DNA of 64,000 bases, from assembly GCF_009720525.1 (NCBI RefSeq), contig NZ_CP043930.1:6398001-6462000 (forward strand). The letters run 5' to 3'. Every line of letters starts with the position of its first letter. Position 1 is the first letter of the stretch. The position numbers and the translations under genes were made by a program. The DNA is from Gimesia benthica. GTDB lineage: Bacteria > Planctomycetota > Planctomycetia > Planctomycetales > Planctomycetaceae. The notes under the pieces were generated by a model. That model had not been told where the DNA came from. It saw only the letters and a program-made list of their open reading frames with translations, and did not search any database. Shown piece by piece: positions 1 to 64,000 of this stretch.

Positions 1-50
1 CGCTGACGTAGAGCAAAGCGAATTATGGAATTTAACATTGTTAGGTCCTC

Positions 51-1526
51 TTAGTGGTTATGTCCGGCATGAGGATCAACGCCACCGCCAGCTTTGTTCT
101 TTAGTGCCACCTGCATTTGATGCGCTCCAGAAAGCGCGATCGCATCACCCGAAAACAGCGAACCATCATTGGCAATAACCACCGAATATTGATCGCTGTA
201 TTCAACGTGAACTGGTACACGGTCGAAATGGTCTCCGTTCTCGAGAAATACGTAGAACTCCGCCCCTTCCTGTGCCACAGCATCAATCGGCAACACAATT
301 TTATTTTTCCAGTGCTCTACAGGAACACGGAGTCGCAATCGTTGGCCCGGTTTATATTTCCAATCGATAAAGTAATGACCATCATTGGTTTTTTTATTTC
401 GTTCAATTTCGTTTGTAAGCCCCACGTAGAAGTGCATTGCGCGAGAGGACGGGACTACTTGGTTCGCGACATAGACGAACTTCAATCCATTGATGATCTC
501 TGAATGTAGTTGGTTATCTTCACGAACAGCTGATACAGCTGATTCATTGCGCGCTGCAGCATGTAGTTCGTTACTGTCTTGCTCAAACGCATTTCCTTTG
601 ATGTATAGTTCGCTAAAATCCGCAAGAATACACAAAGTCTGCCCCGATTGGACGGACTGCCCTTTAATAATTTGCAAGTCCTGTACCACAAATGAGGACG
701 TTTGCTTCTTTGATTTCTGGTTGCTATCTTGTGAAATATCAGAGACTTGTCTAAGGAGAGGTTCAGGTAACTGTAATTCGTTACCCTGCCCACTAGCAGG
801 AGCATACACTAAGAGTTCGCGAATTAATTTTCGCTTTGATTCAATTTGAGAAATTTGAGTCTCTGATAGTCCATGTAGTAAGAGAGCTTCTTTCTGTGCG
901 CTTAATATGGCATTTAATTTTTGTCTTGCATATTCTCGTTCCAAAATTACCTTCCCAGCCACGATGCCAGATGTGATCTTCTCTAAACGAGCGATTTCAC
1001 GGTTTTCAACTTCTAATTCACCTATTGTTTGTAAGAATTTTGTTTGAGCCTGGACGAGATCTTCATGTGTGAGACGAATTTTAAACATTAACATTCCAGA
1101 ACGAATGGCTTCTCCTTCAATGATGTGTATCTGAGTTACGATACCAGTCATGGGAGCGGTAATATGGATTCGTGTCCGTCCAGGACGTTCAACGATCATC
1201 GCTGGAATGTTCAAGGTTCGTTCATAGGTCTGCAACGCGACTTCACCAACAATCAATCCAATATTACGCCGCGCCTGCTCAGAGAGCTCCAAAGACGTTG
1301 AGTCCTCATGCGCATGACTAGGATCACCGTGGTTGTGACCACTGTGGCCGATGTCTTCTCCCTGGCTACCAGCAAGATTTTCGCCTGATTGTTTATTGAT
1401 TAGTGAGAATTTTTGCTTGACGAGTGGAAGCCAAGTGTCACGAACACCCCAGCAAATTCCCGATATGAGGAGTACAGCTATTAAGCCGTACCATTTGAGC
1501 GAAATATCGCTTAATTGAAATCGCAT
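51..1526 (-). CDS. Heavy-metal RND efflux adaptor (CusB/CzcB-like membrane fusion protein)
   Basis: Periplasmic adaptor that would bridge an inner-membrane RND pump to an outer-membrane channel. One N-terminal membrane segment is followed by a His/Asp-rich stretch (GHSGHNHGDPSHAHEDS), a barrel-sandwich hybrid half (APMTGIVTQIHIIEGE), an alpha-helical hairpin, and a His-ending tail (DPHAGHNH). The ORF extends upstream to 1619, but the ATG at 1526 directly precedes the membrane segment and is the likelier start. The pump gene would lie to the left, outside the window. His clusters at both ends suggest Cu, Zn or Co binding, but the substrate cannot be read from sequence. Confidence 0.85.
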   Translation of the reverse strand: MRFQLSDISLKWYGLIAVLLISGICWGVRDTWLPLVKQKFSLINKQSGENLAGSQGEDIGHSGHNHGDPSHAHEDSTSLELSEQARRNIGLIVGEVALQTYERTLNIPAMIVERPGRTRIHITAPMTGIVTQIHIIEGEAIRSGMLMFKIRLTHEDLVQAQTKFLQTIGELEVENREIARLEKITSGIVAGKVILEREYARQKLNAILSAQKEALLLHGLSETQISQIESKRKLIRELLVYAPASGQGNELQLPEPLLRQVSDISQDSNQKSKKQTSSFVVQDLQIIKGQSVQSGQTLCILADFSELYIKGNAFEQDSNELHAAARNESAVSAVREDNQLHSEIINGLKFVYVANQVVPSSRAMHFYVGLTNEIERNKKTNDGHYFIDWKYKPGQRLRLRVPVEHWKNKIVLPIDAVAQEGAEFYVFLENGDHFDRVPVHVEYSDQYSVVIANDGSLFSGDAIALSGAHQMQVALKNKAGGGVDPHAGHNH

Positions 1527-1676
1527 GATACTATCCCGCGCTATCAGCGCAACAGAACACCATTTAGGTGAAAAGATACTAGGAAAGAAGAACGGACTTA
1601 GGTGCCAAGTGACACGCAAATTGCGCAGAAGAACTGTGACCCGGTCAGTTTACAGTTGAGAAGAGGCGTAGACCGC

Positions 1677-2123
1677 CTAGACCAGCCAGACCTGTTTGCG
1701 CAAGCGCATACTGGTGGATATTGAGTTAACCGGAATATCTCGACGGTACTCAATGCGTGTGGTAGATACATTGATAGAAGTGACTATCGGTGCAACTTCA
1801 AGTGAAGTTGCTTTTACCAATGCAGTTAATTCAATAGGAGATGAGCTTACATATGTACAAGAGCTTTCCTCACATGGAATATGGTCGTGCTCGTGATTCT
1901 CTGGGTTATTGTGTGAGGAGTTGCTAGCTATTGTATCAGTGTGATTGTGCGAAACCCAAGCTGTTGCGTGCATAGACAAACAAAGTGAAGTAAGCTGAGA
2001 ACTCTCTTTATGCTCATGGTGAGGTATGTCATTGTGTGCATGCGTATGATGATAGCAACAACCAAGCAATGCATGAAACACTATGGATAAAGCAGCTAAA
2101 GTGCTTAACATACTGTTTGCCAT
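1677..2123 (-). CDS. Small secreted His/Cys-rich protein
   Basis: About 148 residues. It has an N-terminal hydrophobic export segment ending near GCC, then His-rich stretches (YHHTHAHNDIPHHEH, ENHEHDHIPCEESSC). The start at 2123 is preferred over the 5' end of the ORF (2171) because it directly precedes the hydrophobic segment and has an AAAGGT upstream. It lies just upstream of the RND adaptor on the same strand, so a periplasmic metal-buffering role is inferred. I do not recognise a named family. Confidence 0.55.
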   Translation of the reverse strand: MANSMLSTLAALSIVFHALLGCCYHHTHAHNDIPHHEHKESSQLTSLCLSMHATAWVSHNHTDTIASNSSHNNPENHEHDHIPCEESSCTYVSSSPIELTALVKATSLEVAPIVTSINVSTTRIEYRRDIPVNSISTSMRLRKQVWLV

Positions 2124-2307
2124 GATTCTTGGGTACCTTTGAAGATATGCTATATTTATTATTAATAACAAGCAAGTAATTATTGCATATTGACAGTTTT
2201 AGGTCAATCTCTAAATTTATTTATAATATAATTACAGCTAGAAGTAAATGTGTTGTTGATCTTGCCCCCAACCTTGTACCAGTTGGAATGTTAGAAATCC
2301 AAGTTTT

Positions 2308-2339
2308 AATCATCCCTGGCGCGCCAGGGATGATTTTTT
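2308..2339 (+). terminator. Strong intrinsic terminator, likely target of the group II intron
   Basis: A perfect 12-bp stem (AATCATCCCTGG / CCAGGGATGATT) with a 4-nt CGCG loop is followed by a T run. The intron 5' end (GTGCG) starts 4 nt after the T run. Class C group II introns are known to insert just downstream of intrinsic terminators. Confidence 0.8.
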
Positions 2340-2343
2340 CGCA

Positions 2344-2760
2344 GTGCGTCAGGCATGACGCGCAGCGTCACGACCTGACGCTGTCAACCGGTAAGCGAAA
2401 GCGATCCGGGAAGTGACTTGTCGGGTGTAAGTCCCGATGGAGGCCTTGATGACAGGAACTCTTAGCCGAACTGCAAGGGTGTCCACCGCGAGGTGGAATC
2501 TGAAGGAAGCAGCAGGCAAACTCCTGGCCCGAGGAACACGAATCACATATGAGGCGCCGGTTGGATGGGCGAGAGGGCTGTAAGACTCGAAGCCCGATGT
2601 CATCTGGATCGAATCGGCGTATATGTGGCGGGTATATGGGAGGAAAGTCACGCGTCTTACCCTGAGAGATCTGAAACGGTGCCGTCTGGCTAGTGCCTCT
2701 GCAAGGAGTCGCGATGCCGTTTCAGAAGTCAGCCGAGGCCATAGGATAAAGCAACAAACA
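2344..2760 (+). ncRNA. Group II intron 5' RNA domain (class C-like), interrupted
   Basis: Starts with the typical GTGCG 5' end and carries recognisable bacterial group II intron blocks (for example TGTAAGTCCCGATGGAGG and GTCAGCCGAGGCCATAG). The RNA is cut at 2760 by an IS256-family element. The intron-encoded protein resumes after it at 4186. The 3' catalytic domains V and VI are not visible, so the intron cannot splice as it stands. Confidence 0.65.
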
Positions 2761-2800
2761 TTCTGTAAATTTCCGGGGCCTTCGGTCTCTGTGATCAGCA

Positions 2801-3955
2801 TTAAATTGTCAGGTATCTCATGCCGGTTTCCCAGTCGTCGCTGAGTTCCACCAGGACCGCGGTCACCAGCCTCAGCAACGACTCCTCATTGGGAAACAGT
2901 CCCGCTACGCGGGTACGCCGTTTTAATTCCTTATTCTGCCGTTCGAGCATGTTTGTGGTTCGCATCCGCTTGCGATGACCGGCAGGGATGGTGAATACGG
3001 TCAGTCCCTCGGGGATATTTTCTTCCGCCCAACTCGCCAGTTTCGGAGCTGTTTTTTCATGAGTGGAAACGAACCGTTTCAGTTCATTCAGCGCATCATC
3101 CAGGTCTCTGGCATTAAAGATATTGCGTAATTCATCGCTCACCTGTTTGCGCAAATGAACCTTGGGAACGTATTGCATCGCGTTTTGCATCAAATGAAAC
3201 TGGCAACGCTGCCAGGGCGTGCCAGCGAGCATGTTCTGTCGTGCCGCTTTCAGACCTTCGTGTGCATCACTGACGATCAGCTTCACGCCATGCAGGCCGC
3301 GCTGGTTGAGTGAACCCAGGAATTCACGCCAATGGACTTCGGCTTCGGAGAGCGACACAGACACTCCAAGCACGCTCCGGTGACCGCTGGCCAGGACGCC
3401 GATCGCAATCAGCACGGCACAGTCCCGCACGCTGCCCTCCACGCGAACTTTTTCATAGCGGGCGTCGAGGATCAGGTATTCCACCTGCCCCAGCGGTCGA
3501 TTACGCCACGTTTCCAGCTCTTCGTCGAGCAGTTTCGCTGCCCGACTGACCTGTGTACTGGTGACATCAAAGCCACAGAGTTCGGTGGTAATTTTGGCGA
3601 CCTTACGGGTAGAGACGCCTTGAACATACATTTCAGCGATTGCCAGCTTCAGTGCGCGTTCACTCCGTTCGCCTCGTTCCAGTGCAGAGGGATAAAAGTC
3701 GCCATCGCGTGTCTGTGGCACTTGCAGTTCCAGCTTTCCGAGGCGACTTTGAAATGATTTCGGCTTGAAACCGTTGGCATAAGAACGGCGTGTTACGCTG
3801 CGTTGATACGGTTCGGCACCGAGGTATTCGGAACGTTCCAGCTTCATCGCTTCGTTGAACAGGATCTGGAGTGCTTGCGACATTTCATCGAACCCATGAT
3901 CGGCCAGGAGCTGGACAGCGTCGAGAATGTTGTTAGATTGTTGTTGGTGGGCCAT
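2801..3955 (-). CDS. IS256-family (Mutator-like) transposase
   Basis: A full-length 384-residue DDE transposase that looks intact. Catalytic candidates are the Asp in LILDARYEK, the Asp in IVSDAHEG and the Glu in NMLERQNKE, with the family block CQFHLMQNA between them. It is the only transposase in the window with no visible frameshift or nonsense codon, so this element may be the most recent arrival and possibly active. Confidence 0.92.
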   Translation of the reverse strand: MAHQQQSNNILDAVQLLADHGFDEMSQALQILFNEAMKLERSEYLGAEPYQRSVTRRSYANGFKPKSFQSRLGKLELQVPQTRDGDFYPSALERGERSERALKLAIAEMYVQGVSTRKVAKITTELCGFDVTSTQVSRAAKLLDEELETWRNRPLGQVEYLILDARYEKVRVEGSVRDCAVLIAIGVLASGHRSVLGVSVSLSEAEVHWREFLGSLNQRGLHGVKLIVSDAHEGLKAARQNMLAGTPWQRCQFHLMQNAMQYVPKVHLRKQVSDELRNIFNARDLDDALNELKRFVSTHEKTAPKLASWAEENIPEGLTVFTIPAGHRKRMRTTNMLERQNKELKRRTRVAGLFPNEESLLRLVTAVLVELSDDWETGMRYLTI

Positions 3956-4028
3956 GGTTGCAGTTCCTTTTCTGTTGTGGAAAACATTAAAAAGAAACCG
4001 ATCTGGCCCACCCTTTCAAGGGCTCGCC

Positions 4029-4077
4029 GGAGTGGTGCTTGTTATTTTCGCTACGCTCAAATAACAAGCACCACTCC
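4029..4077. repeat. Long perfect hairpin upstream of the IS256 transposase
   Basis: A 19-bp stem (4029-4047 and 4059-4077) is separated by an 11-nt loop. It lies between the IS end and the transposase start, so a transcript entering the IS from outside would fold here. It may act as a terminator or translation block against impinging transcription, as in other IS elements (inference). Confidence 0.7.
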
Positions 4078-4185
4078 GCCACACAGATAATTTACAGAAG
4101 AGATGTTACAGTAACGGCCATAGTAGCGCTGTATTGAGTGGCGTGAAGGGCCGAACCTTTTAACCTGTTTGATGCAGAAATTTCG

Positions 4186-4885
4186 ATGTCCGATAACAGA
4201 CGCAGACCGAAGGCTGAGATGCCTGAGCAACGATCGAGAGCAGGCGGCGGAACCGCCCAGGGTAAGTCGTCTGCGCGTCAAACGGACTCGGCAAGGACTG
4301 ATCCCATCAGACTACCAGCGTTCTTTACTTTAGAGGAGGTACTCAGTCGAGAAAACATGTTGACTGCTTACCGGCGTGTGGTTCGTAATCAGGGAGCCCC
4401 CGGCGTCGACGGTGTGACCGTTGATCAACTGTGGGATCGCTGTTGCCAGCGCTGGGAAGCGATTCGGGAGGAACTGCTCAGCGGAACTTATCGTCCTGAT
4501 CCCGTTCGGAAGGTGGAAATCCCCAAACCGGGAGGGAAAGGGATGCGGATGCTGGGCATACCAACGGTCATGGACCGACTGATCCAACAGGCACTGTTGC
4601 AGGTGCTAACGCGGTTATATGATCCCACGTTCTCGGAAAGCAGCTTCGGCTTCCGTCCGGGTCGTAGCGCCCATCAGGCGCTGGATCGAGCCAAAGCGCA
4701 CATTGCAGCCGGCCAACGTTGGGTTGTCGACCTGGATCTGGAAAAGTTCTTTGACCGCGTGAACCATGATGTACTGATGGGACGTCTGGCACAACGGATC
4801 AAGGATCGACGCATCCTGAAACTGATTCGAGCCTATTTACAGGCAGGGATCATGGAAGGGGGCGTCGTCAGCCCACGCAGCGAAG
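4186..4885 (+). pseudogene. ltrA: Group II intron reverse transcriptase/maturase, truncated
   Basis: N-terminal and RT blocks of an intron-encoded protein: NQGAPGVDGVTVDQL, IPKPGGKGMRMLGIPTVMDR, FGFRPGRSAHQAL, VDLDLEKFFDRVNHD and GVVSPRSEGTP. The family continues with QGGPLSP and the catalytic YADD, but here the sequence breaks right after GTP, where an IS3 relic begins. The RT active-site core, the maturase domain X and the endonuclease part are therefore missing. The open frame runs on to 4914 in IS3 sequence. Confidence 0.88.
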
Positions 4886-4891
4886 GAACCC

Positions 4892-5265
4892 CCGATAACT
4901 CCACCGGGGTCTGATTTCCCAGTGAGCTGTGCGGGCGGTTTTCGTTGTAGTCCAGCCGCCACTGGTCAACTTGTTCCTGAGCGTCTGTCAGGCTTAAAAA
5001 CCAATGCTGGTTTAAACATTCCTGACGAACCCGCCCGTTGAACGATTCAATATACGCATTATCGGTCGGTTTTCCCAGCCGACTGAAATCCAGAGTAACG
5101 TTGTTGAAGTAAGCCCATCAGTCCAAACTCTTTGAAATGAACTCGGGCCCGTTATCCACACGGATTGACTGAGGACAGTCTCGAGCCGCTTTGACGCGAT
5201 CCAGAGCTGCCACCACATCATCTCCAGTCAGCCGTGTTCCCACCTGAATGGCCAGACTCTCACGA
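4892..5265 (-). pseudogene. IS3-family transposase orfB, C-terminal relic
   Basis: Reading from 5265 downward gives the DDE catalytic core of IS3 orfB: VDNGPEF with its Asp, then an in-frame TGA at 5118-5120, then WAYFNNVTLDFSR, DNAYIESFNGRVRQECLN with its Glu, and NRPHSSLG near the end. One nonsense codon and loss of the N-terminal half make it inactive. Its 3' end truncates the intron RT. Confidence 0.8.
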
Positions 5266-5343
5266 CTAGTGTAGTGATTTAAAATTGTGGGAACTTATTT
5301 GGTAGAGTTGTCGTCTGATTTTCCAGATAAGGAGAATTGAGAC

Positions 5344-5800
5344 GTGCGTATTGCAATTGCTGTCACATTGACAGCTGCAGAACGAATATTGCTGACTACG
5401 TGGTCGCGGGGGCGGAGCACGCCAGCCCGACTGGTACTGCGAGCCAAGATGATTCTCGCGGCAGCTCAAGGTCGCGAGAATAAAGACATTGCAGTGGAAC
5501 TCGGTTGTACCAGGCGAACTGTCGGTACGTGGCAAAATCGATTTGCCGAGAAACGAATGGTGGGGATTGAAGCAGACGCCCCCCGAGTTGGACCTGCATT
5601 TAATTGTGGACAACTACGCCATTCACAAGCACCCCAAGGTGCAGAACTGGCTGAAGCGTCACAAGCGATTTTACATTCACTTCACACCGACAAGCAGTTT
5701 GTGGCTGAACGTCATCGAACGCTGGTTCCGCGACATTACCCAGGACCGTATCCGGAATGGCGTGTTCAAAAGCGTCTCGCAACTGGAGCAGGCGATATGA
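5344..5800 (+). pseudogene. IS630-family transposase with internal deletion and frameshift
   Basis: The N-terminal helix-turn-helix part ([34 protein letters not shown]) is fused by a large internal deletion near 5570 to the C-terminal catalytic part in another frame ([30 protein letters not shown]). The middle of the DDE domain is lost. Confidence 0.75.
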
Positions 5801-5966
5801 TCGGAAGATCTACAAACATCGCAACCAGATCGAACGGTTCTTAGGGAGAATCAAACGCTGTCGACGTGTGGCCACTCGCTACGAGGAAAAAGCCACCAAC
5901 TTCGCCGGCTTTATCTGACTGTCAGCATTCGTTACAGATATCATCCGAATGTCCGTACTATCTAGG
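5800..5966 (+). mobile_element. 3' end of an IS5-family element
   Basis: Nearly the same sequence as the 3' end of the IS5-family element at 42.8-43.7 kb ([27 protein letters not shown]) and ending with the same terminal sequence GTCCGTACTATCTAG. Only about 150 bp remain. It abuts and truncates the epimerase pseudogene. Confidence 0.75.
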
Positions 5967-7054
5967 GCTGCGGTCGTTTCGTGCTTTACCCAGGATGGCG
6001 GTACAAGACCGTTGTCGCGGTACCAAGTCGAAGTATCACGTCGCAGCGCGGCAACCATAGTGGGCAGCGTTTCACGCAATGAACGGCTAGGTTGCCAGCC
6101 CAGTGCATCGCTCGCACGGGTGATGACAAGCGCATAGTGATCGTCCGCCAAGTCAACCATCCACGGCTTGATGAAAGGCTCCTCCGCGAACGGCATGTGA
6201 TCTTGAAATCACGCACCCGTCTTGGCAACCGACTTCGGGATCACGGTCGTTTCCCAAGGCTCACCATGAATCAATCGTCCGAATTCTGACTGCGATTCCG
6301 TGCAACCGAGCGTTTTCGGTTCTCCGATAAGAAACACTGATTCATCTGATAATTACTCGCGACGGTCGATGCATCGGTAGACGGCGTCGACGACGTCGTC
6401 TAAATGAACGAATGCTTGACCGCGGGATGGATCTCCTGGATAGACTCGACTTGTCAACTTCCGCTTGTAGATCCGCGCTATCTGATTTGCCAAGGGAATT
6501 GAATGGCAATCGTCGTCATAGACACCGGCGATTCTGAGATTGATAGACTTGATCGCACACCGATTCTTAGAAATGACCTGCTCGGTAGCGACCTTCGACT
6601 TGGGATAGTCCCACTTGGGATCAAGCGGCCAATCTTCATCGATCCGCTCGCCCGGCTCGCAGGGAGCATGAACCAACATCGTGCTGGAGAAGATGAATTG
6701 GTCCACTTCAAACTCACGCAATGCACGAAGCAGTCTCTCCGTTCCGCGAACTGTGACTTCTTCATACTTCGGACTCGGATCTCCCGAGAAGTCGTAGTAC
6801 GCAGCATAGTATTAGTGTACGACCGACGCAATTTTTGTTCCGTATCCTTCACGAACGCGATGTATTCCTGCGTCGATACTCTCATCGTTCGTCAGGTCAA
6901 CACAGACGTATTCCGCCTCCGTCGGCGGATGCGGATCACCTGCACGGTCAAATCCGATCACCTGGAAACGCTCAGCAAGCCGCTTAACCGTCGCCGATCC
7001 AAGCCGCCCGCTACTTCCCGTGATTAAGATGATCTCTTTCTTAGTTTTCATCAC
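5967..7054 (-). pseudogene. NAD-dependent epimerase/dehydratase (extended SDR), decayed
   Basis: Begins at 7054 with a Rossmann motif ITGSSGRLGSATVKRL and continues through FSSTMLVH, YPKSKVATEQ, NLRIAGVYDD and DALGWQPSRSL. The single reading frame carries three nonsense codons (6812-6814, 6353-6355, 6209-6211), and an IS5 fragment cuts its 3' end. The first stop sits where a few extra bases appear beside the HxAAYYD motif. Too damaged to be functional. Confidence 0.85.
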
Positions 7055-7221
7055 AGTTTTTCCGGTTTAGAATAGTCACTAATTAGCCACTTCGCCCGCC
7101 AAAGAGAGTCCGCACAGTCTTTCGGCCACCCAAGGACGGTATGTAAACAAACGCACTGCCAACTCGTCGCTACACTGCTGCGGTGAAAAGTGGCAGTGGT
7201 GCTTTGCCTGACGCGACACGG

Positions 7222-7737
7222 CTACTGTGTTTTTGTCTTGCCATTCGGCTCCTTCGTATTTTTCTTCATCTTTCCTTTCATCATGCCTTCCATCTTCTTC
7301 TTGCACATGGGGCACATCATGCCAGATTCACTATCGTCCATCTTCTTGGCTCTCATCATTGCGATCTCCATCATTGACATTGCCTTGCCAGACGACTTGC
7401 CAAGCATTGACCGCTGATCTTCGGTTAACACTTCCGCTGCCTTACTCTGAGCTTCCTGGGTAATAGCTCTCAGTTTCTGCTGTTGCTCATCTGTCAATTT
7501 CAACTCACTCGCTCTAGCCATCAGCAACGGCGGACTGTCAGCGGTCAAACTGATTCCCTTCAGGCCAGTCATCATGGGGCATTCCATCGACATTTTCTTG
7601 TCGTTCTGGCCACCTGCTTTCGAGTTGTTCTGCCCAAGTGCAGGCGATTGCAACGAGACAGCAAGCAGTGAGAGGAGAATGCCTCCAGCGCCTGCACAGA
7701 TGCTGAACCGTGATCGAAAAATAGTATTGGTCTTCAT
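7222..7737 (-). CDS. Spy/CpxP-like periplasmic protein
   Basis: 171 residues. A signal peptide ending near ALGQ is followed by an LTXXQ-type helix (LKLTDEQQQKLRAITQEA, LTEDQRSMLG) typical of Spy/CpxP/CnrX-like envelope stress and metal sensors. Two Met/Cys clusters (MECPMM and MMCPMCKKKMEGMMKG) precede a Lys-rich tail and suggest copper or similar soft-metal binding. It neighbours metal efflux relics. Confidence 0.7.
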   Translation of the reverse strand: MKTNTIFRSRFSICAGAGGILLSLLAVSLQSPALGQNNSKAGGQNDKKMSMECPMMTGLKGISLTADSPPLLMARASELKLTDEQQQKLRAITQEAQSKAAEVLTEDQRSMLGKSSGKAMSMMEIAMMRAKKMDDSESGMMCPMCKKKMEGMMKGKMKKNTKEPNGKTKTQ

Positions 7738-7895
7738 AGCGTTTTTCCTTGTTCATGGGAGATAACGAAACTCCGCGCGTCGACGCAGAGCAAACTTCAG
7801 AATCAGTCGATGTTCCTCGCTTCTCGTCGATGTAGCTGCAAGTCACATACCGTACTGGGGTATTTTGAAGCGCAACGCTGAATCGACTGCAAATG

Positions 7896-7917
7896 AGCAG
7901 CTTTCGCGAAAGCTGCT
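7896..7917. repeat. 22-bp perfect palindrome between the Spy-like gene and the pump relic
   Basis: AGCAGCTTTCG/CGAAAGCTGCT with no loop, in the 270-bp non-coding stretch upstream of the Spy-like gene. It could be an operator for a dimeric regulator of that gene, or part of a decayed terminator. Nothing else is recognisable in 7738-8009. Confidence 0.45.
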
Positions 7918-8009
7918 GTACGTAATGGGCTTGCAAAGTGCGCATCCAGCGACCATTGCGGTTCGAGAACAGCCAGCGGCACGACTCATAAAGCAACGTT
8001 GTGCCTGAT

Positions 8010-8525
8010 TCAACCTTTTTCCGCAGTGTGATCGATGTCTCGCAGATCTGTCCACGATTCCCAGATGGCGTAAATGGCAGGATAGATCAGCAGCTCTAAC
8101 ACAAATGACGTCACGACCCCACCGACCATCGGGGCGGCAATACGTTTCATGACGTCGGCGCCTGAGCCTGTGGACCACATGATCGGCAACAATCCCATCA
8201 AGATCGCCATAACCGTCATCATCTTTGGTCGCATTTGGTCGCATTTGGTCGCATTTGGTCGCATTTGGTCGCACGCGCTACACCGCGCCTTCCATGACTG
8301 CGTGTTCAGTGTCGTCAAATCTATGTATCCGCCCTTCGTCTTTCCATTTGTGGTATGCCACATCTAAGTACAACAACATCACGACTCCGGTTTCTGCATC
8401 GACACCCGCAAGCGCAATGATGCCAACCCACACGGCAACGCTCATGTTATAGCCAAGCATATAGATCAGCAAGAAAGAGCCAATCAACGAAAAAGGCACT
8501 GCAAGTAACACAATTGATAACTTGA
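8010..8525 (-). pseudogene. CusA-type RND metal pump, C-terminal relic
   Basis: Only the last part of the pump remains: VKLSIVLLAVPFSLIGSF, VWVGIIALAGVDAETGVVML, then RPKMMTVMAILMGLLPIMW and GGVVTSFVLELLIYP. It has an in-frame TAG where related pumps have Gln (GAV*RVRP), followed by an expanded 10-bp repeat that shifts the frame. It is cut at 8525 by a SulP/STAS fragment. Confidence 0.85.
8224..8273. repeat. Five perfect tandem copies of a 10-bp unit inside the pump relic
   Basis: TTTGGTCGCA repeated five times (8224-8233 to 8264-8273), coding-strand unit TGCGACCAAA. One copy would encode the conserved VRPKMM junction of RND pumps. The four extra copies add 40 bp and shift the frame. Confidence 0.95.
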
Positions 8526-8830
8526 CAATGGAAGGTTCCGCGACGTTCATCCTTCTGCCGAAGTGGGCGGCGGCACTCGAGGCGGTCCCGCCTGGCGTCG
8601 TCCTGCACGTCGATTTCAAGGGGCTAAGCTACATCGATCACGCCTGCCTGGCATTGCTGATGAATTGGAAGAAGCAACATGAAGTGACAGGTGGGGCACT
8701 TATTCTGGATTGGGAAACGCTGCGTGCAAGATTCCATCACGCGCGCCCTCGTCCGCGACAAACATGTATTATAAGGCAAGACGCTCCCAATGCGGACGGC
8801 AATAGCCGCGAGCAACGAGGGGCGGCCTAA
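8525..8830 (+). pseudogene. SulP transporter STAS domain fragment
   Basis: Starts inside a STAS domain (GSATFILLPKWAAALEAVPPG, LHVDFKGLSYIDHACLALL) and ends in low-similarity sequence. The membrane part is missing. It is fused head-on to the RND relic. Its sequence differs from the STAS domain at 11.9-12.2 kb, so two different SulP genes are represented here. Confidence 0.6.
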
Positions 8831-8941
8831 TCATACCTTGCCCTTTTTGTACATTCGTGATAGTATACGTGCGATGGCGTGGATTGGGTCCGACAACTTC
8901 TTCAACCCAGCCTGAAGGACAAAACCGGTGTGGAAACTAGG

Positions 8942-11398
8942 ATGAGTGCAAAGACGCTGATTGAGATTGGTCTGGTCCTACCGGTAATTCCAGATGCCCG
9001 TGACGCGTGCGTCCTGCGCCTAACAGAATTGCTGACAGCAAAAGAAGGAATTGAGACCGCACATGTCAAAAACACGATCGGCATGGGGCAGGATCAAATC
9101 TGTATCCATTTTGATCCCAACCGCATTTCCCTCGGCGAGGTGCGGGCGCTGGCCAAACGGGCAGGAGCAGATCTTGACCAGCGGTTCGGACACTTTTTGC
9201 TCAATTCAAAACCGATGCATGCCCGTCAGGCTCGCACGGCCGAGGCACGGGCGAATCAAATCCAAGGCGTGCTGGAAGCCGCGGTCTCCCCGGCCGGCGT
9301 GCTGCGCATTGAGTTTGACCGCCGATCTACCGACGAAGAGGCCATCCGAATCGCGGTAGCGAAAATCGGTGTGCAAACTGTTGAAAAGAGAGTACAGAAG
9401 GCGACACACGGCGAACTAACGGAAGCCGATGACCGACCTGTCGCGAAAGAACACGATCACGAACATGATGGCCTATTGGGTGAAAGAACGGAGTTGGGAT
9501 TTGCCGCGCTTTGCGGCGGGCTGCTGCTCATCGGATGGCTGCTATCGTTCGCTGCTGTGAATCAATGGGCACCGTGGAGCCTATTCTTGGCCGCTTACTT
9601 CTTCGGCGGCTTTTTTACGTTTCGCGAAGCAATTGAGAATATTCGTGCTGGCCGTTTTGAGATCGACTTCCTGATGCTGGTGGCGGCCATCGGCGCGGCT
9701 ACGCTCGGAGAATGGTTTGAGGGCGCTTTGCTGCTATTTCTCTTCAGCCTCGGTCACTCACTCGAACATTATGCCATGGGCCGGGCTAAGAGGGCCATTG
9801 AAGCCCTCGCCGAACTTGCTCCTCAAACCGCACTGGTCCGCCGTGAAGGCAGCACCCAAGAATTACCCGTGGAGCAACTCCAGGTCGGGGACGTAGTGAT
9901 TGTCAAACCCAATGAACGTATTCCCGTCGACGGATTTGTCGTCAAGGGGCAGAGCAGCGTCAATCAGGCCCCGATTACCGGCGAGAGCGTCCCTGTGGAT
10001 AAACAGGCCGTCGATAATCTGCAAGAGGCGACGGAGAATGCCGACCGGCTCGACGCCCGATATCGCGCCTTCGCCGGCACCATCAATGGAAGTGGCGCTC
10101 TGGAGATTCAGGTGACCAAGATCGCCGGTGAATCCACGCTGGCCCGCGTCGTACAAATGGTGAATGAGGCCGAGACCCAAAAGTCGCCCACGCAACTGTT
10201 CACCGACAAATTCGAGCGTTACTTCGTTCCGGCAGCATTGACGTTGGTTGTCTTGCTATTATTCGCCTGGACAATAATCGACGAGCCATTCACCAAATCT
10301 TTCTATCGCGCGATGGCGGTGTTGGTGGCGGCTAGTCCCTGCGCTCTGGCAATTTCGACCCCAAGCGCGGTTCTCAGCGGCATCTCGCGCGCGGCTCGGG
10401 GCGGAGTGCTCGTCAAAGGCGGTGGTCCGCTGGAGAATCTGGGAAGGCTCCACGCCATCGCCTTCGACAAGACCGGCACGTTGACCGAAGGCAAGCCATG
10501 GCTAACCAACGTTGTGAGTTCAGATGGCGTCGCCGAGGATGAGTTGTTGCAGGTTGCCATCGCCGTGGAAGAACTCAGTGACCATCCCCTTGCCGCCGCG
10601 GTCGTACGTGGTGGACGCGAACGCCTCGACAGCGAATCGGTGATTCAGGCCCACGATTTACAATCCATCACGGGGCGTGGCGTCAAAGCCAACATCAACG
10701 GCGAGGCGGTGTACATTGGCAAAGACGACTTGTTTGGAGAAGTTGATGGACCGCCGCTTCCTGAAGAGCTGCGGGAGCGAGTCGAAGCACTGGAAGCTGA
10801 CGGCCGCACGACGATGATCGTGCGTCGCGGTGATACCTACCTTGGTGTTTTGGGTCTGATGGATACGCCGCGAGAAGCGGCCAAGAACGTGATTGCCCGC
10901 CTGCGAGAGCTTGGCATCCAGCGGATGATCATACTTTCTGGCGACAATCAACAGGTCGCCGATGCCGTCGCCAATGAAGTTGGAATCGACGAAGCCTGGG
11001 GGGACTTGATGCCGGACGACAAAGTCGAGGCGATCAAGAAGCTCAGCAAGCAAGAGGGCGTGGCGATGGTCGGCGACGGCGTAAACGATGCGCCCGCAAT
11101 GGCAAATGCGACGGTTGGCATCGCAATGGGTGCGGCCGGTTCGGACATTGCTCTGGAAACTGCGGATGTCGCGTTGATGGCGGACGACCTGAATCACCTC
11201 CCCTTCGCGGTCGGGTTGAGCCGTCAAACAAGCCGAATCATTCGACAGAACCTGTGGTTCAGTCTTGGTATGGTGGCGTTCCTGATCCCCGCGACAATCC
11301 TCGGACTGCAAATGGGCGCCGCAGTCCTGTTCCACGAAGGTTCAACGCTGCTTGTGGTTTTTAACGCCCTGCGACTCTTGACCTATCGAGCCAAGTGA
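8942..11398 (+). CDS. P1B-4-type heavy-metal transporting P-type ATPase
   Basis: Cytoplasmic membrane ATPase exporting a divalent metal (Co, Zn or Fe are usual for this subclass). Visible motifs: ITGESVP, an SPCAL metal-site motif near residue 465, DKTGT phosphorylation site near 509, GDGVNDAP, and HEGST in the last membrane segment. SPC plus HEG(G/S)T is the P1B-4 signature. Two N-terminal HMA-like folds lack CxxC, and a His-rich linker (KEHDHEHDG) precedes the first membrane helix. The frame is open from a GTG at 8879. I prefer the ATG at 8942, since the upstream 21 residues look unlike the family. Confidence 0.9.
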   Translation: MSAKTLIEIGLVLPVIPDARDACVLRLTELLTAKEGIETAHVKNTIGMGQDQICIHFDPNRISLGEVRALAKRAGADLDQRFGHFLLNSKPMHARQARTAEARANQIQGVLEAAVSPAGVLRIEFDRRSTDEEAIRIAVAKIGVQTVEKRVQKATHGELTEADDRPVAKEHDHEHDGLLGERTELGFAALCGGLLLIGWLLSFAAVNQWAPWSLFLAAYFFGGFFTFREAIENIRAGRFEIDFLMLVAAIGAATLGEWFEGALLLFLFSLGHSLEHYAMGRAKRAIEALAELAPQTALVRREGSTQELPVEQLQVGDVVIVKPNERIPVDGFVVKGQSSVNQAPITGESVPVDKQAVDNLQEATENADRLDARYRAFAGTINGSGALEIQVTKIAGESTLARVVQMVNEAETQKSPTQLFTDKFERYFVPAALTLVVLLLFAWTIIDEPFTKSFYRAMAVLVAASPCALAISTPSAVLSGISRAARGGVLVKGGGPLENLGRLHAIAFDKTGTLTEGKPWLTNVVSSDGVAEDELLQVAIAVEELSDHPLAAAVVRGGRERLDSESVIQAHDLQSITGRGVKANINGEAVYIGKDDLFGEVDGPPLPEELRERVEALEADGRTTMIVRRGDTYLGVLGLMDTPREAAKNVIARLRELGIQRMIILSGDNQQVADAVANEVGIDEAWGDLMPDDKVEAIKKLSKQEGVAMVGDGVNDAPAMANATVGIAMGAAGSDIALETADVALMADDLNHLPFAVGLSRQTSRIIRQNLWFSLGMVAFLIPATILGLQMGAAVLFHEGSTLLVVFNALRLLTYRAK

Positions 11399-11455
11399 AC
11401 GAAGAATTCCGATTCCAGACATGTTGACATCCAATGAGGAGTACGGCATTAAGCT

Positions 11456-12495
11456 ATGGCCGGATTAACCATCGCCATCGTGGCGTCGTTGGAGGCGCTG
11501 TTGAACCTCGAGGCGGTCGATAAGCTCGACCCGCAACAACGCAGATCCCCTCCGAGCCGCGAACTGCTGGATCAGGGTATCGGCAACACGGTCGCGGGTT
11601 TGATCGGCGGAATTCCCATCACGTCTGTCGTCATCCGTGGCTCCGTCAATGTCCATGCCGGAGGTCAGACAAAGCTGGCCACAATCGTGCATGGGGCACT
11701 ACTTCTCGTGAGCGTCATGTTGTTTCCGATGTGGCTGAACATGATTCCGCTGTCTTGCTGGTTACGGGCTTCAAACTCGCCAGTCCAAAGTTGATAAAGC
11801 GGATGTGGGATGAAGGCCGCTATCAGTTCATCCCCTTCGCTCTGACGGTAGCGGCCATCGTTCTAACCGATTTGCTGGTCGGGGTTCTGATCGGATTAGC
11901 GGTTAGCCTTGGCTTCATTCTCAACAGCAACCTGCGCCGCCCGATCCGTCGCTTTGTTGAGAAGCACGTGGGCTGCGACGTCCTGCACATCGAGCTCGCC
12001 AACCAGGTAAGCTTTCTCAATCGGGCCGCCTTGTTGAAAGTCCTTGATGCAGTGCCGCGCGAAGGCCAGGTGCTGTTCAACGCTCAGAACACGGACTACA
12101 TAGACCCGGATATACTCGATCTCTTGCGAGATTTCTCCGAGGAGACAGCACCGGCGCGAGGCGTGCAGGTGAGCTTAATAGGGTTCAAGAATAAGTATCA
12201 GTTTAGGGATCAGATTCAGTACGTGGACTTTTCCACCCGAGTGCTTCAATGTACTCTCACTCCTCGGAAAGTACTGCAAATACTCCGTGACGGCAATGAG
12301 CGGTTCCGTAGCGGCCAGCGCCTGACCCGTGACCTCGGTCGCCAGGTCCGCGCTATGGCCGAAGCGGCTCTGTTGCGAAGTCAGTTGATCAGCACTCTTC
12401 ATCAGGAAGGTCGAGTTGCGATCATCGGTGCGATTTACGATGTCGTCACTGGAAGCATTGAGTTCCTGCCGCATGCGGATGATTGCGTTTCTTGA
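11456..12495 (+). pseudogene. SulP transporter-carbonic anhydrase fusion, decayed
   Basis: The first ~250 residues of a SulP transporter are missing. The rest runs [35 protein letters not shown], a frameshift with small deletion near 11750, [17 protein letters not shown], a STAS domain (QNTDYIDPDILDLL), and then the start of a fused beta-carbonic anhydrase (ILRDGNERFRSGQRLTRDLG). The anhydrase core with its zinc ligands is deleted and only its C-terminal end (IIGAIYDVVTGSIEFLP) is left. Confidence 0.8.
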
Positions 12496-12709
12496 GCATC
12501 AAGCGAAAGGCACCACCCAGGAGGCCATAACGAGAAGGATGAATTGTAGATATATAGTTTACGCGGAGATTGTTACTGATCTCTTCCTCGTTGTTTCGGG
12601 ACATTTTCCTGATGCACCGCCCGGCCCCTGTTTCGTCGGTCTGACGGTCTCGGCTAAGCCGCCTCAGCCCTTGACGCGTCAGCCGGGCGTATGGGAGACT
12701 ATTTGGAGT

Positions 12710-13060
12710 ATGACCAGTTCCGCGAGTAAATTCCGAGCTGCATTCTCTTTGACGGCAGCTTTGCTGGTCCTGATCGCTGCGCCGCTGGCGTGGGTGCCCA
12801 GTGCGTTCTGCCAGTGCGGCATTTCGACCCACGACGACGCGTGCTGCGGCGATGCGAAAGACTGCACCCCTTGCGAATGTCCAGCATGCGAGTACCACCG
12901 GGCGACGACAATCGTTGCATCTGTTGACACGTCAGAGCAACGGCTGACGCAAAACGATCTGCTCTTTGCCTGGGCTGATGCGACCGAATTGCCTGTGGCC
13001 AACAATCTGGCGGACGCCTCTTCGCACGCCCCACCACCCGTGACTGCGTTCCAGTGTTGA
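12710..13060 (+). CDS. Small secreted Cys-rich protein, paralogue of the one at 31.6 kb
   Basis: 116 residues: signal peptide (FSLTAALLVLIAAPLAWV) followed by a Cys-rich segment (CQCGISTHDDACCGD, CTPCECPACEYHRATT) and a C-terminal region APPPVTAFQC. The ATG at 12710 follows TTGGAG and starts right before the signal peptide. The longer frame from 12416 overlaps the SulP relic and is unlikely. It shares CxCxxHRTT and the ASSxPPPxTAxxxC end with the protein at 31649-31996, which heads an RND operon. Role unknown; periplasmic metal binding inferred. Confidence 0.6.
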   Translation: MTSSASKFRAAFSLTAALLVLIAAPLAWVPSAFCQCGISTHDDACCGDAKDCTPCECPACEYHRATTIVASVDTSEQRLTQNDLLFAWADATELPVANNLADASSHAPPPVTAFQC

Positions 13061-13163
13061 GTTCTCTTGGCGCGGTTGACGTTGTGATTCTCTGCGCGGG
13101 CAATGCGCAAATCGCGTGTTGAACAGTTGGGGCCTGCGTGCGGTTCCAGGCTCCCGTCAATCC

Positions 13164-13181
13164 GTCTCATGGCCATGAGAC
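13164..13181. repeat. 18-bp perfect palindrome in spacer
   Basis: GTCTCATGG/CCATGAGAC in the 13061-13326 gap. Nothing else is recognised in that gap. Possible operator or chance. Confidence 0.4.
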
Positions 13182-13326
13182 AAGAGACCTCTGTCGGCTC
13201 CATTGCGTGTCCAATCACCGTCCCTTGGCACAAAACAAACCCTAGCCGTACAGCGTCCTAAGGCAACAACGACCAGTCACCTGGAGAAAAAGATATTTTG
13301 ACGTTGAGCAGTACAATGGATCGCAA

Positions 13327-13569
13327 CTAAAGTACGCCTGGATCGAAAAGCACCGCGAACAGATCCACGAGGCGTATCGTGATAGCGACTCCGTCTACTG
13401 TTATCGCAAAGTTCTTGAAGACATCCTGGAACAAAACCTGCGATGCTGCCTCGAATCGGTGCGGCGGACCATGCGTGAAGAAGGCCTGATTTCCAAGGTC
13501 AAACGCCAGTTTGTCGTCACCACCGATTCCAATCATCACTTTCCCGTGGCTGAGAATCTATTTGATCGG
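13327..13569 (+). pseudogene. IS3-family transposase orfB, N-terminal relic
   Basis: Reads KYAWIEKHREQIHEAYRDSD, VRRTMREEGLISKVKRQFVV and NHHFPVAENLFDR, the DNA-binding start of IS3 orfB. No start codon remains and the sequence stops before the DDE core. The following ~110 bp to the thioredoxin gene are unrecognised. Confidence 0.75.
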
Positions 13570-13678
13570 AGAAATATGAAATGGCGTAGGATGAACATTA
13601 TTTCTGTCGAACACCGCTGTCGTTCAGACCAGATCCAAGTCCTGGTCTCCACGGGTATGACGAGTAACCGCCTCGTCG

Positions 13679-14131
13679 CTATTTTTCAACAGCGGTTCGA
13701 TCCGCTGGCACGAGTACCGATTCCAGTAGGCGAACCAACTCGTCTTTCGTTTTGCTGCCATTGATTCGCCTGAAGAGTTTTCCGTCCTGAAAGAGCAGGA
13801 GTGCCGGTATCGCCTCGATCTCGTATTTCGCGGTCGTGAATGGATTGTCCTTTACATTCATTTGTCCAATCTTGACCCGTCCATCGTACTCTTCCGCCAG
13901 TTCCCGGATGATAGGTTTCATCTCCAGACACGGCTGGCACCAAGCCGCCCAAAAGTCAACCAGCACTGGCTCATTGCTACGCAACACGTGCTCTTCATAA
14001 ATCGCATCGGTCAACACAATCACGGCCTCGTGACCCACAGAATGCCCCTCCTGCGTTCCTGTCTCCGGACCGCAGCTCGCAAGCAGCATAAATATCGCAA
14101 CTGGCAGTGCGTTGATTATGATTGTTCGCAT
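13679..14131 (-). CDS. Thioredoxin-fold lipoprotein
   Basis: 150 residues. A lipobox LASC (Cys20) anchors it outside the cytoplasmic membrane. The thioredoxin active site WCQPC is at 64-68, with the cis-Pro region EIEAIPALLLFQDGK. It lies just after the P-type ATPase gene on the same strand, so it may keep thiols of exported metal-binding proteins reduced (inference). Confidence 0.85.
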   Translation of the reverse strand: MRTIIINALPVAIFMLLASCGPETGTQEGHSVGHEAVIVLTDAIYEEHVLRSNEPVLVDFWAAWCQPCLEMKPIIRELAEEYDGRVKIGQMNVKDNPFTTAKYEIEAIPALLLFQDGKLFRRINGSKTKDELVRLLESVLVPADRTAVEK

Positions 14132-14187
14132 GATGTATTCCTGTCAGGCAAAAACGCAGCGTACATCGCTCATTCTCATCCGCTTTC

Positions 14188-16299
14188 TCAGTCCCTTAGC
14201 ATCCGTAGACCGTTGCCGATTACCAGAAACTCACTGAGTTCATGTCCAAGCACGGCGATCGGGAGCGAGAACCAACCGGCCACCGCCCCGACAACCAGCA
14301 CACTGATCACCAGCCCCGACAAGACGAGGTTCTGTCGAACGACCCGCTGGTTACGGCGGGCCAAGTGTAGGGCGTAAACCAGCTTCTCCAGGTCGTCGGC
14401 CATCAGTGCCACGTCCGCTGTTTCCAAAGCCACATCGGTGCCAGCCGCCCCCATTGCCACGCCGACCGTGGCTTCAGCCAGCGCCGGGGCGTCATTGACT
14501 CCGTCTCCTACCATCACGACATGTCCGAGGCTTCGGGCGAGTTCACGCACCTTTGCGACCTTGTCCTCCGGCTTTAGGTCGGCATAGCAGTCGTCGATGC
14601 CGGCCTCTTTGGCAATCGCCTGGGCCGTGCGCTCGTTGTCACCGGTGAGCATGACCACTTTCTCTACTCCAGTCCTGCGCAAGTCATCAATGGCCTGACG
14701 GGCTTTTGGGCGGATATTGTCGCGGATGGCGAACAGCCCCCACGGGATGCGGTCGTCTCCGAAAACCACAACCGTCTGGCCTTCGGCCTGGAGGCGGACT
14801 ATCTGCTCCCAAAGCGGATCAAGACTAATACCAAGCTGATCTTCGAACAAACTTGGCTTGCCGATGTGCAGCGTTGTTCCATTGAAGGTCGCCGAAGCCC
14901 CCGCACCGGTCAGAGAATTGAACGCTGCAATTTCAGCGGGGTCGACTCCTTCCGCCTCAACGTAGCTCTGGATGGCTCGCGCTAATGGGTGTTGGCTCAG
15001 CCGTTCAATGCCTGCCGCCACAGCGAGGATCTCCTGACGGGGGGGAATCGACTCATCCTGTTCGGCCAAAATGACCTCCGTGACCTCCGGTTGACCTCGG
15101 GTGATCGTGCCCGTCTTGTCCAGGGCTACAACCCTGATACGCGCCAGTTGCTCGACGTATATGCCCCCTTTGATCAGCACCCCATTCCGCGCCCCCGTGC
15201 CGAGCGAGGCGACAAGTGTCACCGGGATAGAAATAACTAGGGCACACGGAGCCGCCGCGACAATGAACACCGTGGCACGGATCGTCCAGTCTGTCCCGGA
15301 TGTGGAAAACCACAAGGCCGGAATAACCGCAAGCAGGAAGCCAATCAGTAGAACGGCGGGGCTGTACCAGAAGCCAAATCGCTCGATGAACCGCTGGCTT
15401 TCCCCCTTGCGTTCCTGAGCCTCTTCGACCATCTGGATGATGCGTGAAATCGTGTTCTCGGCAAACGCCTTCGTCGCCCTTACCTCCAGAGAGCCTTCAC
15501 CATTTATGCTGCCTGCAAAAACCGTCTCGCCGGGTTGCTTCTCGACCGGAAGGCTCTCACCGGTCACAGGAGCCTGATTAAGGCTTGAGCGACCAGCAGC
15601 CACCTCGCCGTCAGTCGCCACTGCCTGCCCCGGCCTGACGAGAAACATGTCGCCGACTCGCAGGTCTTCGACAGGAATCTCGCGTTCTTTTCCATCGATA
15701 AGCAGCAAGGCGGTCTTGGGCGCCAAGTCCATCAGCGCTCGAACCGCCGACCGTGTCTTCGATTCCGTGTATCCTTCGAGCGCCTCGCTGATCGAATACA
15801 GAAACACCAGCATCGCCGCTTCGGCAGGTTGGCCGAGCACGTAGGCCGCAATGGCGGCGACCGTCATCAGCAGCTCAATGTCAATCCGCCGCTCGAAGAG
15901 CACTTCTTCAATTGCTTCGCGACCGAAATAGTATCCGCCGACCAGAACACTGAGCGTATACAGCGTCAGCGGCAGCCAATCAGGAAGGGCGTAACCGAGC
16001 AACCAACCGACAAGCAGCAGCACGCCTGAGATTAGCGAGGAAAGAACCTTCGGGTCTTTCCAGAACGGCTGCGGTTCAGCGGTTTCACCCCGTTTCTGAA
16101 CGGGGAAACCAAACTCACGAAGCTGGCCTTCGAGGTCATCTTGCGAGACTTTCTGTTCCTCGGCTCGAATACGAACGGTTCCCGAAGAAGCCAGGATTTG
16201 AAGCAACTCGACATCCGACTGAGATGCGAGCGACCGACGCAAACGCGCAGCGTCATTCTCACAATCCAGGTTGGCAACTCGGAAACGGTATTCTTTCAT
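14188..16299 (-). CDS. Heavy-metal P-type ATPase with APC motif
   Basis: 703 residues. A degenerate N-terminal HMA domain (VANLDCEND, one Cys only) is followed by TGES at 247-250, an APC metal-site motif at 350-352 instead of CPC, DKTGT at 394-398, GDGVNDAP and a final membrane segment with GHELSEFLVIGNG. The scaffold resembles Zn/Cd/Pb ATPases (ALVISIPVTLVASLG). The APC and HE pair departs from both classical CadA and P1B-4, so the metal is uncertain. Downstream partner is a thioredoxin lipoprotein; upstream lie the HMA protein and RND operon. Confidence 0.88.
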   Translation of the reverse strand: MKEYRFRVANLDCENDAARLRRSLASQSDVELLQILASSGTVRIRAEEQKVSQDDLEGQLREFGFPVQKRGETAEPQPFWKDPKVLSSLISGVLLLVGWLLGYALPDWLPLTLYTLSVLVGGYYFGREAIEEVLFERRIDIELLMTVAAIAAYVLGQPAEAAMLVFLYSISEALEGYTESKTRSAVRALMDLAPKTALLLIDGKEREIPVEDLRVGDMFLVRPGQAVATDGEVAAGRSSLNQAPVTGESLPVEKQPGETVFAGSINGEGSLEVRATKAFAENTISRIIQMVEEAQERKGESQRFIERFGFWYSPAVLLIGFLLAVIPALWFSTSGTDWTIRATVFIVAAAPCALVISIPVTLVASLGTGARNGVLIKGGIYVEQLARIRVVALDKTGTITRGQPEVTEVILAEQDESIPPRQEILAVAAGIERLSQHPLARAIQSYVEAEGVDPAEIAAFNSLTGAGASATFNGTTLHIGKPSLFEDQLGISLDPLWEQIVRLQAEGQTVVVFGDDRIPWGLFAIRDNIRPKARQAIDDLRRTGVEKVVMLTGDNERTAQAIAKEAGIDDCYADLKPEDKVAKVRELARSLGHVVMVGDGVNDAPALAEATVGVAMGAAGTDVALETADVALMADDLEKLVYALHLARRNQRVVRQNLVLSGLVISVLVVGAVAGWFSLPIAVLGHELSEFLVIGNGLRMLRD

Positions 16300-16653
16300 A
16301 GTTCACATTCCATCGATTTCCATCATTCCCCTATGCCGCTTACTTGTCCTGATATTTCTGGCTGGCCCTCAAGCTGCACGGCGCGGTCGTCGTCCCTTCT
16401 TCAATTCGATTCCAAACTCGACAGCGATCTTTAGCAATGTGGCAACACAGGTAGTGTTCGCCGACATTTCACGCGCTCCGCGTACGCTGTACTAGCGAAT
16501 TAGTTCCGCCAATCGCCGACGATCTTCAAGCTTGTATACAATAGGCCGTCCACGTTTTCTGGAGCCTGACATGTGACTCGCTTTCCTGTAAAGAATACCG
16601 CCAAGTCGGAATGATTCCGGCATTGGCGGCATCGCATTAACACATGTTGCGTA
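16300..16653. other. Spacer without recognisable gene
   Basis: 354 bp between the ATPase and the secreted HMA protein. Short open frames exist on both strands but none shows a family signature. Confidence 0.5.
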
Positions 16654-16998
16654 TCACATCTTCGGTTTAGATGTAAAGGTTCCACTGGGGCCTGTAAGCT
16701 TGACTGGTGTTTTACCGGCCTTCTCAACGGCTTCCCACAGTTGCAGCGGCGAGAGTATCGCATTGACCTTGGGAGTGACGGTTGCAGTCTTGGACTTCAC
16801 GTCCGTCTTGACACCGCCCACTCCGGGCACTTCGGACAATTCTGCGGCAATATTCTTGGCGCAGCCTTCGCACGTCAGCACCTGCAAGGTGATAGTCGTT
16901 TTTATGGTGTTGGCACTTACAGTGTCGTCAGCCGCCCACAAGGAACTCGTTGAATAAACGGCCAAGGCCAGCGCGACACAAGTTAACAAACGATACAT
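16654..16998 (-). CDS. Secreted HMA-domain metal-binding protein (MerP-like)
   Basis: 114 residues: signal peptide ending near LWAAD, then an HMA fold with the metal motif LTCEGCAKN and GVKTDVKSKTATVTP. A periplasmic shuttle or scavenger that could pass metal to the RND pump. Confidence 0.8.
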   Translation of the reverse strand: MYRLLTCVALALAVYSTSSLWAADDTVSANTIKTTITLQVLTCEGCAKNIAAELSEVPGVGGVKTDVKSKTATVTPKVNAILSPLQLWEAVEKAGKTPVKLTGPSGTFTSKPKM

Positions 16999-17188
16999 AT
17001 TGAGACTCCATTTTCGGGAAACACTTGATGGAAAAAACGACAGACTACGGGGTGATATAGAATGTGCTACATGGAACTCTCCTTTCGTTTAAGCGTTGGG
17101 GTTAGGGCGTTCGGATAAGAGTGTGGCTGGGGACGCACGGTTTCACAGGCTGGCGAAACACGTACTCAAGCCCCAGCCACAAGGACAA

Positions 17189-17413
17189 TCACTGCGTTCT
17201 TTGTTTGGGAAAGAAGTTTGTTTCTTGGTCATCATCGGTGCGTGACCGTAAATCCAGTTTCGCCACAACATCGTGGAAACAGTCGCTTCCGCAGCCTGGC
17301 GAGAGACAGGTCGTCGGTGCGGAGCAGCCACACATGCAGCCCGGTTGGACCAGCAGCGCGCCGCCCGTTCGTTTCAGTAGCTGGCGCAATGAATGATCAC
17401 TCGGTCGAGACAT
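17189..17413 (-). CDS. Small Cys-rich protein
   Basis: 74 residues, no signal peptide visible. The ATG at 17413 lies 2 nt after the stop of the upstream lipoprotein gene, suggesting translational coupling. It contains QPGCMCGCSAPTTCLSPGCG, a compact Cys cluster. No named family recognised; metal binding inferred. Confidence 0.45.
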   Translation of the reverse strand: MSRPSDHSLRQLLKRTGGALLVQPGCMCGCSAPTTCLSPGCGSDCFHDVVAKLDLRSRTDDDQETNFFPKQRTQ

Positions 17414-17415
17414 TC

Positions 17416-17793
17416 CTATTCTTCCGGTTTGGGCGGTTTGTGGCCGGTCTTGGCCTCGTAGCGAGCGACGAATTTGTGGACTCGTGCGGGGCTGCAAATG
17501 AAGCATTGCGATTCGGGGCGATCATGTTCTTCGCACCAGTCACCGGCCTCCTTGAATTTTGCAACCAACGATTTGTCGCACTGGGCACACTCTTCTTCGG
17601 GCACGCCGTGCTCGACGCACCACCAACCCCCGTGACTGTGATCGATATTGGTCACCGCCGCTGCCCCGGCGGGATCTTTCTTCATCGCCTCACCCTTGCC
17701 GCAACCACTCAACATGACCACGCTCAGTGAAAGCAGCGCAAACATCGTCGTCAACCCAATCCAAAGGCTGCGCGTCCGAAACATCCACTTCAT
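17416..17793 (-). CDS. Metal-binding lipoprotein with two CxxH-CxxC modules
   Basis: 125 residues. Lipobox LSGC (Cys31), then two repeats of the pattern W-C-x-E-H-x-x-P-E-x-x-C-x-x-C (Cys59/His62/Cys69/Cys72 and Cys87/His90/Cys97/Cys100), tail KTGHKPPKPEE. The start at 17793 has GAAGGAG upstream. The same module occurs at the N-terminus of the RND adaptor encoded at 21043-22716, so the two proteins probably handle the same metal. Confidence 0.75.
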   Translation of the reverse strand: MKWMFRTRSLWIGLTTMFALLSLSVVMLSGCGKGEAMKKDPAGAAAVTNIDHSHGGWWCVEHGVPEEECAQCDKSLVAKFKEAGDWCEEHDRPESQCFICSPARVHKFVARYEAKTGHKPPKPEE

Positions 17794-17824
17794 CAGATTC
17801 TCCTTCGGCATCGCCGAACTGAAG

Positions 17825-20800
17825 TTAGATCGATGCCGGTTCAGGGGTATGCCTGAGTTCCGGCTCAATCGGTTCGTCTGGTTCAAGACGATGACCGTCA
17901 TCGTCTCCTCTATCATCATTCTTATGCAGACTCTCCACCGGCAGGTTGAACACGACATAGAGCACGCGTAGAACAAGCAAGCTCATGATCATCGCGCTAC
18001 AGACGCCACCAATCACAACTGTTGCCAGCGGTCTCTGGACCTCCGCGCCCATTCCGGTGCTGAAGGCCATTGGCACGAACCCGAGACTGGCGACTAGAGT
18101 TGTCATCAGAATCGGTCGCAACCGAGTCATGGCTGCTTCTTCGACTGCTTCGTCAAGCGAACGTCCGCGCCGGCGAAGTAGTCGAATCGTTGAAACAAGC
18201 AACATGTCGTCCAGTACTGCGACGCCGGACAGCGCGATGAATCCGACCGCAGCCGAAATGGAAAACGGCATGTCACGAATCCACAGCGCCAAAATGCCGC
18301 CAATCCATGCAAATGGAACGCCGGTGAAGACTCGAAACGAGTCAACCCAATTGCGATACGTCATGTAGAGCAGCGATAGAATCATCAACAGTGCAACCGG
18401 CACGACAATCATCAACCGCGTTTGAGCGCGTTGTAGATTCTCGAATTGCCCACCCCAATCGATGCGATATCGTCCCGCCGGTAGCTGCACCTTTTCATCA
18501 ACGACACGCTGTGCCTCGGCGACGAAGCTGCCAAGATCGCGGCCACGCACGTTGGCTTCGATCGTAATCCGCCGCTGGTACCAATCCCGTTTGATCGTAT
18601 TCGGCCCTTCGACCTTTTCGATGGTCGCCAATCGTGATAGCGGGATTCGCTCACCCGATGGCGTCGCAACGAGAATCTGACGGATCGCGTCGGGATCGGC
18701 ACGAGCTTTCTCCGGCAGTCGAATAATAAGCGGAAATCGCAATTGACCCTCGTAAACTTCCCCGACATTATGGGTTCCGAGTGCGCGAACGAGGTTCATG
18801 ATCGTACTGGCCGTTATTCCGTAACGAGCAATTTCATCCTGCTTCACTCGAATTTGGAGCACCGGCTGGCCGGAAACTTGTTCGACTTTGACGTCCTCGG
18901 CACCGGGAATGGACTGCAAGGCCCGCTCGACTTCCGATGCTTTGGCGACCATTAGGTCAAGGTCATCCCCGTACAGAATGGCAGCGACATCGGAGCGGAC
19001 GCCCGAGATCATCTCATTCATCCGCATCTCGATTGGTTGTGACATGGCCAGTCGTGGACCGGGCAGGTCACGCAGTTCTTCCTGCACAAGCTTCGTCAGT
19101 TCTTCCTGCGTCTCCGCCCGCATCCATCTTTCGCGCGGATGAAGTGTGAGAAACAGATCGGTCAGCTCGGTACCCATTGGGTCGGTTGCGACTTCCGCTG
19201 TCCCGATACGACTCCATACCTGTGCGATCTCATCCGGAAACTTTTCCAACAACACTTGCTCCATCTTCGTGTTGTAGCGAATGGATTCCTCCATCGTGGT
19301 TCCGGCCAGTCGCACCACGTTTATTGTGATGGCACCTTCGGAAAGCCGAGGCACGAACTCCGAACCAAGATTGGGAGCAACGAGGCCGAAAACACTGACG
19401 AGCAAGAGCAGGGCCGACCCGATCACGAACGCCTTGTGATGCATCGTAAACCGCAGTACGGGTGCGTAGAGCCGCTTGAGTACGCGGATCAGCAGCGGTT
19501 CTTTTTCTTGGATGTTTTTTGGGAGAAACAGGCTAGCCAAGACAGGCATGAGAGTCAGCGACAGAACCATCGAGCCGGCAAGAGCCATGATGACGGTCAT
19601 GGCCATCGGTCGAAACAGTTTTCCTTCGATGCCTTCGAGCGTCAGGATCGGCAGATAGACGATCATGATGATCAGTTCGCCGAACATCGTCGGTTTGCGA
19701 ACCTCGACCGCTGCGTCGCGAATGATCTGCAAACGACTGCGCCCGTCTCGATTGTGAGCCAAATGTCGCACGCAATTCTCAATCATTACGACCGAGCTAT
19801 CAACGACCAAACCGAAATCAATCGCACCCAAACTCAGCAGGCTGGCAGCGATCCCGAATTTCAGCATCCCGGAGAAGGCAAACAGCATCGATAGGGGAAT
19901 CGCCATCGCCACGATCAGTCCGGCCCTCAGATTGCCGAGAAAGATGAACAGTACCGCGACCACCAACAGTCCGCCCTCGAACAGGTTTTTCTGGACGGTG
20001 TGAATGACGTGATCAATCAACTCGGTGCGGTCGTAGACGGTTTGAATCTTTACGCCGGCCGGCAACGTTTCTTGAATGCTCTGGATTTTTTCCTTGATCG
20101 ACCACGTGACGTCGTGACTGTTTTCGCCCATCAGCATGAAACCCAGCCCCAGCACCGCTTCGCCGCGACCGTTGGCGGTGACTGCTCCGCGACGAATTTC
20201 GTGGCCGATCTGCACGTCAGCGACATCGCGGACGCGGATCGGCACGCCATCTTCGGACGTGATCACAATGTCTTTGATCTCTTCGATGTTGACCGTTCGT
20301 CCCACGCCATGAACGAGCAACATTTCGCTGCCATCGGTAATCGTTCCGCCGCCGACGTTTTCGTTGTTGGTTTGGAGCGCGTCTGAGACCTGTTCAAACG
20401 TCAGTCCATACTTGAATAGCCGCTCGGGATCGAGCCGCACTTGATACTGCTTTTCGTAACCACCCCAACTGTTGACTTCGGCGACCCCTCGCACTGATCG
20501 CAATTGAGGCTTGACGACCCAATCGTGAATCGTTCGTAACTCGGTCAACCGCTTGACACGCTCCTCCTTCGAGACTTTCGAGAAGTCAACGCCGTCGTAC
20601 ACCAAGACGTAGTGGAAGACTTCACCCAATCCGGTTGACACTGGTCCCATCTGCGGTCGGCTGATCCCGGCAGGCAGTTCGACTGTTGAAAGCCGTTCGT
20701 TGATCAGTTGTCGAGCGAAGTAGATGTCGATGCCATCGTCGAAAATGACTACGACCTGTGACAATCCAAACTTGGAAATAGATCGCAGTTGATTGAGTCC

Positions 20801-21031
20801 CGGCAAACCGCTAATCGCCTGCTCGACTGGGAAGGTAATCTGTCGTTCGATCTCCTCCGACGCCAGCGACGGCGCAACGGTGTTTATTTGGATTTGCACC
20901 GGGGTCGTGTCCGGGAAGGCGTCGATGTCGAGTTGCTGAAGCGAAAACGCACCAACGACAGCGAACAGACCTGCCGCCAATATCACTAACGCACGATGGC
21001 GTAGCGAGAAATCAATGAGCCAATTAAGCAT
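17825..21031 (-). CDS. czcA: Heavy-metal RND efflux pump (CzcA/CusA family)
   Basis: 1068 residues, full length. Two 6-helix halves with large periplasmic loops. TM4 carries LGAIDFGLVVDSSVVMIEN; the D-F-G-x-x-V-D pattern is typical of divalent-metal HME-RND pumps rather than Cu/Ag pumps. FPDTTPVQIQINT, GLPGLNQLRSISKFGLS and EFVPRLSEG are other family blocks. It lies 11 nt after the adaptor gene. Confidence 0.93.
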   Translation of the reverse strand: MLNWLIDFSLRHRALVILAAGLFAVVGAFSLQQLDIDAFPDTTPVQIQINTVAPSLASEEIERQITFPVEQAISGLPGLNQLRSISKFGLSQVVVIFDDGIDIYFARQLINERLSTVELPAGISRPQMGPVSTGLGEVFHYVLVYDGVDFSKVSKEERVKRLTELRTIHDWVVKPQLRSVRGVAEVNSWGGYEKQYQVRLDPERLFKYGLTFEQVSDALQTNNENVGGGTITDGSEMLLVHGVGRTVNIEEIKDIVITSEDGVPIRVRDVADVQIGHEIRRGAVTANGRGEAVLGLGFMLMGENSHDVTWSIKEKIQSIQETLPAGVKIQTVYDRTELIDHVIHTVQKNLFEGGLLVVAVLFIFLGNLRAGLIVAMAIPLSMLFAFSGMLKFGIAASLLSLGAIDFGLVVDSSVVMIENCVRHLAHNRDGRSRLQIIRDAAVEVRKPTMFGELIIMIVYLPILTLEGIEGKLFRPMAMTVIMALAGSMVLSLTLMPVLASLFLPKNIQEKEPLLIRVLKRLYAPVLRFTMHHKAFVIGSALLLLVSVFGLVAPNLGSEFVPRLSEGAITINVVRLAGTTMEESIRYNTKMEQVLLEKFPDEIAQVWSRIGTAEVATDPMGTELTDLFLTLHPRERWMRAETQEELTKLVQEELRDLPGPRLAMSQPIEMRMNEMISGVRSDVAAILYGDDLDLMVAKASEVERALQSIPGAEDVKVEQVSGQPVLQIRVKQDEIARYGITASTIMNLVRALGTHNVGEVYEGQLRFPLIIRLPEKARADPDAIRQILVATPSGERIPLSRLATIEKVEGPNTIKRDWYQRRITIEANVRGRDLGSFVAEAQRVVDEKVQLPAGRYRIDWGGQFENLQRAQTRLMIVVPVALLMILSLLYMTYRNWVDSFRVFTGVPFAWIGGILALWIRDMPFSISAAVGFIALSGVAVLDDMLLVSTIRLLRRRGRSLDEAVEEAAMTRLRPILMTTLVASLGFVPMAFSTGMGAEVQRPLATVVIGGVCSAMIMSLLVLRVLYVVFNLPVESLHKNDDRGDDDGHRLEPDEPIEPELRHTPEPASI

Positions 21032-21042
21032 CCATGCGCTCC

Positions 21043-22716
21043 TTATTCAGCGACGCAGTCACAGCCTGCACCGAGATTGTTTTTTAGTAACTGCGCTCGC
21101 AACACGTCGCTGCCCACAGTGGCAATCACCTCGCCCGGAAGAACACCAGAGATCACTTCTGTGTAGTTGCCGTTGGTCGCCCCCAAACGCACTGAGCGAA
21201 CGTGGAATACTTTGAAGCTTTCGGGACTGTCGAAATAACTCTTGTCGCGGACGAACACGACCTGACAACAGCCCTCCCAGTGTGACGACCCCTTTGGGAT
21301 CACGATGGCATCAGGTTCGTTTCGCAAGATGACCTGCCCTCTGCCAAATGTCTCACTTCGCAAATGGCCATCGGAATTGGGAAGCACGGCTCGAATTTGC
21401 ACCATGCGAGTCTGCTTGTCTGCGGCTGTACTGATCCAGTCCAGTTGGCCTTGGACTTCGTGTCGGCTGCCGTCTGCTTGAAATCGGACGCTTTGACCGA
21501 CAGCAAGCTGGTCCATGCTCTCCAGCGGAACGCTCAGAGTGAGCCACATCTGTCGCGTATCGGCGACTTGAAATAGAATTCGTGTCGGATCAACGACTTC
21601 ACCCGGCGCTACGGTTCTCTTGGAAATAGCACCATCAATCGGTGAAACGATTGGCAGTAAGTTGGTGGTTGCTGTCAGACTGTCAAGCTGTGATCGAATC
21701 TCATCGGGAATTCCGAGCAACCGCAGGCTGTCCAGAACCTGCCGGTCAGACATGCTTCGCAAAGAATCGACCTGCACTGGTAAGCCAAGATTTCGCAGTG
21801 ATTGCTCGGCATTCAGGACATCGGCCTGGGCTTTGGCCAACGCGGCCTCTGCATCGAGGATCAACGATCCAGCAATCACTTCACGAGCCTGGGTGAGTCT
21901 CGATACGTTCTGTTGTTGCAACTTCTCTTCGGCGAGCGAACGCAGTAGATTCGATTTCAGATTGCCGACTTCAGGGGCATCGATGACCGCGAGAAGTTCG
22001 CCCTTGGCAACTTTGTCTCCGACGTTCTTTTGGACCATCCACACGCTGCCGGGCAATCGAGAAGCCAAACTCGCTAGTCGAGTCGGGTCGTAGACAATCT
22101 CGCCGCTGCCGGAAATGGATTCCACAATCGGATGTCGCTCAACCAATTCCACATCGACACCAGCTTGCTTCACGGACTCGACCGAAGCGAACTGGATGCG
22201 CGTCTCGTAAACCGCGCAGGCGCTGTTGTTTTCCTTTCGCGGAGCAATGGCGAGTGCCCGTGCCGCCCGCTCCAAGTCACTTGCCAGAACAGTTGGCGTT
22301 TCTTTCAGTTGGGCAACGTCAGGATGATGGAGCGGGCAGTTATGAACGCCGTGCTCTGGGCACCATCTGTAGTCTGGTCCTTTGGGCATCAGTGTTGGAT
22401 CACACTGGACACAAATCGATTCCGGGACCGAGTGCTCTTCGCACCAATCAGTCCGAACAGCCTCCGCAGAGCCAGTCAATGCGGCGAACTTAGGGATTTT
22501 CCAATCGTTGCGGTGGCCAAAATAGAATACCGCTGCAAAGCCAATGAGAACCAAGGTTGGCCCGATGCCGCCGAGGACCAGCGATATAATCCGCCGAATC
22601 TTGCCACGCGGCTTCGTAGTGGTGCCGGGAGACTTACCAGGACTATTATTCACGTCCGACTCTGGGGATGATAGACCTAGGCTCGTCTCTGGCGTATGGA
22701 TGACTGAATGATTCAC
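21043..22716 (-). CDS. czcB: RND efflux adaptor with N-terminal Cys/His metal modules
   Basis: 557 residues. The GTG at 22716 is chosen because AGGAGG lies 7 nt upstream. One membrane helix near residues 41-66, then two metal modules (Cys92/His95/Cys102/Cys105 and Cys119/His122/Cys127/His130/His131), a barrel-sandwich hybrid domain, a helical hairpin and a C-terminal CCQVVFVRD / GVLPGEVIATVGSDVL region. The tail GAGCDC adds two Cys. The module matches that of the lipoprotein at 17416-17793. Confidence 0.9.
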   Translation of the reverse strand: MNHSVIHTPETSLGLSSPESDVNNSPGKSPGTTTKPRGKIRRIISLVLGGIGPTLVLIGFAAVFYFGHRNDWKIPKFAALTGSAEAVRTDWCEEHSVPESICVQCDPTLMPKGPDYRWCPEHGVHNCPLHHPDVAQLKETPTVLASDLERAARALAIAPRKENNSACAVYETRIQFASVESVKQAGVDVELVERHPIVESISGSGEIVYDPTRLASLASRLPGSVWMVQKNVGDKVAKGELLAVIDAPEVGNLKSNLLRSLAEEKLQQQNVSRLTQAREVIAGSLILDAEAALAKAQADVLNAEQSLRNLGLPVQVDSLRSMSDRQVLDSLRLLGIPDEIRSQLDSLTATTNLLPIVSPIDGAISKRTVAPGEVVDPTRILFQVADTRQMWLTLSVPLESMDQLAVGQSVRFQADGSRHEVQGQLDWISTAADKQTRMVQIRAVLPNSDGHLRSETFGRGQVILRNEPDAIVIPKGSSHWEGCCQVVFVRDKSYFDSPESFKVFHVRSVRLGATNGNYTEVISGVLPGEVIATVGSDVLRAQLLKNNLGAGCDCVAE

Positions 22717-22881
22717 GATAGTACCTCCTGCTGGGTGAAGATGGGAAAAGCACGGAAGGCGAAGCGCAATCCAAGTGCTTACCAAGGAGCGCAGGCGAAC
22801 CAGAAATCTGAACTCAACGCGTAATTACAAATGTAATTGGTAGCAGAGTTCGCTGGTCAGCGAGCGCAGGCCAGCAGCGGC

Positions 22882-23274
22882 CTATAGCGAGAGAGATGCG
22901 AAGACGAGACGAACGTCACGTCCGCTTTCGAGTCCGAAGCGGTGCGGATGATCTTCGCAGCGAGATGCGCAGGCTCTGCAGAAGTCCAGCGTGCCGAAGC
23001 ACACCGGCGCAAAGTCGAGGGACCACGCAAGATCGGAGGAAACGATCCGACTGTTCAGTTCGGGCGTGATCTGGCAAACACAGCCGGATTCACACGGAGA
23101 TGGCGAATCGCAGGGACAGCCCGCCGGGCATGAACGACTCTCACTTGAAACACACGTACAAGTGTGGGCTGGCGAGAAGGCGACCGGTCGCGCAATATCC
23201 CCACTTGCCACACAAAAAAGCGGGCAAAAAGTCACACGAAGTGTGATGAAGGTGAGGATGGTGAAACGGAACAT
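22882..23274 (-). CDS. Small secreted Cys-rich protein
   Basis: 130 residues: hydrophobic N-terminus (FTILTFITLRVTFCPLF), then CTCVSSESRSCPAGCPCD, CESGCVCQI and a second Cys pair CRACASRC. It is the likely first gene of the minus-strand metal operon. General layout resembles the proteins at 1.7, 12.7, 27.8 and 31.6 kb. No named family recognised. Confidence 0.5.
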   Translation of the reverse strand: MFRFTILTFITLRVTFCPLFCVASGDIARPVAFSPAHTCTCVSSESRSCPAGCPCDSPSPCESGCVCQITPELNSRIVSSDLAWSLDFAPVCFGTLDFCRACASRCEDHPHRFGLESGRDVRLVFASLSL

Positions 23275-23508
23275 CTGATTACAACCTTACTCTACGCTCT
23301 ACAACGAATTTGCATAGTTACTGTGTATCCTACGATCTGGCAGGGCTGACGTCAAGCCCATTCCGAACTGCCTGCTTCAATTTATCATCGGCACGAACGC
23401 TGAGAAAGTTGGCAATAATTTAGAATCTAGAGCGCGTCACATTTTAGTCTAGCGCGAATGCGGTAAGTCTGGTAGACTGGTGAAGTCTCATTTCATGGAG
23501 GATTTCAC

Positions 23509-24182
23509 ATGTTGATTTATTCCAAAGAACGCCGCCTCGAAGTTCTGAAAGCGTATGCAGCCGGTTTAACAACCCGGGAGATTGCATTGCAATTTCAATG
23601 CAGTGAATCGTGGGTTAGACGGGTCAAACAAGAGTTTCGAGATCAGGGAAAAACCAGCCCTGCCACCAGGCGTAAACGAGTTCCCCAGTGGCATTCACTG
23701 GCAGATCGAATTCAAACTGCAGTCTCAAATAAACCGGATATCACTCTGCAGGAATTGAAGGATCAGCTTGGCACAGCACTCTGTCGTCAGACATTGTGTC
23801 GCGCATTAACACGTTTAAAGCTCACTCTCAAAAAAAAGTCCTGATCGCATCAGAGCAGGATCGCCCCGATGTTCAACAACGTCGTGCTGAATGGAAAGTC
23901 AGACAGCAGGGACTGGATCCGGAACGGTTCGTTTTTCTCGACGAAACATGGGCAAAAACAAATATGACGCGTCCCAGAGGACGTTCATTGAAAGGCACGC
24001 GGTTGATTGCCAGGACGCCGCACGGACATTGGAAAACAACCACATTCCTGGCCGGTTTACGAACCAGCGGCTTAGTGGCTCCCCTCGTTGTTGATGGAGC
24101 GATCAATGGTGATGTGTTTGTGGCTTACGTACAACAGCATCTGGTTTCTGTTCTCCAGGAAGGAGATATGGTGGTCATGGAT
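23509..24182 (+). pseudogene. IS630-family transposase in two frames, 3'-truncated
   Basis: The first frame (23509-23844) encodes the HTH region (LEVLKAYAAGLTTREIALQF, SESWVRRVKQEF). The second frame (from about 23796) encodes DDE blocks (FVFLDETWAKTNMTR, PLVVDGAINGDVFVAYVQ, VVMDN). They join at a run of eight A (23830-23837), which could be a programmed frameshift site. The element breaks right after VVMDN, where an IS3 fragment begins, so the last catalytic part is gone. Confidence 0.8.
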
Positions 24183-24359
24183 AATCCCCATCTTGCGGGG
24201 CACTTCAGCTACCGGAATTCCTACTTCAGCCTGGCGTAAAGCAAAGGCGATTTGTTCTTCTGTGTAGCGTTTTTGTTTCATAGACCTGGTCCTTTTTCTG
24301 AATACAAGATAACAAATTCTCTCGCATTCCGCATGGATCAAGAAACGGGGGGAAGGTCA
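24183..24359 (-). pseudogene. IS3-family orfA, 5' end fragment
   Basis: The ATG at 24281 starts MKQKRYTEEQIAFALRQAE and PVAEVPRKMGI, the N-terminus of IS3 orfA. After 33 residues it runs into the IS630 relic. A TGACC terminal sequence at 24359 marks the IS end. Confidence 0.7.
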
Positions 24360-24786
24360 ACATATTTTGTTATATGTGAATTTGCAGCTACTTCTTTCCA
24401 GGTACTGACCTTCTTTTTCATGTTTCGTTCTCTGTTGGATGAGATTCTTAATGTCGATGTTTTTTCACTAAAGACTACATGGAACACCTGAGTGTCGTTT
24501 GTTAGCGCAACATTCAATCACTCAGGCGTTCCAACTCAGGAGTTTCCGTATATATACTGTATTTATTCTTAAGTCTTCTAAATCTGTATCTGTTACTTCC
24601 GTAAGTTCGTCGAATACAGAGTGGGAATTAGGATCAGTCGGATTGACCTGACTGAATGCGATCCAAAGGTGCTGAGTTTAATTAACTTTTCCGGCATTCC
24701 ATGCATCACAGTTCTCCTGAACCTGATAATTCTAATCTCATAATCCATCCCAACGTATAATTTTGAGATGTTCTCGTTGGCCGATT
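24360..24786. other. Spacer without recognisable gene
   Basis: AT-rich 430 bp downstream of the ABC operon. Open frames on the minus strand (for example 24593-24832) have no family signature. Confidence 0.45.
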
Positions 24787-24819
24787 CTCGAGCCCTCTCT
24801 TTGTAAGAGAGAGCTCGAG
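24787..24819 (-). terminator. Hairpin after the ABC transporter operon
   Basis: CTCGAGC..CTCTCTT / AAGAGAG..GCTCGAG, a stem of about 15 bp with one mismatch, 27 nt beyond the stop of the ATPase gene. Only a weak T run follows on the minus strand. Confidence 0.5.
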
Positions 24820-24845
24820 ATAGACCGTCCAATAAAAGTCTTTCT

Positions 24846-25538
24846 TTAAGCTGTTTTCAACAGATTCTGGTCTGAACCTGCCTGGATGCGACCTTCAGAA
24901 AGACGTAAGGTTCTGCGGGCACACTCCGCAGCAGACAAATCATGTGTTACCATGATGATCGTGCGACCTTCCTCATTGAATTGACGCAGGAAAGCAAGAA
25001 CCTGATCACGGGTCTCCGGATCAAGGTTCCCTGTCGGTTCATCAGCGAGGATGATCAACGGGTCGTTGGCCAGCATGCGAGCCAGTGCGACGCGCTGTTG
25101 CTGACCAATACTGAGTTCACTCGGTTTATGATGCAGTCTATCCTGCAGCCCAACCGTGCCCAGCAATTCCTCCGCCCGCTCCTGTTGCTCTGTTCTAAAC
25201 TTTTGTGACAGCATCATAGGGACCTGAACATTTTCAATCGCGGTCAGATAAGGCACCAGATTGAATGTCTGGAAGACAAATCCAATCTTATTCTGTCTGA
25301 CTTCAGCGCGCTGCTCAATCGGCAAATCATAAATTGATACGTCGTCGAGCAGAATGCGGCCTTCAGAAGGGGCCGACATTGCCCCCAGCATGGAGAGCAG
25401 CGTCGTTTTTCCGCTCCCGCTGGGACCGATGATCGCAGCGAACTCACCTTGCGCGATTTCAATAGAGGTCGAGTCTAGCGCGACCACTTCGTGCTGTTGC
25501 TTACAATATACTTTTTTAACAGATTCTAACTTTAACAT
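24846..25538 (-). CDS. ABC transporter ATP-binding protein (LolD/MacB type)
   Basis: 230 residues. Walker A GPSGSGKTT, signature LSIGQQQRVALARM, Walker B LIILADEPTGNLD and the H-loop MVTHD. This type pairs with FtsX-like permeases and powers mechanotransmission or lipoprotein transport rather than classical import. Starts 4 nt after the permease gene. Confidence 0.93.
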   Translation of the reverse strand: MLKLESVKKVYCKQQHEVVALDSTSIEIAQGEFAAIIGPSGSGKTTLLSMLGAMSAPSEGRILLDDVSIYDLPIEQRAEVRQNKIGFVFQTFNLVPYLTAIENVQVPMMLSQKFRTEQQERAEELLGTVGLQDRLHHKPSELSIGQQQRVALARMLANDPLIILADEPTGNLDPETRDQVLAFLRQFNEEGRTIIMVTHDLSAAECARRTLRLSEGRIQAGSDQNLLKTA

Positions 25539-25542
25539 TTAG

Positions 25543-26763
25543 TTATACCTCCTTGAAACAGAGACAGGGATCGAGGCGGGAAGCCTGGCGCGCCGGAAAA
25601 TAACTGGCAGCCAGAGTGACCAGCACCGCAACCGTAGAGGCAACGATTGCCAGACTCGGGACTGGAAACACTGCTACACTCGCAAATACAGGTCCCAGAA
25701 AGACTGCTATCAGACTTCCCAAAACATAACCGCTAATCCCCCCGGCCAGGCCCAGCAGAGCCGCTTTTGCCAGGAACAACTGCGTGACGAATCTCGGCGT
25801 GGCCCCCAGAGCCATCAGCGTGCCGATTTCGCGACGACGTTCTATGACGTTCGCAAAGCTTGCACTCGCCATACTCGCACCACCGACGGCCACCAGAATC
25901 GCAAGGAACAGGTACGATAGATTTGTCATCATCCGGTTAATCGAAACCTGAGTTTCGACCACATTGGCGATCGTCACCACCTTGGTACCGGGCAGTAATG
26001 ACTGCAACTCCCCTACCAATCCGTTAGCGACGTCTTCGCAGCAGCCCATAACTTCAATAATATTCACAACCGGTCCTGTTCCTGACAGCCGTTGCACAGT
26101 ATGCAGGTGGGCGAACACCCGACTGTCATCGACGGTCCCCGTCGAGGGAAGCACGCTGAGTACCTCAAACGTTTCCCCCAGAAGTTGGAGCTGGTCCCCT
26201 TCTTTCAGTCCCTTACTGGCGGCAAAATCAGAACCAAGCAAAACTTCAGATTGATTCAGGTGTTGCAGAGCCCTGCGTTCTGCCAGGGAGTCTGGAGCGT
26301 CCAGATTTTCATCAGCCACGTTAATCTTAGCTTTACAACCTTCATGCTTTTTGAATAGCATGCCGCCTCCCGACCAGGCATTCATCTTCTGTATTTCGGA
26401 CTGTGGCAGGATGCCCGTCAGAATCACGTTGCGGTCGTCCAGTTTGGTGGGGACACAGAGTTTGGGGGTAATCGCTTCCACTCCGGTCAGTCCCGCCAGT
26501 GCCAGTTCAGCCACGTGTTCTTCTGGGATGGTTTCCTTGTGCATGTCTGCAGCATAATAATCCTGCAGTGTGACGCCTTCGGGGAGAATCAGTACGTTCG
26601 CTCCCAGTTCGTCAAGTTTACCAGCAACCTCCTGTTCTGAGAAAATTGTAACGTTGCGGATCGCTACCAGCGCTGTCACACTCAAAATGATTGCCAGCAG
26701 GCTGGCGATCAGCGCCGTAGGACGCTCTTTCATTTCTTTCCAGATTATTGTTCTCATTGTCAT
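25543..26763 (-). CDS. FtsX/MacB-like ABC permease
   Basis: 406 residues. An N-terminal membrane helix, a large periplasmic domain (about residues 40-270, with Cys pairs such as GCCEDV) and three C-terminal helices including the FtsX block ASFANVIERRREIGTLMALGAT. Partner of the adjacent ATPase. The substrate is unknown; the next gene upstream encodes a periplasmic thioredoxin-like protein. Confidence 0.88.
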   Translation of the reverse strand: MTMRTIIWKEMKERPTALIASLLAIILSVTALVAIRNVTIFSEQEVAGKLDELGANVLILPEGVTLQDYYAADMHKETIPEEHVAELALAGLTGVEAITPKLCVPTKLDDRNVILTGILPQSEIQKMNAWSGGGMLFKKHEGCKAKINVADENLDAPDSLAERRALQHLNQSEVLLGSDFAASKGLKEGDQLQLLGETFEVLSVLPSTGTVDDSRVFAHLHTVQRLSGTGPVVNIIEVMGCCEDVANGLVGELQSLLPGTKVVTIANVVETQVSINRMMTNLSYLFLAILVAVGGASMASASFANVIERRREIGTLMALGATPRFVTQLFLAKAALLGLAGGISGYVLGSLIAVFLGPVFASVAVFPVPSLAIVASTVAVLVTLAASYFPARQASRLDPCLCFKEV

Positions 26764-26796
26764 GAGAGACCTCCTTAAAGTATATGATGCAATGGT

Positions 26797-27582
26797 TTAT
26801 TTACAGTGTTTGCAGCCTTCCACGCCGCAGCTTTTTCCAGCTTTTTTCAGCTCGGCAATCAGCTGCTGGCTGGTCACACTATTGTTGAACTTCCCGACCA
26901 TCACACCAGGAGGTGCCATAAAAATGACAGACGAGTTTTGTGAGTCAGGCACTCTCAGTTCATTCAAAAAGTCGCGTTCGGTCGGCTCAGATTGTGAGAC
27001 GGTAATTACTTCAACCGCGTTTTTGTAACAGGGCATCGATTGGAAATTCTGAACCCCATTGGGAATTCCTGTACTATTTGAGGCATTCACACACAGTAGC
27101 ACCATTCTACGGTTCTGCAGATTCAACATGCACCGGGATTTGGCGGGGGATACGAATGCCTGCTGAATATAGTCAGCGTTGATCTGTTTCACATAGGAAC
27201 CGGTGACCGCCCCATTGGGAGCAACTGCCAGCGTAAGCGGCATGGGCGCGCGTGAGACTCCATACTGTTCAACAATCTTGCGTTCCTGGGGATCGCCGGT
27301 GTTAACCGCCACAACGGACGCTGTGTTTTTGTCGGACAGATTCTGCTGCAGTGTGCTCCACATGCTTTTGGTGGTTGTATCCTGGTCTTTCCAGAACATG
27401 ATAAACGTGTATTTATTCTGTTCCGCTGCGGAAGCACGTGATGCTTCCGCCTTGCTCAATGATGCCACCCGGGGCGTATTTTGAGCCGGGGAAACATTCG
27501 ACATGGAAACCAGAAGAGTGCCTGCGGCCAGCAGACGAATACCATTATTTTTGAACAGTTTTAAAAAAGTGTGAGACTTCAT
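26797..27582 (-). CDS. Secreted tandem thioredoxin-like protein
   Basis: 261 residues. Signal peptide ending near VSPAQ, then a thioredoxin-like region (YTFIMFWKDQDTTTKSMWSTL, YGVSRAPMPLTLAVAPNG) without a CxxC active site, a second similar region (SVIFMAPPGVMVGKFNN), and a C-terminal Cys/His cluster CGVEGCKHC. Lack of redox Cys suggests binding or scaffolding rather than disulfide chemistry. Same operon as the ABC exporter. Confidence 0.6.
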   Translation of the reverse strand: MKSHTFLKLFKNNGIRLLAAGTLLVSMSNVSPAQNTPRVASLSKAEASRASAAEQNKYTFIMFWKDQDTTTKSMWSTLQQNLSDKNTASVVAVNTGDPQERKIVEQYGVSRAPMPLTLAVAPNGAVTGSYVKQINADYIQQAFVSPAKSRCMLNLQNRRMVLLCVNASNSTGIPNGVQNFQSMPCYKNAVEVITVSQSEPTERDFLNELRVPDSQNSSVIFMAPPGVMVGKFNNSVTSQQLIAELKKAGKSCGVEGCKHCK

Positions 27583-27817
27583 ATTATAAACTTCCTTACC
27601 TGTTTGTTGATTATGCTGCGATTTTGATCTGCAAAAAGAGGTAATGGGCTCGACCTGTAATTGCGCGCAGAAGCAGCGAAATGCAGTCTGATTTAAACAG
27701 ACACAGGCGCAGCAGTTATCATTTGAATCAGAATTGAATTCAAAGAGACGGTCAGCAAGATTGCTGTGGACAATTAGTGACCGTTACTGCCAGTAGGCAA
27801 GCGAGCCCGAGAGAAAT

Positions 27818-28213
27818 TTATAAGCGCAGTGGGAGTATTACAGCCGCCTGTGAAGTGTCATTCGCTACGTCATTCAGATGAGTTACGAAGCGGCAGGACT
27901 GATCCAGATTAACGACCAACGTCACCGGATGGGTGCAACTTTCCAGATGCACTACCGGCCCAACAGAGGCAAATATTTCGTCAGAAACATGACACGTACA
28001 GGGACATTCATGTTCTTCATCCAGCGGCAACTGCTGCTGGACTCCCTGTCTTTGATTCCACCGAGCACAACAGAAACAGGCTGTGGAAACAGCTTTGCAG
28101 TCACCGGATTCGTGCTGAACTGATTCTCCCTGCGCAGCAAATCCATGTCCCCAGCAGACCGGGCAGGGTTGCAGTAGTAGAACGATCATGAACAAGCGAA
28201 TCAGTTTCATCAC
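27818..28213 (-). CDS. Small secreted Cys-rich protein
   Basis: 131 residues with a signal peptide (LIRLFMIVLLLQPCPVCW), then CFCCARWNQRQG, EHECPCTCHVSDE and a C-terminal beta-rich part. The CPCTCH element resembles the small metal-operon proteins elsewhere in the window. Likely first gene of the ABC operon; 235 bp separate it from the next gene. Confidence 0.5.
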   Translation of the reverse strand: MMKLIRLFMIVLLLQPCPVCWGHGFAAQGESVQHESGDCKAVSTACFCCARWNQRQGVQQQLPLDEEHECPCTCHVSDEIFASVGPVVHLESCTHPVTLVVNLDQSCRFVTHLNDVANDTSQAAVILPLRL

Positions 28214-28537
28214 ACATCTTAGCGAAAAAAAGTTTTACAGCATTCTGCCGGCTTGAAAGACTTTAGATAGACCTCAAGCAATCAATGGATTTTATATCCT
28301 GTATCCCTCGTAATCATACAAGACAAGCACTTCTAGCATCGACATGCGAAGTGCTGCCGCTTGATCACAACTGGATAATAATACTGGTTCTGTCGATTAG
28401 TCTAAAAACTTTCGACAAAGGCAGCGAAAACCGTGTAATCAATGCATATCCCCCATACATCCAGAGAGGGAATAAGGGTGTTGAATCCTAGGTTAATTAG
28501 TAAGATCTGCCAAGATCAAAACAGGGATGATATTAAC

Positions 28538-28975
28538 TTAGTGGCAGGGCTTTACAAGCACCCCTCTTGCAACATCATGTCCAATCGCACATCGCCCCTG
28601 AAAAGTATCCAACGTGATCACACTGACCTCGGATGAAATATGATGGATCAGAATTTCAGAGTCGACGAGAACACCAATTTCTGAGAGATATCTCAGCGAA
28701 TCTGCAGCCTGCAAATCGATCCATCCTTTTGTGGAATGGGAGCATCACCCGGGTCATATTCAGGATGATTCAAAAAGTCATCGATATAATCAATCAGTCT
28801 GTCAGAAGCACAAGGCTCCAGTCGGAAGGCGTCTTTCTCCAGTGTTTTCCAGGTGACTCCCAACGACTGGCAAAAGAAGAATTCGAGAAGTCGACGCCGA
28901 CGGACCGTAAGGTGAGTCTGTCTTCGACCGCTCTCCGTCAGAATTGCCCCTTCATAAGGTATTAAGTTGTAAACA
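28538..28975 (-). pseudogene. DtxR/MntR-family metalloregulator, truncated and frameshifted
   Basis: Translating the minus strand gives LIPYEGAILTESGRRQTHL, VRRRRLLEFFFCQSLGVTW, SDRLIDYIDDFLNHPEYD and GDAPIPQ, the dimerisation region of a DtxR/MntR-type repressor. After a frameshift near 28710 it continues LRYLSEIGVLVDSEILIHH and GRCAIGHDVARGVLVKP, an FeoA/SH3-like end, stopping at 28538. The DNA-binding helix-turn-helix is missing. The 28214-28537 stretch holds no other gene I can see. Confidence 0.75.
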
Positions 28976-28984
28976 CCGGTCAGA

Positions 28985-29601
28985 AAACGTAGCGCCTGCC
29001 GGTTGAAAAACGTAGCGCTGGTTATGGAAAGATTCGTCCGATGTGTAGCTTGGAGATTCGGACGAAGATTGGGTCCTTATCTTACTTCGTCTCGTTTGAC
29101 TTGCTGCTTGAGGTTTTTGTGTGTCGACGTTTCGCGTCTTGCAACCGGTAGCTTATGCGTTGTCGTTCGGATGATCTTGCAAGCCCGCTTCATGCCCGGC
29201 CAATCGAAATGCTCGTTGAGCATCGTCGTCGTGATTAGTCTTCGATGTTCAACACGTCCATGTCCCTTACAAAGCGTCGAAGCTTCTTTACGTCCGCTTC
29301 CATTTCGCGTCGTTGCCAGGGGGGAAAAGCCTTCGGTTTCAGCGAAGGCGAGTTGAATCTCTTTCAGCAAGGTTGGCTGATTTTCCTTGACAGTGAAAAA
29401 GTAATCACCGTCCGAATCAACGGTCTCTTCGCAAATATCTCGCTGGCAACACATGGCGTCTCCAATGATCGCTTTTCCCTTCAAAACAAGAGTTTTGAAC
29501 AGATCAAAGACAGCCTTCGCTTCATTCGTTTTACAATCAACACGCGTCTGACTCAGCACGCAACCGGTTTGATGATCGAGTGCAGCGAGGAGATGCACTG
29601 C
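28985..29601 (-). pseudogene. ISAs1-family transposase, C-terminal half
   Basis: Reads AVHLLAALDHQTGCVLSQTR, KTNEAKAVFDLFKTLVL, IIGDAMCCQRDIC and FFTVKENQPTLLKEIQ, the DDE core of ISAs1 transposases. Near 29100 the frame is lost and the last part is decayed. The N-terminal half is at 31085-31461; an IS4-family element separates them. Confidence 0.85.
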
Positions 29602-29611
29602 GCGTTGATGC

Positions 29612-31074
29612 CAATACTGTTCGACACGATATTTGCGCACTGTCGCATAGTAGTATAAAATACTGCCATAACGACAGGAATCAGCATGGTTAAGAAACGA
29701 CCTCATCAGATTGAAGCAAGTGATATCACCGGTCTTAAGTATCTGGATCGGGTCTTCCGCTGTTTAAACGCTTGCGTCCCGAGGGTACAGAACGCGACAA
29801 AGCCGGTAATCGGCAACTGTTCTACGATCAGTATTGCGCGCTGCAGTTGCTTTATCTCTTCAACCCGATTGTTACTTCACTACGTGGATTACAGCAGGCC
29901 AGTGAACTCAAAAAAGTTCAGAGAAAACTCAACTGTCCACGATCTTCTCTGAGATCTCTGTCGGAGGCAGTTCGCGTGTTTGATCCCGAGCTACTGCGGG
30001 AAATCGTGGGCGAATTAATTGAAAAACTGCCTGTCCAAGAGCCTCAGGATCGGCGTCTGCAGGATCTGGCTCAGGCACTGACTGCCGTAGATGGTACGTT
30101 CCTCAAAACACTGCCTCAGATCACTCAGGCCTGTTTTTCAACCCGACAAGATAAGGGATGGCAGTTGCATACACATTTTGAAATACTACGGGGAATTCCT
30201 GTTCGCATGGATTTGACAGATGCCACCGGTATGAAAAATCAGTACTGTCCAGAGTACTGGAAAAAGATCGTTGCTACATTCTCGATCAGGCATATGAAAA
30301 ATATGCCCTGTTTAATGAGATTGTTAATGCCGGCAGCAGCTATGTCTGTCGGATCCGTGGGGATCACATTTTTGTAGAACAGGAATCCCGTAAATTAACC
30401 GCAGAAGCCCAAGCAGCAGGCATACTGGAAGATCAGTCAGGGTATTTGGGTTCTCCCAAGTCACGGAGAACCCAAATGCCAAGATCATCTGGTGCGGCGG
30501 ATTACTGTGAAAATTACTCCTCATCCTAAACGGGGAGGACGGAGGTGGGAAGGTGCTACCCAGGACCTGGTTGTAGCCACCAATCTGCTGGATGTACCAG
30601 CAGAAGTCATCGCACTGATTTACCAGCACCGTTGGCAGATCGAATTGTTCTTTCGTTTTTTGAAGCATGTACTCGGCTGTCGTCACTTGTTCAGTCAGGA
30701 TCCACAGGGGGTTCAGATACAGACTTACTGTGAGATGATTGATTGTTTATTGATTAGTCTGATCACAGGTAAAAAACCGACACTCCGAACATATGAAATG
30801 CTGTGTTTTTACTTCAGTGGGCTGGCGGATGAGGAAGATCTGATCAACCATATAAACCGCCTGCAATCCCACGAATCCAGATAAAACGAGAGCTCTCGCC
30901 TGACTACTGACTGTTGGTGACGAGATGATTCATGCTGCGCAGTTCATAAGATTCAGCTGTCGCATATGAGCCCCATCTAAAAGAGGCTCGTAGACAAAAC
31001 CTCTGCAAAATACTGCGCACAAAAGTTAAAGTATTAAATCAGAATCAAATGCAAACGGTGGGCTGAACAGTATT
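29612..31074. mobile_element. IS4-family element inserted in the ISAs1 transposase
   Basis: About 1.46 kb. Inverted ends AATACTGTTC (left, from 29613) and GAACAGTATT (right, to 31074). It is flanked by a 10-bp target duplication GCGTTGATGC at 29602-29611 and 31075-31084. Removing the element and one copy restores the ISAs1 frame (QTHQR-AVHLL). The transposase inside is frameshifted. Confidence 0.88.
29686..30884 (+). pseudogene. IS4-family transposase with three frameshifts
   Basis: Pieces in different frames give one IS4-type protein: HQIEASDITGLKYLDRVF, then ERDKAGNRQLFYDQYCALQL, TAVDGTFLKTLPQ (catalytic Asp), SSYVCRIRGDHIFVEQE and YQHRWQIELFFRFLKH, which contains the Y-(2)-R-(3)-E-(6)-K signature. 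Shifts lie near 29762, 30235 and 30475. Inactive as read. Confidence 0.85.
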
Positions 31075-31084
31075 GCGTTGATGC

Positions 31085-31461
31085 GTCTGTAAACTGCCGC
31101 ACAACGTATTGCCTTCAATGGAAGTTGCACACAGAGAATCATTATCAATTTCGACGCCTTCTAAAGTGCACATCCATTCGCGAATCGCCTGCTCAAATTC
31201 TTCTGGACAAATCTTTTTGAGGAGATCTGTGTATGTGTTCGCACACGGTGGAATTCGTTTGAAGCCGAGCCAATGATAGGTACTTCGCTCAAGTTGGCGA
31301 ACCCATTTCGCAATCATTCGCATACTGCGAATTCCACTAAGTGTTCCGCAAATAATAGCCGCCAGCATGGCATTAAAAGTGTGGCGTTGTCCCTGACGCC
31401 CGCGATGGTCGGTGATCTGATCCAAAATGGAAAACAGGTCGCACAAGTCGGCGGGTTGCAT
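31085..31461 (-). pseudogene. ISAs1-family transposase, N-terminal half
   Basis: LFSILDQITDHRGRQGQRHT, AMLAAIICGTLSGIRSM and GFKRIPPCANTYTDLLKK form the DDE_Tnp_1-associated N-terminus; the part ends at GSLQTHQR where the IS4 element sits. A terminal sequence near 31590-31605 (CAGCCCTGGTGAAACC) may be the outer end of this ISAs1 copy. Confidence 0.85.
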
Positions 31462-31648
31462 CGTATTGCCTCCTTGGTCTTGTAAAAGTTGAACTCCGTT
31501 TTGTGACTTTGTGGAAAAATATCCCCAAAACAGGACGTTATTTCCTACCCAGACCTACTACACACATTCAATGCCATATTCTGAGCAGCCCTGGTGAAAC
31601 CCTACTTCGGTCTTGACACGTCTACTGTATCTTTGTAAAATTCTGATT

Positions 31649-31996
31649 ATGATGAAGAATGGCACTCATATCTTTCAGCATGGATTGGTTTTAGCAGCAG
31701 TTTTGTTGTTCGCTATACCACTCGAAGTTTGCTACCATTCCATCACTTCTCCACATTGCTGCCAAAATGCCGAACGTAGCATTCCTTGTGATAGTCCATT
31801 ATGCGAATGTCATCGAACGACGGTTTTTGCCGCTTTCTTTCAGATTTCTGGTCAGCGAATAGAGCAAAGTGATCTGAGTATAGCCAAGTCGGATGTAACC
31901 GAATTATTTGGGGCTTATCTTCAGGAAGATGCTTCTTCCCCTCCACCAACAACGGCACTCGAACGTTGTGTGCTTTTTTCGCGGTTGACTCTGTAA
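31649..31996 (+). CDS. Small secreted Cys-rich protein heading the second RND operon
   Basis: 115 residues starting at one of two adjacent ATGs (31649/31652). Signal segment GLVLAAVLLFAIPLEVCYH, then HCCQNAERSIPCDSPLCECHRTT and a C-terminal ASSPPPTTALERC. Clearly related to the protein at 12710-13060 over the CECxxHRTT and PPPxTA blocks. Function unknown, probably periplasmic metal binding. Confidence 0.6.
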   Translation: MMKNGTHIFQHGLVLAAVLLFAIPLEVCYHSITSPHCCQNAERSIPCDSPLCECHRTTVFAAFFQISGQRIEQSDLSIAKSDVTELFGAYLQEDASSPPPTTALERCVLFSRLTL

Positions 31997-32188
31997 TCCT
32001 TCGCGAGGGTTATATGTATCCGTGGATTGAACGGTTAGTGTCTCCAAGCAGCATAAGGCTGCCGTCAGCATCGCTTTTCTCTTGTCCGATGCCTCGTGTT
32101 TGACGAGCAGTTTAAGCCGTTTTCCCTTCTTAATTGTGTTCAATCATCTTCCTTTGGCACAATAGGGTGCCTGGAATAGGTGTTTTTC

Positions 32189-32842
32189 ATGTTAGTTCTT
32201 ACCCAAAAGATCTCTGAGGCAACCAAGCCTCCTTCGCTTAGTGTCTCCCGGACTGTTAAGAGTGTTGAAGGCTGGCGTGTGCGTCCGGCTGTTTCTCCAC
32301 CGAAGGAAATTCCAGTACATAGCCAAGATGTTTCGGCGCGGACCAAGCCGCTGTCGCCCTCTAATGCTGGGATAAATGCTGTCCGCATCTTGGTGGCGGA
32401 CGCAGATTCTTCTCTTGCCAAAATCTATACGACTCACCTGTCATTATTGGGTTTTGAAGTGACCATGGCTTGCAATGGAGTTGAATGTCTGGCTCGACTC
32501 CGCAATCGAATACCTCATCTAATAGTTCTGGATGCCGGGTTATTGTGGGGCCGAGCGACAGATGTTCTGGCTATATTGGATGAGTGTACCGACATTCCTG
32601 ACGTGCCAGTTTTGGTGACATACGATCACACCTGTGAGCAGGCATTACCTGATGTGCGTTCTTTCCGCGTGAACGATTACGCGGCGAAACCTCTCACCCC
32701 GAACCAACTTGCTGAACGCATTCGCGAACTGATCGCGTTTGCGGGCAATTGCGACGAAGATCTTGACTCAGTTGACAATTGCGAAGGGCAATCACCTAAA
32801 AGAACTACGGGGAGTGCTCATGATGAACGTAGATCGAATTGA
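32189..32842 (+). CDS. Response-regulator receiver-domain protein
   Basis: 217 residues from the ATG at 32189. About 60 disordered residues precede a receiver domain: VRILVADADSS acidic pocket (Asp71/Asp73), phospho-acceptor Asp115 in LIVLDAG, Thr144 and Lys167 in DYAAKPL. No DNA-binding output domain follows, so it is a stand-alone receiver. The gene overlaps the start of the RND adaptor gene. No partner kinase lies in the window. Confidence 0.8.
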   Translation: MLVLTQKISEATKPPSLSVSRTVKSVEGWRVRPAVSPPKEIPVHSQDVSARTKPLSPSNAGINAVRILVADADSSLAKIYTTHLSLLGFEVTMACNGVECLARLRNRIPHLIVLDAGLLWGRATDVLAILDECTDIPDVPVLVTYDHTCEQALPDVRSFRVNDYAAKPLTPNQLAERIRELIAFAGNCDEDLDSVDNCEGQSPKRTTGSAHDERRSN

Positions 32843-34337
32843 AAACCTGTGGTGTAATAAGCACCGCATGACAGCTTTGATGGGCTACGGCCTTTTGGCC
32901 GTCGCTGTAGGCGCAGCAGGCATGTACGCGGTCACGCGAGCTTTTCTGACTGAGCCTGTAAGCGGTGTAGCTTCTACCGAAGCGAGACACGGAGTGGATG
33001 ACGAGCATGGTGAGGATTCATATGTGGTTACACTCGCAAAAGACAAATGGGCCGTAGCTGGACTTCGCATTGCTGAGGTTGCCAGCAGCAATCTGACGAG
33101 GACCGAGTGGATCACGGGCAAGGTAGCCCTGAATGAAGACCGCCTGGCGCATGTTTATTCTTTGGTCGATGGGCAAATTCATGAAGTTAAGGTCCAGTTC
33201 GGGGACGACGTAAAGCAGGGACAGGTGTTGGCCGTTATCGACAGCAAAGAGGTCGGCTTGGCCAAGCTGGACTTATATAAAGATCGGCTCGATGCCGAGT
33301 TCGCCAAGATCAACTATGAGTTCATGCGAGAGATCAACGAGAACACACAAGCGCTCATCAAAGTTCTAATAGAACGGCCTCCACTGGAGAAAATTGGAGC
33401 GACATTTGATGACAAGCAGCTCGGCAAGAACCGCCAGCAGTTGATGACTGCCTACGCGAACCTATATAAATCGCGTGCCGACTACGAGCGACTCACGTCG
33501 GTGGCGGAAAGTGGCGTGGTGGCCGGCAAGTTATTGATCGAAGCCAAAGCCCGGTTCGAGGCGGACCAAGCCACATTTCAGTCACTCTTGGAACAATTGA
33601 AGTTTACTGCATCACAGGAGGCTTTGCTCGCCGAACAAAAACTTCAGCAAGCCGAGCAGACCGTGGCGGCCAGTCGTTCACGCCTACTCATACTCGGCTA
33701 CCAGCAAGATGACCTGAAAAGCATTGATCCGATCAAAGAGGGCGAGATGATCGCACATTATGAGCTTCGCGCCCCGTTCGATGGCACGGTAATTGGCAAA
33801 AACGTAGTGCTGGCCGAGCGGGTGGGACCCGATACCGAGATGTTTCAGGTTGCTGACCTATCGACGCTGTGGGTGCAAGCAGATATCTATCAAAAAGATT
33901 TGCCCAAGACTCGCCAACTCGGTGAAACGCTGCGGTTTCGCTCCCCGGACTCAGACCATCTTCACGAAGCCCGTATCTTCTACACGGGTGATATTCTTGA
34001 TCCAGAAACTCGGACGGTGCGATTGCGTGCCACGATTGACAATCCGGATCGTCATCTGAAACCAGGCATGTTCGTTGAAATCGCATTGCCGGGAGAAACG
34101 CTGTCCAACATCGTGACGTTGCCGGCGTCTGCCATTCAAGAAGTGGAAGGGCATGATGTCGTATTCGTACAGACCGGACTGGAAGCGTTCGAGAAGCGGA
34201 AAGTCAAGGTTGGAATGCGCAGCGGCGACACCGTACAGATCCGCGACGGGTTACAACCTGGCAACAAAGTGGTTGTGGTCGGTGGCTTTGCCCTGAAATC
34301 GGAACTGATGAAAGGATCGATCTCGCATGGCCATTAA
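32820..34337 (+). CDS. czcB: RND efflux adaptor (CzcB/CusB-like)
   Basis: 505 residues. The start at 32820/32823 follows GGGGAG and overlaps the receiver gene by about 20 nt. One N-terminal membrane segment (GYGLLAVAVGAAGMYAV), lipoyl halves (LVDGQIHEVKVQFGDDVKQG and YELRAPFDGTVIGKNVV), a long helical hairpin and a C-terminal GLQPGNKVVVVGGFALKSEL. Unlike the other adaptors here it has only a short His stretch. Confidence 0.9.
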   Translation: MMNVDRIENLWCNKHRMTALMGYGLLAVAVGAAGMYAVTRAFLTEPVSGVASTEARHGVDDEHGEDSYVVTLAKDKWAVAGLRIAEVASSNLTRTEWITGKVALNEDRLAHVYSLVDGQIHEVKVQFGDDVKQGQVLAVIDSKEVGLAKLDLYKDRLDAEFAKINYEFMREINENTQALIKVLIERPPLEKIGATFDDKQLGKNRQQLMTAYANLYKSRADYERLTSVAESGVVAGKLLIEAKARFEADQATFQSLLEQLKFTASQEALLAEQKLQQAEQTVAASRSRLLILGYQQDDLKSIDPIKEGEMIAHYELRAPFDGTVIGKNVVLAERVGPDTEMFQVADLSTLWVQADIYQKDLPKTRQLGETLRFRSPDSDHLHEARIFYTGDILDPETRTVRLRATIDNPDRHLKPGMFVEIALPGETLSNIVTLPASAIQEVEGHDVVFVQTGLEAFEKRKVKVGMRSGDTVQIRDGLQPGNKVVVVGGFALKSELMKGSISHGH

Positions 34338-34434
34338 AAGTCGAGAGCATTTTCGTCTACACTCCCTCTTGGTGATTACCTTTCTGCTCTACAATTTTCT
34401 GGGGCTCGCTCGCCAGCTTCGGAGCCAGCTATGA
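34327..34434 (+). CDS. Candidate 35-residue membrane peptide linking adaptor and pump genes
   Basis: The ATG at 34327 lies 9 nt after AAAGGA, overlaps the end of the adaptor gene, and its TGA overlaps the ATG of the pump gene (ATGA at 34431). It encodes a basic N-terminus, one hydrophobic stretch (LLVITFLLYNFLGL) and a basic end. It could be a small pump subunit or a translational-coupling leader. Confidence 0.4.
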   Translation: MAIKSREHFRLHSLLVITFLLYNFLGLARQLRSQL

Positions 34435-37400
34435 TCAACAAATTCATCGACGTCTCATTGGACAACCGCTTCGTCGTATTATTGCTGGTTGTATTGCTGA
34501 TCGCGGTTGGTCTGTCGTCGATGACTACATTACCCGTCGACGCCGTACCTGACTTGACCAACGTACAAGTTCAGGTGTTGACAACTTCGCCTTCACTCGG
34601 TCCTGTCGAGATGGAGCAACTGATCACATTCCCTGTCGAAACGTCGATGAGCGGTATTCCCCACGTCGATGAAATACGGAGCGTGACGAGGTTCGGTCTG
34701 TCGAACGTGACGATCGTGTTCGAGGAAGGCACGGACATCTACTGGGCACGGCAGCAGGTCAACGAACGATTGACTGAAGCCCGCGGGGAAATTCCCGCTG
34801 GGTTGGGAACTCCCACGATGGGGCCGATAGCGACGGGTATGGGTGAAATCTACCAATTCGAGTTGCGCACCAAGCCGGGCTGCGACTACGACCTTCAGGA
34901 ATTGCGAACGATCCTCGATTGGCAGATTGCCTTTCAGCTGCGCAGCGTGCCCGGTGTCATTGAAGTCAATACATTCGGCGGAGAACTGAAGACGTACGAA
35001 GTGCAGGTGAATCCGAATGCCTTACTGAATTACAAGATCCCGCTGAACCGTGTATTCGAGGCTTTAGAGCGCAACAACGCCAACGCGGGCGGAGGGTACA
35101 TCGTTCATCACGAAGAGCAACGGTTGATCCGCGGCGAAGGGCTCATCCAGTCCCTTAATGATATCGCAGACATCGTGTTGGACGCCCGCGATGATGGCAC
35201 TGCGGTTCGCGTGCGTGACATTGGCGAGGTGCATTTCGCCCCGCTGCTACGTCAAGGCTACGTCACGCGCGACGGACGCGGTGAGGCGGTGACCGGTATT
35301 GTGATGATGCTGATTGGCGAAAACTCCCGCGTGGTCGTTGATCGTGTCAAACAGAAAATCGCCGAGATCGAAAATTCGCTGCCCGAAGGTGTTTACATCG
35401 ACACATTCTACGACCGCACCGATTTGGTGCGCCGCGCCATCGGCACCGTCACCGAGAACATCAGTGGCGGCGCGATCTTAGTCATCATCATGCTGTTTCT
35501 GCTTGTGGGCGACTGGCGCGCCGGGTTGATCGTAGCATCGGCCATTCCGTTGTCCGCGCTCATTACATTCATTTCTATGAATTATTTCGGCGTCTCTGCG
35601 AACCTGATGAGTTTGGGGGCCTTGGACTTCGGTATCATCGTGGACGGGGCGGTGGTGATGGTCGAGAATGCGATCCGCCATGTGGGCGAGGCAAAACGCC
35701 GCAACCCCGAGTTGAAACGCGCGGGGCTGGACGTGTTTCGCGACGCCGGCCACGAAGTGGGTCGGCCGATCGTGTTCGCGGGCTCGATTGTAATCATCGT
35801 CTTTCTACCGATTATGTCGTTGCGGGGGATCGAGGGGAAGATGTTTGGCCCGATGGCCTTTGCGTTCATGTCGGCCCTGGCCGGAGCGCTGGTCCTGGCA
35901 TTGACCGTCATGCCTGTGTTGGCCTCGCTGTTTCTGGCCCGCAAGTTTTGCGAAAAGGATTCCTTCCTCGTCCGCTGGTGCAAACGGGGCTACGAACCGT
36001 TATTGCGGTTGGCGATCCGCTGGCCGTTGGCCGTGTTTCTGATTGCCATCGCCGCATTTTCCATGGGAATAGTGATCGCAATGGGTTTTGGGGCCGAATT
36101 CGTCCCTAAGCTGGATGAAGGCGACATGGCGGTGCAGGCAATCCGACTGCCGAGCGTTTCGTTGGAACGCTCGATCGAAATGACCACGGAAATAGAAAAG
36201 ACGCTATTGGCGGAGTTTCCTAAAGAAGTAGAATCAGTGATCTCCAAGACCGGTCGCCCGGAAATCGCCACCGACCCGATGGGCGTTGAGATGAGCGACA
36301 TCTTCGTGATTCTCAAACCGAAAGGCGAGTGGCGTTTCGCTAGCAAACCGGAACTGATTGAAGCCATGAAGGAAACGCTGGAAAAAAACATTCCGGCGAA
36401 CAATTTCAGCTTCACGCAACCAATAGAATTGCGAGTGCAGGAATTGATTGCTGGCGTGCGCTCGGATGTCGGCATTAGCCTCTATGGAGACGACCTGGAG
36501 AAACTGAAAGAGATCGGTAACGAGATCGCTGGTGTGGTCCAGCAAGTGCCCGGAGCGGCGGACGTTCAGCCCGAACAGACGGGCGGTTTGCCCTATGTCC
36601 AGATGCGCGTTCGACGCGATCAGATCGCCCGGTATGGTATTAACGTCGGGGATGTGCTCGACGCGATCTCAATCATTGGCGGGAAGGAGGTCGGGCAAGT
36701 GTTTGAGGGCCAACGTCGGTTTCCCTTGCAGGTGCGTCTGGAGCCAAAATGGCGGAGAGATGTCACGGCGCTTAAGCACATCAAGGTTGCTGATCCCACC
36801 GGTCGACAGATACCACTGGAACAGCTTGTTGAGATTGAAGTTGGTCCTGGAGTCGCGCAGATCAGCCGTGATGAAATTCGCCGCCGCTTTCTGATCCAAG
36901 TGAATGTCCGCGGCCGTGACCTAGCGAGTTTCGTGGCGGATGCCCAGAAAGCGGTCGAGGAGAAAGTGAAACTGCCACCTGGCTACCACATCGCCTGGGG
37001 AGGCAGCTTTAAAAACCTGCGAGAAGCGACGGGGCGGCTGACGATCGCTGTTCCGCTCGCACTGTTACTGATTTGCTCGTTGCTGTACATGACATTCAGG
37101 TCCGGCAAGCTGGCCCTGTTGATCTTCTTGAATGTGCCAGTCGCCACGACCGGCGGGATTTTGGCACTCTGGATACGCGGCATGCCTTTTTCGATCTCGG
37201 CGGGTGTCGGATTCATTGCCCTATCCGGCATCGCCGTGATGAACGGCGTCGTCCTGATCGAACACGTGCGGCATTTGCGGCATCGGGGCCAAAGCATTAA
37301 GGATGCCGTCTACCAGGGCGCGCTGGACCGCCTTCGACCCGTTTTGATGACTGCCACGACTGATGCACTGGGATTCATCCCCATGGCCATCTCAACCAGT

Positions 37401-37538
37401 TCCGGCGCGGAAGTCCAAAGACCTTTGGCGACGGTTGTCATCGGCGGCGTGATTACGTCGAGTCTCTTGACTCTAGTAGTCCTGCCGGCCATTTACCGCT
37501 GGTTCGAGCCGAAAGGCGAAGAAGATGTGGAATTATGA
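34431..37538 (+). CDS. czcA: Heavy-metal RND efflux pump (CzcA family)
   Basis: 1035 residues, intact. LPVDAVPDLTNVQVQVLT, SGIPHVDEIRSVTRFGLS, TM4 block SLGALDFGIIVDGAVVMVEN, GAEFVPKLDEGDMAVQA. The DFGxIVDGAVVMVEN motif is that of CzcA-type (Co/Zn/Cd/Ni) pumps. Its closest neighbours (ZIP, PII-like, antiporter) support divalent-metal handling. Confidence 0.95.
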   Translation: MINKFIDVSLDNRFVVLLLVVLLIAVGLSSMTTLPVDAVPDLTNVQVQVLTTSPSLGPVEMEQLITFPVETSMSGIPHVDEIRSVTRFGLSNVTIVFEEGTDIYWARQQVNERLTEARGEIPAGLGTPTMGPIATGMGEIYQFELRTKPGCDYDLQELRTILDWQIAFQLRSVPGVIEVNTFGGELKTYEVQVNPNALLNYKIPLNRVFEALERNNANAGGGYIVHHEEQRLIRGEGLIQSLNDIADIVLDARDDGTAVRVRDIGEVHFAPLLRQGYVTRDGRGEAVTGIVMMLIGENSRVVVDRVKQKIAEIENSLPEGVYIDTFYDRTDLVRRAIGTVTENISGGAILVIIMLFLLVGDWRAGLIVASAIPLSALITFISMNYFGVSANLMSLGALDFGIIVDGAVVMVENAIRHVGEAKRRNPELKRAGLDVFRDAGHEVGRPIVFAGSIVIIVFLPIMSLRGIEGKMFGPMAFAFMSALAGALVLALTVMPVLASLFLARKFCEKDSFLVRWCKRGYEPLLRLAIRWPLAVFLIAIAAFSMGIVIAMGFGAEFVPKLDEGDMAVQAIRLPSVSLERSIEMTTEIEKTLLAEFPKEVESVISKTGRPEIATDPMGVEMSDIFVILKPKGEWRFASKPELIEAMKETLEKNIPANNFSFTQPIELRVQELIAGVRSDVGISLYGDDLEKLKEIGNEIAGVVQQVPGAADVQPEQTGGLPYVQMRVRRDQIARYGINVGDVLDAISIIGGKEVGQVFEGQRRFPLQVRLEPKWRRDVTALKHIKVADPTGRQIPLEQLVEIEVGPGVAQISRDEIRRRFLIQVNVRGRDLASFVADAQKAVEEKVKLPPGYHIAWGGSFKNLREATGRLTIAVPLALLLICSLLYMTFRSGKLALLIFLNVPVATTGGILALWIRGMPFSISAGVGFIALSGIAVMNGVVLIEHVRHLRHRGQSIKDAVYQGALDRLRPVLMTATTDALGFIPMAISTSSGAEVQRPLATVVIGGVITSSLLTLVVLPAIYRWFEPKGEEDVEL

Positions 37539-37571
37539 AAAGAGTCGAGAGGCAAGTGCCGGAGAGACGAG

Positions 37572-38305
37572 TTGATGAGTGAGTTCCTGAAAGTGCTTGG
37601 CCTTGCCCTTCTTTCGGCTTTGGGAAATTTTGGGGGAGGCGTGATCGCTGAGTGGTTACATCCTTCGCAGAAGACGCTTAACCGGGCATTGCACGCCGCG
37701 ACGGGAATCATCTTAGCCGTTATCGCCGTCGAGGTGATCCCCAAGGTATTGGACAAAGCGTCGACTTGGTTGCTGGCACTGTCATTTGTCGCGGGAGGTG
37801 CGGCGTACTTGCTCCTGGAAGCTGGAATTGATCGCTGGCAACGGAGCAAACCCAAGGGAGCCGGCACGGGAGCCTGGATGGTGTACACGGCGGTCGCCAC
37901 TGACTTGTTGGGCGACGGGCTTTTGATCGGCGCGGGCTCCGCCCTATCAGGCCAAATGGGGCTCGTCCTGGCACTAGGTCAGGTCTTGGCAGACATCCCG
38001 GAGGGCTTCGCAGTGGTCGCCAATTTTCGTGAGAAGGGCATGGGGCAGACGAAGCGGATTCTGATCTCCGCATCCTTTGCAGTACCCGTGGTAGCAGCAG
38101 CGGCGTTTGCGTACTTTGCGCTTCGCGGACAGGGAGAAGCTGTAAAAGTGGACGCCCTCGTCTTTGTGGCTGGCCTTTACACGCTCGCAGCCGTCGAGGA
38201 CATGCTACGCAGGCCCATGAGAGCTCCGAGGACAGCCGCTGGTCTGCAGCTAGTTTCCTGCTCGGTTTTGCACTTTTCCTAGTCGTCTCACAATCGTTAT
38301 TTTAG
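37572..38305 (+). CDS. ZIP-family metal transporter, frameshifted near its end
   Basis: Eight-helix ZIP layout: ALHAATGIILAVIAVEVIP with a metal-site His, DLLGDGLLIGAGSA, ADIPEGFAVVANF. The open frame ends at 38282 after an aberrant tail. One base before GCCCATGAGAGC (near 38213) shifts the frame; in the other frame the sequence reads AHESSEDSRWSAASFLLGFA and ends SQSLF at 38305, a normal last helix. Either a recent mutation or a sequencing error. Confidence 0.8.
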
Positions 38306-38329
38306 GTACAAAGCGAAGAGAGTCGAAGC

Positions 38330-40819
38330 ATGAGCTTTATGATCGTGAATCCAATGACGAAGAAGGGCGACATCAGAGTCGAAACGACTCAGGCTGCAGA
38401 CCGCTGGCGAAGTATTTCAGACCTCAAACGTCAACCCGACACATTCAGCTATCTAATATTTTTCTTTTCTGGTGTGGCGGCGCTGGTTTACGAAATCTCT
38501 TGGTCGCGCCAGGTTGGGTTGTTGTTCGGCCACACCATTCAGGCTTCGGCGGTCGTGCTGTCGACCTATTTTGCGGGCATGGCGGTTGGTTATCTGGTCG
38601 GAGCCAAGTGGTCGTTGCGCGTGTTGCCGTTGTTGGGATATGGAGTCGCAGAACTGGTGGTCGCGGCCTGGGCTTGCTTGATTCCCTTTCTGCTGGCGTG
38701 CTCTGAATCACATTCGTTCGCTGCCTTTTTAAGCAGTTCGTCGATCGGCTGGCAATTGACGGCGAGAGTTCTCTTCTGTTTCTTGCTTCTGTTACCGGCG
38801 ACTACCGCTTTGGGCATAACGCTGCCGATGATGGCGGAGTATCTTTCTCGGCAAAGAAGTCGCGACATGGCCGACCCGACAAATGCTGGCCGCGTGTCGC
38901 TGGCATACGCACTGAATACGGCCGGAGCGCTCGTGGGCGTCTTGTCCGCCACCTTCTTTCTATTGGTGGTAGTTGGCGTCCGCACCAGCAGCTATGTCGC
39001 GGCCGTCGTTTCCGCCGCGTGTGGCGTGGCCGCGGTCCTAATTGCCAAGAAACAAAAGTCAAGAGTCGAGAGACGAGCATCTGCCGGCTCTGGACAGTCG
39101 GCGCGCGACTCTCAGCTATCCTGGTTCTTCGTCGCCGCATTATCCGGCTTCGGAACATTAGCACTCGAGGTTCTCTACACGCGAATGTTCTCGCTGGTAT
39201 TCCATAATAGCACCTATACATTTGGTATGGTTGTGGCAGTCTTCCTGGCATCACTTGCATTGGGCGCCGCTTTGGCAGCTCGGCTGCAACGACGCTACCG
39301 CATCGAGGGTCTGGTTGGATGGTCGGCGTGCTCGGGCGCATTAGCTGTGACGTTTTCTGTGCTCACGTTCGTCGCGCTGACCGGTCTCGATTATTACGAT
39401 TTCGGCGAGTCGTTCTCCCAGTACATAAGCGGCGCACTGATGTTGGTGATCCTTGTGGTAGCTCCACCGATTACACTGCTCGGCATGTTGCTACCGCTGG
39501 TGTGGAAAGCGGCGGGACTTGGTAAGCGAGCAGGCATCGTGGTGGGCCGGTTGACGGCGGTCAACACAATTTCGGCCGCGTTGGGCGCGATGGCCGCGAG
39601 TTTTTTGCTATTGCCGTGGCTTGGACTGTGGCAGTCTTTTGTATTGTTGGCCGCGCTGTTTTACGTTGCCGGTTTTGTCTTACTATTGCGCAACGGCAGA
39701 CTAGTCTGGGCATGTGGAGGGGCCTTGATACTCGTCGCTGTTGCGATGTTTGCGCTGCGTAGTCCCGTTGAAATCAACTATGGAGGCACACAACTTGACG
39801 AGCAACTCGTGCGTCGCTGGAATTCCCCCTACGGCTGGATTGACGTGGTGCGGGATGAGAACACGGGGTCATTCAGAGTAAGACAAAACTTGCACTACCG
39901 GTTTGGCAGAACTGGCGACAATGCCCGCGAGTACCGCCAGGCGCATCTCCCACTGCTGTTGCACGAGCAGCCGCAGGATGTGTTGTTTATGGGGCTTGGA
40001 ACGGGCTTGACTGCGGGAGGCGCTATCCCGCACCGCGAAGTCAAAAATGCCGTCGCCGTCGAACTGATTCCGGAAGTACTAGAGGCAGCTCGGCTACTGG
40101 CGGAGTACAATTACGGGGTTGTTGACCATCCTAAGGTGGATGTCTGCGTCGATGATGCGCGACACTACCTGCTGGCCACAGACCTCCGTTTCGACGTCAT
40201 CATCTCCGACTTGTTTGTGCCTTGGGAGAGCGAGTCCGGCTATCTGTACACGGTCGAGCACTACCGGGTGGCCCGCGATCGTCTGAAGCCAGACGGCTTG
40301 TTCTGCCAATGGCTGCCGCTCTACCAATTGGGCGCGCGCGAGTTTGAGCTGATCGCCGACAGCTTCGCCAGCGTATTTCCCGTCACGACGATTTGGTGGA
40401 GTGAGATGGACGCGTCCAAGCCGGTCATCGCCTTGGTGGGCGGCGACGCCCCGCTGGAACTTAACGCTGACCGGCTCGCCGAACGCCTTACGGCATTAGA
40501 GCGAGCGACCACGTCGTCCAACCAGGACTTACGCACTGTCGAGCAGTTCTACGACAACTATCAAGGCGACTGGATGCCGCGCAATCCGTCTCGGCTCAAC
40601 ACCGACGAGCATCCGCGTGTGGAGTTCCTGACGCCCATTTCCAACCGCGATCGCAAGATGATCGTTAGTCTCGCGCTGCTGGAATACTTCGATAATGTCT
40701 TGTCTCAACTCCCATCCAGCGCCGTAGCTTTGCACACTGATGGAGAACCAAAATCTGCCACCGCTCGGCAGCGTCGAGCCTGGCAGCGTCTTATCCTGTT
40801 TGGAGGAACCATTCCATGA
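38330..40819 (+). CDS. Membrane-fused spermidine synthase-like protein
   Basis: 829 residues. An N-terminal polytopic membrane half (about 12 helices in two repeats, each beginning like YEISWSRQVGLLFGHT and LEVLYTRMFSLVFHN) and a C-terminal Rossmann aminopropyl/methyltransferase-like half (FMGLGTGLTAGGAI, AVELIPEVLEAA, VCVDDARHYL). Whether it makes polyamines is unknown; fused forms like this are common in bacteria with no proven substrate. Its end overlaps the PII-like gene by 4 nt, so the two are probably coupled. Confidence 0.85.
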   Translation: MSFMIVNPMTKKGDIRVETTQAADRWRSISDLKRQPDTFSYLIFFFSGVAALVYEISWSRQVGLLFGHTIQASAVVLSTYFAGMAVGYLVGAKWSLRVLPLLGYGVAELVVAAWACLIPFLLACSESHSFAAFLSSSSIGWQLTARVLFCFLLLLPATTALGITLPMMAEYLSRQRSRDMADPTNAGRVSLAYALNTAGALVGVLSATFFLLVVVGVRTSSYVAAVVSAACGVAAVLIAKKQKSRVERRASAGSGQSARDSQLSWFFVAALSGFGTLALEVLYTRMFSLVFHNSTYTFGMVVAVFLASLALGAALAARLQRRYRIEGLVGWSACSGALAVTFSVLTFVALTGLDYYDFGESFSQYISGALMLVILVVAPPITLLGMLLPLVWKAAGLGKRAGIVVGRLTAVNTISAALGAMAASFLLLPWLGLWQSFVLLAALFYVAGFVLLLRNGRLVWACGGALILVAVAMFALRSPVEINYGGTQLDEQLVRRWNSPYGWIDVVRDENTGSFRVRQNLHYRFGRTGDNAREYRQAHLPLLLHEQPQDVLFMGLGTGLTAGGAIPHREVKNAVAVELIPEVLEAARLLAEYNYGVVDHPKVDVCVDDARHYLLATDLRFDVIISDLFVPWESESGYLYTVEHYRVARDRLKPDGLFCQWLPLYQLGAREFELIADSFASVFPVTTIWWSEMDASKPVIALVGGDAPLELNADRLAERLTALERATTSSNQDLRTVEQFYDNYQGDWMPRNPSRLNTDEHPRVEFLTPISNRDRKMIVSLALLEYFDNVLSQLPSSAVALHTDGEPKSATARQRRAWQRLILFGGTIP

Positions 40820-41088
40820 AAGAAGTCAAAGCCGTATTTCAGCCGTTCATGCCCAAGCCGGTGCTGGAAGCACTGCAGAAAGTCGACCATCTTCCGGCCG
40901 CCACCGAGACGGAGGTCGACGGCTACAGTGTCGTGCATCCAGACTATACACCTAAGCCAAAGATCATACTGGAGTTTATGGTGCCCGACGACATTGTGGA
41001 TGCCATCGTCCAAGCTCTTCAAAGCGGGGCACATACGGGCAATCTTGGCGACGGCTGCATTTTCGTAATCGAAGTGAAACTACCGTGA
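40816..41088 (+). CDS. PII-like regulatory protein
   Basis: 90 residues with the PII end motif HTGNLGDGCIFVIEV and a ferredoxin-like fold pattern. PII-like proteins near metal RND pumps are known and are thought to sense a ligand or bind membrane transporters. ATGA overlap with the preceding gene. Confidence 0.8.
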   Translation: MKEVKAVFQPFMPKPVLEALQKVDHLPAATETEVDGYSVVHPDYTPKPKIILEFMVPDDIVDAIVQALQSGAHTGNLGDGCIFVIEVKLP

Positions 41089-41162
41089 AGATCCGCATCG
41101 GCGAGCGAAACGACTCAACGTAGCCGATGATATCAAGCGTCATATTGGTAAAGGCACGCCGA

Positions 41163-42701
41163 ATGGACCATTGTCGTACTTGTTATCACCGACTACTGAC
41201 TTTAACCATGATTGGCTTGACCGTCCCTGGAATCTTTGTGTTCATCAATCAGGAACAGACGACAGGTTCCGATCAGATAAGCAGCGAGCAGGATGAGAGC
41301 AAATCGACGCCTGACGCTCGCAAATCCGAGCATGACGAGTCGGCACACGAAACGTCGATTTCACCGATCCTGCTTGAGCTGGCGGTCATTGTTGGCATAG
41401 CAATGCTGGGGCGCTGGCTGGCCGAATCACTCCGGCAATCGGCCGTGCTGGGCGAGCTGCTGATTGGTGTCGTCGTGGGAAACGTCGGCTTCTGGCTGGG
41501 GCTGCCCTTGTTCATCATGGTGATGCATTTGGGCGAGGTCCTGCCCTTGTTCAACGAAGTCTGGTTGACAGGTAGTTCCGTGGCGGATGCCGCCAGCAAG
41601 ATTTTCTCCGAGCCACAATTGGCAGAGGGCGGCAGCGCGCGTCGACTGGTCGACATCATGACTGGCCCGGAAGGACCTCGTTATGTCGCTATGGCCTTCG
41701 CGCTGTGGCTGTTTTCCGAATTGGGCGTGATCCTGCTGCTGTTCACGGTCGGCTTGGAATCGAAAATCAACGAGATGCTGAAGGTTGGCTGGCGGGCATT
41801 GATGGTCGCCAGCGTCGGCGTTGTCTCACCATTCGTGTTGGGACTATTGATGGGCATGTGGCTCTTGCCCGACGCCGGATCGATGGTCCACATCTTTCTC
41901 TCGGCCACGCTTTGCGCAACTAGTGTCGGCATTACAGCCCGCGTGTTTCGCGATCTGGGCAGATTGCAAACACGCGAAGCCAAAATCATTCTTGGAGCGG
42001 CAGTGATTGACGACGTGCTGGGACTGATCATCCTGGCGGTGGTCGTCGGCATCGCCTCGACGGGACAGATTGACGCGCTGGAAATCAGCCGCATCTCGCT
42101 ATTGTCTATTCTGTTTCTTGGATCAGTACTCTTGTTTGGTGGAAGGATCGTCGGCTGGCTCATCCCGTTTTTTGCGATGCTGGAAAAACACCACGTTAAA
42201 CTGCTGTTTCCCTTGGCCCTGGCATTCCTGCTGGCGTGGGCTGCCAGTGCCATCGAATTGGCGCCGATCGTCGGCGCGTTCGCGGCGGGCTTGATCCTAA
42301 GCGAAGAGCATTTCAAGAAAGTTTCCGGGCACGCGACGATGGAAAGTCTGATCGCTCCTCTGGAAAGAATCTTCGCGCCAGTCTTTTTCGTGCTGATGGG
42401 CATGCAAGTCAACCTACTATCGTTTCTTGATCCCACGACCCTTTGGCTGGCGTTGGCGTTCAGCTTCGCCGCGATTGTCGGCAAGCTGGTTTGCGGCTTG
42501 CCTGCCGGCCGTAGCAGCGACCGCTGGTCGATCGGCCTGGGAATGATCCCGCGCGGCGAAGTGGGGCTAATCTTCGCCAGCATTGGCAAGGGCTTGGGAG
42601 TCGTCAGCGGCTCAGTCTTTTCCGCCCTGGTCGTGATGGTTATCGTTACGACCTTAATTACACCGATCTCCTTAAAGTGGTCACTATTTCGTCGTCCCTG
42701 A
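41163..42701 (+). CDS. CPA2-type cation/proton antiporter
   Basis: About 512 residues. The ATG at 41163 (AAAGG 8 nt upstream) is preferred over 41127. A signal-anchor is followed by an acidic linker, then Na+/H+ exchanger helices: GRWLAESLRQSAVLGELLIGV, LLFTVGLESKI, AAVIDDVLGLIILAVVVG (conserved Asp-Asp), GAFAAGLILSEEH and MIPRGEVGLIFASIG. No C-terminal TrkA domain. May supply or balance the proton gradient used by the RND pump (inference). Confidence 0.88.
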   Translation: MDHCRTCYHRLLTLTMIGLTVPGIFVFINQEQTTGSDQISSEQDESKSTPDARKSEHDESAHETSISPILLELAVIVGIAMLGRWLAESLRQSAVLGELLIGVVVGNVGFWLGLPLFIMVMHLGEVLPLFNEVWLTGSSVADAASKIFSEPQLAEGGSARRLVDIMTGPEGPRYVAMAFALWLFSELGVILLLFTVGLESKINEMLKVGWRALMVASVGVVSPFVLGLLMGMWLLPDAGSMVHIFLSATLCATSVGITARVFRDLGRLQTREAKIILGAAVIDDVLGLIILAVVVGIASTGQIDALEISRISLLSILFLGSVLLFGGRIVGWLIPFFAMLEKHHVKLLFPLALAFLLAWAASAIELAPIVGAFAAGLILSEEHFKKVSGHATMESLIAPLERIFAPVFFVLMGMQVNLLSFLDPTTLWLALAFSFAAIVGKLVCGLPAGRSSDRWSIGLGMIPRGEVGLIFASIGKGLGVVSGSVFSALVVMVIVTTLITPISLKWSLFRRP

Positions 42702-42821
42702 AAAAGTCGCTGTGGTTTCGACGGTTGAACTATCCCAACTCGTGGCTATTAAATTGGCCTCAGAATGGTGCCGGATCGAGTCGCTGAATGGAATGTATTT
42801 CCCCAAAACGAGCCTTAGGTG

Positions 42822-43703
42822 GTACGGACATTCAATCTTGCATTTTCCGTACTGTTTAGTGAGGATTATGTTTTCTCAAGGATGAGAACCGATGGTCAGG
42901 CGTCATGAGCTTACTGCTACTCAGTGGGAAGCGATTCAGGAATATTTGCCAGGCAAGGCGAGCGATCCGGGACGCACTGCGGTGGATAACCGGCTCTTTG
43001 TTAACGCAGTTCTGTTTGCTCTGAAGACCGGAATTCCGTGGGAAGATCTCCCCGGGCGGTATGGCAAACCGAATACTGTCTGGAAACGGTTTGATCGCTG
43101 GTGTGCGAAGGGAGCTTGGGAGCAGGTCTTTCGAGCCCTTGGTGAGGAAGAACTGGAACAGGAACCCGCAGAAGTTCATCTCGATTCGTCGATCATCAAG
43201 GCACACCAGACCGCTTCGACTGGCCGCCGGGAACCCACTGAAAAAAAGTGATGCCGACGAACGACGCTGTCTCGGCCGAAGTCGCGGAGGATTGACAACA
43301 AAAATCCACGCCGTCACTGGTGAGTGTGGGAAATTAGTTCATTTTCTGCTCACTGCCGGGCAACGAGGTGATGCTCCACAAGGCGAACGACTTCTTGAGA
43401 ATATTAAGCCAGGAGAGGTAGGCGTCATCGTGGCAGATACCGCTTATGACTCCGATTCGATTCGCCAGCATGGCAGGCGGTTGAAAGCAAAAGTTTGCAT
43501 CTAACCGAATCCAAGTAGAAAGGTCATGAAGCGATTTGACTGGATGATCTACAAACATCGCAACCAGACTGAACAGTTCTTTGGCAGAATCAAACGCTGC
43601 CGACGTGTGGCGACTCGTTACGAGAAAAAAGCCACCGACTTCGCCGGCTTCATCTGGCTGGAAGCACTCGTTACCGATATCATTTGAATGTCCGTACTAT
43701 CTA
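42822..43703. mobile_element. IS5-family element
   Basis: Inverted ends GTACGGACATTCAA (42822-42835) and TTGAATGTCCGTAC (43684-43697), with the similarity running a few bases further out. The right end is inserted in an IS630 relic. The flanks (TTAG left, CTAG right) differ, so this is not a clean single insertion. A truncated copy lies at 5.8-5.97 kb. Confidence 0.85.
42892..43687 (+). pseudogene. IS5-family transposase with frameshift and nonsense codon
   Basis: First frame: [50 protein letters not shown]. At a run of seven A (near 43240) it passes to a second frame: GRSRGGLTTKIHAVTGECG, VIVADTAYDSDSI. An in-frame TAA after KAKVCI (43501-43503) interrupts the end YKHRNQTEQFFGRIKRC. The A-run shift could be programmed; the TAA is a lesion. 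Confidence 0.85.
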
Positions 43704-43955
43704 GTGGTAGGGCTGGTCTTTCCCTGCTCTCGAAATTCTTGTTTGCCCACTCTAAACCACGATTTGCTGCATTGAAATTGCAACACAATCTCCCGTGTCA
43801 TTAAACCGACTGCCTATGCTTTCAGAACTTCGAGGAGGCGTTCTTTGAAATAAATCAACATGTGAAATGTTCCATGAAATGAGACTTCACCAGTCTACCT
43901 GACTTACCGCATTCTCGCTAGAGTTAAATGTGATGCGCTCTTGAAGATCTGCAAA
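43704..43955 (-). pseudogene. IS630-family relic (second copy of the 23.5-kb element)
   Basis: Minus-strand sequence from 43861 reads MLIYFKERLLEVLKA, a stop, then TREIVLQFQCSKSWF, nearly the same as the protein starting at 23509. The leader (tagactggtgaagtctcat) also matches. Cut by the IS5 end at about 43704. Confidence 0.75.
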
Positions 43956-43959
43956 CGAC

Positions 43960-44276
43960 GTTGCACTCGCTTCCGGATCTTCGTTCTTGTGATCCCCTGC
44001 TCTGAACCTCGTCCCAAAGCTGATTTTGCCTGAGTCCTTTTGTACGTGTTTCCAGTAATTAGCCCCGCAGCGATGACAGCGGAATAGATGGTGCTGCGGG
44101 AAGTGCAGGGAACCGGCCTGGGCTTCCGCCTGGGACAACATGGTGTTGTTATAGTGCTCGCGGGTTGATGAGTCTGTCGAGACAAAGATACCAGCAGTCC
44201 CAACCACATCAGAAAGTATTCTCGTATCCCACCCTGTATATGACACTGTGACGATGCTATACGCGAATGCTTTCAT
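43960..44276 (-). pseudogene. Relic of a second E1/ThiF-like gene
   Basis: The minus strand reads DTRILSDVVG, then EHYNNTMLSQAEAQAG, and after a frameshift near 44110 PCTSRSTIYSAVIAAGLI. These align without gaps to the E1-like protein encoded at 52996-53682 ([44 protein letters not shown]). The N-terminal nucleotide-binding half is absent and an IS630 relic cuts the 3' end. Confidence 0.7.
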
Positions 44277-44772
44277 TTCACAATAGAGAGCTTCATCTAC
44301 TGTCAGGTAAATGGTTTATGTCATTGTTACAGAGTCTGTTGGGATCGTCAAAAATCGTCCCCTAAGCGTTCCAGACCCTATATTGCGGTCAAAGCATCGC
44401 GAAGATTGGATAAATTGAACCAGGGACTTGGATGCAGCTTAGATTACATTCATGACCTAAGAAACCAGCCATTAGTATCCACGGACGCCGAATTCGGGAT
44501 AGATACCTCTGAGAAATTCAAGTCGCAATTTTATAATCTGGTTTGGTACAATGATTTTGTCCAGTGAAGCAGAGTTCGGCTCTGCGGGGACGCAACCGAA
44601 CAAGGAATAACTGGACCGACGATGCGCAGAAGCGCGTACGGTTTCCGATGAGGTCACTCCTGGTCGGAAGCCGTTTTCCTGATGATCATGATTCGTTTCG
44701 GACATCGGAGTGATGCCTTAAAAATCCAAGCTTGCTTTCTCCGCATTACGGTTTGCGATAGATAAAAAAAAT
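44277..44772. other. Spacer with no confident gene
   Basis: About 500 bp between the E1 relic and the IS110 element. A 77-codon minus frame (44472-44705) exists but has no family signature. Confidence 0.4.
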
Positions 44773-44815
44773 GCATGAGCCGGGATCAGTCCGTCAGGAC
44801 GATCCCGGCTCATGC
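44773..44815 (-). terminator. Intrinsic terminator after the IS110 transposase
   Basis: A perfect 15-bp stem GCATGAGCCGGGATC / GATCCCGGCTCATGC (44773-44787, 44801-44815) followed on the minus strand by eight T. It overlaps the transposase stop codon. Confidence 0.85.
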
Positions 44816-46077
44816 TATTTGTCTGATCGAGTAGATTTATCTTTCTTGACTGGGCGGTACAGTTCTTCAACAAACATCATCACATCCTTTTCAATTAACA
44901 TGCGGCGTTCTCCGTCGGGAACTTGATCCAGGGATAATGAATCCGTGAATCCAATTTCGTCGTAGACTGCCGTCAGACCATCTCCTGCCTTCGCTCTCGC
45001 AGCCGAAGGAGTTCTTCGTTGTTCCTGCCGATACTTACGATCCAGATCCGTGAACTTTTTTGCCATCAGCATAGGTTTGGCATATCGGTAAGGTTCATTC
45101 TGTTTGAGCATCTGCCAGGCGATGGTTACCAGTTTTCGTGCTAAAGCCATGATTGCTACCTGACGTGGTTTGCGTTTCACCAGCCGGCGATAGAATGCTC
45201 CCAGTGGACCTGGGTGACGCGATACATGCTGGCAGGCCTGAGTCAGCAGCCAGCGGCAGTGGGGATTTCCCATCTTTGTAATTCTTCCGTGATAGCACTT
45301 ATTTCCTGACTGTCGTGTTGATGGCACGAGTCCCAGATAAGAAGCGGCATGATTGCCATCACAGAAACGCTCAATATCACCGATCGCAGCCAGTAGTCCC
45401 ACAGCAACGACATGGCTCACTCCAGGAAGTGTCATCAGGAGCCGGACTCTGGAATCATTTCGAGCGATCTCAACGAGACGCTGATCGACAATCTCGAGTT
45501 CCTGGTTGACCTGGGTGATTTGCCGAAGCTGACTGTCCAGCATCAGTCGGTCGACGGGAGACAATTCCAGTGTCTCAAGCTAAGCAACCCCAGTTTTTGA
45601 CCACAGGTACTTGCAGGGAGGCTTGATCATTAACCGCGCGAGCATTGACTGGACGCGGTTCATATGGCGTCCTCGTCGACTCATCAGGCCATTACGGTGC
45701 GTTAACAGAGCACGCCGCGTTTGAGTTGGTTCGTCTGGTTGCCAGACAGACGGCAGGTAGTCACAACGCAGAAGATGGGCCAATACTTCAGCATCGACTT
45801 TATCAGTCTTGATTTTTGCTTCTGCGATCGCCCTGGTCTTCATCGGGTTTCCGACAACGACCTGTTTTACGTGGGGACGGATCAGGTCGACAACGGCCCA
45901 CGTATTTGTAGTTGCTTCCAGGGCCACTCGATCATGCTTCCGGAGTTTCTTTGTTGCGAATTCCAGCAGGACTTCACGCTGACAATTCACTTTGCCCCGT
46001 TCCAGAATCTTTCCTTTTCGGTCCGTTATACAAACCTCAATAAAGTGTTTGTGAACATCCAGCCCTATATACCGCAT
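44815..46077 (-). pseudogene. IS110-family transposase with one amber codon
   Basis: From the ATG at 46077: MRYIGLDVHKHFIEVCI (RuvC-like DEDD start), VALEATTNTWAVVDLI, then TAG at 45580-45582 within SKTGVA*LETLELSP, then LMTLPGVSHVVAVGLLAAIGD, GNHAASYLGLVPSTRQSG and GNPHCRWLLTQACQH (C-terminal Tnp_20 domain). The frame is otherwise continuous, so a single TGG-to-TAG change would explain the break. Confidence 0.9.
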
Positions 46078-46260
46078 CATACACAACCTCCTCGAATGCT
46101 GGATGAGTGGGTAGCAAGAAAACATGGGCCATTCGGCAACTACCTCTTCGAGTTCGTGACTCAACCGGGTGGGCCGCGGGGTGGCCAGTTAAAAAAACGG
46201 GTTCGAGACCCATAGCTATCATCGGCCAGCCCCCGAGGTGAATGACCCACTCATACCATA
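46078..46260 (-). ncRNA. IS110 left non-coding end, candidate bridge RNA
   Basis: About 170 bp upstream of the transposase with GC-rich complementary stretches (for example CTGGCCACCCCGCGGCCCACC and GGGGGCTGGCC). Active IS110-group elements encode a bridge RNA in this position. Secondary structure was not computed. Confidence 0.35.
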
Positions 46261-46693
46261 GATTAGGAAAACAGATCGCACCTCGTCCCGTGACCCGGTA
46301 CCATTAATTACACCCGGTTCTACGGACTCAGGCAACGACTTATTTGCTGACAGTGCGACTTGATTTTCATCATACCCCTTAATGATCTTGAGATCAATCT
46401 GTTACTTTATGTTTTCGCTATTACTTAGAGATACTTCATTTCGTCAATGACATCTTTTTGTATATGATCGGGCTCGTTTTCGTATTGACCGGAATCGATA
46501 CAGAGTTGAAAATTAGCAACGCTATGGTCCCCCTAAGGGGCCAGTCAAGGCCCACTCTGACACAAAGAGCGAGGCTGCTCTATTCGCCTGTTTCTATGCC
46601 AGTATAACAGGCAAACAGAACAGCCCTCAAAAAAAGTGATCCACTGATCGTCTTGACAGAAATCATGCTCAGAGACACAAAAGTTGTGACCCC
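46261..46693. other. Spacer with a two-part dyad
   Basis: No gene seen. GAGGCTGCTCT...AGAACAGCCCTC (46571-46628) with an inner pair GCCTGTT/AACAGGC forms a long imperfect dyad followed on the plus strand by seven A. It lies beyond the end of the recombinase accessory gene and could be a terminator variant or a recombination site. Confidence 0.45.
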
Positions 46694-47928
46694 TTATGCT
46701 CCCGAAGATTTACGGCGCAGGTCAGGCATGGTCTTACCTTCCGCTTCGAAGGACATTTTCAAATAACGGCGGACTGTGACATCAGAACAATCCATTATCT
46801 CACTTATTTCTTCCAGAGAATTACCTTCGTCAAGTAATTTACGAGCCTTTACAGATATCGCTTTCTGCAGCTCTTCCTTCGTCGGCATAGAAAGACCATC
46901 CTGCGCGTAACTCCATTCCAAAGCCTTGTCGATGGTAGGAGGAGAGCAGTCAAACTCTCCTGCCAGTTTTAACTTTGACCAACCGGATTCCCATAAAGGT
47001 CGCGCTTCAGGACCTATTTTAGAGAGATCAAACTTGGGAGGCCGCTTTCCGCCGCACTGAAGCTTGACATTATCTTTTGCTTCAGGATGTGTCTCCAGAT
47101 AGTATTCAACAGCTGCCCGCGCCGTGGGAGGTGTGACGTCGAATTCATCAGCCAGTTTAGCATACGGCAACTCTGCTTCCTGACGTCGATGAAAGACCTC
47201 AGGAGCGTAAATCTGATACCAGTGTTTATCACGGGGGACATCAAATTTGATTTCTTCAAACCATTCTGGTCCTAAACCTGAAAACGTTCAGGATCTGCGG
47301 CAAATGCCGCCGCTGTATCCAGTTCCTTGCCTTCGGGGCCGATTGACTCTACCCGTAGTTTCGCGCGGCGTCGAGGGGTTGCCTGATGTTCCTGCCGGTC
47401 GATAGTAGCTGAGTCCCCTCCGCCTTCTGAATCAATGGAATTATACTTCATAAATTCTAGGCATTGTGGAAGAGATCCCAGTCGACACATCTTCATTTTA
47501 ACATGTCCATCTCTGAAACATTCTATCCGGTCAATGTGTAGTGATAATTCCAAATTACCCCGAGTGGCATTTTCACCAGCCAACACTTCGTCTAAACGGT
47601 TCAGGCTTTCGACAACAAGATCAGGATTGAGCAACTCTGCCATGTACTCCTCTCGTTTCTGTCGCCGTTCAATTTGTATCTGAATATCACTCTCTCTACT
47701 TTCTGCCCGCTGATAATCCAAATGAATTTCGTCACGAATAGATTGTGGAAGGTTGGGATCGGCTAAAGAAATTCTCCAACCTTTTTTCTGATTAGATATG
47801 CGCTCAAGCTCGTGTAACAGAGAATCCACACGGCCCGAATCATTCTTGAACATATTTTCGAGCTCTTGTTGAATTTCATGTTTAATTACTGGGTACCATT
47901 GTGAATTGATTAAACTATCGATATTCAT
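46694..47928 (-). pseudogene. Recombinase-associated DNA-binding protein, split by a frameshift
   Basis: From the ATG at 47928 (AAGGAG 7 nt upstream) a coiled-coil region (IERRQKREEYMAELL) leads to a stop at 47272. One extra T in the TTTT run of GAACGTTTTCAGG would give FSGLGPEWFEEIKFDVPRD and HWYQIYAPEVFHRR, and then the frame 47170-46694 with three helix-turn-helix-like repeats (YAKLADEFDVTPPTARAAV, LKLAGEFDCSPPTIDKAL, LEEISEIMDCSDVTVRRYL). It follows the serine recombinase and may have been its C-terminal half. Either a mutation, a slippage site or two separate genes. Confidence 0.6.
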
Positions 47929-48013
47929 TGCGATTCTCCTTAATACAAGAATCATTTCAAAAAAAGAAGCTACGATGGTATAACCATCCCATCGTAGCCA
48001 GAATCAAAGATCA

Positions 48014-49246
48014 TCAGGATGATGGAAACAGACGGCTCTTGATGGCATCTACTACCATTTGACGAAGCCACTTCTCCGGAATCGTTTTCTTGTTGGAACA
48101 GATCCCGGCCTTATGCCCTGGGCAAGCGTAAGACGTATATTTGCGTATTTCATTATCCTTCGTGACATATCGTCCTCCACTATTCGGAACCATAGACCTG
48201 TTGCAATGACCACAGCGAACCAGACCTGTCAATAAATAACTAAGTGTCATACCGGGAGCAGGCGCTTTGATTTGCTTGTCCGATTGCGGTGTGGTTTCAG
48301 CCAGTGCAGCTTTCCGTAACTGTCCCCGAGCTTTTCTTATTCGCCTAACTCGATCAAATACATCGTGTTCCACAATTGGCGTGCAATAGTCATCGATACA
48401 CAGCTGTTCTTCGACAGGGATCTTTTCAATGACTCGACAATCACTGATGATGTCTGTTGTGACCTTGGGCCAAACCATTTTTCCAATGTAAATTTCATTA
48501 TCAAGCCATGAACCTACAGTGGAACCATGAAACGGTTTTTGATGCTCTGACACTTCCTCATGATTATTGAGAAATTTGCATAAGCGGTCTTGTCCCCAAC
48601 CGGTCTCATCAGCCTTCCGGAATAGTAATACTATGGTCCTTGCCGTTTCAGGATCAGGAACGATAATACTGTAAGAGTGAGAATGACCATTGGCGTCTTC
48701 TTGACGGGTTTCGAGTTGATAACCAAATGGGGGTTTACCACCTGACCAGCGACCTTGCGAAATTGCATCCCGTTTACCTCTGAAAACACGATGAGCTTTT
48801 GTTTTTCCTTCTTCGACGGCGCGTATTTCTTCCATAGAATTGTAAATACGTCCTTGAGGAGTGTTGGGATCTCCAAAATAGGATTTTGCATCCAGGATCA
48901 ACACCCCATATTTGTTATACAAATCACGACGGATCTCTTTCAGGTCGTCCACTCTTCCAAATCGGTCAATATCATCAACCAGGATGACATCAGGACTGAT
49001 AACGCCTGATTTGATATCAAAAAGCATTTTCTGGTAACCAAGCCGTTTTCTGAGCAACCGCCCTGAAATACCATCGTCACGATAATCTGCCAGATGATTC
49101 CAATGGTTGTATCCACATCTTCCCAATGCAAGATCGATAGTAGTAAATTGCTGATCTGGACTTGAAGGGTTCTGGTTAGGGTCGCTCATACGACCGTAGC
49201 GAATGTAGTTGATTGATTTCCTGAAGTCATACTGTGATCTAATCAT
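48014..49246 (-). CDS. Large serine recombinase
   Basis: 410 residues from the ATG at 49246. The resolvase domain begins YIRYGRMSDPNQNPSSPDQQ with nucleophile Ser21 and includes DDIDRFGRVDDL. A recombinase domain (GKPPFGYQLETRQ) and a zinc ribbon (LVRCGHCNRSMVP, ACPGHKAGIC) follow. The long coiled coil expected after the ribbon is encoded by the next gene. Likely integration/excision enzyme of the island. Confidence 0.9.
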   Translation of the reverse strand: MIRSQYDFRKSINYIRYGRMSDPNQNPSSPDQQFTTIDLALGRCGYNHWNHLADYRDDGISGRLLRKRLGYQKMLFDIKSGVISPDVILVDDIDRFGRVDDLKEIRRDLYNKYGVLILDAKSYFGDPNTPQGRIYNSMEEIRAVEEGKTKAHRVFRGKRDAISQGRWSGGKPPFGYQLETRQEDANGHSHSYSIIVPDPETARTIVLLFRKADETGWGQDRLCKFLNNHEEVSEHQKPFHGSTVGSWLDNEIYIGKMVWPKVTTDIISDCRVIEKIPVEEQLCIDDYCTPIVEHDVFDRVRRIRKARGQLRKAALAETTPQSDKQIKAPAPGMTLSYLLTGLVRCGHCNRSMVPNSGGRYVTKDNEIRKYTSYACPGHKAGICSNKKTIPEKWLRQMVVDAIKSRLFPSS

Positions 49247-49502
49247 AATCTTTTCCCTTTTGATTATGTTGTTCGATCTTTTGCCATAAATCTCTGGCAA
49301 TTGATCTGGCGATAAATTTGACTAACCTCTGATGTCGTCTTTTTCTTACCTCTGTCGCTAATAGGACCTGCTGGTCAGGTGAAAGACCAGTCGGAAAAGG
49401 AAACTCTCCTTCAGCGACCAGGTTTGCCACTCTGTCCAGCTTTTCTGGAGTTGAAAGTAGATCAGCATTATGGTTGGTCGGTTTGTAAATAGAGTCACTC
49501 AT
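49239..49502 (-). CDS. Small recombinase-operon protein
   Basis: 87 residues. The start at 49502 has AAGGAG upstream and the gene overlaps the serine recombinase start by 8 nt. Contains PEKLDRVANLVAEGEFPFP and ATEVRKRRHQRLVKFIARS, a basic helical C-terminal half. May be a directionality factor or regulator; no family recognised. Confidence 0.55.
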   Translation of the reverse strand: MSDSIYKPTNHNADLLSTPEKLDRVANLVAEGEFPFPTGLSPDQQVLLATEVRKRRHQRLVKFIARSIARDLWQKIEQHNQKGKDYD

Positions 49503-49565
49503 GTCTTCTCCTTGCAAAGAAAAGAATCTGGAGTGCCTCTCCAGATTCAAAATGTAGAATCTTGT

Positions 49566-49612
49566 GTTCACAAACCTCTTACAAAGCTGCGATATTTTTG
49601 TAAGAGTTTGGA
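49566..49612 (-). promoter_or_regulatory. 47-bp dyad site A upstream of the serine recombinase operon
   Basis: Contains a perfect 10-bp inverted repeat CTCTTACAAA / TTTGTAAGAG spaced by 11 nt, flanked by GTTCACAA and TTTGGA. It starts 64 bp upstream of the 49502 start. A near-identical site in the opposite orientation lies at 51367-51413, upstream of the tyrosine recombinase. Confidence 0.75.
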
Positions 49613-49987
49613 GTCAGATACAGAAAATGAATCTTTTCTGAGAGGATAGAAAATCACACTGAATCCGTGTAGATAGCGAGATAAATGCCAGATTAACAAC
49701 ATTCAAATTGAGCAGTTGAGTCGCTCGCTACAAAGAATAAGCGGCATAGCAAAAGATCTCTGTAAGAGACTTGAAGGGATCGAAAAGAAGAGATGCGCAC
49801 GGTAAATATCGGCACCAGGCGTATTCTGGCTGTCTCCATCAGTGGCTATTTCGATAGTAAATCAATTGGTTACATGGCACTGCGGGACGAATAAGGCAGG
49901 ATTTTATAATATGAACTCGAATGTCTTTGAGAATCGATACTATTGATGCCAAATGTGTTTTTTAATTTAAAACAAGTTTACTACTTC
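49613..49987. other. Spacer, possible tiny ORF at 49793-49894 (+)
   Basis: 375 bp without a recognisable gene. A 33-codon plus frame at 49793 has a purine-rich leader (AAGAAGAG) but no similarity I can name. Confidence 0.3.
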
Positions 49988-50752
49988 TCAAAAAATGTGT
50001 ATTTGGGATGAATCCAATTTGAGAATATAGGTCTTGCTCTCCCTGCCTTTTTGCACCATTTTCCAGAGTGTGACAGGAAGTTGTTTTTTTAATCGGTTCC
50101 AGGCAGTTCCCATCGCTGAACCAGACACATCAGCATCAGGATATAAATCTATTTCTCCGACGCAGGAATGTCTTCTTGCATTTTGGCCTAACAAGAGCAA
50201 TAACTCCCATAATTTCCCCTTCATCCCATTTAGGATGACTCTCTTTTCCCAGTATGCTTTTCCCTCGGTAGTAATTAACACTAAACCGCCGGTCGCGATT
50301 GCTTCTTCTACGGCATCAGTCCGCTGTTCATCTTTCCCGTATAGATCTTTCAACTCTCCCAAAGCATGGGCAATCCGGTCTGTTGTTTCTTTATTCAGGA
50401 ATGCAGTCAGCCTGTTTCTAATAGAATCAATTTCGTGGTTCAGTAATTTATCAGGGAGTGATAGCCAGCGCAGTTCAGGTTTCAGTCCAAAAGCGGCGTA
50501 GATTTGAGTAAGTATGATCGCTGAGTTGATTAAACGATTCTTTTTCCCGCTTTTTAACAGATGTTGACATTCCGACCAGTCGGCATCCAGTTTCTTCCAC
50601 TCGTTTTCAAGTTGATCGACTAATTGTTGATAGGGGCGTCCTGTTGCTTTGATGGCTTTTTTAATCATGCCTCTTGCTTTAAACAAAAGTTCATACCATT
50701 GCCGGGTCCGTTCCAGTAAACAGCGGACGATATAATTTCCCACAGGATCCAA
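49988..50752 (-). CDS. Unknown protein with winged-helix-like C-terminus
   Basis: 254 residues, TTG start at 50752 (a GTG at 50743 is also possible). Helical N-terminal part with basic stretches (KSGKKNRLINSAI). The C-terminal part (GKLWELLLLLGQNARRHSC, AMGTAWNRLKKQL, ESKTYILKL) has the look of a winged-helix DNA-binding domain. Two genes of this strand pair lie between sites A and B, with 17 nt between them. Family unknown. Confidence 0.5.
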   Translation of the reverse strand: MDPVGNYIVRCLLERTRQWYELLFKARGMIKKAIKATGRPYQQLVDQLENEWKKLDADWSECQHLLKSGKKNRLINSAIILTQIYAAFGLKPELRWLSLPDKLLNHEIDSIRNRLTAFLNKETTDRIAHALGELKDLYGKDEQRTDAVEEAIATGGLVLITTEGKAYWEKRVILNGMKGKLWELLLLLGQNARRHSCVGEIDLYPDADVSGSAMGTAWNRLKKQLPVTLWKMVQKGRESKTYILKLDSSQIHIF

Positions 50753-50769
50753 CTCATAATTAAATGCAA

Positions 50770-51315
50770 TTATAAGTCCACCACGTTGGACTTTTTTCCA
50801 TCAACATCCTTAGAGAATTCCTGTACTGGGCCAAAATAATCTGAGCTGTTTACTAAGGGTAAGTCGCTGATTTGAGACAGATATTCAACTTGGGACAAGA
50901 CAATTTCTAAATCATTGGATTTACCAATTATTCTTTTCAAAGAAGTCGTCCCTCCAGCAGTTATCTCGACAGTCTCTTCGCTAACGTAGTCTCGGGAAGG
51001 ATTCTGGTCCTCCAGGTTTTTACCAACCAGTTCTTCCTTTCTTAACTGTGATAAGGTTTTAGCACATTTCAGGATGCCCTGTTCCAGCGAATCGATCAGT
51101 TGACGTTCCGGTGTGTCTGCTCCGGGATTCAACGCAATCAGTGGCCAGTTTGCATATTCTTGAAACCTTAGACGTTGGCTATATTCTTCAACAGCAGGAC
51201 AGGCGTCATTCCTGAGCCAGGCCAGAAGTTTTTCCCTGGGAAAGTTAAACCTAGGTATATCCGCGTCCGGAAGTATATCCTGATATCTACGTACTGCCAG
51301 TTTCCAAGAGTCCAT
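50770..51315 (-). CDS. Unknown protein of the recombinase module
   Basis: 181 residues, mostly helical and acidic toward the end. RRYQDILPDADIPRFNFP and LLAWLRNDACPAVEEYSQR are the most distinctive stretches. Starts just below site B, divergent from the tyrosine recombinase gene. No family recognised. Confidence 0.5.
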   Translation of the reverse strand: MDSWKLAVRRYQDILPDADIPRFNFPREKLLAWLRNDACPAVEEYSQRLRFQEYANWPLIALNPGADTPERQLIDSLEQGILKCAKTLSQLRKEELVGKNLEDQNPSRDYVSEETVEITAGGTTSLKRIIGKSNDLEIVLSQVEYLSQISDLPLVNSSDYFGPVQEFSKDVDGKKSNVVDL

Positions 51316-51366
51316 AGTATTGTTGTAATACTCCCCAGGCTGATCTTTAAATATGTTTAATCTGTT

Positions 51367-51413
51367 TCCAAACTCTTACAAATATTATGGCGTTTTGTAA
51401 GCGAGTTGTGAAC
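51367..51413 (+). promoter_or_regulatory. 47-bp dyad site B upstream of the tyrosine recombinase
   Basis: Reads TCCAAACTCTTACAAA, 11 variable nt, TTTGTAAGCGAG, TTGTGAAC. It is the inverted copy of site A. It lies between the divergent genes starting at 51315 (-) and 51501 (+). Confidence 0.75.
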
Positions 51414-51500
51414 GCCAATTTTTAAGCTGATCCCGACTGATGGGTTTCATTGGAAGAAACCTGTTCAATATCAAAATTCAAGGGCAGTTTAAAGACACGT

Positions 51501-53051
51501 ATGATGGTTCGTAAAAAAGACGACATCCAACCAGAAGACTTTTCCCAGAAACAGGTAGAAGCTGATACGAAAAGTTCGACCTGGTGTGAGAAATATAAAA
51601 CCAAGCATCGCTGGATTCGTATCGAGAAATTCCCGGACGGGATCGATCCACCTCAAAAGGTACGCATTTATAGACAAAACGACTACTTTCGGCTTCAGTT
51701 CTGGGACCCTGCTGCAAAGAAAAACCTCACAGAACGGGTCGACGGTGATCTGGTGACCGCTATCTTTCGCGCCCGGGAAATTGAGGAACGCCTCAAACAC
51801 TTCCGCTCATCTGGTCTGGGGAGAGGGAAACTGAAGCACCAGAGTCTTCTGGACCTCTATCAAAGTCACTTACAACGTCGAGCCGATGCCGGTGAAATCG
51901 CTCCGAAAACAGTCAGACGATACGCTTCAGCTCTGGAACATTATCATACTTTTATTCAACAACCACTGATAACGACGGCATACCCATCTATCACTAATGT
52001 CAATCGTGATTTGGTTTTACAGTTTCAAACATACTTAAAGAATTTGCAGGTTTCTTCCAATGGGCATCCCAACACGCAGAAGCAGACAATGTCCTCGGCT
52101 GATTACGTACTGGATGTGGTCCGGGGGATGTATATCTGGGCGGCCGACCCGGATCGTGGAAATCTGATGCCATCAGGCTTCCGAAATCCCTTTCAGGGAA
52201 AAGTTCGTCAGTCGGCTTCGGTTGCCCCTGATCTGTTCGGAGAGCCCGACATTACAATTCTGATGGTGGTTGATTTTTTGAAAAAGTGCGACAGCTACCA
52301 ACTTCACCTGTTTGTGTTATTGATTTTTTATGGTCTGAGGGCTTCGGAACCGTGCTTTCTTTTCCGAGAAAACCTGACTTCAGATGGATGGTTAAAGGTG
52401 ATTTGCCTACCTCAAATCAGTTATACGACAAAAGGCAGGCGTGATAAGAGGTTACCTTTGCTGGAACCGATCCGGGCGATTCTGGAGGGTGGCTCTGAAA
52501 ATACAGAAACAGGATTGTTGATTCGGCGTCGTGCTGTTTTTGAAGGTTCTGAACAGCCGCCTTTATTGGATCAATCGCTGGAGCAGTTAACAAAAGAATA
52601 TTCGCGCCGTTGTCAGAAGACTGCAAATCTCACTGCAGAGCAAGGAATGCAGATACGGGATCAGTTGCTCCACGACGCAGGTGGGATTAAATACGACCAT
52701 ATTGAGAATGAGTTTCATCGCCTGGCTGGCCAGCTATCCTGGCCAGCCAAGGCAACTCTCAAAGATTTCCGTCATCTATTCAGCACGGCCATGATGAATG
52801 CCGGGATGCCAGAATATTATCGGAAGTACTTGATGGGACATGCTGTCAGCAAGGCAGCAATTACCAATTACACCCATCTCGACCAGTTACGGGAACGTTA
52901 CCTGGAAGCCAGTCAACGACAGTTCCAGCCAATTATAGCTGCGGTAACAAAACGCAAAGCAGAACTGAAATCAGCGGCTGAAGCTTCAGTACGTTCTACA
53001 TTTCCGGAGATGGATCAGGCCCCAGGATCAACTCGCTTGCGAGCAGGCTGA
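51501..53051 (+). CDS. Tyrosine recombinase (phage-type integrase)
   Basis: 516 residues from the ATG at 51501 (a TTG at 51450 is the alternative). SAM-like N-terminal domain ([19 protein letters not shown]) then the catalytic domain: Arg280 in FYGLRASEP, Lys311 in [13 protein letters not shown], Arg424 in [10 protein letters not shown] with Lys in place of the usual box II His, His447 in LMGHAV and nucleophile Tyr457 in ITNYTH. The 3' end overlaps the convergent E1-like gene by 56 bp. Confidence 0.92.
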
Positions 53052-53682
53052 CGGTGATGTTCCGATCCAGGGGTAACATGCGTAGCCAGCGTGTGAACTG
53101 GTGCAGCATTAAGCCTGCAGCGATGTTAGCGGTGTAGATTGTACTTTGTGCTGTGCAGCGACCAGTTTGGGCTTCGGACTGGTGGAACAAAGTCGACTCA
53201 TAGTGATTGTCGGCGTTGTGGGCAGCCACTGAGAGAACACGAATCACTTCACCCAGCATACGGCCATCTACAAATAGCTGGCAGTGAGAGGATGCAGAAC
53301 GCCAGATCGCCGCTCGCGCAGAGATGGAATCCACACAACAGAAGACAGCCTCTCCCACAGGTAAAGTAGCACGATAACGATCAGGAGTCACCGTTACCTG
53401 AATTGATTCATCAAGCTCCTGAATGGATCTGGCTGTCGCGTCCACTTTGGCCTGCCCTAGATCCTGGCCCCGGTATCCCTGAGTCGTGATATTAGTAGAC
53501 TCCACACGATCAAAGTCAATCAGCTGAATCCGCGGTGTCCCGATTGCTGCCAGTTGCAAGGCCACCTGACGACCAATGGCTCCCACTCCAATAACAGTCG
53601 CCGTCAGCTGAGAAAGCCGTTCCGCCGGGATCAGGTCACTCTGTCTCTGGAAACGATTCGTAGTCACATTTAATGTAATCAA
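52996..53682 (-). CDS. E1-like ThiF-family adenylating enzyme
   Basis: 228 residues. It should adenylate the C-terminus of the ubiquitin-like protein encoded in the same cluster. Nucleotide-binding loop GVGAIG (32-37), [15 protein letters not shown] with Asp56 and Asn64, Lys79, and CVDSISAR with Asp118 and Arg123. Cys176 (TGRCTAQST) is the best candidate for a thioester Cys. No zinc CxxC pairs and no rhodanese domain. Starts with an ATGA overlap with the JAMM gene, so it is the last gene of the operon. Confidence 0.9.
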
Positions 53683-54350
53683 ATCTGTTCTCCTTTCAAT
53701 TCGTATTCAGCAAAGAGCCAGTCCTCTTCCCAGTCAAAGTCTGCGGCCCGTTCAAACTCAGACTGGAACAGGCGACGATTCTGTTGCGGATGCACGTGCG
53801 TTAAATATTCATCATCCCAACGTTCTGGATCGCATCCGGCAAATGTTTGAGAGTAATCCCGTTTCACTGAAATCTCGTATTCGGCCGTGGGACCCACATT
53901 AAATTTCAACCGGGCATATGTTCGCCCTGTCCGCGCCAGGATAAACATCACGGCCCAGTCGGATCGTCCAAAGACGCGATCAAAAGTTTCTTCATCAGTT
54001 TGACTCGGCAAGGGGCAATTTCCCGGATGCGTATGAATCCAGATTCGACCAAACTGCTCAGGACGCAGACCGGCATCCACTTGATCGTCAAAGAAATTGG
54101 CCACCGCCGCATCGTCGAAGGTCACATGGGCTAACGAGCAGGTCTGCTCCACAAGCTGCAGGTCCTGTACCAGTAGCAGATCGTCCTCAGTAGTAATCCC
54201 GAAGCCTCCGACTTCGGTGTTTCCATAATCACGCAGGTACAACAGTTTCGCCCAGGCAGTCGGGCTGAACCGCAGTTGCGGTAACCGGGATTGCTGCTGA
54301 GTCAGGGTTTTCCGGTAATTCTTCATTCGTTTCTTCGAGTTCTTCTGCAT
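53679..54350 (-). CDS. JAB/MPN metalloprotease (JAMM deubiquitinase-like)
   Basis: 223 residues from the ATG at 54350 (AAAGGTG upstream; 54326 is an alternative). The frame is open up to 54551 but that part lies over the E2-RING Cys region. Complete JAMM motif: Glu46 in NTEVGGFG, His106-Thr-His108, Ser116 and Asp119 in [14 protein letters not shown], the H-x-H-x7-S-x2-D zinc site. Expected to trim the modifier precursor or remove it from targets. The gene overlaps the E2-RING gene by over 100 nt. Confidence 0.9.
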
Positions 54351-55194
54351 CACAATCAGAGCACCTTTCATTTTCAAGTAAACAGCGTTGGCAACAGTCG
54401 GCACGACACTGTACGCACTGTTGCAGACAGGACGAACAGCACTGGCCGTGACAGCTATCGCAATACGACAAACACTCATGGCAAAATGGACAATCGCAGT
54501 CCAAACAGTCCTTGGCACACCCCGTGCAAAGTGTGATTTCACAGTTGTCACAGCGTGTCTGCTGGTTGGCTGCGATCACATCAGCGCACTCGGTACATTC
54601 AACGCTGTCCCAGTCACTGAGCGCCACATAGGGGCTGTCGGAGTTATAAGTTCGTAACAGGCTGGCCACCATCGTGAAAAAATCAAACAGCCGTCCCTGT
54701 TCCAGCGACCGGCGTATGACATGCCGTCCGTCTCCTTCACAAACCACATCCGACTGAACGTGTGGATGTGTGACACAGTCATTGGTAAACGCCGGATGGG
54801 GGTCCTTGGCGATCACCCGATACGGGGCCCCGTTATCCATTTTCAGATTTGCATAATTGAGATGAATCTCAAATGGTCCCAGATAGACGCCTTCCAGTTC
54901 AATTGGTTCAGTGCTGACGGAAATGCTTTGTTCACGGAGATCCAGTTGCAGCTCTCCGAATTCTTCTTCTATTGCCAGTAGTTCTGCATAGAGTTCTCGG
55001 ACAGAGGAATTCTGCTGCCGAGATGCATCAGACGACAATTCACCATGTAAAGTGGTCAGTTGCTGGATCAACTGGGTTACACCTGATTTCAGTTCTCGTT
55101 CCAGTTTTGATGCAGCCGAATCCCAGCCTCTGCGTTGTGCTTGTTGGCGTTTCCGTATCAATCGATCACAGTACCACCATGCCTGGAATGGCAT
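54229..55194 (-). CDS. E2-like domain fused to a Cys-rich RING/treble-clef domain
   Basis: 321 residues. A helical, probably coiled-coil N-terminus (10-90) is followed by an E2/UBC-like segment (about 100-190): beta-strands ending THPHV at 142-146, then candidate catalytic Cys152 in VVCEGDG, like the HPN..xCl motif of E2 enzymes, and a helix [14 protein letters not shown]. Residues 200-281 hold about 23 Cys, many as CxxC pairs, enough for more than one binuclear treble clef. An acidic tail ends it. The only ATG is at 55194 without a clear ribosome site; it overlaps the small upstream ORF, so coupled translation is likely. Confidence 0.8.
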
Positions 55195-55280
55195 TTCATA
55201 TAATGACGGGGGTCTTCAGATACCAGGCAGTGATGGATTCGACTGGCAGTTCGCCAGAGTCGTTTTCTTGGATGTTTCAT
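55158..55280 (-). CDS. Candidate 40-residue basic peptide upstream of E2-RING
   Basis: The ATG at 55280 has GGGAG 10 nt upstream and overlaps the E2-RING start by 37 nt in another frame. Encodes MKHPRKRLWRTASRIHH then a Cys/His-containing end. May be a leader that couples translation into E2-RING, or a real small protein. Confidence 0.35.
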   Translation of the reverse strand: MKHPRKRLWRTASRIHHCLVSEDPRHYMKCHSRHGGTVID

Positions 55281-55296
55281 AATTCACGTTCTCCCA

Positions 55297-55340
55297 TAAA
55301 ATAAAAACAGGCTGCCGGAACCGTGATCCCGACAACCTGC
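55297..55340 (-). terminator. Terminator-like hairpin between the modifier and E2-RING genes
   Basis: AGGTTGTCGG / CCGGCAGCCT stem of 10 bp with two G-U pairs, then TTTTTATTTT on the minus strand. Would lower transcription of E2-RING, JAMM and E1 genes relative to the modifier. Confidence 0.65.
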
Positions 55341-55370
55341 CAAAGACGAAACACTTAACTTCAGGGACAA

Positions 55371-55595
55371 CTAACTTATCGCCCCTTCAATCTTCGTCGG
55401 CGTTATGGAAATCCGGTCCCCGTCCTGCAACTGCTGGTCCGGAGGACAGGGCTGGCGATTCACGCGAATCAGGTAATCGCGGGCTGCCGCATCTCCCATC
55501 TTCTGTTCAAAGAGTTGTGCCACCGTGGTTCCTGCGGGGACATCGATATAATCAGCGAATCCGCCGCCATCGTTGTTGATCAATAAAAGTTTCAT
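55371..55595 (-). CDS. Beta-grasp ubiquitin-like modifier
   Basis: 74 residues, ThiS/MoaD/ubiquitin-like fold by pattern: [45 protein letters not shown] and [18 protein letters not shown]. Likely substrate of the E1, E2 and JAMM proteins of this cluster. The C-terminus lacks GG; a single Gly is followed by AIS, so the JAMM enzyme may need to remove three residues first, or a single Gly is used. Own good start; followed by a terminator-like hairpin. Confidence 0.8.
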
Positions 55596-55646
55596 AAAAG
55601 GCTTTCTGTTTTTGATTAAATTTTGTTAAGAACACACATTGATTGT

Positions 55647-55838
55647 TTATGTGAGCGGCCATCGTTTGCGACGTCGTTTCCTGCGGCGTGTATTACCTTT
55701 CACACCCCGTCGTCCCTTGATGCGACCAGAGTGCAGCGTTTGTCGCAGGGCTGATTGCGAATTCGATCGTGCACTGAGGTCCTCTGGGACAGTTCGACAG
55801 CATTCGCTCGTTTGAAGATCAGGCCACCACTGGTTCAT
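55647..55838 (-). CDS. Small Arg-rich protein
   Basis: 63 residues. The ATG at 55838 has AAGGGG 7 nt upstream and overlaps the previous gene by 20 nt. C-terminal half is very basic (GRIKGRRGVKGNTRRRKRRR). Could bind nucleic acid or serve as a Lys-containing conjugation target. Not recognised. Confidence 0.45.
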   Translation of the reverse strand: MNQWWPDLQTSECCRTVPEDLSARSNSQSALRQTLHSGRIKGRRGVKGNTRRRKRRRKRWPLT

Positions 55839-56034
55839 GGCGTGCCCCTTGTCGCTCAGAATTCAGTCGATTGGCTTCCAGTTCATCCCAGTCAATTACA
55901 TAGGGTCCCGACGTTTCGGAATCTGGATCAACCGTTTCATCGGGCTCCGCTAATAAAAAGCCCAGACGTTTCACGGTTGACATGCTTTCGCCGGTTGCCA
56001 GGGCAACGGCCCGATTCAATTCTGCCTGTTTCAT
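55819..56034 (-). CDS. Small conserved-looking protein
   Basis: 71 residues: MKQAELNRAVALATGES, STVKRLGFLLAEP, GPYVIDWDELEANRL. The first half looks like a short helix-turn-helix. A good ribosome site (AAGGAG) precedes it. First gene after an internal terminator-like hairpin. Confidence 0.6.
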   Translation of the reverse strand: MKQAELNRAVALATGESMSTVKRLGFLLAEPDETVDPDSETSGPYVIDWDELEANRLNSERQGARHEPVVA

Positions 56035-56066
56035 CAGTTGTCTCCTTTAATACGAAAATGTTTAAC

Positions 56067-56111
56067 AAAAAAAGCCCCAGCCATGCAGAGACGATTCTGC
56101 AAGACCGGGGC
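56067..56111 (-). terminator. Terminator-like hairpin inside the Ubl cluster
   Basis: GCCCC...GGGGC outer stem with inner CTGC/GCAG stem (56074-56111), followed on the minus strand by seven T. Separates the 82- and 71-residue genes. Confidence 0.7.
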
Positions 56112-56131
56112 GTACCGTTGTGAAAATCCAA

Positions 56132-56380
56132 TTACCCGAGGCTGGGGGAAAGCCAGTGCTGCTCCAGCCAGTCCATTTCGGCTTTCAGGGCAGCACTCCG
56201 CTGCACGAATGGTCCCAGTTTGGGACCGTCGACAGGGGACAGATCCACCAGCCACTGACCGGCTGCATCCGGTTCGACATACGAACCACGTGAGATGGCC
56301 AGTCGACCGAGGGTTGCCAGGTCAATGGCTTCCGAGTAAACGCAGTGCACCGTTCCCTGTGGCGAGATTAAAAGTTGCAT
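56132..56380 (-). CDS. Small conserved-looking protein of the Ubl cluster
   Basis: 82 residues. MQLLISPQGTVHCVYSEAID, LGRLAISRGSYVEPD, GPKLGPFVQRSAALKAE and WLEQHW. Compact alpha/beta pattern without catalytic signature. I recall similar small proteins beside this type of cluster but cannot name a function. Confidence 0.65.
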   Translation of the reverse strand: MQLLISPQGTVHCVYSEAIDLATLGRLAISRGSYVEPDAAGQWLVDLSPVDGPKLGPFVQRSAALKAEMDWLEQHWLSPSLG

Positions 56381-56390
56381 GTTGATTACC

Positions 56391-57332
56391 TCACTTGGGG
56401 GTTCGGATAATCTGACGACGCGGGCGGTCGATCAACAGACCATCCAGGGCTGCCTGAACTCCCGACAGCTCAGAGGCTACCTGTTGCCGGAGTGTGTCTC
56501 GTTTTCGCAATTCCTGGGGCTGGATGCCCTGCACAATCCCCTGACACTGCGCTACCAGCACATCCAGCTGCTCGTTGGAGCGCACATTCAAGGAACGGAA
56601 ACGCTCAAAGAACTCGTGCAGGTTGCCGATGGCGGAATCCCGAAAGACTTTGGGACGCCCATCAGCCTGACCACTCAAACGATCCGTCAGATGCGACACC
56701 AGCTGTGACAGTTCTCCCAGAAAGGCATCTTCGGCCAGCCTGACTGCCTCTTCAAACCGCGACTGCACCCGCTGGCATTCCTGCTCGTAGAGTTCCGGGT
56801 TGAGTTGCCTGAGGTAATCAGGCGGTTCGACGCTGGGAAAGTCCCAGGAAACTTCGAACAGACCGATCAGTGTCATGGGATAATCGTCGTCATTGAAGAG
56901 GCTTCCCAGACGCTCCCGGGCCGCTGACTTCAGGGACAGATATTGTTCATCCAACTGTGAGACAGCCTCGTTGAGCTCTTCCGTGAACTGGCGCATCTGC
57001 TCCTGAAAAGAATTCAGGGCATCCTGGCGCAGTAACCGTATCCCTGATTCCGGAAAAGGCAGGCTGATTGAAGTCCAGTACGAGCGCACCCGCTGACGGA
57101 CCGCATTCACGGCTCGGAAACGGGGATGTCCTGTATCCAGCAGTTTCTTGCCCGCACTCAGGAAGGTCCCTTCCGCACCAAACGATTCTGCAGCCTGGGT
57201 CTTCTGATCGCGTGTCAGTGACTTGCGTGTGCCGAACCATTCAAAACTGATACGCGTGGCACACATCGTTGATCGCAGCCGATCGATGGGATCGGTGCGG
57301 GTATTTACTTCTTCGATAGCAGTCATGGTCAT
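56391..57332 (-). CDS. Helical protein of unknown function next to the AAA+ ATPase
   Basis: 313 residues. AAGGAG lies 5 nt before the start. Predominantly helical, with FEWFGTRKSLTRDQKTQAAE near the N-terminus, a central coiled-coil-like region (FQEQMRQFTEELNEAVSQLD) and YPMTLIGLFEVSWDFPSVEPP. DUF3150-type proteins have a comparable make-up, but this is a guess. It starts 26 nt after the ATPase gene, so a shared complex is likely. Confidence 0.6.
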   Translation of the reverse strand: MTMTAIEEVNTRTDPIDRLRSTMCATRISFEWFGTRKSLTRDQKTQAAESFGAEGTFLSAGKKLLDTGHPRFRAVNAVRQRVRSYWTSISLPFPESGIRLLRQDALNSFQEQMRQFTEELNEAVSQLDEQYLSLKSAARERLGSLFNDDDYPMTLIGLFEVSWDFPSVEPPDYLRQLNPELYEQECQRVQSRFEEAVRLAEDAFLGELSQLVSHLTDRLSGQADGRPKVFRDSAIGNLHEFFERFRSLNVRSNEQLDVLVAQCQGIVQGIQPQELRKRDTLRQQVASELSGVQAALDGLLIDRPRRQIIRTPK

Positions 57333-57357
57333 ATTAGCTCCTTAAATAGAGTGTGGT

Positions 57358-58854
57358 TTAGTTTCTGTGAGGATCGCGTGAAAGATTCCGACGCGAACGC
57401 GAACCGGATCGCTCGTCATTGCTAAAAACGCCTGACAGTTCGGCAGACAGACAGCGTTTGCTGGCCCAACGTCTGAGACGCGCCACTGATTCGGCGGCCG
57501 TGACGGCCACAGGGACCACGTTTTCCGCGGCTTGAACTAAGGGCACATCAAGTAGTGCCGCCAGTCGACAGCAGGCCCGGATTTCCGAACCGGTCCAGTG
57601 CCGGTCGTCTGGCAAACGTTGATCGGACGTAAGCCCAAACAGATCACGGTACAGACGCCAGATAGCCTGCTTCTGTTCATCACCAGGTAAATCCAGAAAG
57701 AACAGCGCATCAAAGCGTTCAGCCCGCACAAACTCCGGCGGTAGTTTCGAAATATCGTTTGCAGTGCAAACTACAAACACGTCTGAAGTATGGTCGTTGA
57801 GCCAGCCCAGCAGTGTTCCCAGCATGCGGGTGGAGACACCGCTGTCAGACTGTCCGGAAGAGGCAGAGCCACTCAGCCCTTTTTCGACTTCATCGATGAA
57901 CAGGATGGCGGGCTGCATGGCATCGACGATCCGGAGGGCTCGTCGAGTTCGCTCCTCTGTTTGCCCGACCAGCGCGCCCATCAGAGCCCCGACGTCGAGT
58001 GTCAGCGTGGGACGTCCCGTTTCCCTGCCGAGTGCTTTGGCAAACGCGCTTTTACCGGTTCCCGGAACTCCCAGTAACAACACGCCTCTGGGACGAACAG
58101 GTGTCGCATCCTGGGTTCGGGGACGGAGCGCACGCAGACAGAAGGCTTTGAGGGCTTCCAGACCGCCCAGACCAGTAAACGATTCTAACCCCTGGTGCAA
58201 CGATAACAGGCCGCTTTTTAGCAACGTCTGGGATTTCAGTTCCAGTACGACCGAGGCTTCGATTCGGCCATGGCGTACCAGGGAGAGACTGAAAGCCCCT
58301 TCCGCTTCATAACGAGTCAGGCCCGAGGCAGCGTCCAGGACACGCTCCAACTCAGGTCCCTCCGGCAATTCTCCCGCTTCTGTGGCGATACTGCGGGCGA
58401 TTTCTAGCAGCTGACCCCGATCAGGAAGATCATGTTCCAGGCAGACGAACAGTTTTTCCAGTTCTGTCGGGATCTGGACCAGGCTGGAAAGAACAACAAT
58501 ATATGTCCGTGCCTGTTTTCCCAGATTGATCTGTTGTGTCAGCGCCTGAATGATTTCGGGGGAGTTGATGAACCGATGGAAATTCTTGAGGACCAGCAGC
58601 GTGGGGCGACCCGGATCGGCCTGACTACTCAGACTGTGAATGGCAGCCAGAGGATCGGGGAGCGATGTGTTGCCGTTATCGACAAGTTCCGTTCCCTGCA
58701 GTCCCCGGTCAATGTCCCAGGAGAGTAACCGCCAGTCTTCACTGTGGCAGAGCCGGGACATTTCCAGCAACGCCTCGTCGTGTTCGTGACTCTGAATCCA
58801 GATACCAGTAAAGCAGGCGCGTATGTTCTCAGTCAGTCGTTCGGATAGTAACAT
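57358..58854 (-). CDS. Ycf46-like AAA+ ATPase
   Basis: 498 residues. An N-terminal RecA-like or degenerate ATPase region (1-200; LLSWDIDRGLQG, LLVLKNFHRF) is followed by an AAA+ module: Walker A GVPGTGKS (262-269), Walker B ILFIDE (317-322), sensor CTAND (363-367) and an arginine finger region near 377-380 (PEFVRAERFD). A basic tail (GSRSRRNLSRD) ends it. This order matches cyanobacterial/plastid Ycf46, whose gene neighbours in some genomes include Ycf35, as here. Could unfold or extract conjugated substrates (inference). Confidence 0.85.
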   Translation of the reverse strand: MLLSERLTENIRACFTGIWIQSHEHDEALLEMSRLCHSEDWRLLSWDIDRGLQGTELVDNGNTSLPDPLAAIHSLSSQADPGRPTLLVLKNFHRFINSPEIIQALTQQINLGKQARTYIVVLSSLVQIPTELEKLFVCLEHDLPDRGQLLEIARSIATEAGELPEGPELERVLDAASGLTRYEAEGAFSLSLVRHGRIEASVVLELKSQTLLKSGLLSLHQGLESFTGLGGLEALKAFCLRALRPRTQDATPVRPRGVLLLGVPGTGKSAFAKALGRETGRPTLTLDVGALMGALVGQTEERTRRALRIVDAMQPAILFIDEVEKGLSGSASSGQSDSGVSTRMLGTLLGWLNDHTSDVFVVCTANDISKLPPEFVRAERFDALFFLDLPGDEQKQAIWRLYRDLFGLTSDQRLPDDRHWTGSEIRACCRLAALLDVPLVQAAENVVPVAVTAAESVARLRRWASKRCLSAELSGVFSNDERSGSRSRRNLSRDPHRN

Positions 58855-58899
58855 AGAAGTTTCCTTGATGGTTTGAAAAAAAGAAGGTGAGAAATGTGC

Positions 58900-59547
58900 T
58901 TAAGCGGTTTCCGCCAGTTGGCCGATCGTCTCCAGCCAGGAAATGATTTCCCCGTCCGGATCACGTTCCTGCAGCAGGGGAATTGTCATTGACTCGACGG
59001 CACTGGTATTGAGCCAGTGCTTTGCTCGATTCCTGAGCCGGACCCGGATTCGACGAGTCAGTTGTTTCCAGCTATAGTCAGCATGCCGGCTGTCGAATAT
59101 CCGCCGCGCGACATCCGAGGCCACACAATCATGGTCTCCGAATCCGAGAGTGATGTTGGCAACGGCCTGAATGGCACGGGGATGCAGGTAATTTTCCAGG
59201 CTCCGTTTCCGTGTCAGCACAGCATGACAACGGATTCGTTGATTGATCTGAGCAACAAACTCTATCCGTTGTTCCCTCTCAGGGGACATTTCTCCGTCAT
59301 AGAGATGGAATTCTGACAGTTGGAGCGGAGCCAGCCGCCTGAGCCAGGCCCGGGGATGGCCGCCGATAGGCAGGAAAATGAGTTCCTGGTCGCGTTCCAT
59401 GGCGGCCAGGTCAGGGAGTGTGGGATGTGCCGAATGCAGGAGCGTCGAGATGCGGGTCAGAAATTCAATATCGTGTGCCCCTTCAACGACGACCAGAATA
59501 CGTACCGGCTGAGGATCTTCGGGAATCGGGTCCGGCAAGACCTGCAT
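58900..59547 (-). CDS. TOPRIM-like protein (OLD/primase-type fold)
   Basis: 215 residues from the ATG at 59547. TOPRIM pattern: ILVVVEGAHDIEFL with Glu22, a Gly-Gly at 62-63, then HLYDGEMSPE with Asp84 and Glu86, followed by a conserved-looking RKRSLENYLHP. Similar domains occur in OLD nucleases and primases. The expected second Asp of DxD is replaced by Glu, so metal catalysis is uncertain. An ORF extension to 59685 overlaps the DUF2997 gene and is unlikely. Confidence 0.65.
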   Translation of the reverse strand: MQVLPDPIPEDPQPVRILVVVEGAHDIEFLTRISTLLHSAHPTLPDLAAMERDQELIFLPIGGHPRAWLRRLAPLQLSEFHLYDGEMSPEREQRIEFVAQINQRIRCHAVLTRKRSLENYLHPRAIQAVANITLGFGDHDCVASDVARRIFDSRHADYSWKQLTRRIRVRLRNRAKHWLNTSAVESMTIPLLQERDPDGEIISWLETIGQLAETA

Positions 59548-59564
59548 GTGTTGATTTGCGAAAG

Positions 59565-59759
59565 TTAATTCTCCTGTGTTAAATGGTTGGGTTGATGCTG
59601 GACACTCTGGTGGTACTCGGAGGTCAGCTGTTCTGAAGAGACCTTTCCCAGTGCCGCTTCCAGAAACCGGCTGGCGTCTTTGCACCGGGAGCCGGTAAAG
59701 CCGCGGGTTTCGATGCGGGACTGACCGTCGGTAGAAAAAATGATGTCGATGGTTTTCAA
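59565..59759 (-). CDS. DUF2997 protein
   Basis: 64 residues: IDIIFSTDGQSRIETRGFTG, CKDASRFLEAALGKV. The order IETxGFxGxxCxxASRFLExALG is the DUF2997 pattern. The start overlaps the DUF1257 stop by 4 nt (ATGA). In cyanobacteria DUF2997 and Ycf35 (DUF1257) neighbour each other; function unknown. Confidence 0.85.
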   Translation of the reverse strand: MKTIDIIFSTDGQSRIETRGFTGSRCKDASRFLEAALGKVSSEQLTSEYHQSVQHQPNHLTQEN

Positions 59760-60124
59760 TGGTCTGCTCCGATCTGAATGGTGAGTTTAATGGAACCGTC
59801 GCTCAACTGGTTTTCCAGGACAGAATGTCCCTTCCGGCGTGCCTCCAGACGGCATTTTTCCACCCCGTAAAATTGCAGTAGTCGATTGAGCTGAGCCGGT
59901 TCTCCCCAGCGTCCTTCAAAGTTATCGAATCGAACCTGCCCCTGCTCCACGTCAAACACGACAGGATACCGCCAGTCTGGTAGACGAACTGTGTATCCGG
60001 TGGCTTCCCCGCTAAACAGGGGAACGGTTTCGTGAATGGGTTCTCCCAGTTCGAGTCGACGGCAGGCTAGGCCCAGCGCTTCGGTGTCGCGGACCTCCGT
60101 TCGAATCGTGACAATGTGTGACAT
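59756..60124 (-). CDS. DUF1257 protein (Ycf35-like)
   Basis: 122 residues. SHIVTIRTEVRDTEALGLAC, TGYTVRLPDWRYPVVFDV, QVRFDNFEGRWGEPAQLNRL and YGVEKCRLEARRKGHSV match the Ycf35/DUF1257 pattern. Operon with DUF2997, TOPRIM and Ycf46-like genes. Function of the family unknown. Confidence 0.88.
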   Translation of the reverse strand: MSHIVTIRTEVRDTEALGLACRRLELGEPIHETVPLFSGEATGYTVRLPDWRYPVVFDVEQGQVRFDNFEGRWGEPAQLNRLLQFYGVEKCRLEARRKGHSVLENQLSDGSIKLTIQIGADH

Positions 60125-60125
60125 A

Positions 60126-60695
60126 TCAGTTTTCCTCTTCTGTAGGTGGGGTATCAGGTGAGTGGGGTAAATCCGTTAATCGGCGTTTGTCTGGCTTTGA
60201 TGTGGCAGATGGCATCAGACGTGGTTCTGCTGAGTCCAGATCCTCCAGCAGTAATTCTGTGATCTCATATTTGTCCGCTGGTTCAACCTTCTGCTGCAGT
60301 AACAGCCAGCAAATCAACAGGGGCAGCAGACTGACCACGACAAACGCCACCCTGGTGATCGCAGCCGCAATGATCGGATCTCGGTTTCTGCTGTCGACGA
60401 TTTCGCGGCGTTCTGCCTCCAGCTGATCCCGCTGGTGACCGATCTCGTTTCGCTCGGTTTGCATCTCGCGCTGCAGAGTGACCATTTCCTGTCTGGCGTT
60501 GGCGTCTGCTTCCACCAGTTCGCGTGAACCCGAGGCGACTTCCTGCTGCAGTTCCGACATCCGACGGTTTTGATCCGCCTGACGTTTCAGTTGCTGAGTG
60601 GCCAGTTCGGCAACACGGCTGTTTTCGTTTGAATTACAGCCGATGCTTGTCAGCAGGATCAGCGTCAGTGTGATGCGAAGCGTCCGTTTTTCCAT
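60126..60695 (-). CDS. Coiled-coil membrane protein with lipoprotein-like signal
   Basis: 189 residues. N-terminal LTLILLTSIGC lipobox (Cys20), a long coiled coil (about 30-105; RQEMVTLQREMQTERNEIG), a membrane segment AFVVVSLLPLLICWLLL and an acidic-proline tail. Might tether the complex to the membrane. One base separates it from DUF1257. Confidence 0.6.
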   Translation of the reverse strand: MEKRTLRITLTLILLTSIGCNSNENSRVAELATQQLKRQADQNRRMSELQQEVASGSRELVEADANARQEMVTLQREMQTERNEIGHQRDQLEAERREIVDSRNRDPIIAAAITRVAFVVVSLLPLLICWLLLQQKVEPADKYEITELLLEDLDSAEPRLMPSATSKPDKRRLTDLPHSPDTPPTEEEN

Positions 60696-60825
60696 TTGCC
60701 CTCCAGCGTTGAATCAGGTGTCTGAGAATTCCCTGTAGCGCCAGGCGCAACCGTCGTTCCTTGATAAAAGCGATGACGGACAGCAACAGGGCGACAGAGA
60801 CGAACGTTAAAACCATGTATTCCAA
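60634..60825 (-). CDS. Small membrane protein, first gene of the Ubl cluster
   Basis: About 63 residues. A TTG at 60825 has AAGGAG 6 nt upstream; the ATG at 60816 is the alternative. One membrane helix (VLTFVSVALLLSVIAFI) then a basic stretch (KERRLRLALQGILRHLIQRW). Overlaps the next gene by 62 nt. Confidence 0.5.
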   Translation of the reverse strand: MEYMVLTFVSVALLLSVIAFIKERRLRLALQGILRHLIQRWRANGKTDASHHTDADPADKHRL

Positions 60826-60868
60826 GCAATGCTCCTTTCTTTCTAATAAGGGGAACTGTGTGAAAAGC

Positions 60869-60905
60869 AAAACGCCCCGCATTCCAAAGTAATGCGAGGC
60901 GTTTT
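60869..60905. terminator. Bidirectional terminator/leader hairpin at the head of the Ubl cluster
   Basis: AAAACGCCCCGCATT / AATGCGAGGCGTTTT, 15-bp stem with one mismatch, 44 nt before the first start. It ends transcripts from either side, or acts as an attenuator for the cluster. Confidence 0.7.
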
Positions 60906-60973
60906 AACTGATTATGTTTTTGAATTACGGGTGACGGTAAGTGACAATAGCTAAGCTGCGCACCTATTAATCA

Positions 60974-61001
60974 TGACACGTTTCGAGCCAAAATTTAGAT
61001 A
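60974..61001 (+). repeat. 28-bp direct repeat, copy 1
   Basis: TGACACGTTTCGAGCC followed by AAAATTTAGATA; a copy with two mismatches is at 62055-62082. The 60906-61170 stretch has no gene. Confidence 0.7.
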
Positions 61002-61170
61002 CAGTGTGTGAAGCCACTATGCAGAAGTGACTTTCTCAAAAGATTTCAAGTTCTGTAGCTGGAACTTAACCCACCTAAAACTGAAATGGATCACGTTTTC
61101 GTGGCCCTTTATGTTCAAGAGACCATATTAAAGGTTGTCTGAGCGATTGAATGAAATTTTGAAGGGGAAT

Positions 61171-61388
61171 TCATTTACCAGATTCCGTATCGACGTTGAG
61201 TGTCGTTTTATATTTGTAATTTGTGTGGGGAAAAGAGATCTCGAAGTCGATCCTGTCTGGATCGAAATCCAGACCTCCCTCTGGTGTAGAAAAGTGCTTT
61301 ATTTCTCCCTTCATCCAGGAATCATGTTTCCAGAACCATGTTTTTGACTGGCCTTCTTTTAGAAAAGAAACATCAATCCGACATTGGG
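61171..61388 (-). pseudogene. C-terminal fragment of an unknown gene
   Basis: The last ~71 codons read as a coherent protein end ([38 protein letters not shown]) but no ATG or ribosome site is present. It is cut exactly where the plus-strand XRE fragment begins. Confidence 0.4.
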
Positions 61389-61554
61389 GAAGCAAGGTTA
61401 CTCTCAGGAGAATTATGCTTACGCGTGTGAGCTGGACCGGACCTACGTCGGCGGGAGCGAGCGGAGGGAACGAAATCTTTCCTTACGGAATATCGAGCGG
61501 ATCGCCGATACTCTCGAAATCAGCCTGGCAGAACTGCTGGAGAGGGTTTGAGGG
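61389..61554 (+). pseudogene. XRE-type helix-turn-helix, C-terminal fragment
   Basis: Plus frame reads [38 protein letters not shown] and AELLERV then TGA. This is the second half of an XRE/Cro HTH domain; the first helix is missing. Confidence 0.7.
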
Positions 61555-61557
61555 AGT

Positions 61558-61872
61558 TTAGACCTCTGGTTCAGCAACCAGGACCACTCCCAGTCGGTCA
61601 GAGTCGTCAGTTTTTTCCTGACTGGCGGCTTCAGGAGTGTTAAACAGCTGGGGAGTCTTTACGCTGGCCGCATCATGCTGGCACACAGCATATCGCAGTC
61701 GCGCTGCCAGTAACTGCTGACGCAACCGCTGGATGTCTTCCTGACCCCATGTCGGCTCTATCTGGGGACTGCTAGCATAGACCTCGAACAGATTTGCATC
61801 TTCGAGATCCATTTCTTCGCACCAGAACTGCAGGGCAGCTCTGATTAACATGATTTCTTTTCTCGATAGCAT
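61558..61872 (-). CDS. Small hypothetical protein
   Basis: 104 residues with AAAGGAG upstream of the ATG. LSRKEIMLIRAALQFWCEEM and EDIQRLRQQLLAARLRYAVC; helical, no family recognised. Its stop lies 3 nt after the XRE fragment on the other strand. Confidence 0.5.
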   Translation of the reverse strand: MLSRKEIMLIRAALQFWCEEMDLEDANLFEVYASSPQIEPTWGQEDIQRLRQQLLAARLRYAVCQHDAASVKTPQLFNTPEAASQEKTDDSDRLGVVLVAEPEV

Positions 61873-62054
61873 TGTGCTCCTTTCATTAAATGTAACTTTT
61901 GATAAAAGACGGAATCAGTTCTTGGAACATACATTTTTCTGAACCAGTTGAAGAGATCATCACTGACCTTTTCATCTACTGTAATCTCTTTTGTTTTCGA
62001 CAATAATATGTATTATTCTCGTGCTCGATAGCTAATATCTTTCCTATTTATCTT

Positions 62055-62082
62055 GACACGTTTTGAGCTAAAATTTAGATAT
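62055..62082 (+). repeat. 28-bp direct repeat, copy 2
   Basis: Same sequence as 60974-61001 apart from two C-to-T differences. It lies directly before the open frame that runs to 62375. No gene is seen in 61873-62054. Confidence 0.7.
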
Positions 62083-62375
62083 TTAAAGGCGATACGGAAA
62101 CAAGGCTCAGAGAACGGGGCATCTGCCAGTTGAAACATGGAGCGTTATCTGAGAATGAAGTACTGACGCTTGTGCGTGAGCCCGTGGTCGCCTTTACCAT
62201 CGTGGTCCACGCTTTAACAAACCAAAAAAACAAGCAAGCCTGGATTGCCGCCGATGGTAAGGCGCGGGGATCGTTAACTGATAATGCGCTGCTAGATTCT
62301 AGCGGTAGCTGTTTGAAGCTGGTAGAATGGAGCTTCGACAACCACAAGGAAGCCATTATGCCTAACGAAAAATAG
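62083..62375 (+). CDS. Unknown small protein or gene fragment
   Basis: The open frame begins right after repeat copy 2 and has no ATG start (a TTG at 62130 is possible). Reads EVLTLVREPVVAFTIVVHAL, KQAWIAADGKARGSL and CLKLVEWSFDNHKEA. Likely truncated at its 5' end. No family recognised. Confidence 0.35.
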
Positions 62376-62393
62376 ATTCAACCCGGCGAGAAA

Positions 62394-63627
62394 ATGCCAC
62401 TCAAACTGACCACAGCCGAGCAGAAGTTGATTCTTGATGATCTGCTGTACCTCGACCAGGATTACGAGCAGATCATTCGGCAAACCGGTGATGATGACCC
62501 TCGACGACCTCTACGACTTTGGCAGCTACTTCTCTGCCGAGTTCAACAACTGCAAAGACAGGAAGAAGCAAAAGAAACTCGATGCCGTGCTCAAAAAGAT
62601 TCAGCGCTTGCTCGACACGTATATTGATGAAGAGCCTCCGCAGATTTTGAACATTGAGAATGCACACAAGATAAGGATGATTTCCGATCAGGCAGTACAG
62701 ATCGCTAATTTTGCAGGGGCGACACTTGTGACTGCCGAACAACTTCGCATCAAAACAAAACCGCTCGAAACTTTCTGACTGGAACCGGAACAGCGAGATG
62801 TCTTGCTCCTGATTCCCAGCCTGTCGAAGACCATCAAGAATAAGCTGATGAAGGAAAATCCTCTCACTGTGGCGGAAGTTACCAGCATGACAATGTCTCT
62901 GGCGGTGGGCCTGCCGGATACCGGGGCTAAAAAAACAGGTGCACTGCTGCTGATTGCTGGCCGCTTGAGGGATCAGCTCGAAGAGGGAATCATGGCGAAG
63001 GCTGAACAACAGGAGAATATGGAGGCGGAGTCCAGGCGGAAGGCAAACTAGGATCTTCTCTACCAGTTCAAGATCACACAGCTAGGAATTGAACCCCAGA
63101 TCAGGAGGCGGAATCAGGTTCAGGAATGCACTCTCGATATACTGCACGAACACATCCAGACCGCAATGGGCTGGGACAACATGCACCTGTACCAGTTCGA
63201 GATTAAGGGGGAACGGTACGGTAACCCTGATCTCCTGGACGATGGTTTCGGTGATTTTGTTTGCTTTGACTCGACAGCCACGATACTCAATCAAATCCTC
63301 CCCAGGACTGACAAGCGGTTTTCCTTCAAATACGAGTACGACTTTGGAGATGGCTGGAAACATGAAGTCTTATTTGAGGGGCAGCCTCCGCTGGAGAAGA
63401 ACAAGAAGTACCCATTCTGTCTGGAAGGAGAACAAGCCTGCCCTCCTGAAGACATTGGCGGAGTTTGGGGCTATGTGGACTTCCTGGAGGCTCTGGCCGA
63501 CTCGAAACATGAACGTCACGAAGAGTTCATGGAATGGGGCGGTCCGTTTGAGCCCAACGCATTCGACCCCAAACAAGCGACCAGGGAGATGAAGAAGGGG
63601 CTACCGGACTGGATAGTGATGAGATGA
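62394..63627 (+). pseudogene. pRiA4b ORF-3-like protein, decayed
   Basis: Starts MPLKLTTAEQKLILDDLLYL, shifts frame near 62495, then runs in one frame with two nonsense codons (62776-62778 TGA, 63049-63051 TAG). The C-terminal part is the pRiA4b ORF-3 domain: YQFKITQLGIEP, HIQTAMGWDNMHLYQFEI, DFGDGWKHEVLFEG, CPPEDIGGVWGYVDFLEAL and GLPDWIVMR. The remaining open piece (63166-63627) lacks its N-terminus. Confidence 0.8.
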
Positions 63628-64000
63628 GCTTGCACTCAAGTTAACTATCGTCACTCCGCTCCCCCGCCCCACCTCAAGTTAACTACTTCTCCCGCACCAG
63701 TTTCAGTGCATCCTTGCCCCAAATGTAATTTGTCCACAGTTGAATGCCCTACTTTCATGTGGTGTTTACGCTGCCGAATCAGCTGGTGGACCTGATGCTT
63801 GCCAAGCCGCGCCTGATCTCCCGGTAGGCACGAATTCCTGCTCCATTTGCAGTCTGTGTCCGCTTCCGTACTCTGGGAGGTCAGCGACACCCCATGAGCC
63901 TCAAAATGAGAACCTGCCCGTCCGAGATTTCTTCCCGGTATCACGGAGAAAACAAAACGCCGATTTCTCCACGAGGCATTATTCCCCATAGTTGAAATCG
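63628..64000. other. Unrecognised right end
   Basis: Two direct copies of CTCAAGTTAACTA (63635-63647 and 63673-63685), each holding the palindrome AGTTAACT. Open frames here on either strand show no family signature. Confidence 0.4.

Follow-up and report, generated by a model that had tools for sequence, protein, structure and literature searches.

The question raised by this locus is whether a run of genes on one strand of Gimesia benthica DNA encodes a complete ubiquitin-like conjugation system joined to an AAA+ machine, and on what such a system might act. The window is the whole stretch of DNA that was analysed (64,000 nucleotides).

Gene content and conservation of the cluster

The earlier note had described tightly packed genes on one strand, and this description was borne out. 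All cluster genes lie on the minus strand from 60882 to 52996, mostly overlapping or separated by no more than about 45 nt; gaps of 97-223 nt flank h82, h71 and the modifier gene. The 13 genes are as follows:

60634..60882, minus strand: TM1, single-pass membrane protein of 82 aa, conserved in the 6 genomic copies and likewise at the arm-only locus (membrane segment judged by eye)
60126..60695, minus strand: TM2, 189 aa, with a lipobox-like start, a coiled coil and a C-terminal membrane segment (topology by eye)
59756..60124, minus strand: DUF1257/Ycf35-like protein, 122 aa (Pfam score under cut-off; context)
59565..59759, minus strand: DUF2997 protein, 64 aa (Pfam 7.3e-15)
58900..59685, minus strand: TOPRIM-like protein, optional in relatives (E22, D26, D84 and R..ENY retained across 22 relatives)
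57358..58854, minus strand: Ycf46/Cdc48-like AAA+ ATPase, 498 aa (Pfam AAA 2.7e-26)
56391..57332, minus strand: DUF3150-like protein, 313 aa (Foldseek match to a phage DUF3150 protein)
56132..56380, minus strand: h82, small protein conserved among copies and relatives
55819..56034, minus strand: h71, small protein conserved among copies and relatives
55371..55595, minus strand: ubiquitin-like modifier, 74 aa, C-terminal stretch of 10 residues considered below (Pfam ThiS 1.6e-5; C-terminal census)
54229..55194, minus strand: E2-zinc fusion, with Cys152 in a stretch of 11 residues and ten CxxC pairs (AlphaFold/UBC match, motif)
53679..54371, minus strand: JAMM/JAB protease, 230 aa if translated from the probable ATG (PADLOC JAB 1.6e-5; H-T-H-P..S..D)
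52996..53682, minus strand: ThiF-type E1, 228 aa, with Cys174 (Pfam ThiF 1.5e-24; invariant residues)

The modifier, E1, JAMM, AAA+ and DUF2997 genes proposed earlier are all present, as judged from profile matches or conserved metal ligands, and the two proposed membrane proteins are TM1 and TM2, both conserved in the genome copies. A further gene of 104 aa lies upstream of the cluster (61558..61872, minus strand; family c2) and is common to 11 loci.

The genome (8.03 Mb) contains 6 syntenic copies of the 13-gene cluster and 1 arm-only locus. The cluster genes are under purifying selection, with dN/dS between copies of 0.02-0.44. Relatives are almost all from Planctomycetota; the cluster is present in 15/392 genomes of relatives and absent from most. 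Conservation of the gene order and of the E1, E2 and JAMM active-site residues had been named beforehand as the points on which the proposal could fail. The results showed that the order is kept in dozens of loci, with Ubl-E2-JAMM-E1 unbroken in 84 of the 92 testable loci, and that the active-site residues are conserved among homologues. The union of the tagging set with the Ycf46/DUF1257/DUF2997 arm, which the earlier note had singled out, recurs in 42/74 loci with enough upstream sequence. Cassettes without the arm and arms without the cassette both occur, and this separate occurrence speaks against the leading reading given below. On the DUF3150 tree 7 changes were counted; this is an upper count because one locus (L122), which has E2, JAMM and E1, carried a wrong label. 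Metagenome-assembled loci that bear the labels Chloroflexota, Emcibacter and Actinomycetes were left out as instances of spread beyond the phylum; the Emcibacter locus falls inside the window cluster's own clade and is probably contamination.

The tagging cassette

The C-terminus of the modifier in relatives consists of a near-invariant KIEG(A/G) followed by a variable tail. Judged from sequence, this appears to be the maturation signature of the modifier, and KIEG(A/G) is an unusual terminus for one. The E1 scored only 32.6 bits against PRTRC_ThiF (cut-off 144.75), far under the cut-off, and a PRTRC system was ruled out. The JAMM open frame extends to 54551, and its start is probably at 54371. 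In Pfam the JAMM protein reached 18.3 bits (cut-off 25); it has the metal ligands, and relatives keep them.

Of the proposed E2-RING fusion, the E2 half was borne out. The E2 part has a predicted UBC fold, with an AlphaFold model of pLDDT 91 that matches UBC enzymes across residues 61-197, and its HPH..C motif, including the Cys, is conserved. The spacing does not establish a RING: the C-terminal part is a regular tandem ten-CxxC array, CxxC-x11-CxxC-x4-CxxC-x3-CxxC followed by 6 further CxxC pairs, all Cys, and not a C3HC4 spacing. That the array is off RING spacing speaks against the leading reading given below. The fold search barely reached this array, and no Pfam match was found for the protein, either in its E2 part or in its Cys-rich part. 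Compared with an 89%-identical paralogue, the E2 gene of the window copy is one base short close to the start (a frameshift), so its translation would need an internal ATG start. A Ubl, a ThiF-type E1, an E2 with a catalytic Cys and a JAMM protease are found together in one operon, as in bacterial E1/E2/JAB/Ubl systems in general.

The AAA arm and its partners

The nearest solved chains to the AAA+ ATPase are those of VCP/Cdc48, and its P-loop and Walker B are intact in 49/49 relatives; the narrower name Ycf46 presumably applies to it. The 313-aa protein matched an annotated phage DUF3150 protein by Foldseek (6.6e-12, TM about 0.7) and did not match DUF3150 among Pfam sequence profiles. By its fold and by a gene position shared with DUF3150 in the plasmid arm, it is the DUF3150-like partner of the Cdc48/Ycf46-like AAA protein. 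DUF2997 scored 55 bits (Pfam gathering score 24.1). The DUF1257 assignment draws support from context, since the gene lies beside DUF2997 and is placed like the annotated DUF1257 of a plasmid-borne AAA-DUF1257-DUF2997-DUF3150 series, but not from its Pfam score, which is under gathering (15.2 vs 22.2 bits). The TOPRIM-like protein, whose start is probably at 59547, had no match among Pfam profiles; its conserved E22, D26 and D84 are candidates for the Glu and Asp of a TOPRIM metal site.

Where the arm occurs without the tagging cassette, a sliding-clamp-like gene (candidate DnaN type) comes after it in 14/17 loci; such a gene also lies 3' of E1 in 5 cassette loci. Five of its seven members matched phrog_947 (best 6e-9), a phage profile and the only one to detect this gene, which lies outside the window; searches of Pfam, PDB and INPHARED by sequence gave no match to the clamp-like protein.

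Mobility, and relatives in phages and plasmids

The following features lie on the E1 side of the cluster:

51450..53051, plus strand: tyrosine recombinase that converges on E1 and overlaps its end (Pfam Phage_integrase 1e-8)
49988..51315, minus strand: two genes of family c3 that lie between the recombinases and recur so placed in other loci
48014..49300, minus strand: large serine recombinase (Resolvase 4e-15, Recombinase 1.5e-12)

Of the six large serine recombinases in this genome, five sit at these clusters, and serine recombinases were found at 29/67 cassette loci and at 0/20 random regions (Fisher p 9e-5). One copy lies within a stretch of at least 62 kb that is near-identical in two species, with flanks 88-93% identical. 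These results show that the mobility claimed in the earlier note is real. A recombinase is often immediately upstream of the cluster on the same strand, and many loci have none within reach. Since the recombinases vary among loci (serine, tyrosine or TniQ-type), the cluster has the look of cargo. A search for an empty site of the window copy found none; the right flank of this copy contains repeats and an IS.

The arm was found on plasmids and phages, and cassette or E1 homologues occur in phage replication or packaging regions. In crAss-like phages the E1 is supported (3e-33 with the cluster E1 profile) and the JAMM weakly so (7e-4). The candidate modifier and E2 of these phages were not significant by hhalign and were rejected, as was a marginal E2 candidate from a jumbo phage (0.0026). 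Plasmids had no match to E2 or E1, and INPHARED phages none to the modifier. The neighbourhood of relatives, with a clamp-like gene and plasmid or phage replication regions, points to DNA-associated processes at least as much as to defence. Against a DNA link, it is drawn from neighbours, and mobile elements bear many unrelated genes.

Possible functions

Our leading reading, held tentatively, is that the cluster is mobile, encodes a complete system for ubiquitin-like conjugation together with an AAA+ machine of the Cdc48/Ycf46 type to which it is coupled, and acts on DNA-bound complexes. The JAMM protease would cut the modifier tail and expose ...KIEG or KIEGA; E1 would adenylate the modifier and take it onto Cys174, from which it would move to Cys152 of E2, whose own zinc array may serve as a built-in E3. 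The JAMM protease could additionally take the tag off. The AAA ATPase and its DUF3150 partner would extract tagged proteins from complexes, as Cdc48 does for ubiquitin, and the likeliest substrates would be complexes that are bound to DNA or replicate it, whether they belong to the host or to a mobile replicon.

Anti-phage defence is possible but somewhat unlikely. Infection would set off the tagging of proteins of the phage or the host, and the AAA, TOPRIM-like and membrane proteins would be the effectors. Defence is a reported role of Bil-type conjugation systems (cited in PMC13373217), the cluster is patchy and mobile, and a CRISPR-Cas-like operon (read by eye) adjoins the window copy. However, PADLOC families are not clearly more frequent in the flanks than in randomly drawn regions of these genomes (123 flank versus 123 random-region proteins, E<=1e-10), 6 paralogous copies whose core is very strongly conserved are unlike a diversifying immune system, and phages too carry related E1s and cassettes.

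The concentration of serine recombinases at the clusters, their frequent place directly upstream and the presence of the arm on plasmids and phages would also fit a selfish module of serine-recombinase islands, in which tagging and AAA would help the element to excise, to replicate or to be retained. The many loci without a recombinase and the mixed recombinase types at a cargo-like cluster make this unlikely. Cellular quality control, with damaged proteins tagged and then unfolded by the AAA ATPase, agrees with the similarity to Cdc48 but is very unlikely for a mobile cluster that has no protease and is missing from most relatives. A sulfur-carrier pathway is highly improbable: the best scores of the modifier and E1 are ThiS and ThiF, but the cluster has a conserved E2 with HPH..C and a conserved JAMM protease, the modifier ends in GA rather than GG, and biosynthetic genes are missing.

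A bolder form of the tagging-and-extraction reading, which we regard as speculative and rather unlikely, would make the system a mobile-element counterpart of the PCNA-ubiquitin-Cdc48 axis. AAA/DUF3150 would work with the clamp-like protein, the tagging cassette or both, tagging would govern how replication complexes are assembled on DNA or removed from it, for host or element, and phages would use related cassettes.

The cluster places a bacterial E1, E2 and JAMM cascade and a Cdc48-like ATPase in one operon. With 6 natural copies in one genome and related cultured genera, the coupling of tagging to AAA extraction in bacteria becomes directly testable, and recurrence across the phylum with related tagging genes in phages makes this a good place to ask about ubiquitin-type function in bacteria. 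Both the phage relatives and the clamp-like gene as the arm's alternative partner connect the system with DNA processes, a connection absent from the literature consulted.

Comparison with known systems

The cluster shares Ubl, E1, E2 and JAMM with the ISG15-like defence BilABCD. In BilABCD, BilA has two Ubl domains, BilD has two adenylation domains and BilB has a CEHH motif (PMC11354881), whereas the window cluster has a single 74-aa Ubl, a single ThiF domain (228 aa) and HPH..C. Membership was ruled out because both the two-domain Ubl and the E1 with two adenylation domains are missing. The FtsH ternary systems (Kaur et al. 2020, PMC7159879) also combine Ubl, E1, E2, a RING-type component and JAB with ATPases, but their Ubl is fused to E2 and they come with EAD1, vWA-MoxR/FtsH and caspase-like effectors. 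In the window, Ubl and E2 are separate genes, and domain profile searches of the cluster proteins found no EAD1, vWA-MoxR or caspase-like domains; these two differences ruled out membership.

The prokaryotic RING/Ub systems of Burroughs 2011 and the Bub operons of Gong 2025 reportedly include bacterial E1/E2/JAB/Ubl sets with treble-clef zinc domains, and the planctomycete E2-zinc fusion may have been mentioned earlier in either. Bub operons reportedly often include regulators of the CapW, CapH/CapP or CapK/CapS kind. The arm genes are shared with plasmid and phage AAA-DUF1257-DUF2997-DUF3150 cassettes and with the cyanobacterial duf2997-ycf35-fed7 cluster (PMC4284462), but those examples have no ubiquitin-like cassette.

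Among operon types 6a-6e, as given in an excerpt of Iyer et al. 2006 (PMC1779556), the nearest is 6d. These types likewise have Ubl, JAB, E1 and E2 as separate genes in highly mobile operons, but the excerpt lists neither an E2 that has an HPH motif or a zinc array at its C-terminus nor an attached AAA/DUF3150/DUF1257/DUF2997 arm. From its sequences, the cluster would be a variant of already known bacterial E1/E2/JAB/Ubl systems.

Gene Content of the Cluster

Thirteen cluster genes were found on the minus strand of the window, a putative tagging cassette (modifier, E2-zinc, JAMM and E1) lying downstream of an arm that includes the AAA and DUF3150-like genes:

60882 to 52996, minus strand: the whole cluster
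first half, minus strand: TM1, TM2, DUF1257, DUF2997, TOPRIM-like, AAA, DUF3150-like
second half, minus strand: h82, h71 (both small conserved proteins), modifier, E2-zinc, JAMM, E1

Profile searches matched E1 to ThiF (Pfam, 1.5e-24), the modifier to ThiS (1.6e-5), and the DUF2997 and AAA proteins to their Pfam families (7.3e-15 and 2.7e-26). DUF1257 and JAMM scored under the Pfam cut-offs, and the Pfam search gave no significant match for E2, TOPRIM-like, DUF3150-like, h82 or h71. Just right of the window, past the upstream end of the cluster, a CRISPR-Cas operon (6466180-6474766 of the contig; L021:4180-12766) was recognized by eye, with genes for a WYL regulator, Cas3, Cas5, Cas8, Cas7, Cas4 and Cas1; loci L062/L131 and L158 likewise have Cas-like genes beside the cassette.

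Active Sites, E2 Structure and the Modifier End

GxGxxG and Cys174 of E1 were invariant (28/28), the JAMM motif was present in 96/97 proteins, and the P-loop and Walker B of AAA, whose closest solved proteins are VCP/Cdc48, in 49/49. The HPH..C motif of E2 was found in 102/106; the four lacking it are truncated sequences or a spurious Cys-rich match. In the E2 structure model (pLDDT 91), dozens of UBC enzymes aligned to residues 61-197 and make up almost all of the match list for this segment (Z 6.3-7.3; rmsd about 3.3-4.4 Å across 106-123 residues). The Z scores are modest, but the match list and the HPH..C motif agree on a predicted UBC fold for this part. The following 80 residues contain a regular succession of ten CxxC pairs, a putative zinc array for which we do not claim RING identity.

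P.K(I/V/L)(E/Q)GA was present in 102 of 111 modifiers, 13 of which stop exactly at GA, while the others carry 1-48 extra residues, mostly unrelated in sequence; three relatives have KIEGG. Near-perfect conservation up to G-A/G followed by a free tail is the pattern that protease processing would leave, and by analogy with the GG of ubiquitin the mature modifier probably ends in Gly or Ala. The modifiers of L055, L061, L064 and L066-L069 have long tails with a common KG..WEPDN-like stretch past KIEGA; its conservation within this subgroup suggests that the tail may be functional or coincide with some other signal.

Copies in the Genome and Their Mobility

The 8.03-Mb, single-contig G. benthica genome contains seven copies of DUF2997 and six of the E2 gene. 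Six loci hold all thirteen genes in identical order, with protein identity of roughly 50-97%, and a seventh, L018, holds the arm only. Between the window and its paralogue L019, dN/dS ranged from 0.017 (modifier) to 0.44 (TM1), and all cluster genes are under purifying selection. Relative to the 89%-identical gene of L019, a single base is missing near the start of the window E2 gene, so that the 321-aa protein can be obtained from an internal ATG only. The L017 copy is interrupted twice, by a serine-recombinase element within DUF1257 and by an insert bearing a reverse-transcriptase-like gene within the AAA gene. We consider it very likely that the intact copies are competent for conjugation. 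A serine-recombinase element within DUF1257 is seen in two species (L017:4656-7988 and L052:2112-5443) and brings along a complete DUF1257-like gene of its own, with 54% identity. A fragment in the window matches the end of an E1 gene and is apparently a remnant of a further copy:

44045-44182, minus strand: E1-end fragment

Only six large serine recombinases (PF07508) occur in the genome. Five of them are found in, or no more than about 10 kb from, five of the six clusters; with some 168 of 8027 kb counted as cluster vicinity, we estimate the chance of at least five at ~2e-8. Across relatives, serine recombinases accompanied 29/67 cassette loci versus 3/20 arm-only loci and 0/20 random regions, and some loci have TniQ with adjoining transposition-like genes instead. 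In L057, L094, L109 and L116, the cluster has TniQ with neighbouring transposase-like and ATPase genes immediately upstream, which suggests that a Tn7/Tn5053-like transposon carries it. L019 and the corresponding copy of another species (G238) share at least 62 kb (the left edge lies beyond the compared sequence) in which identity approaches 100% in most 2-kb bins, one 10-kb part being at 94-98%, versus 88-93% just right of this stretch and 90-96% at the arm-only locus; this difference indicates recent transfer. Between the window and the related locus L069, DNA identity was 78-84% in the recombinase module and 64% in E1, indicating that modules exchange.

Distribution and Association of Arm and Cassette

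Of 392 genomes sampled from the phylum, 15 had E2, several of these from the same genus; two had at least five copies, with at most five candidates scored per genome. When GTDB contigs were scanned with a modifier profile, 138 relatives were obtained and 80 retained, nearly all from Planctomycetota. Of the 92 loci whose sequence was long enough, 84 kept the order modifier-E2-JAMM-E1, and AAA plus DUF3150 lay upstream of the cassette in 42 of 74. Arms are more widespread than cassettes: DUF2997 occurs in 59 of the 392 genomes. On the DUF3150 tree, cassette presence needs at most seven changes, at least three forced by well-supported branches, indicating that arm and cassette were repeatedly joined or separated.

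The 313-aa DUF3150-like protein shares its fold with phage DUF3150 proteins (Foldseek 6.6e-12), and AAA-DUF1257-DUF2997-DUF3150 is annotated as one run on a Manganitrophus plasmid. With cut-offs of E<=1e-8 for phages and E<=1e-15 for plasmids, AAA relatives occurred in 100 and 706 records, respectively; few of the plasmid ones were full length. In the gene directly following h71, 14 of 17 arm-only planctomycete loci encode a 415-517-aa protein, of which five of seven tested members matched a phage DNA-polymerase processivity factor profile; this clamp-like gene also follows E1 in five cassette loci. One 5.5-Mb genome (G361) has seven arm copies with it (L174-L180), and no E2 match was found there.

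Three IMG/VR contigs (L162, L163 and L164) carry terminase or phage-type DNA polymerase genes together with the modifier; two have all four cassette genes and the third ends before the full range. E1 homologues adjoin a JAMM-motif protein within a primase/UDG/exonuclease stretch in crAss-like phages; in jumbo phages of Xanthomonas and Erwinia they stand beside an 892-aa protein (HPHM..LCLG and a Cys-rich end), close to topoisomerase genes. Homology of the phage parts other than E1 is a lead only.

Possible Role and Relation to Known Systems

We tentatively favour, at slightly below even confidence, a mobile ubiquitin-like tagging system with a Cdc48-like AAA machine that would act on DNA-bound complexes, the last element being preferred because of the neighbour genes. 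A defence role is less probable, and a selfish-element role less probable still; the defence-island test comparing cluster flanks with random regions was flat. The cluster belongs to a known general kind, the bacterial E1/E2/JAB/Ubl systems. When tested, it did not fit the definitions of BilABCD, PRTRC or the FtsH ternary systems. Within the general kind, its probable distinctive traits are the fusion of E2 with a putative zinc array, the KIEG(A/G) end of the modifier and the attached arm with its Cdc48-like AAA and DUF3150-like proteins.
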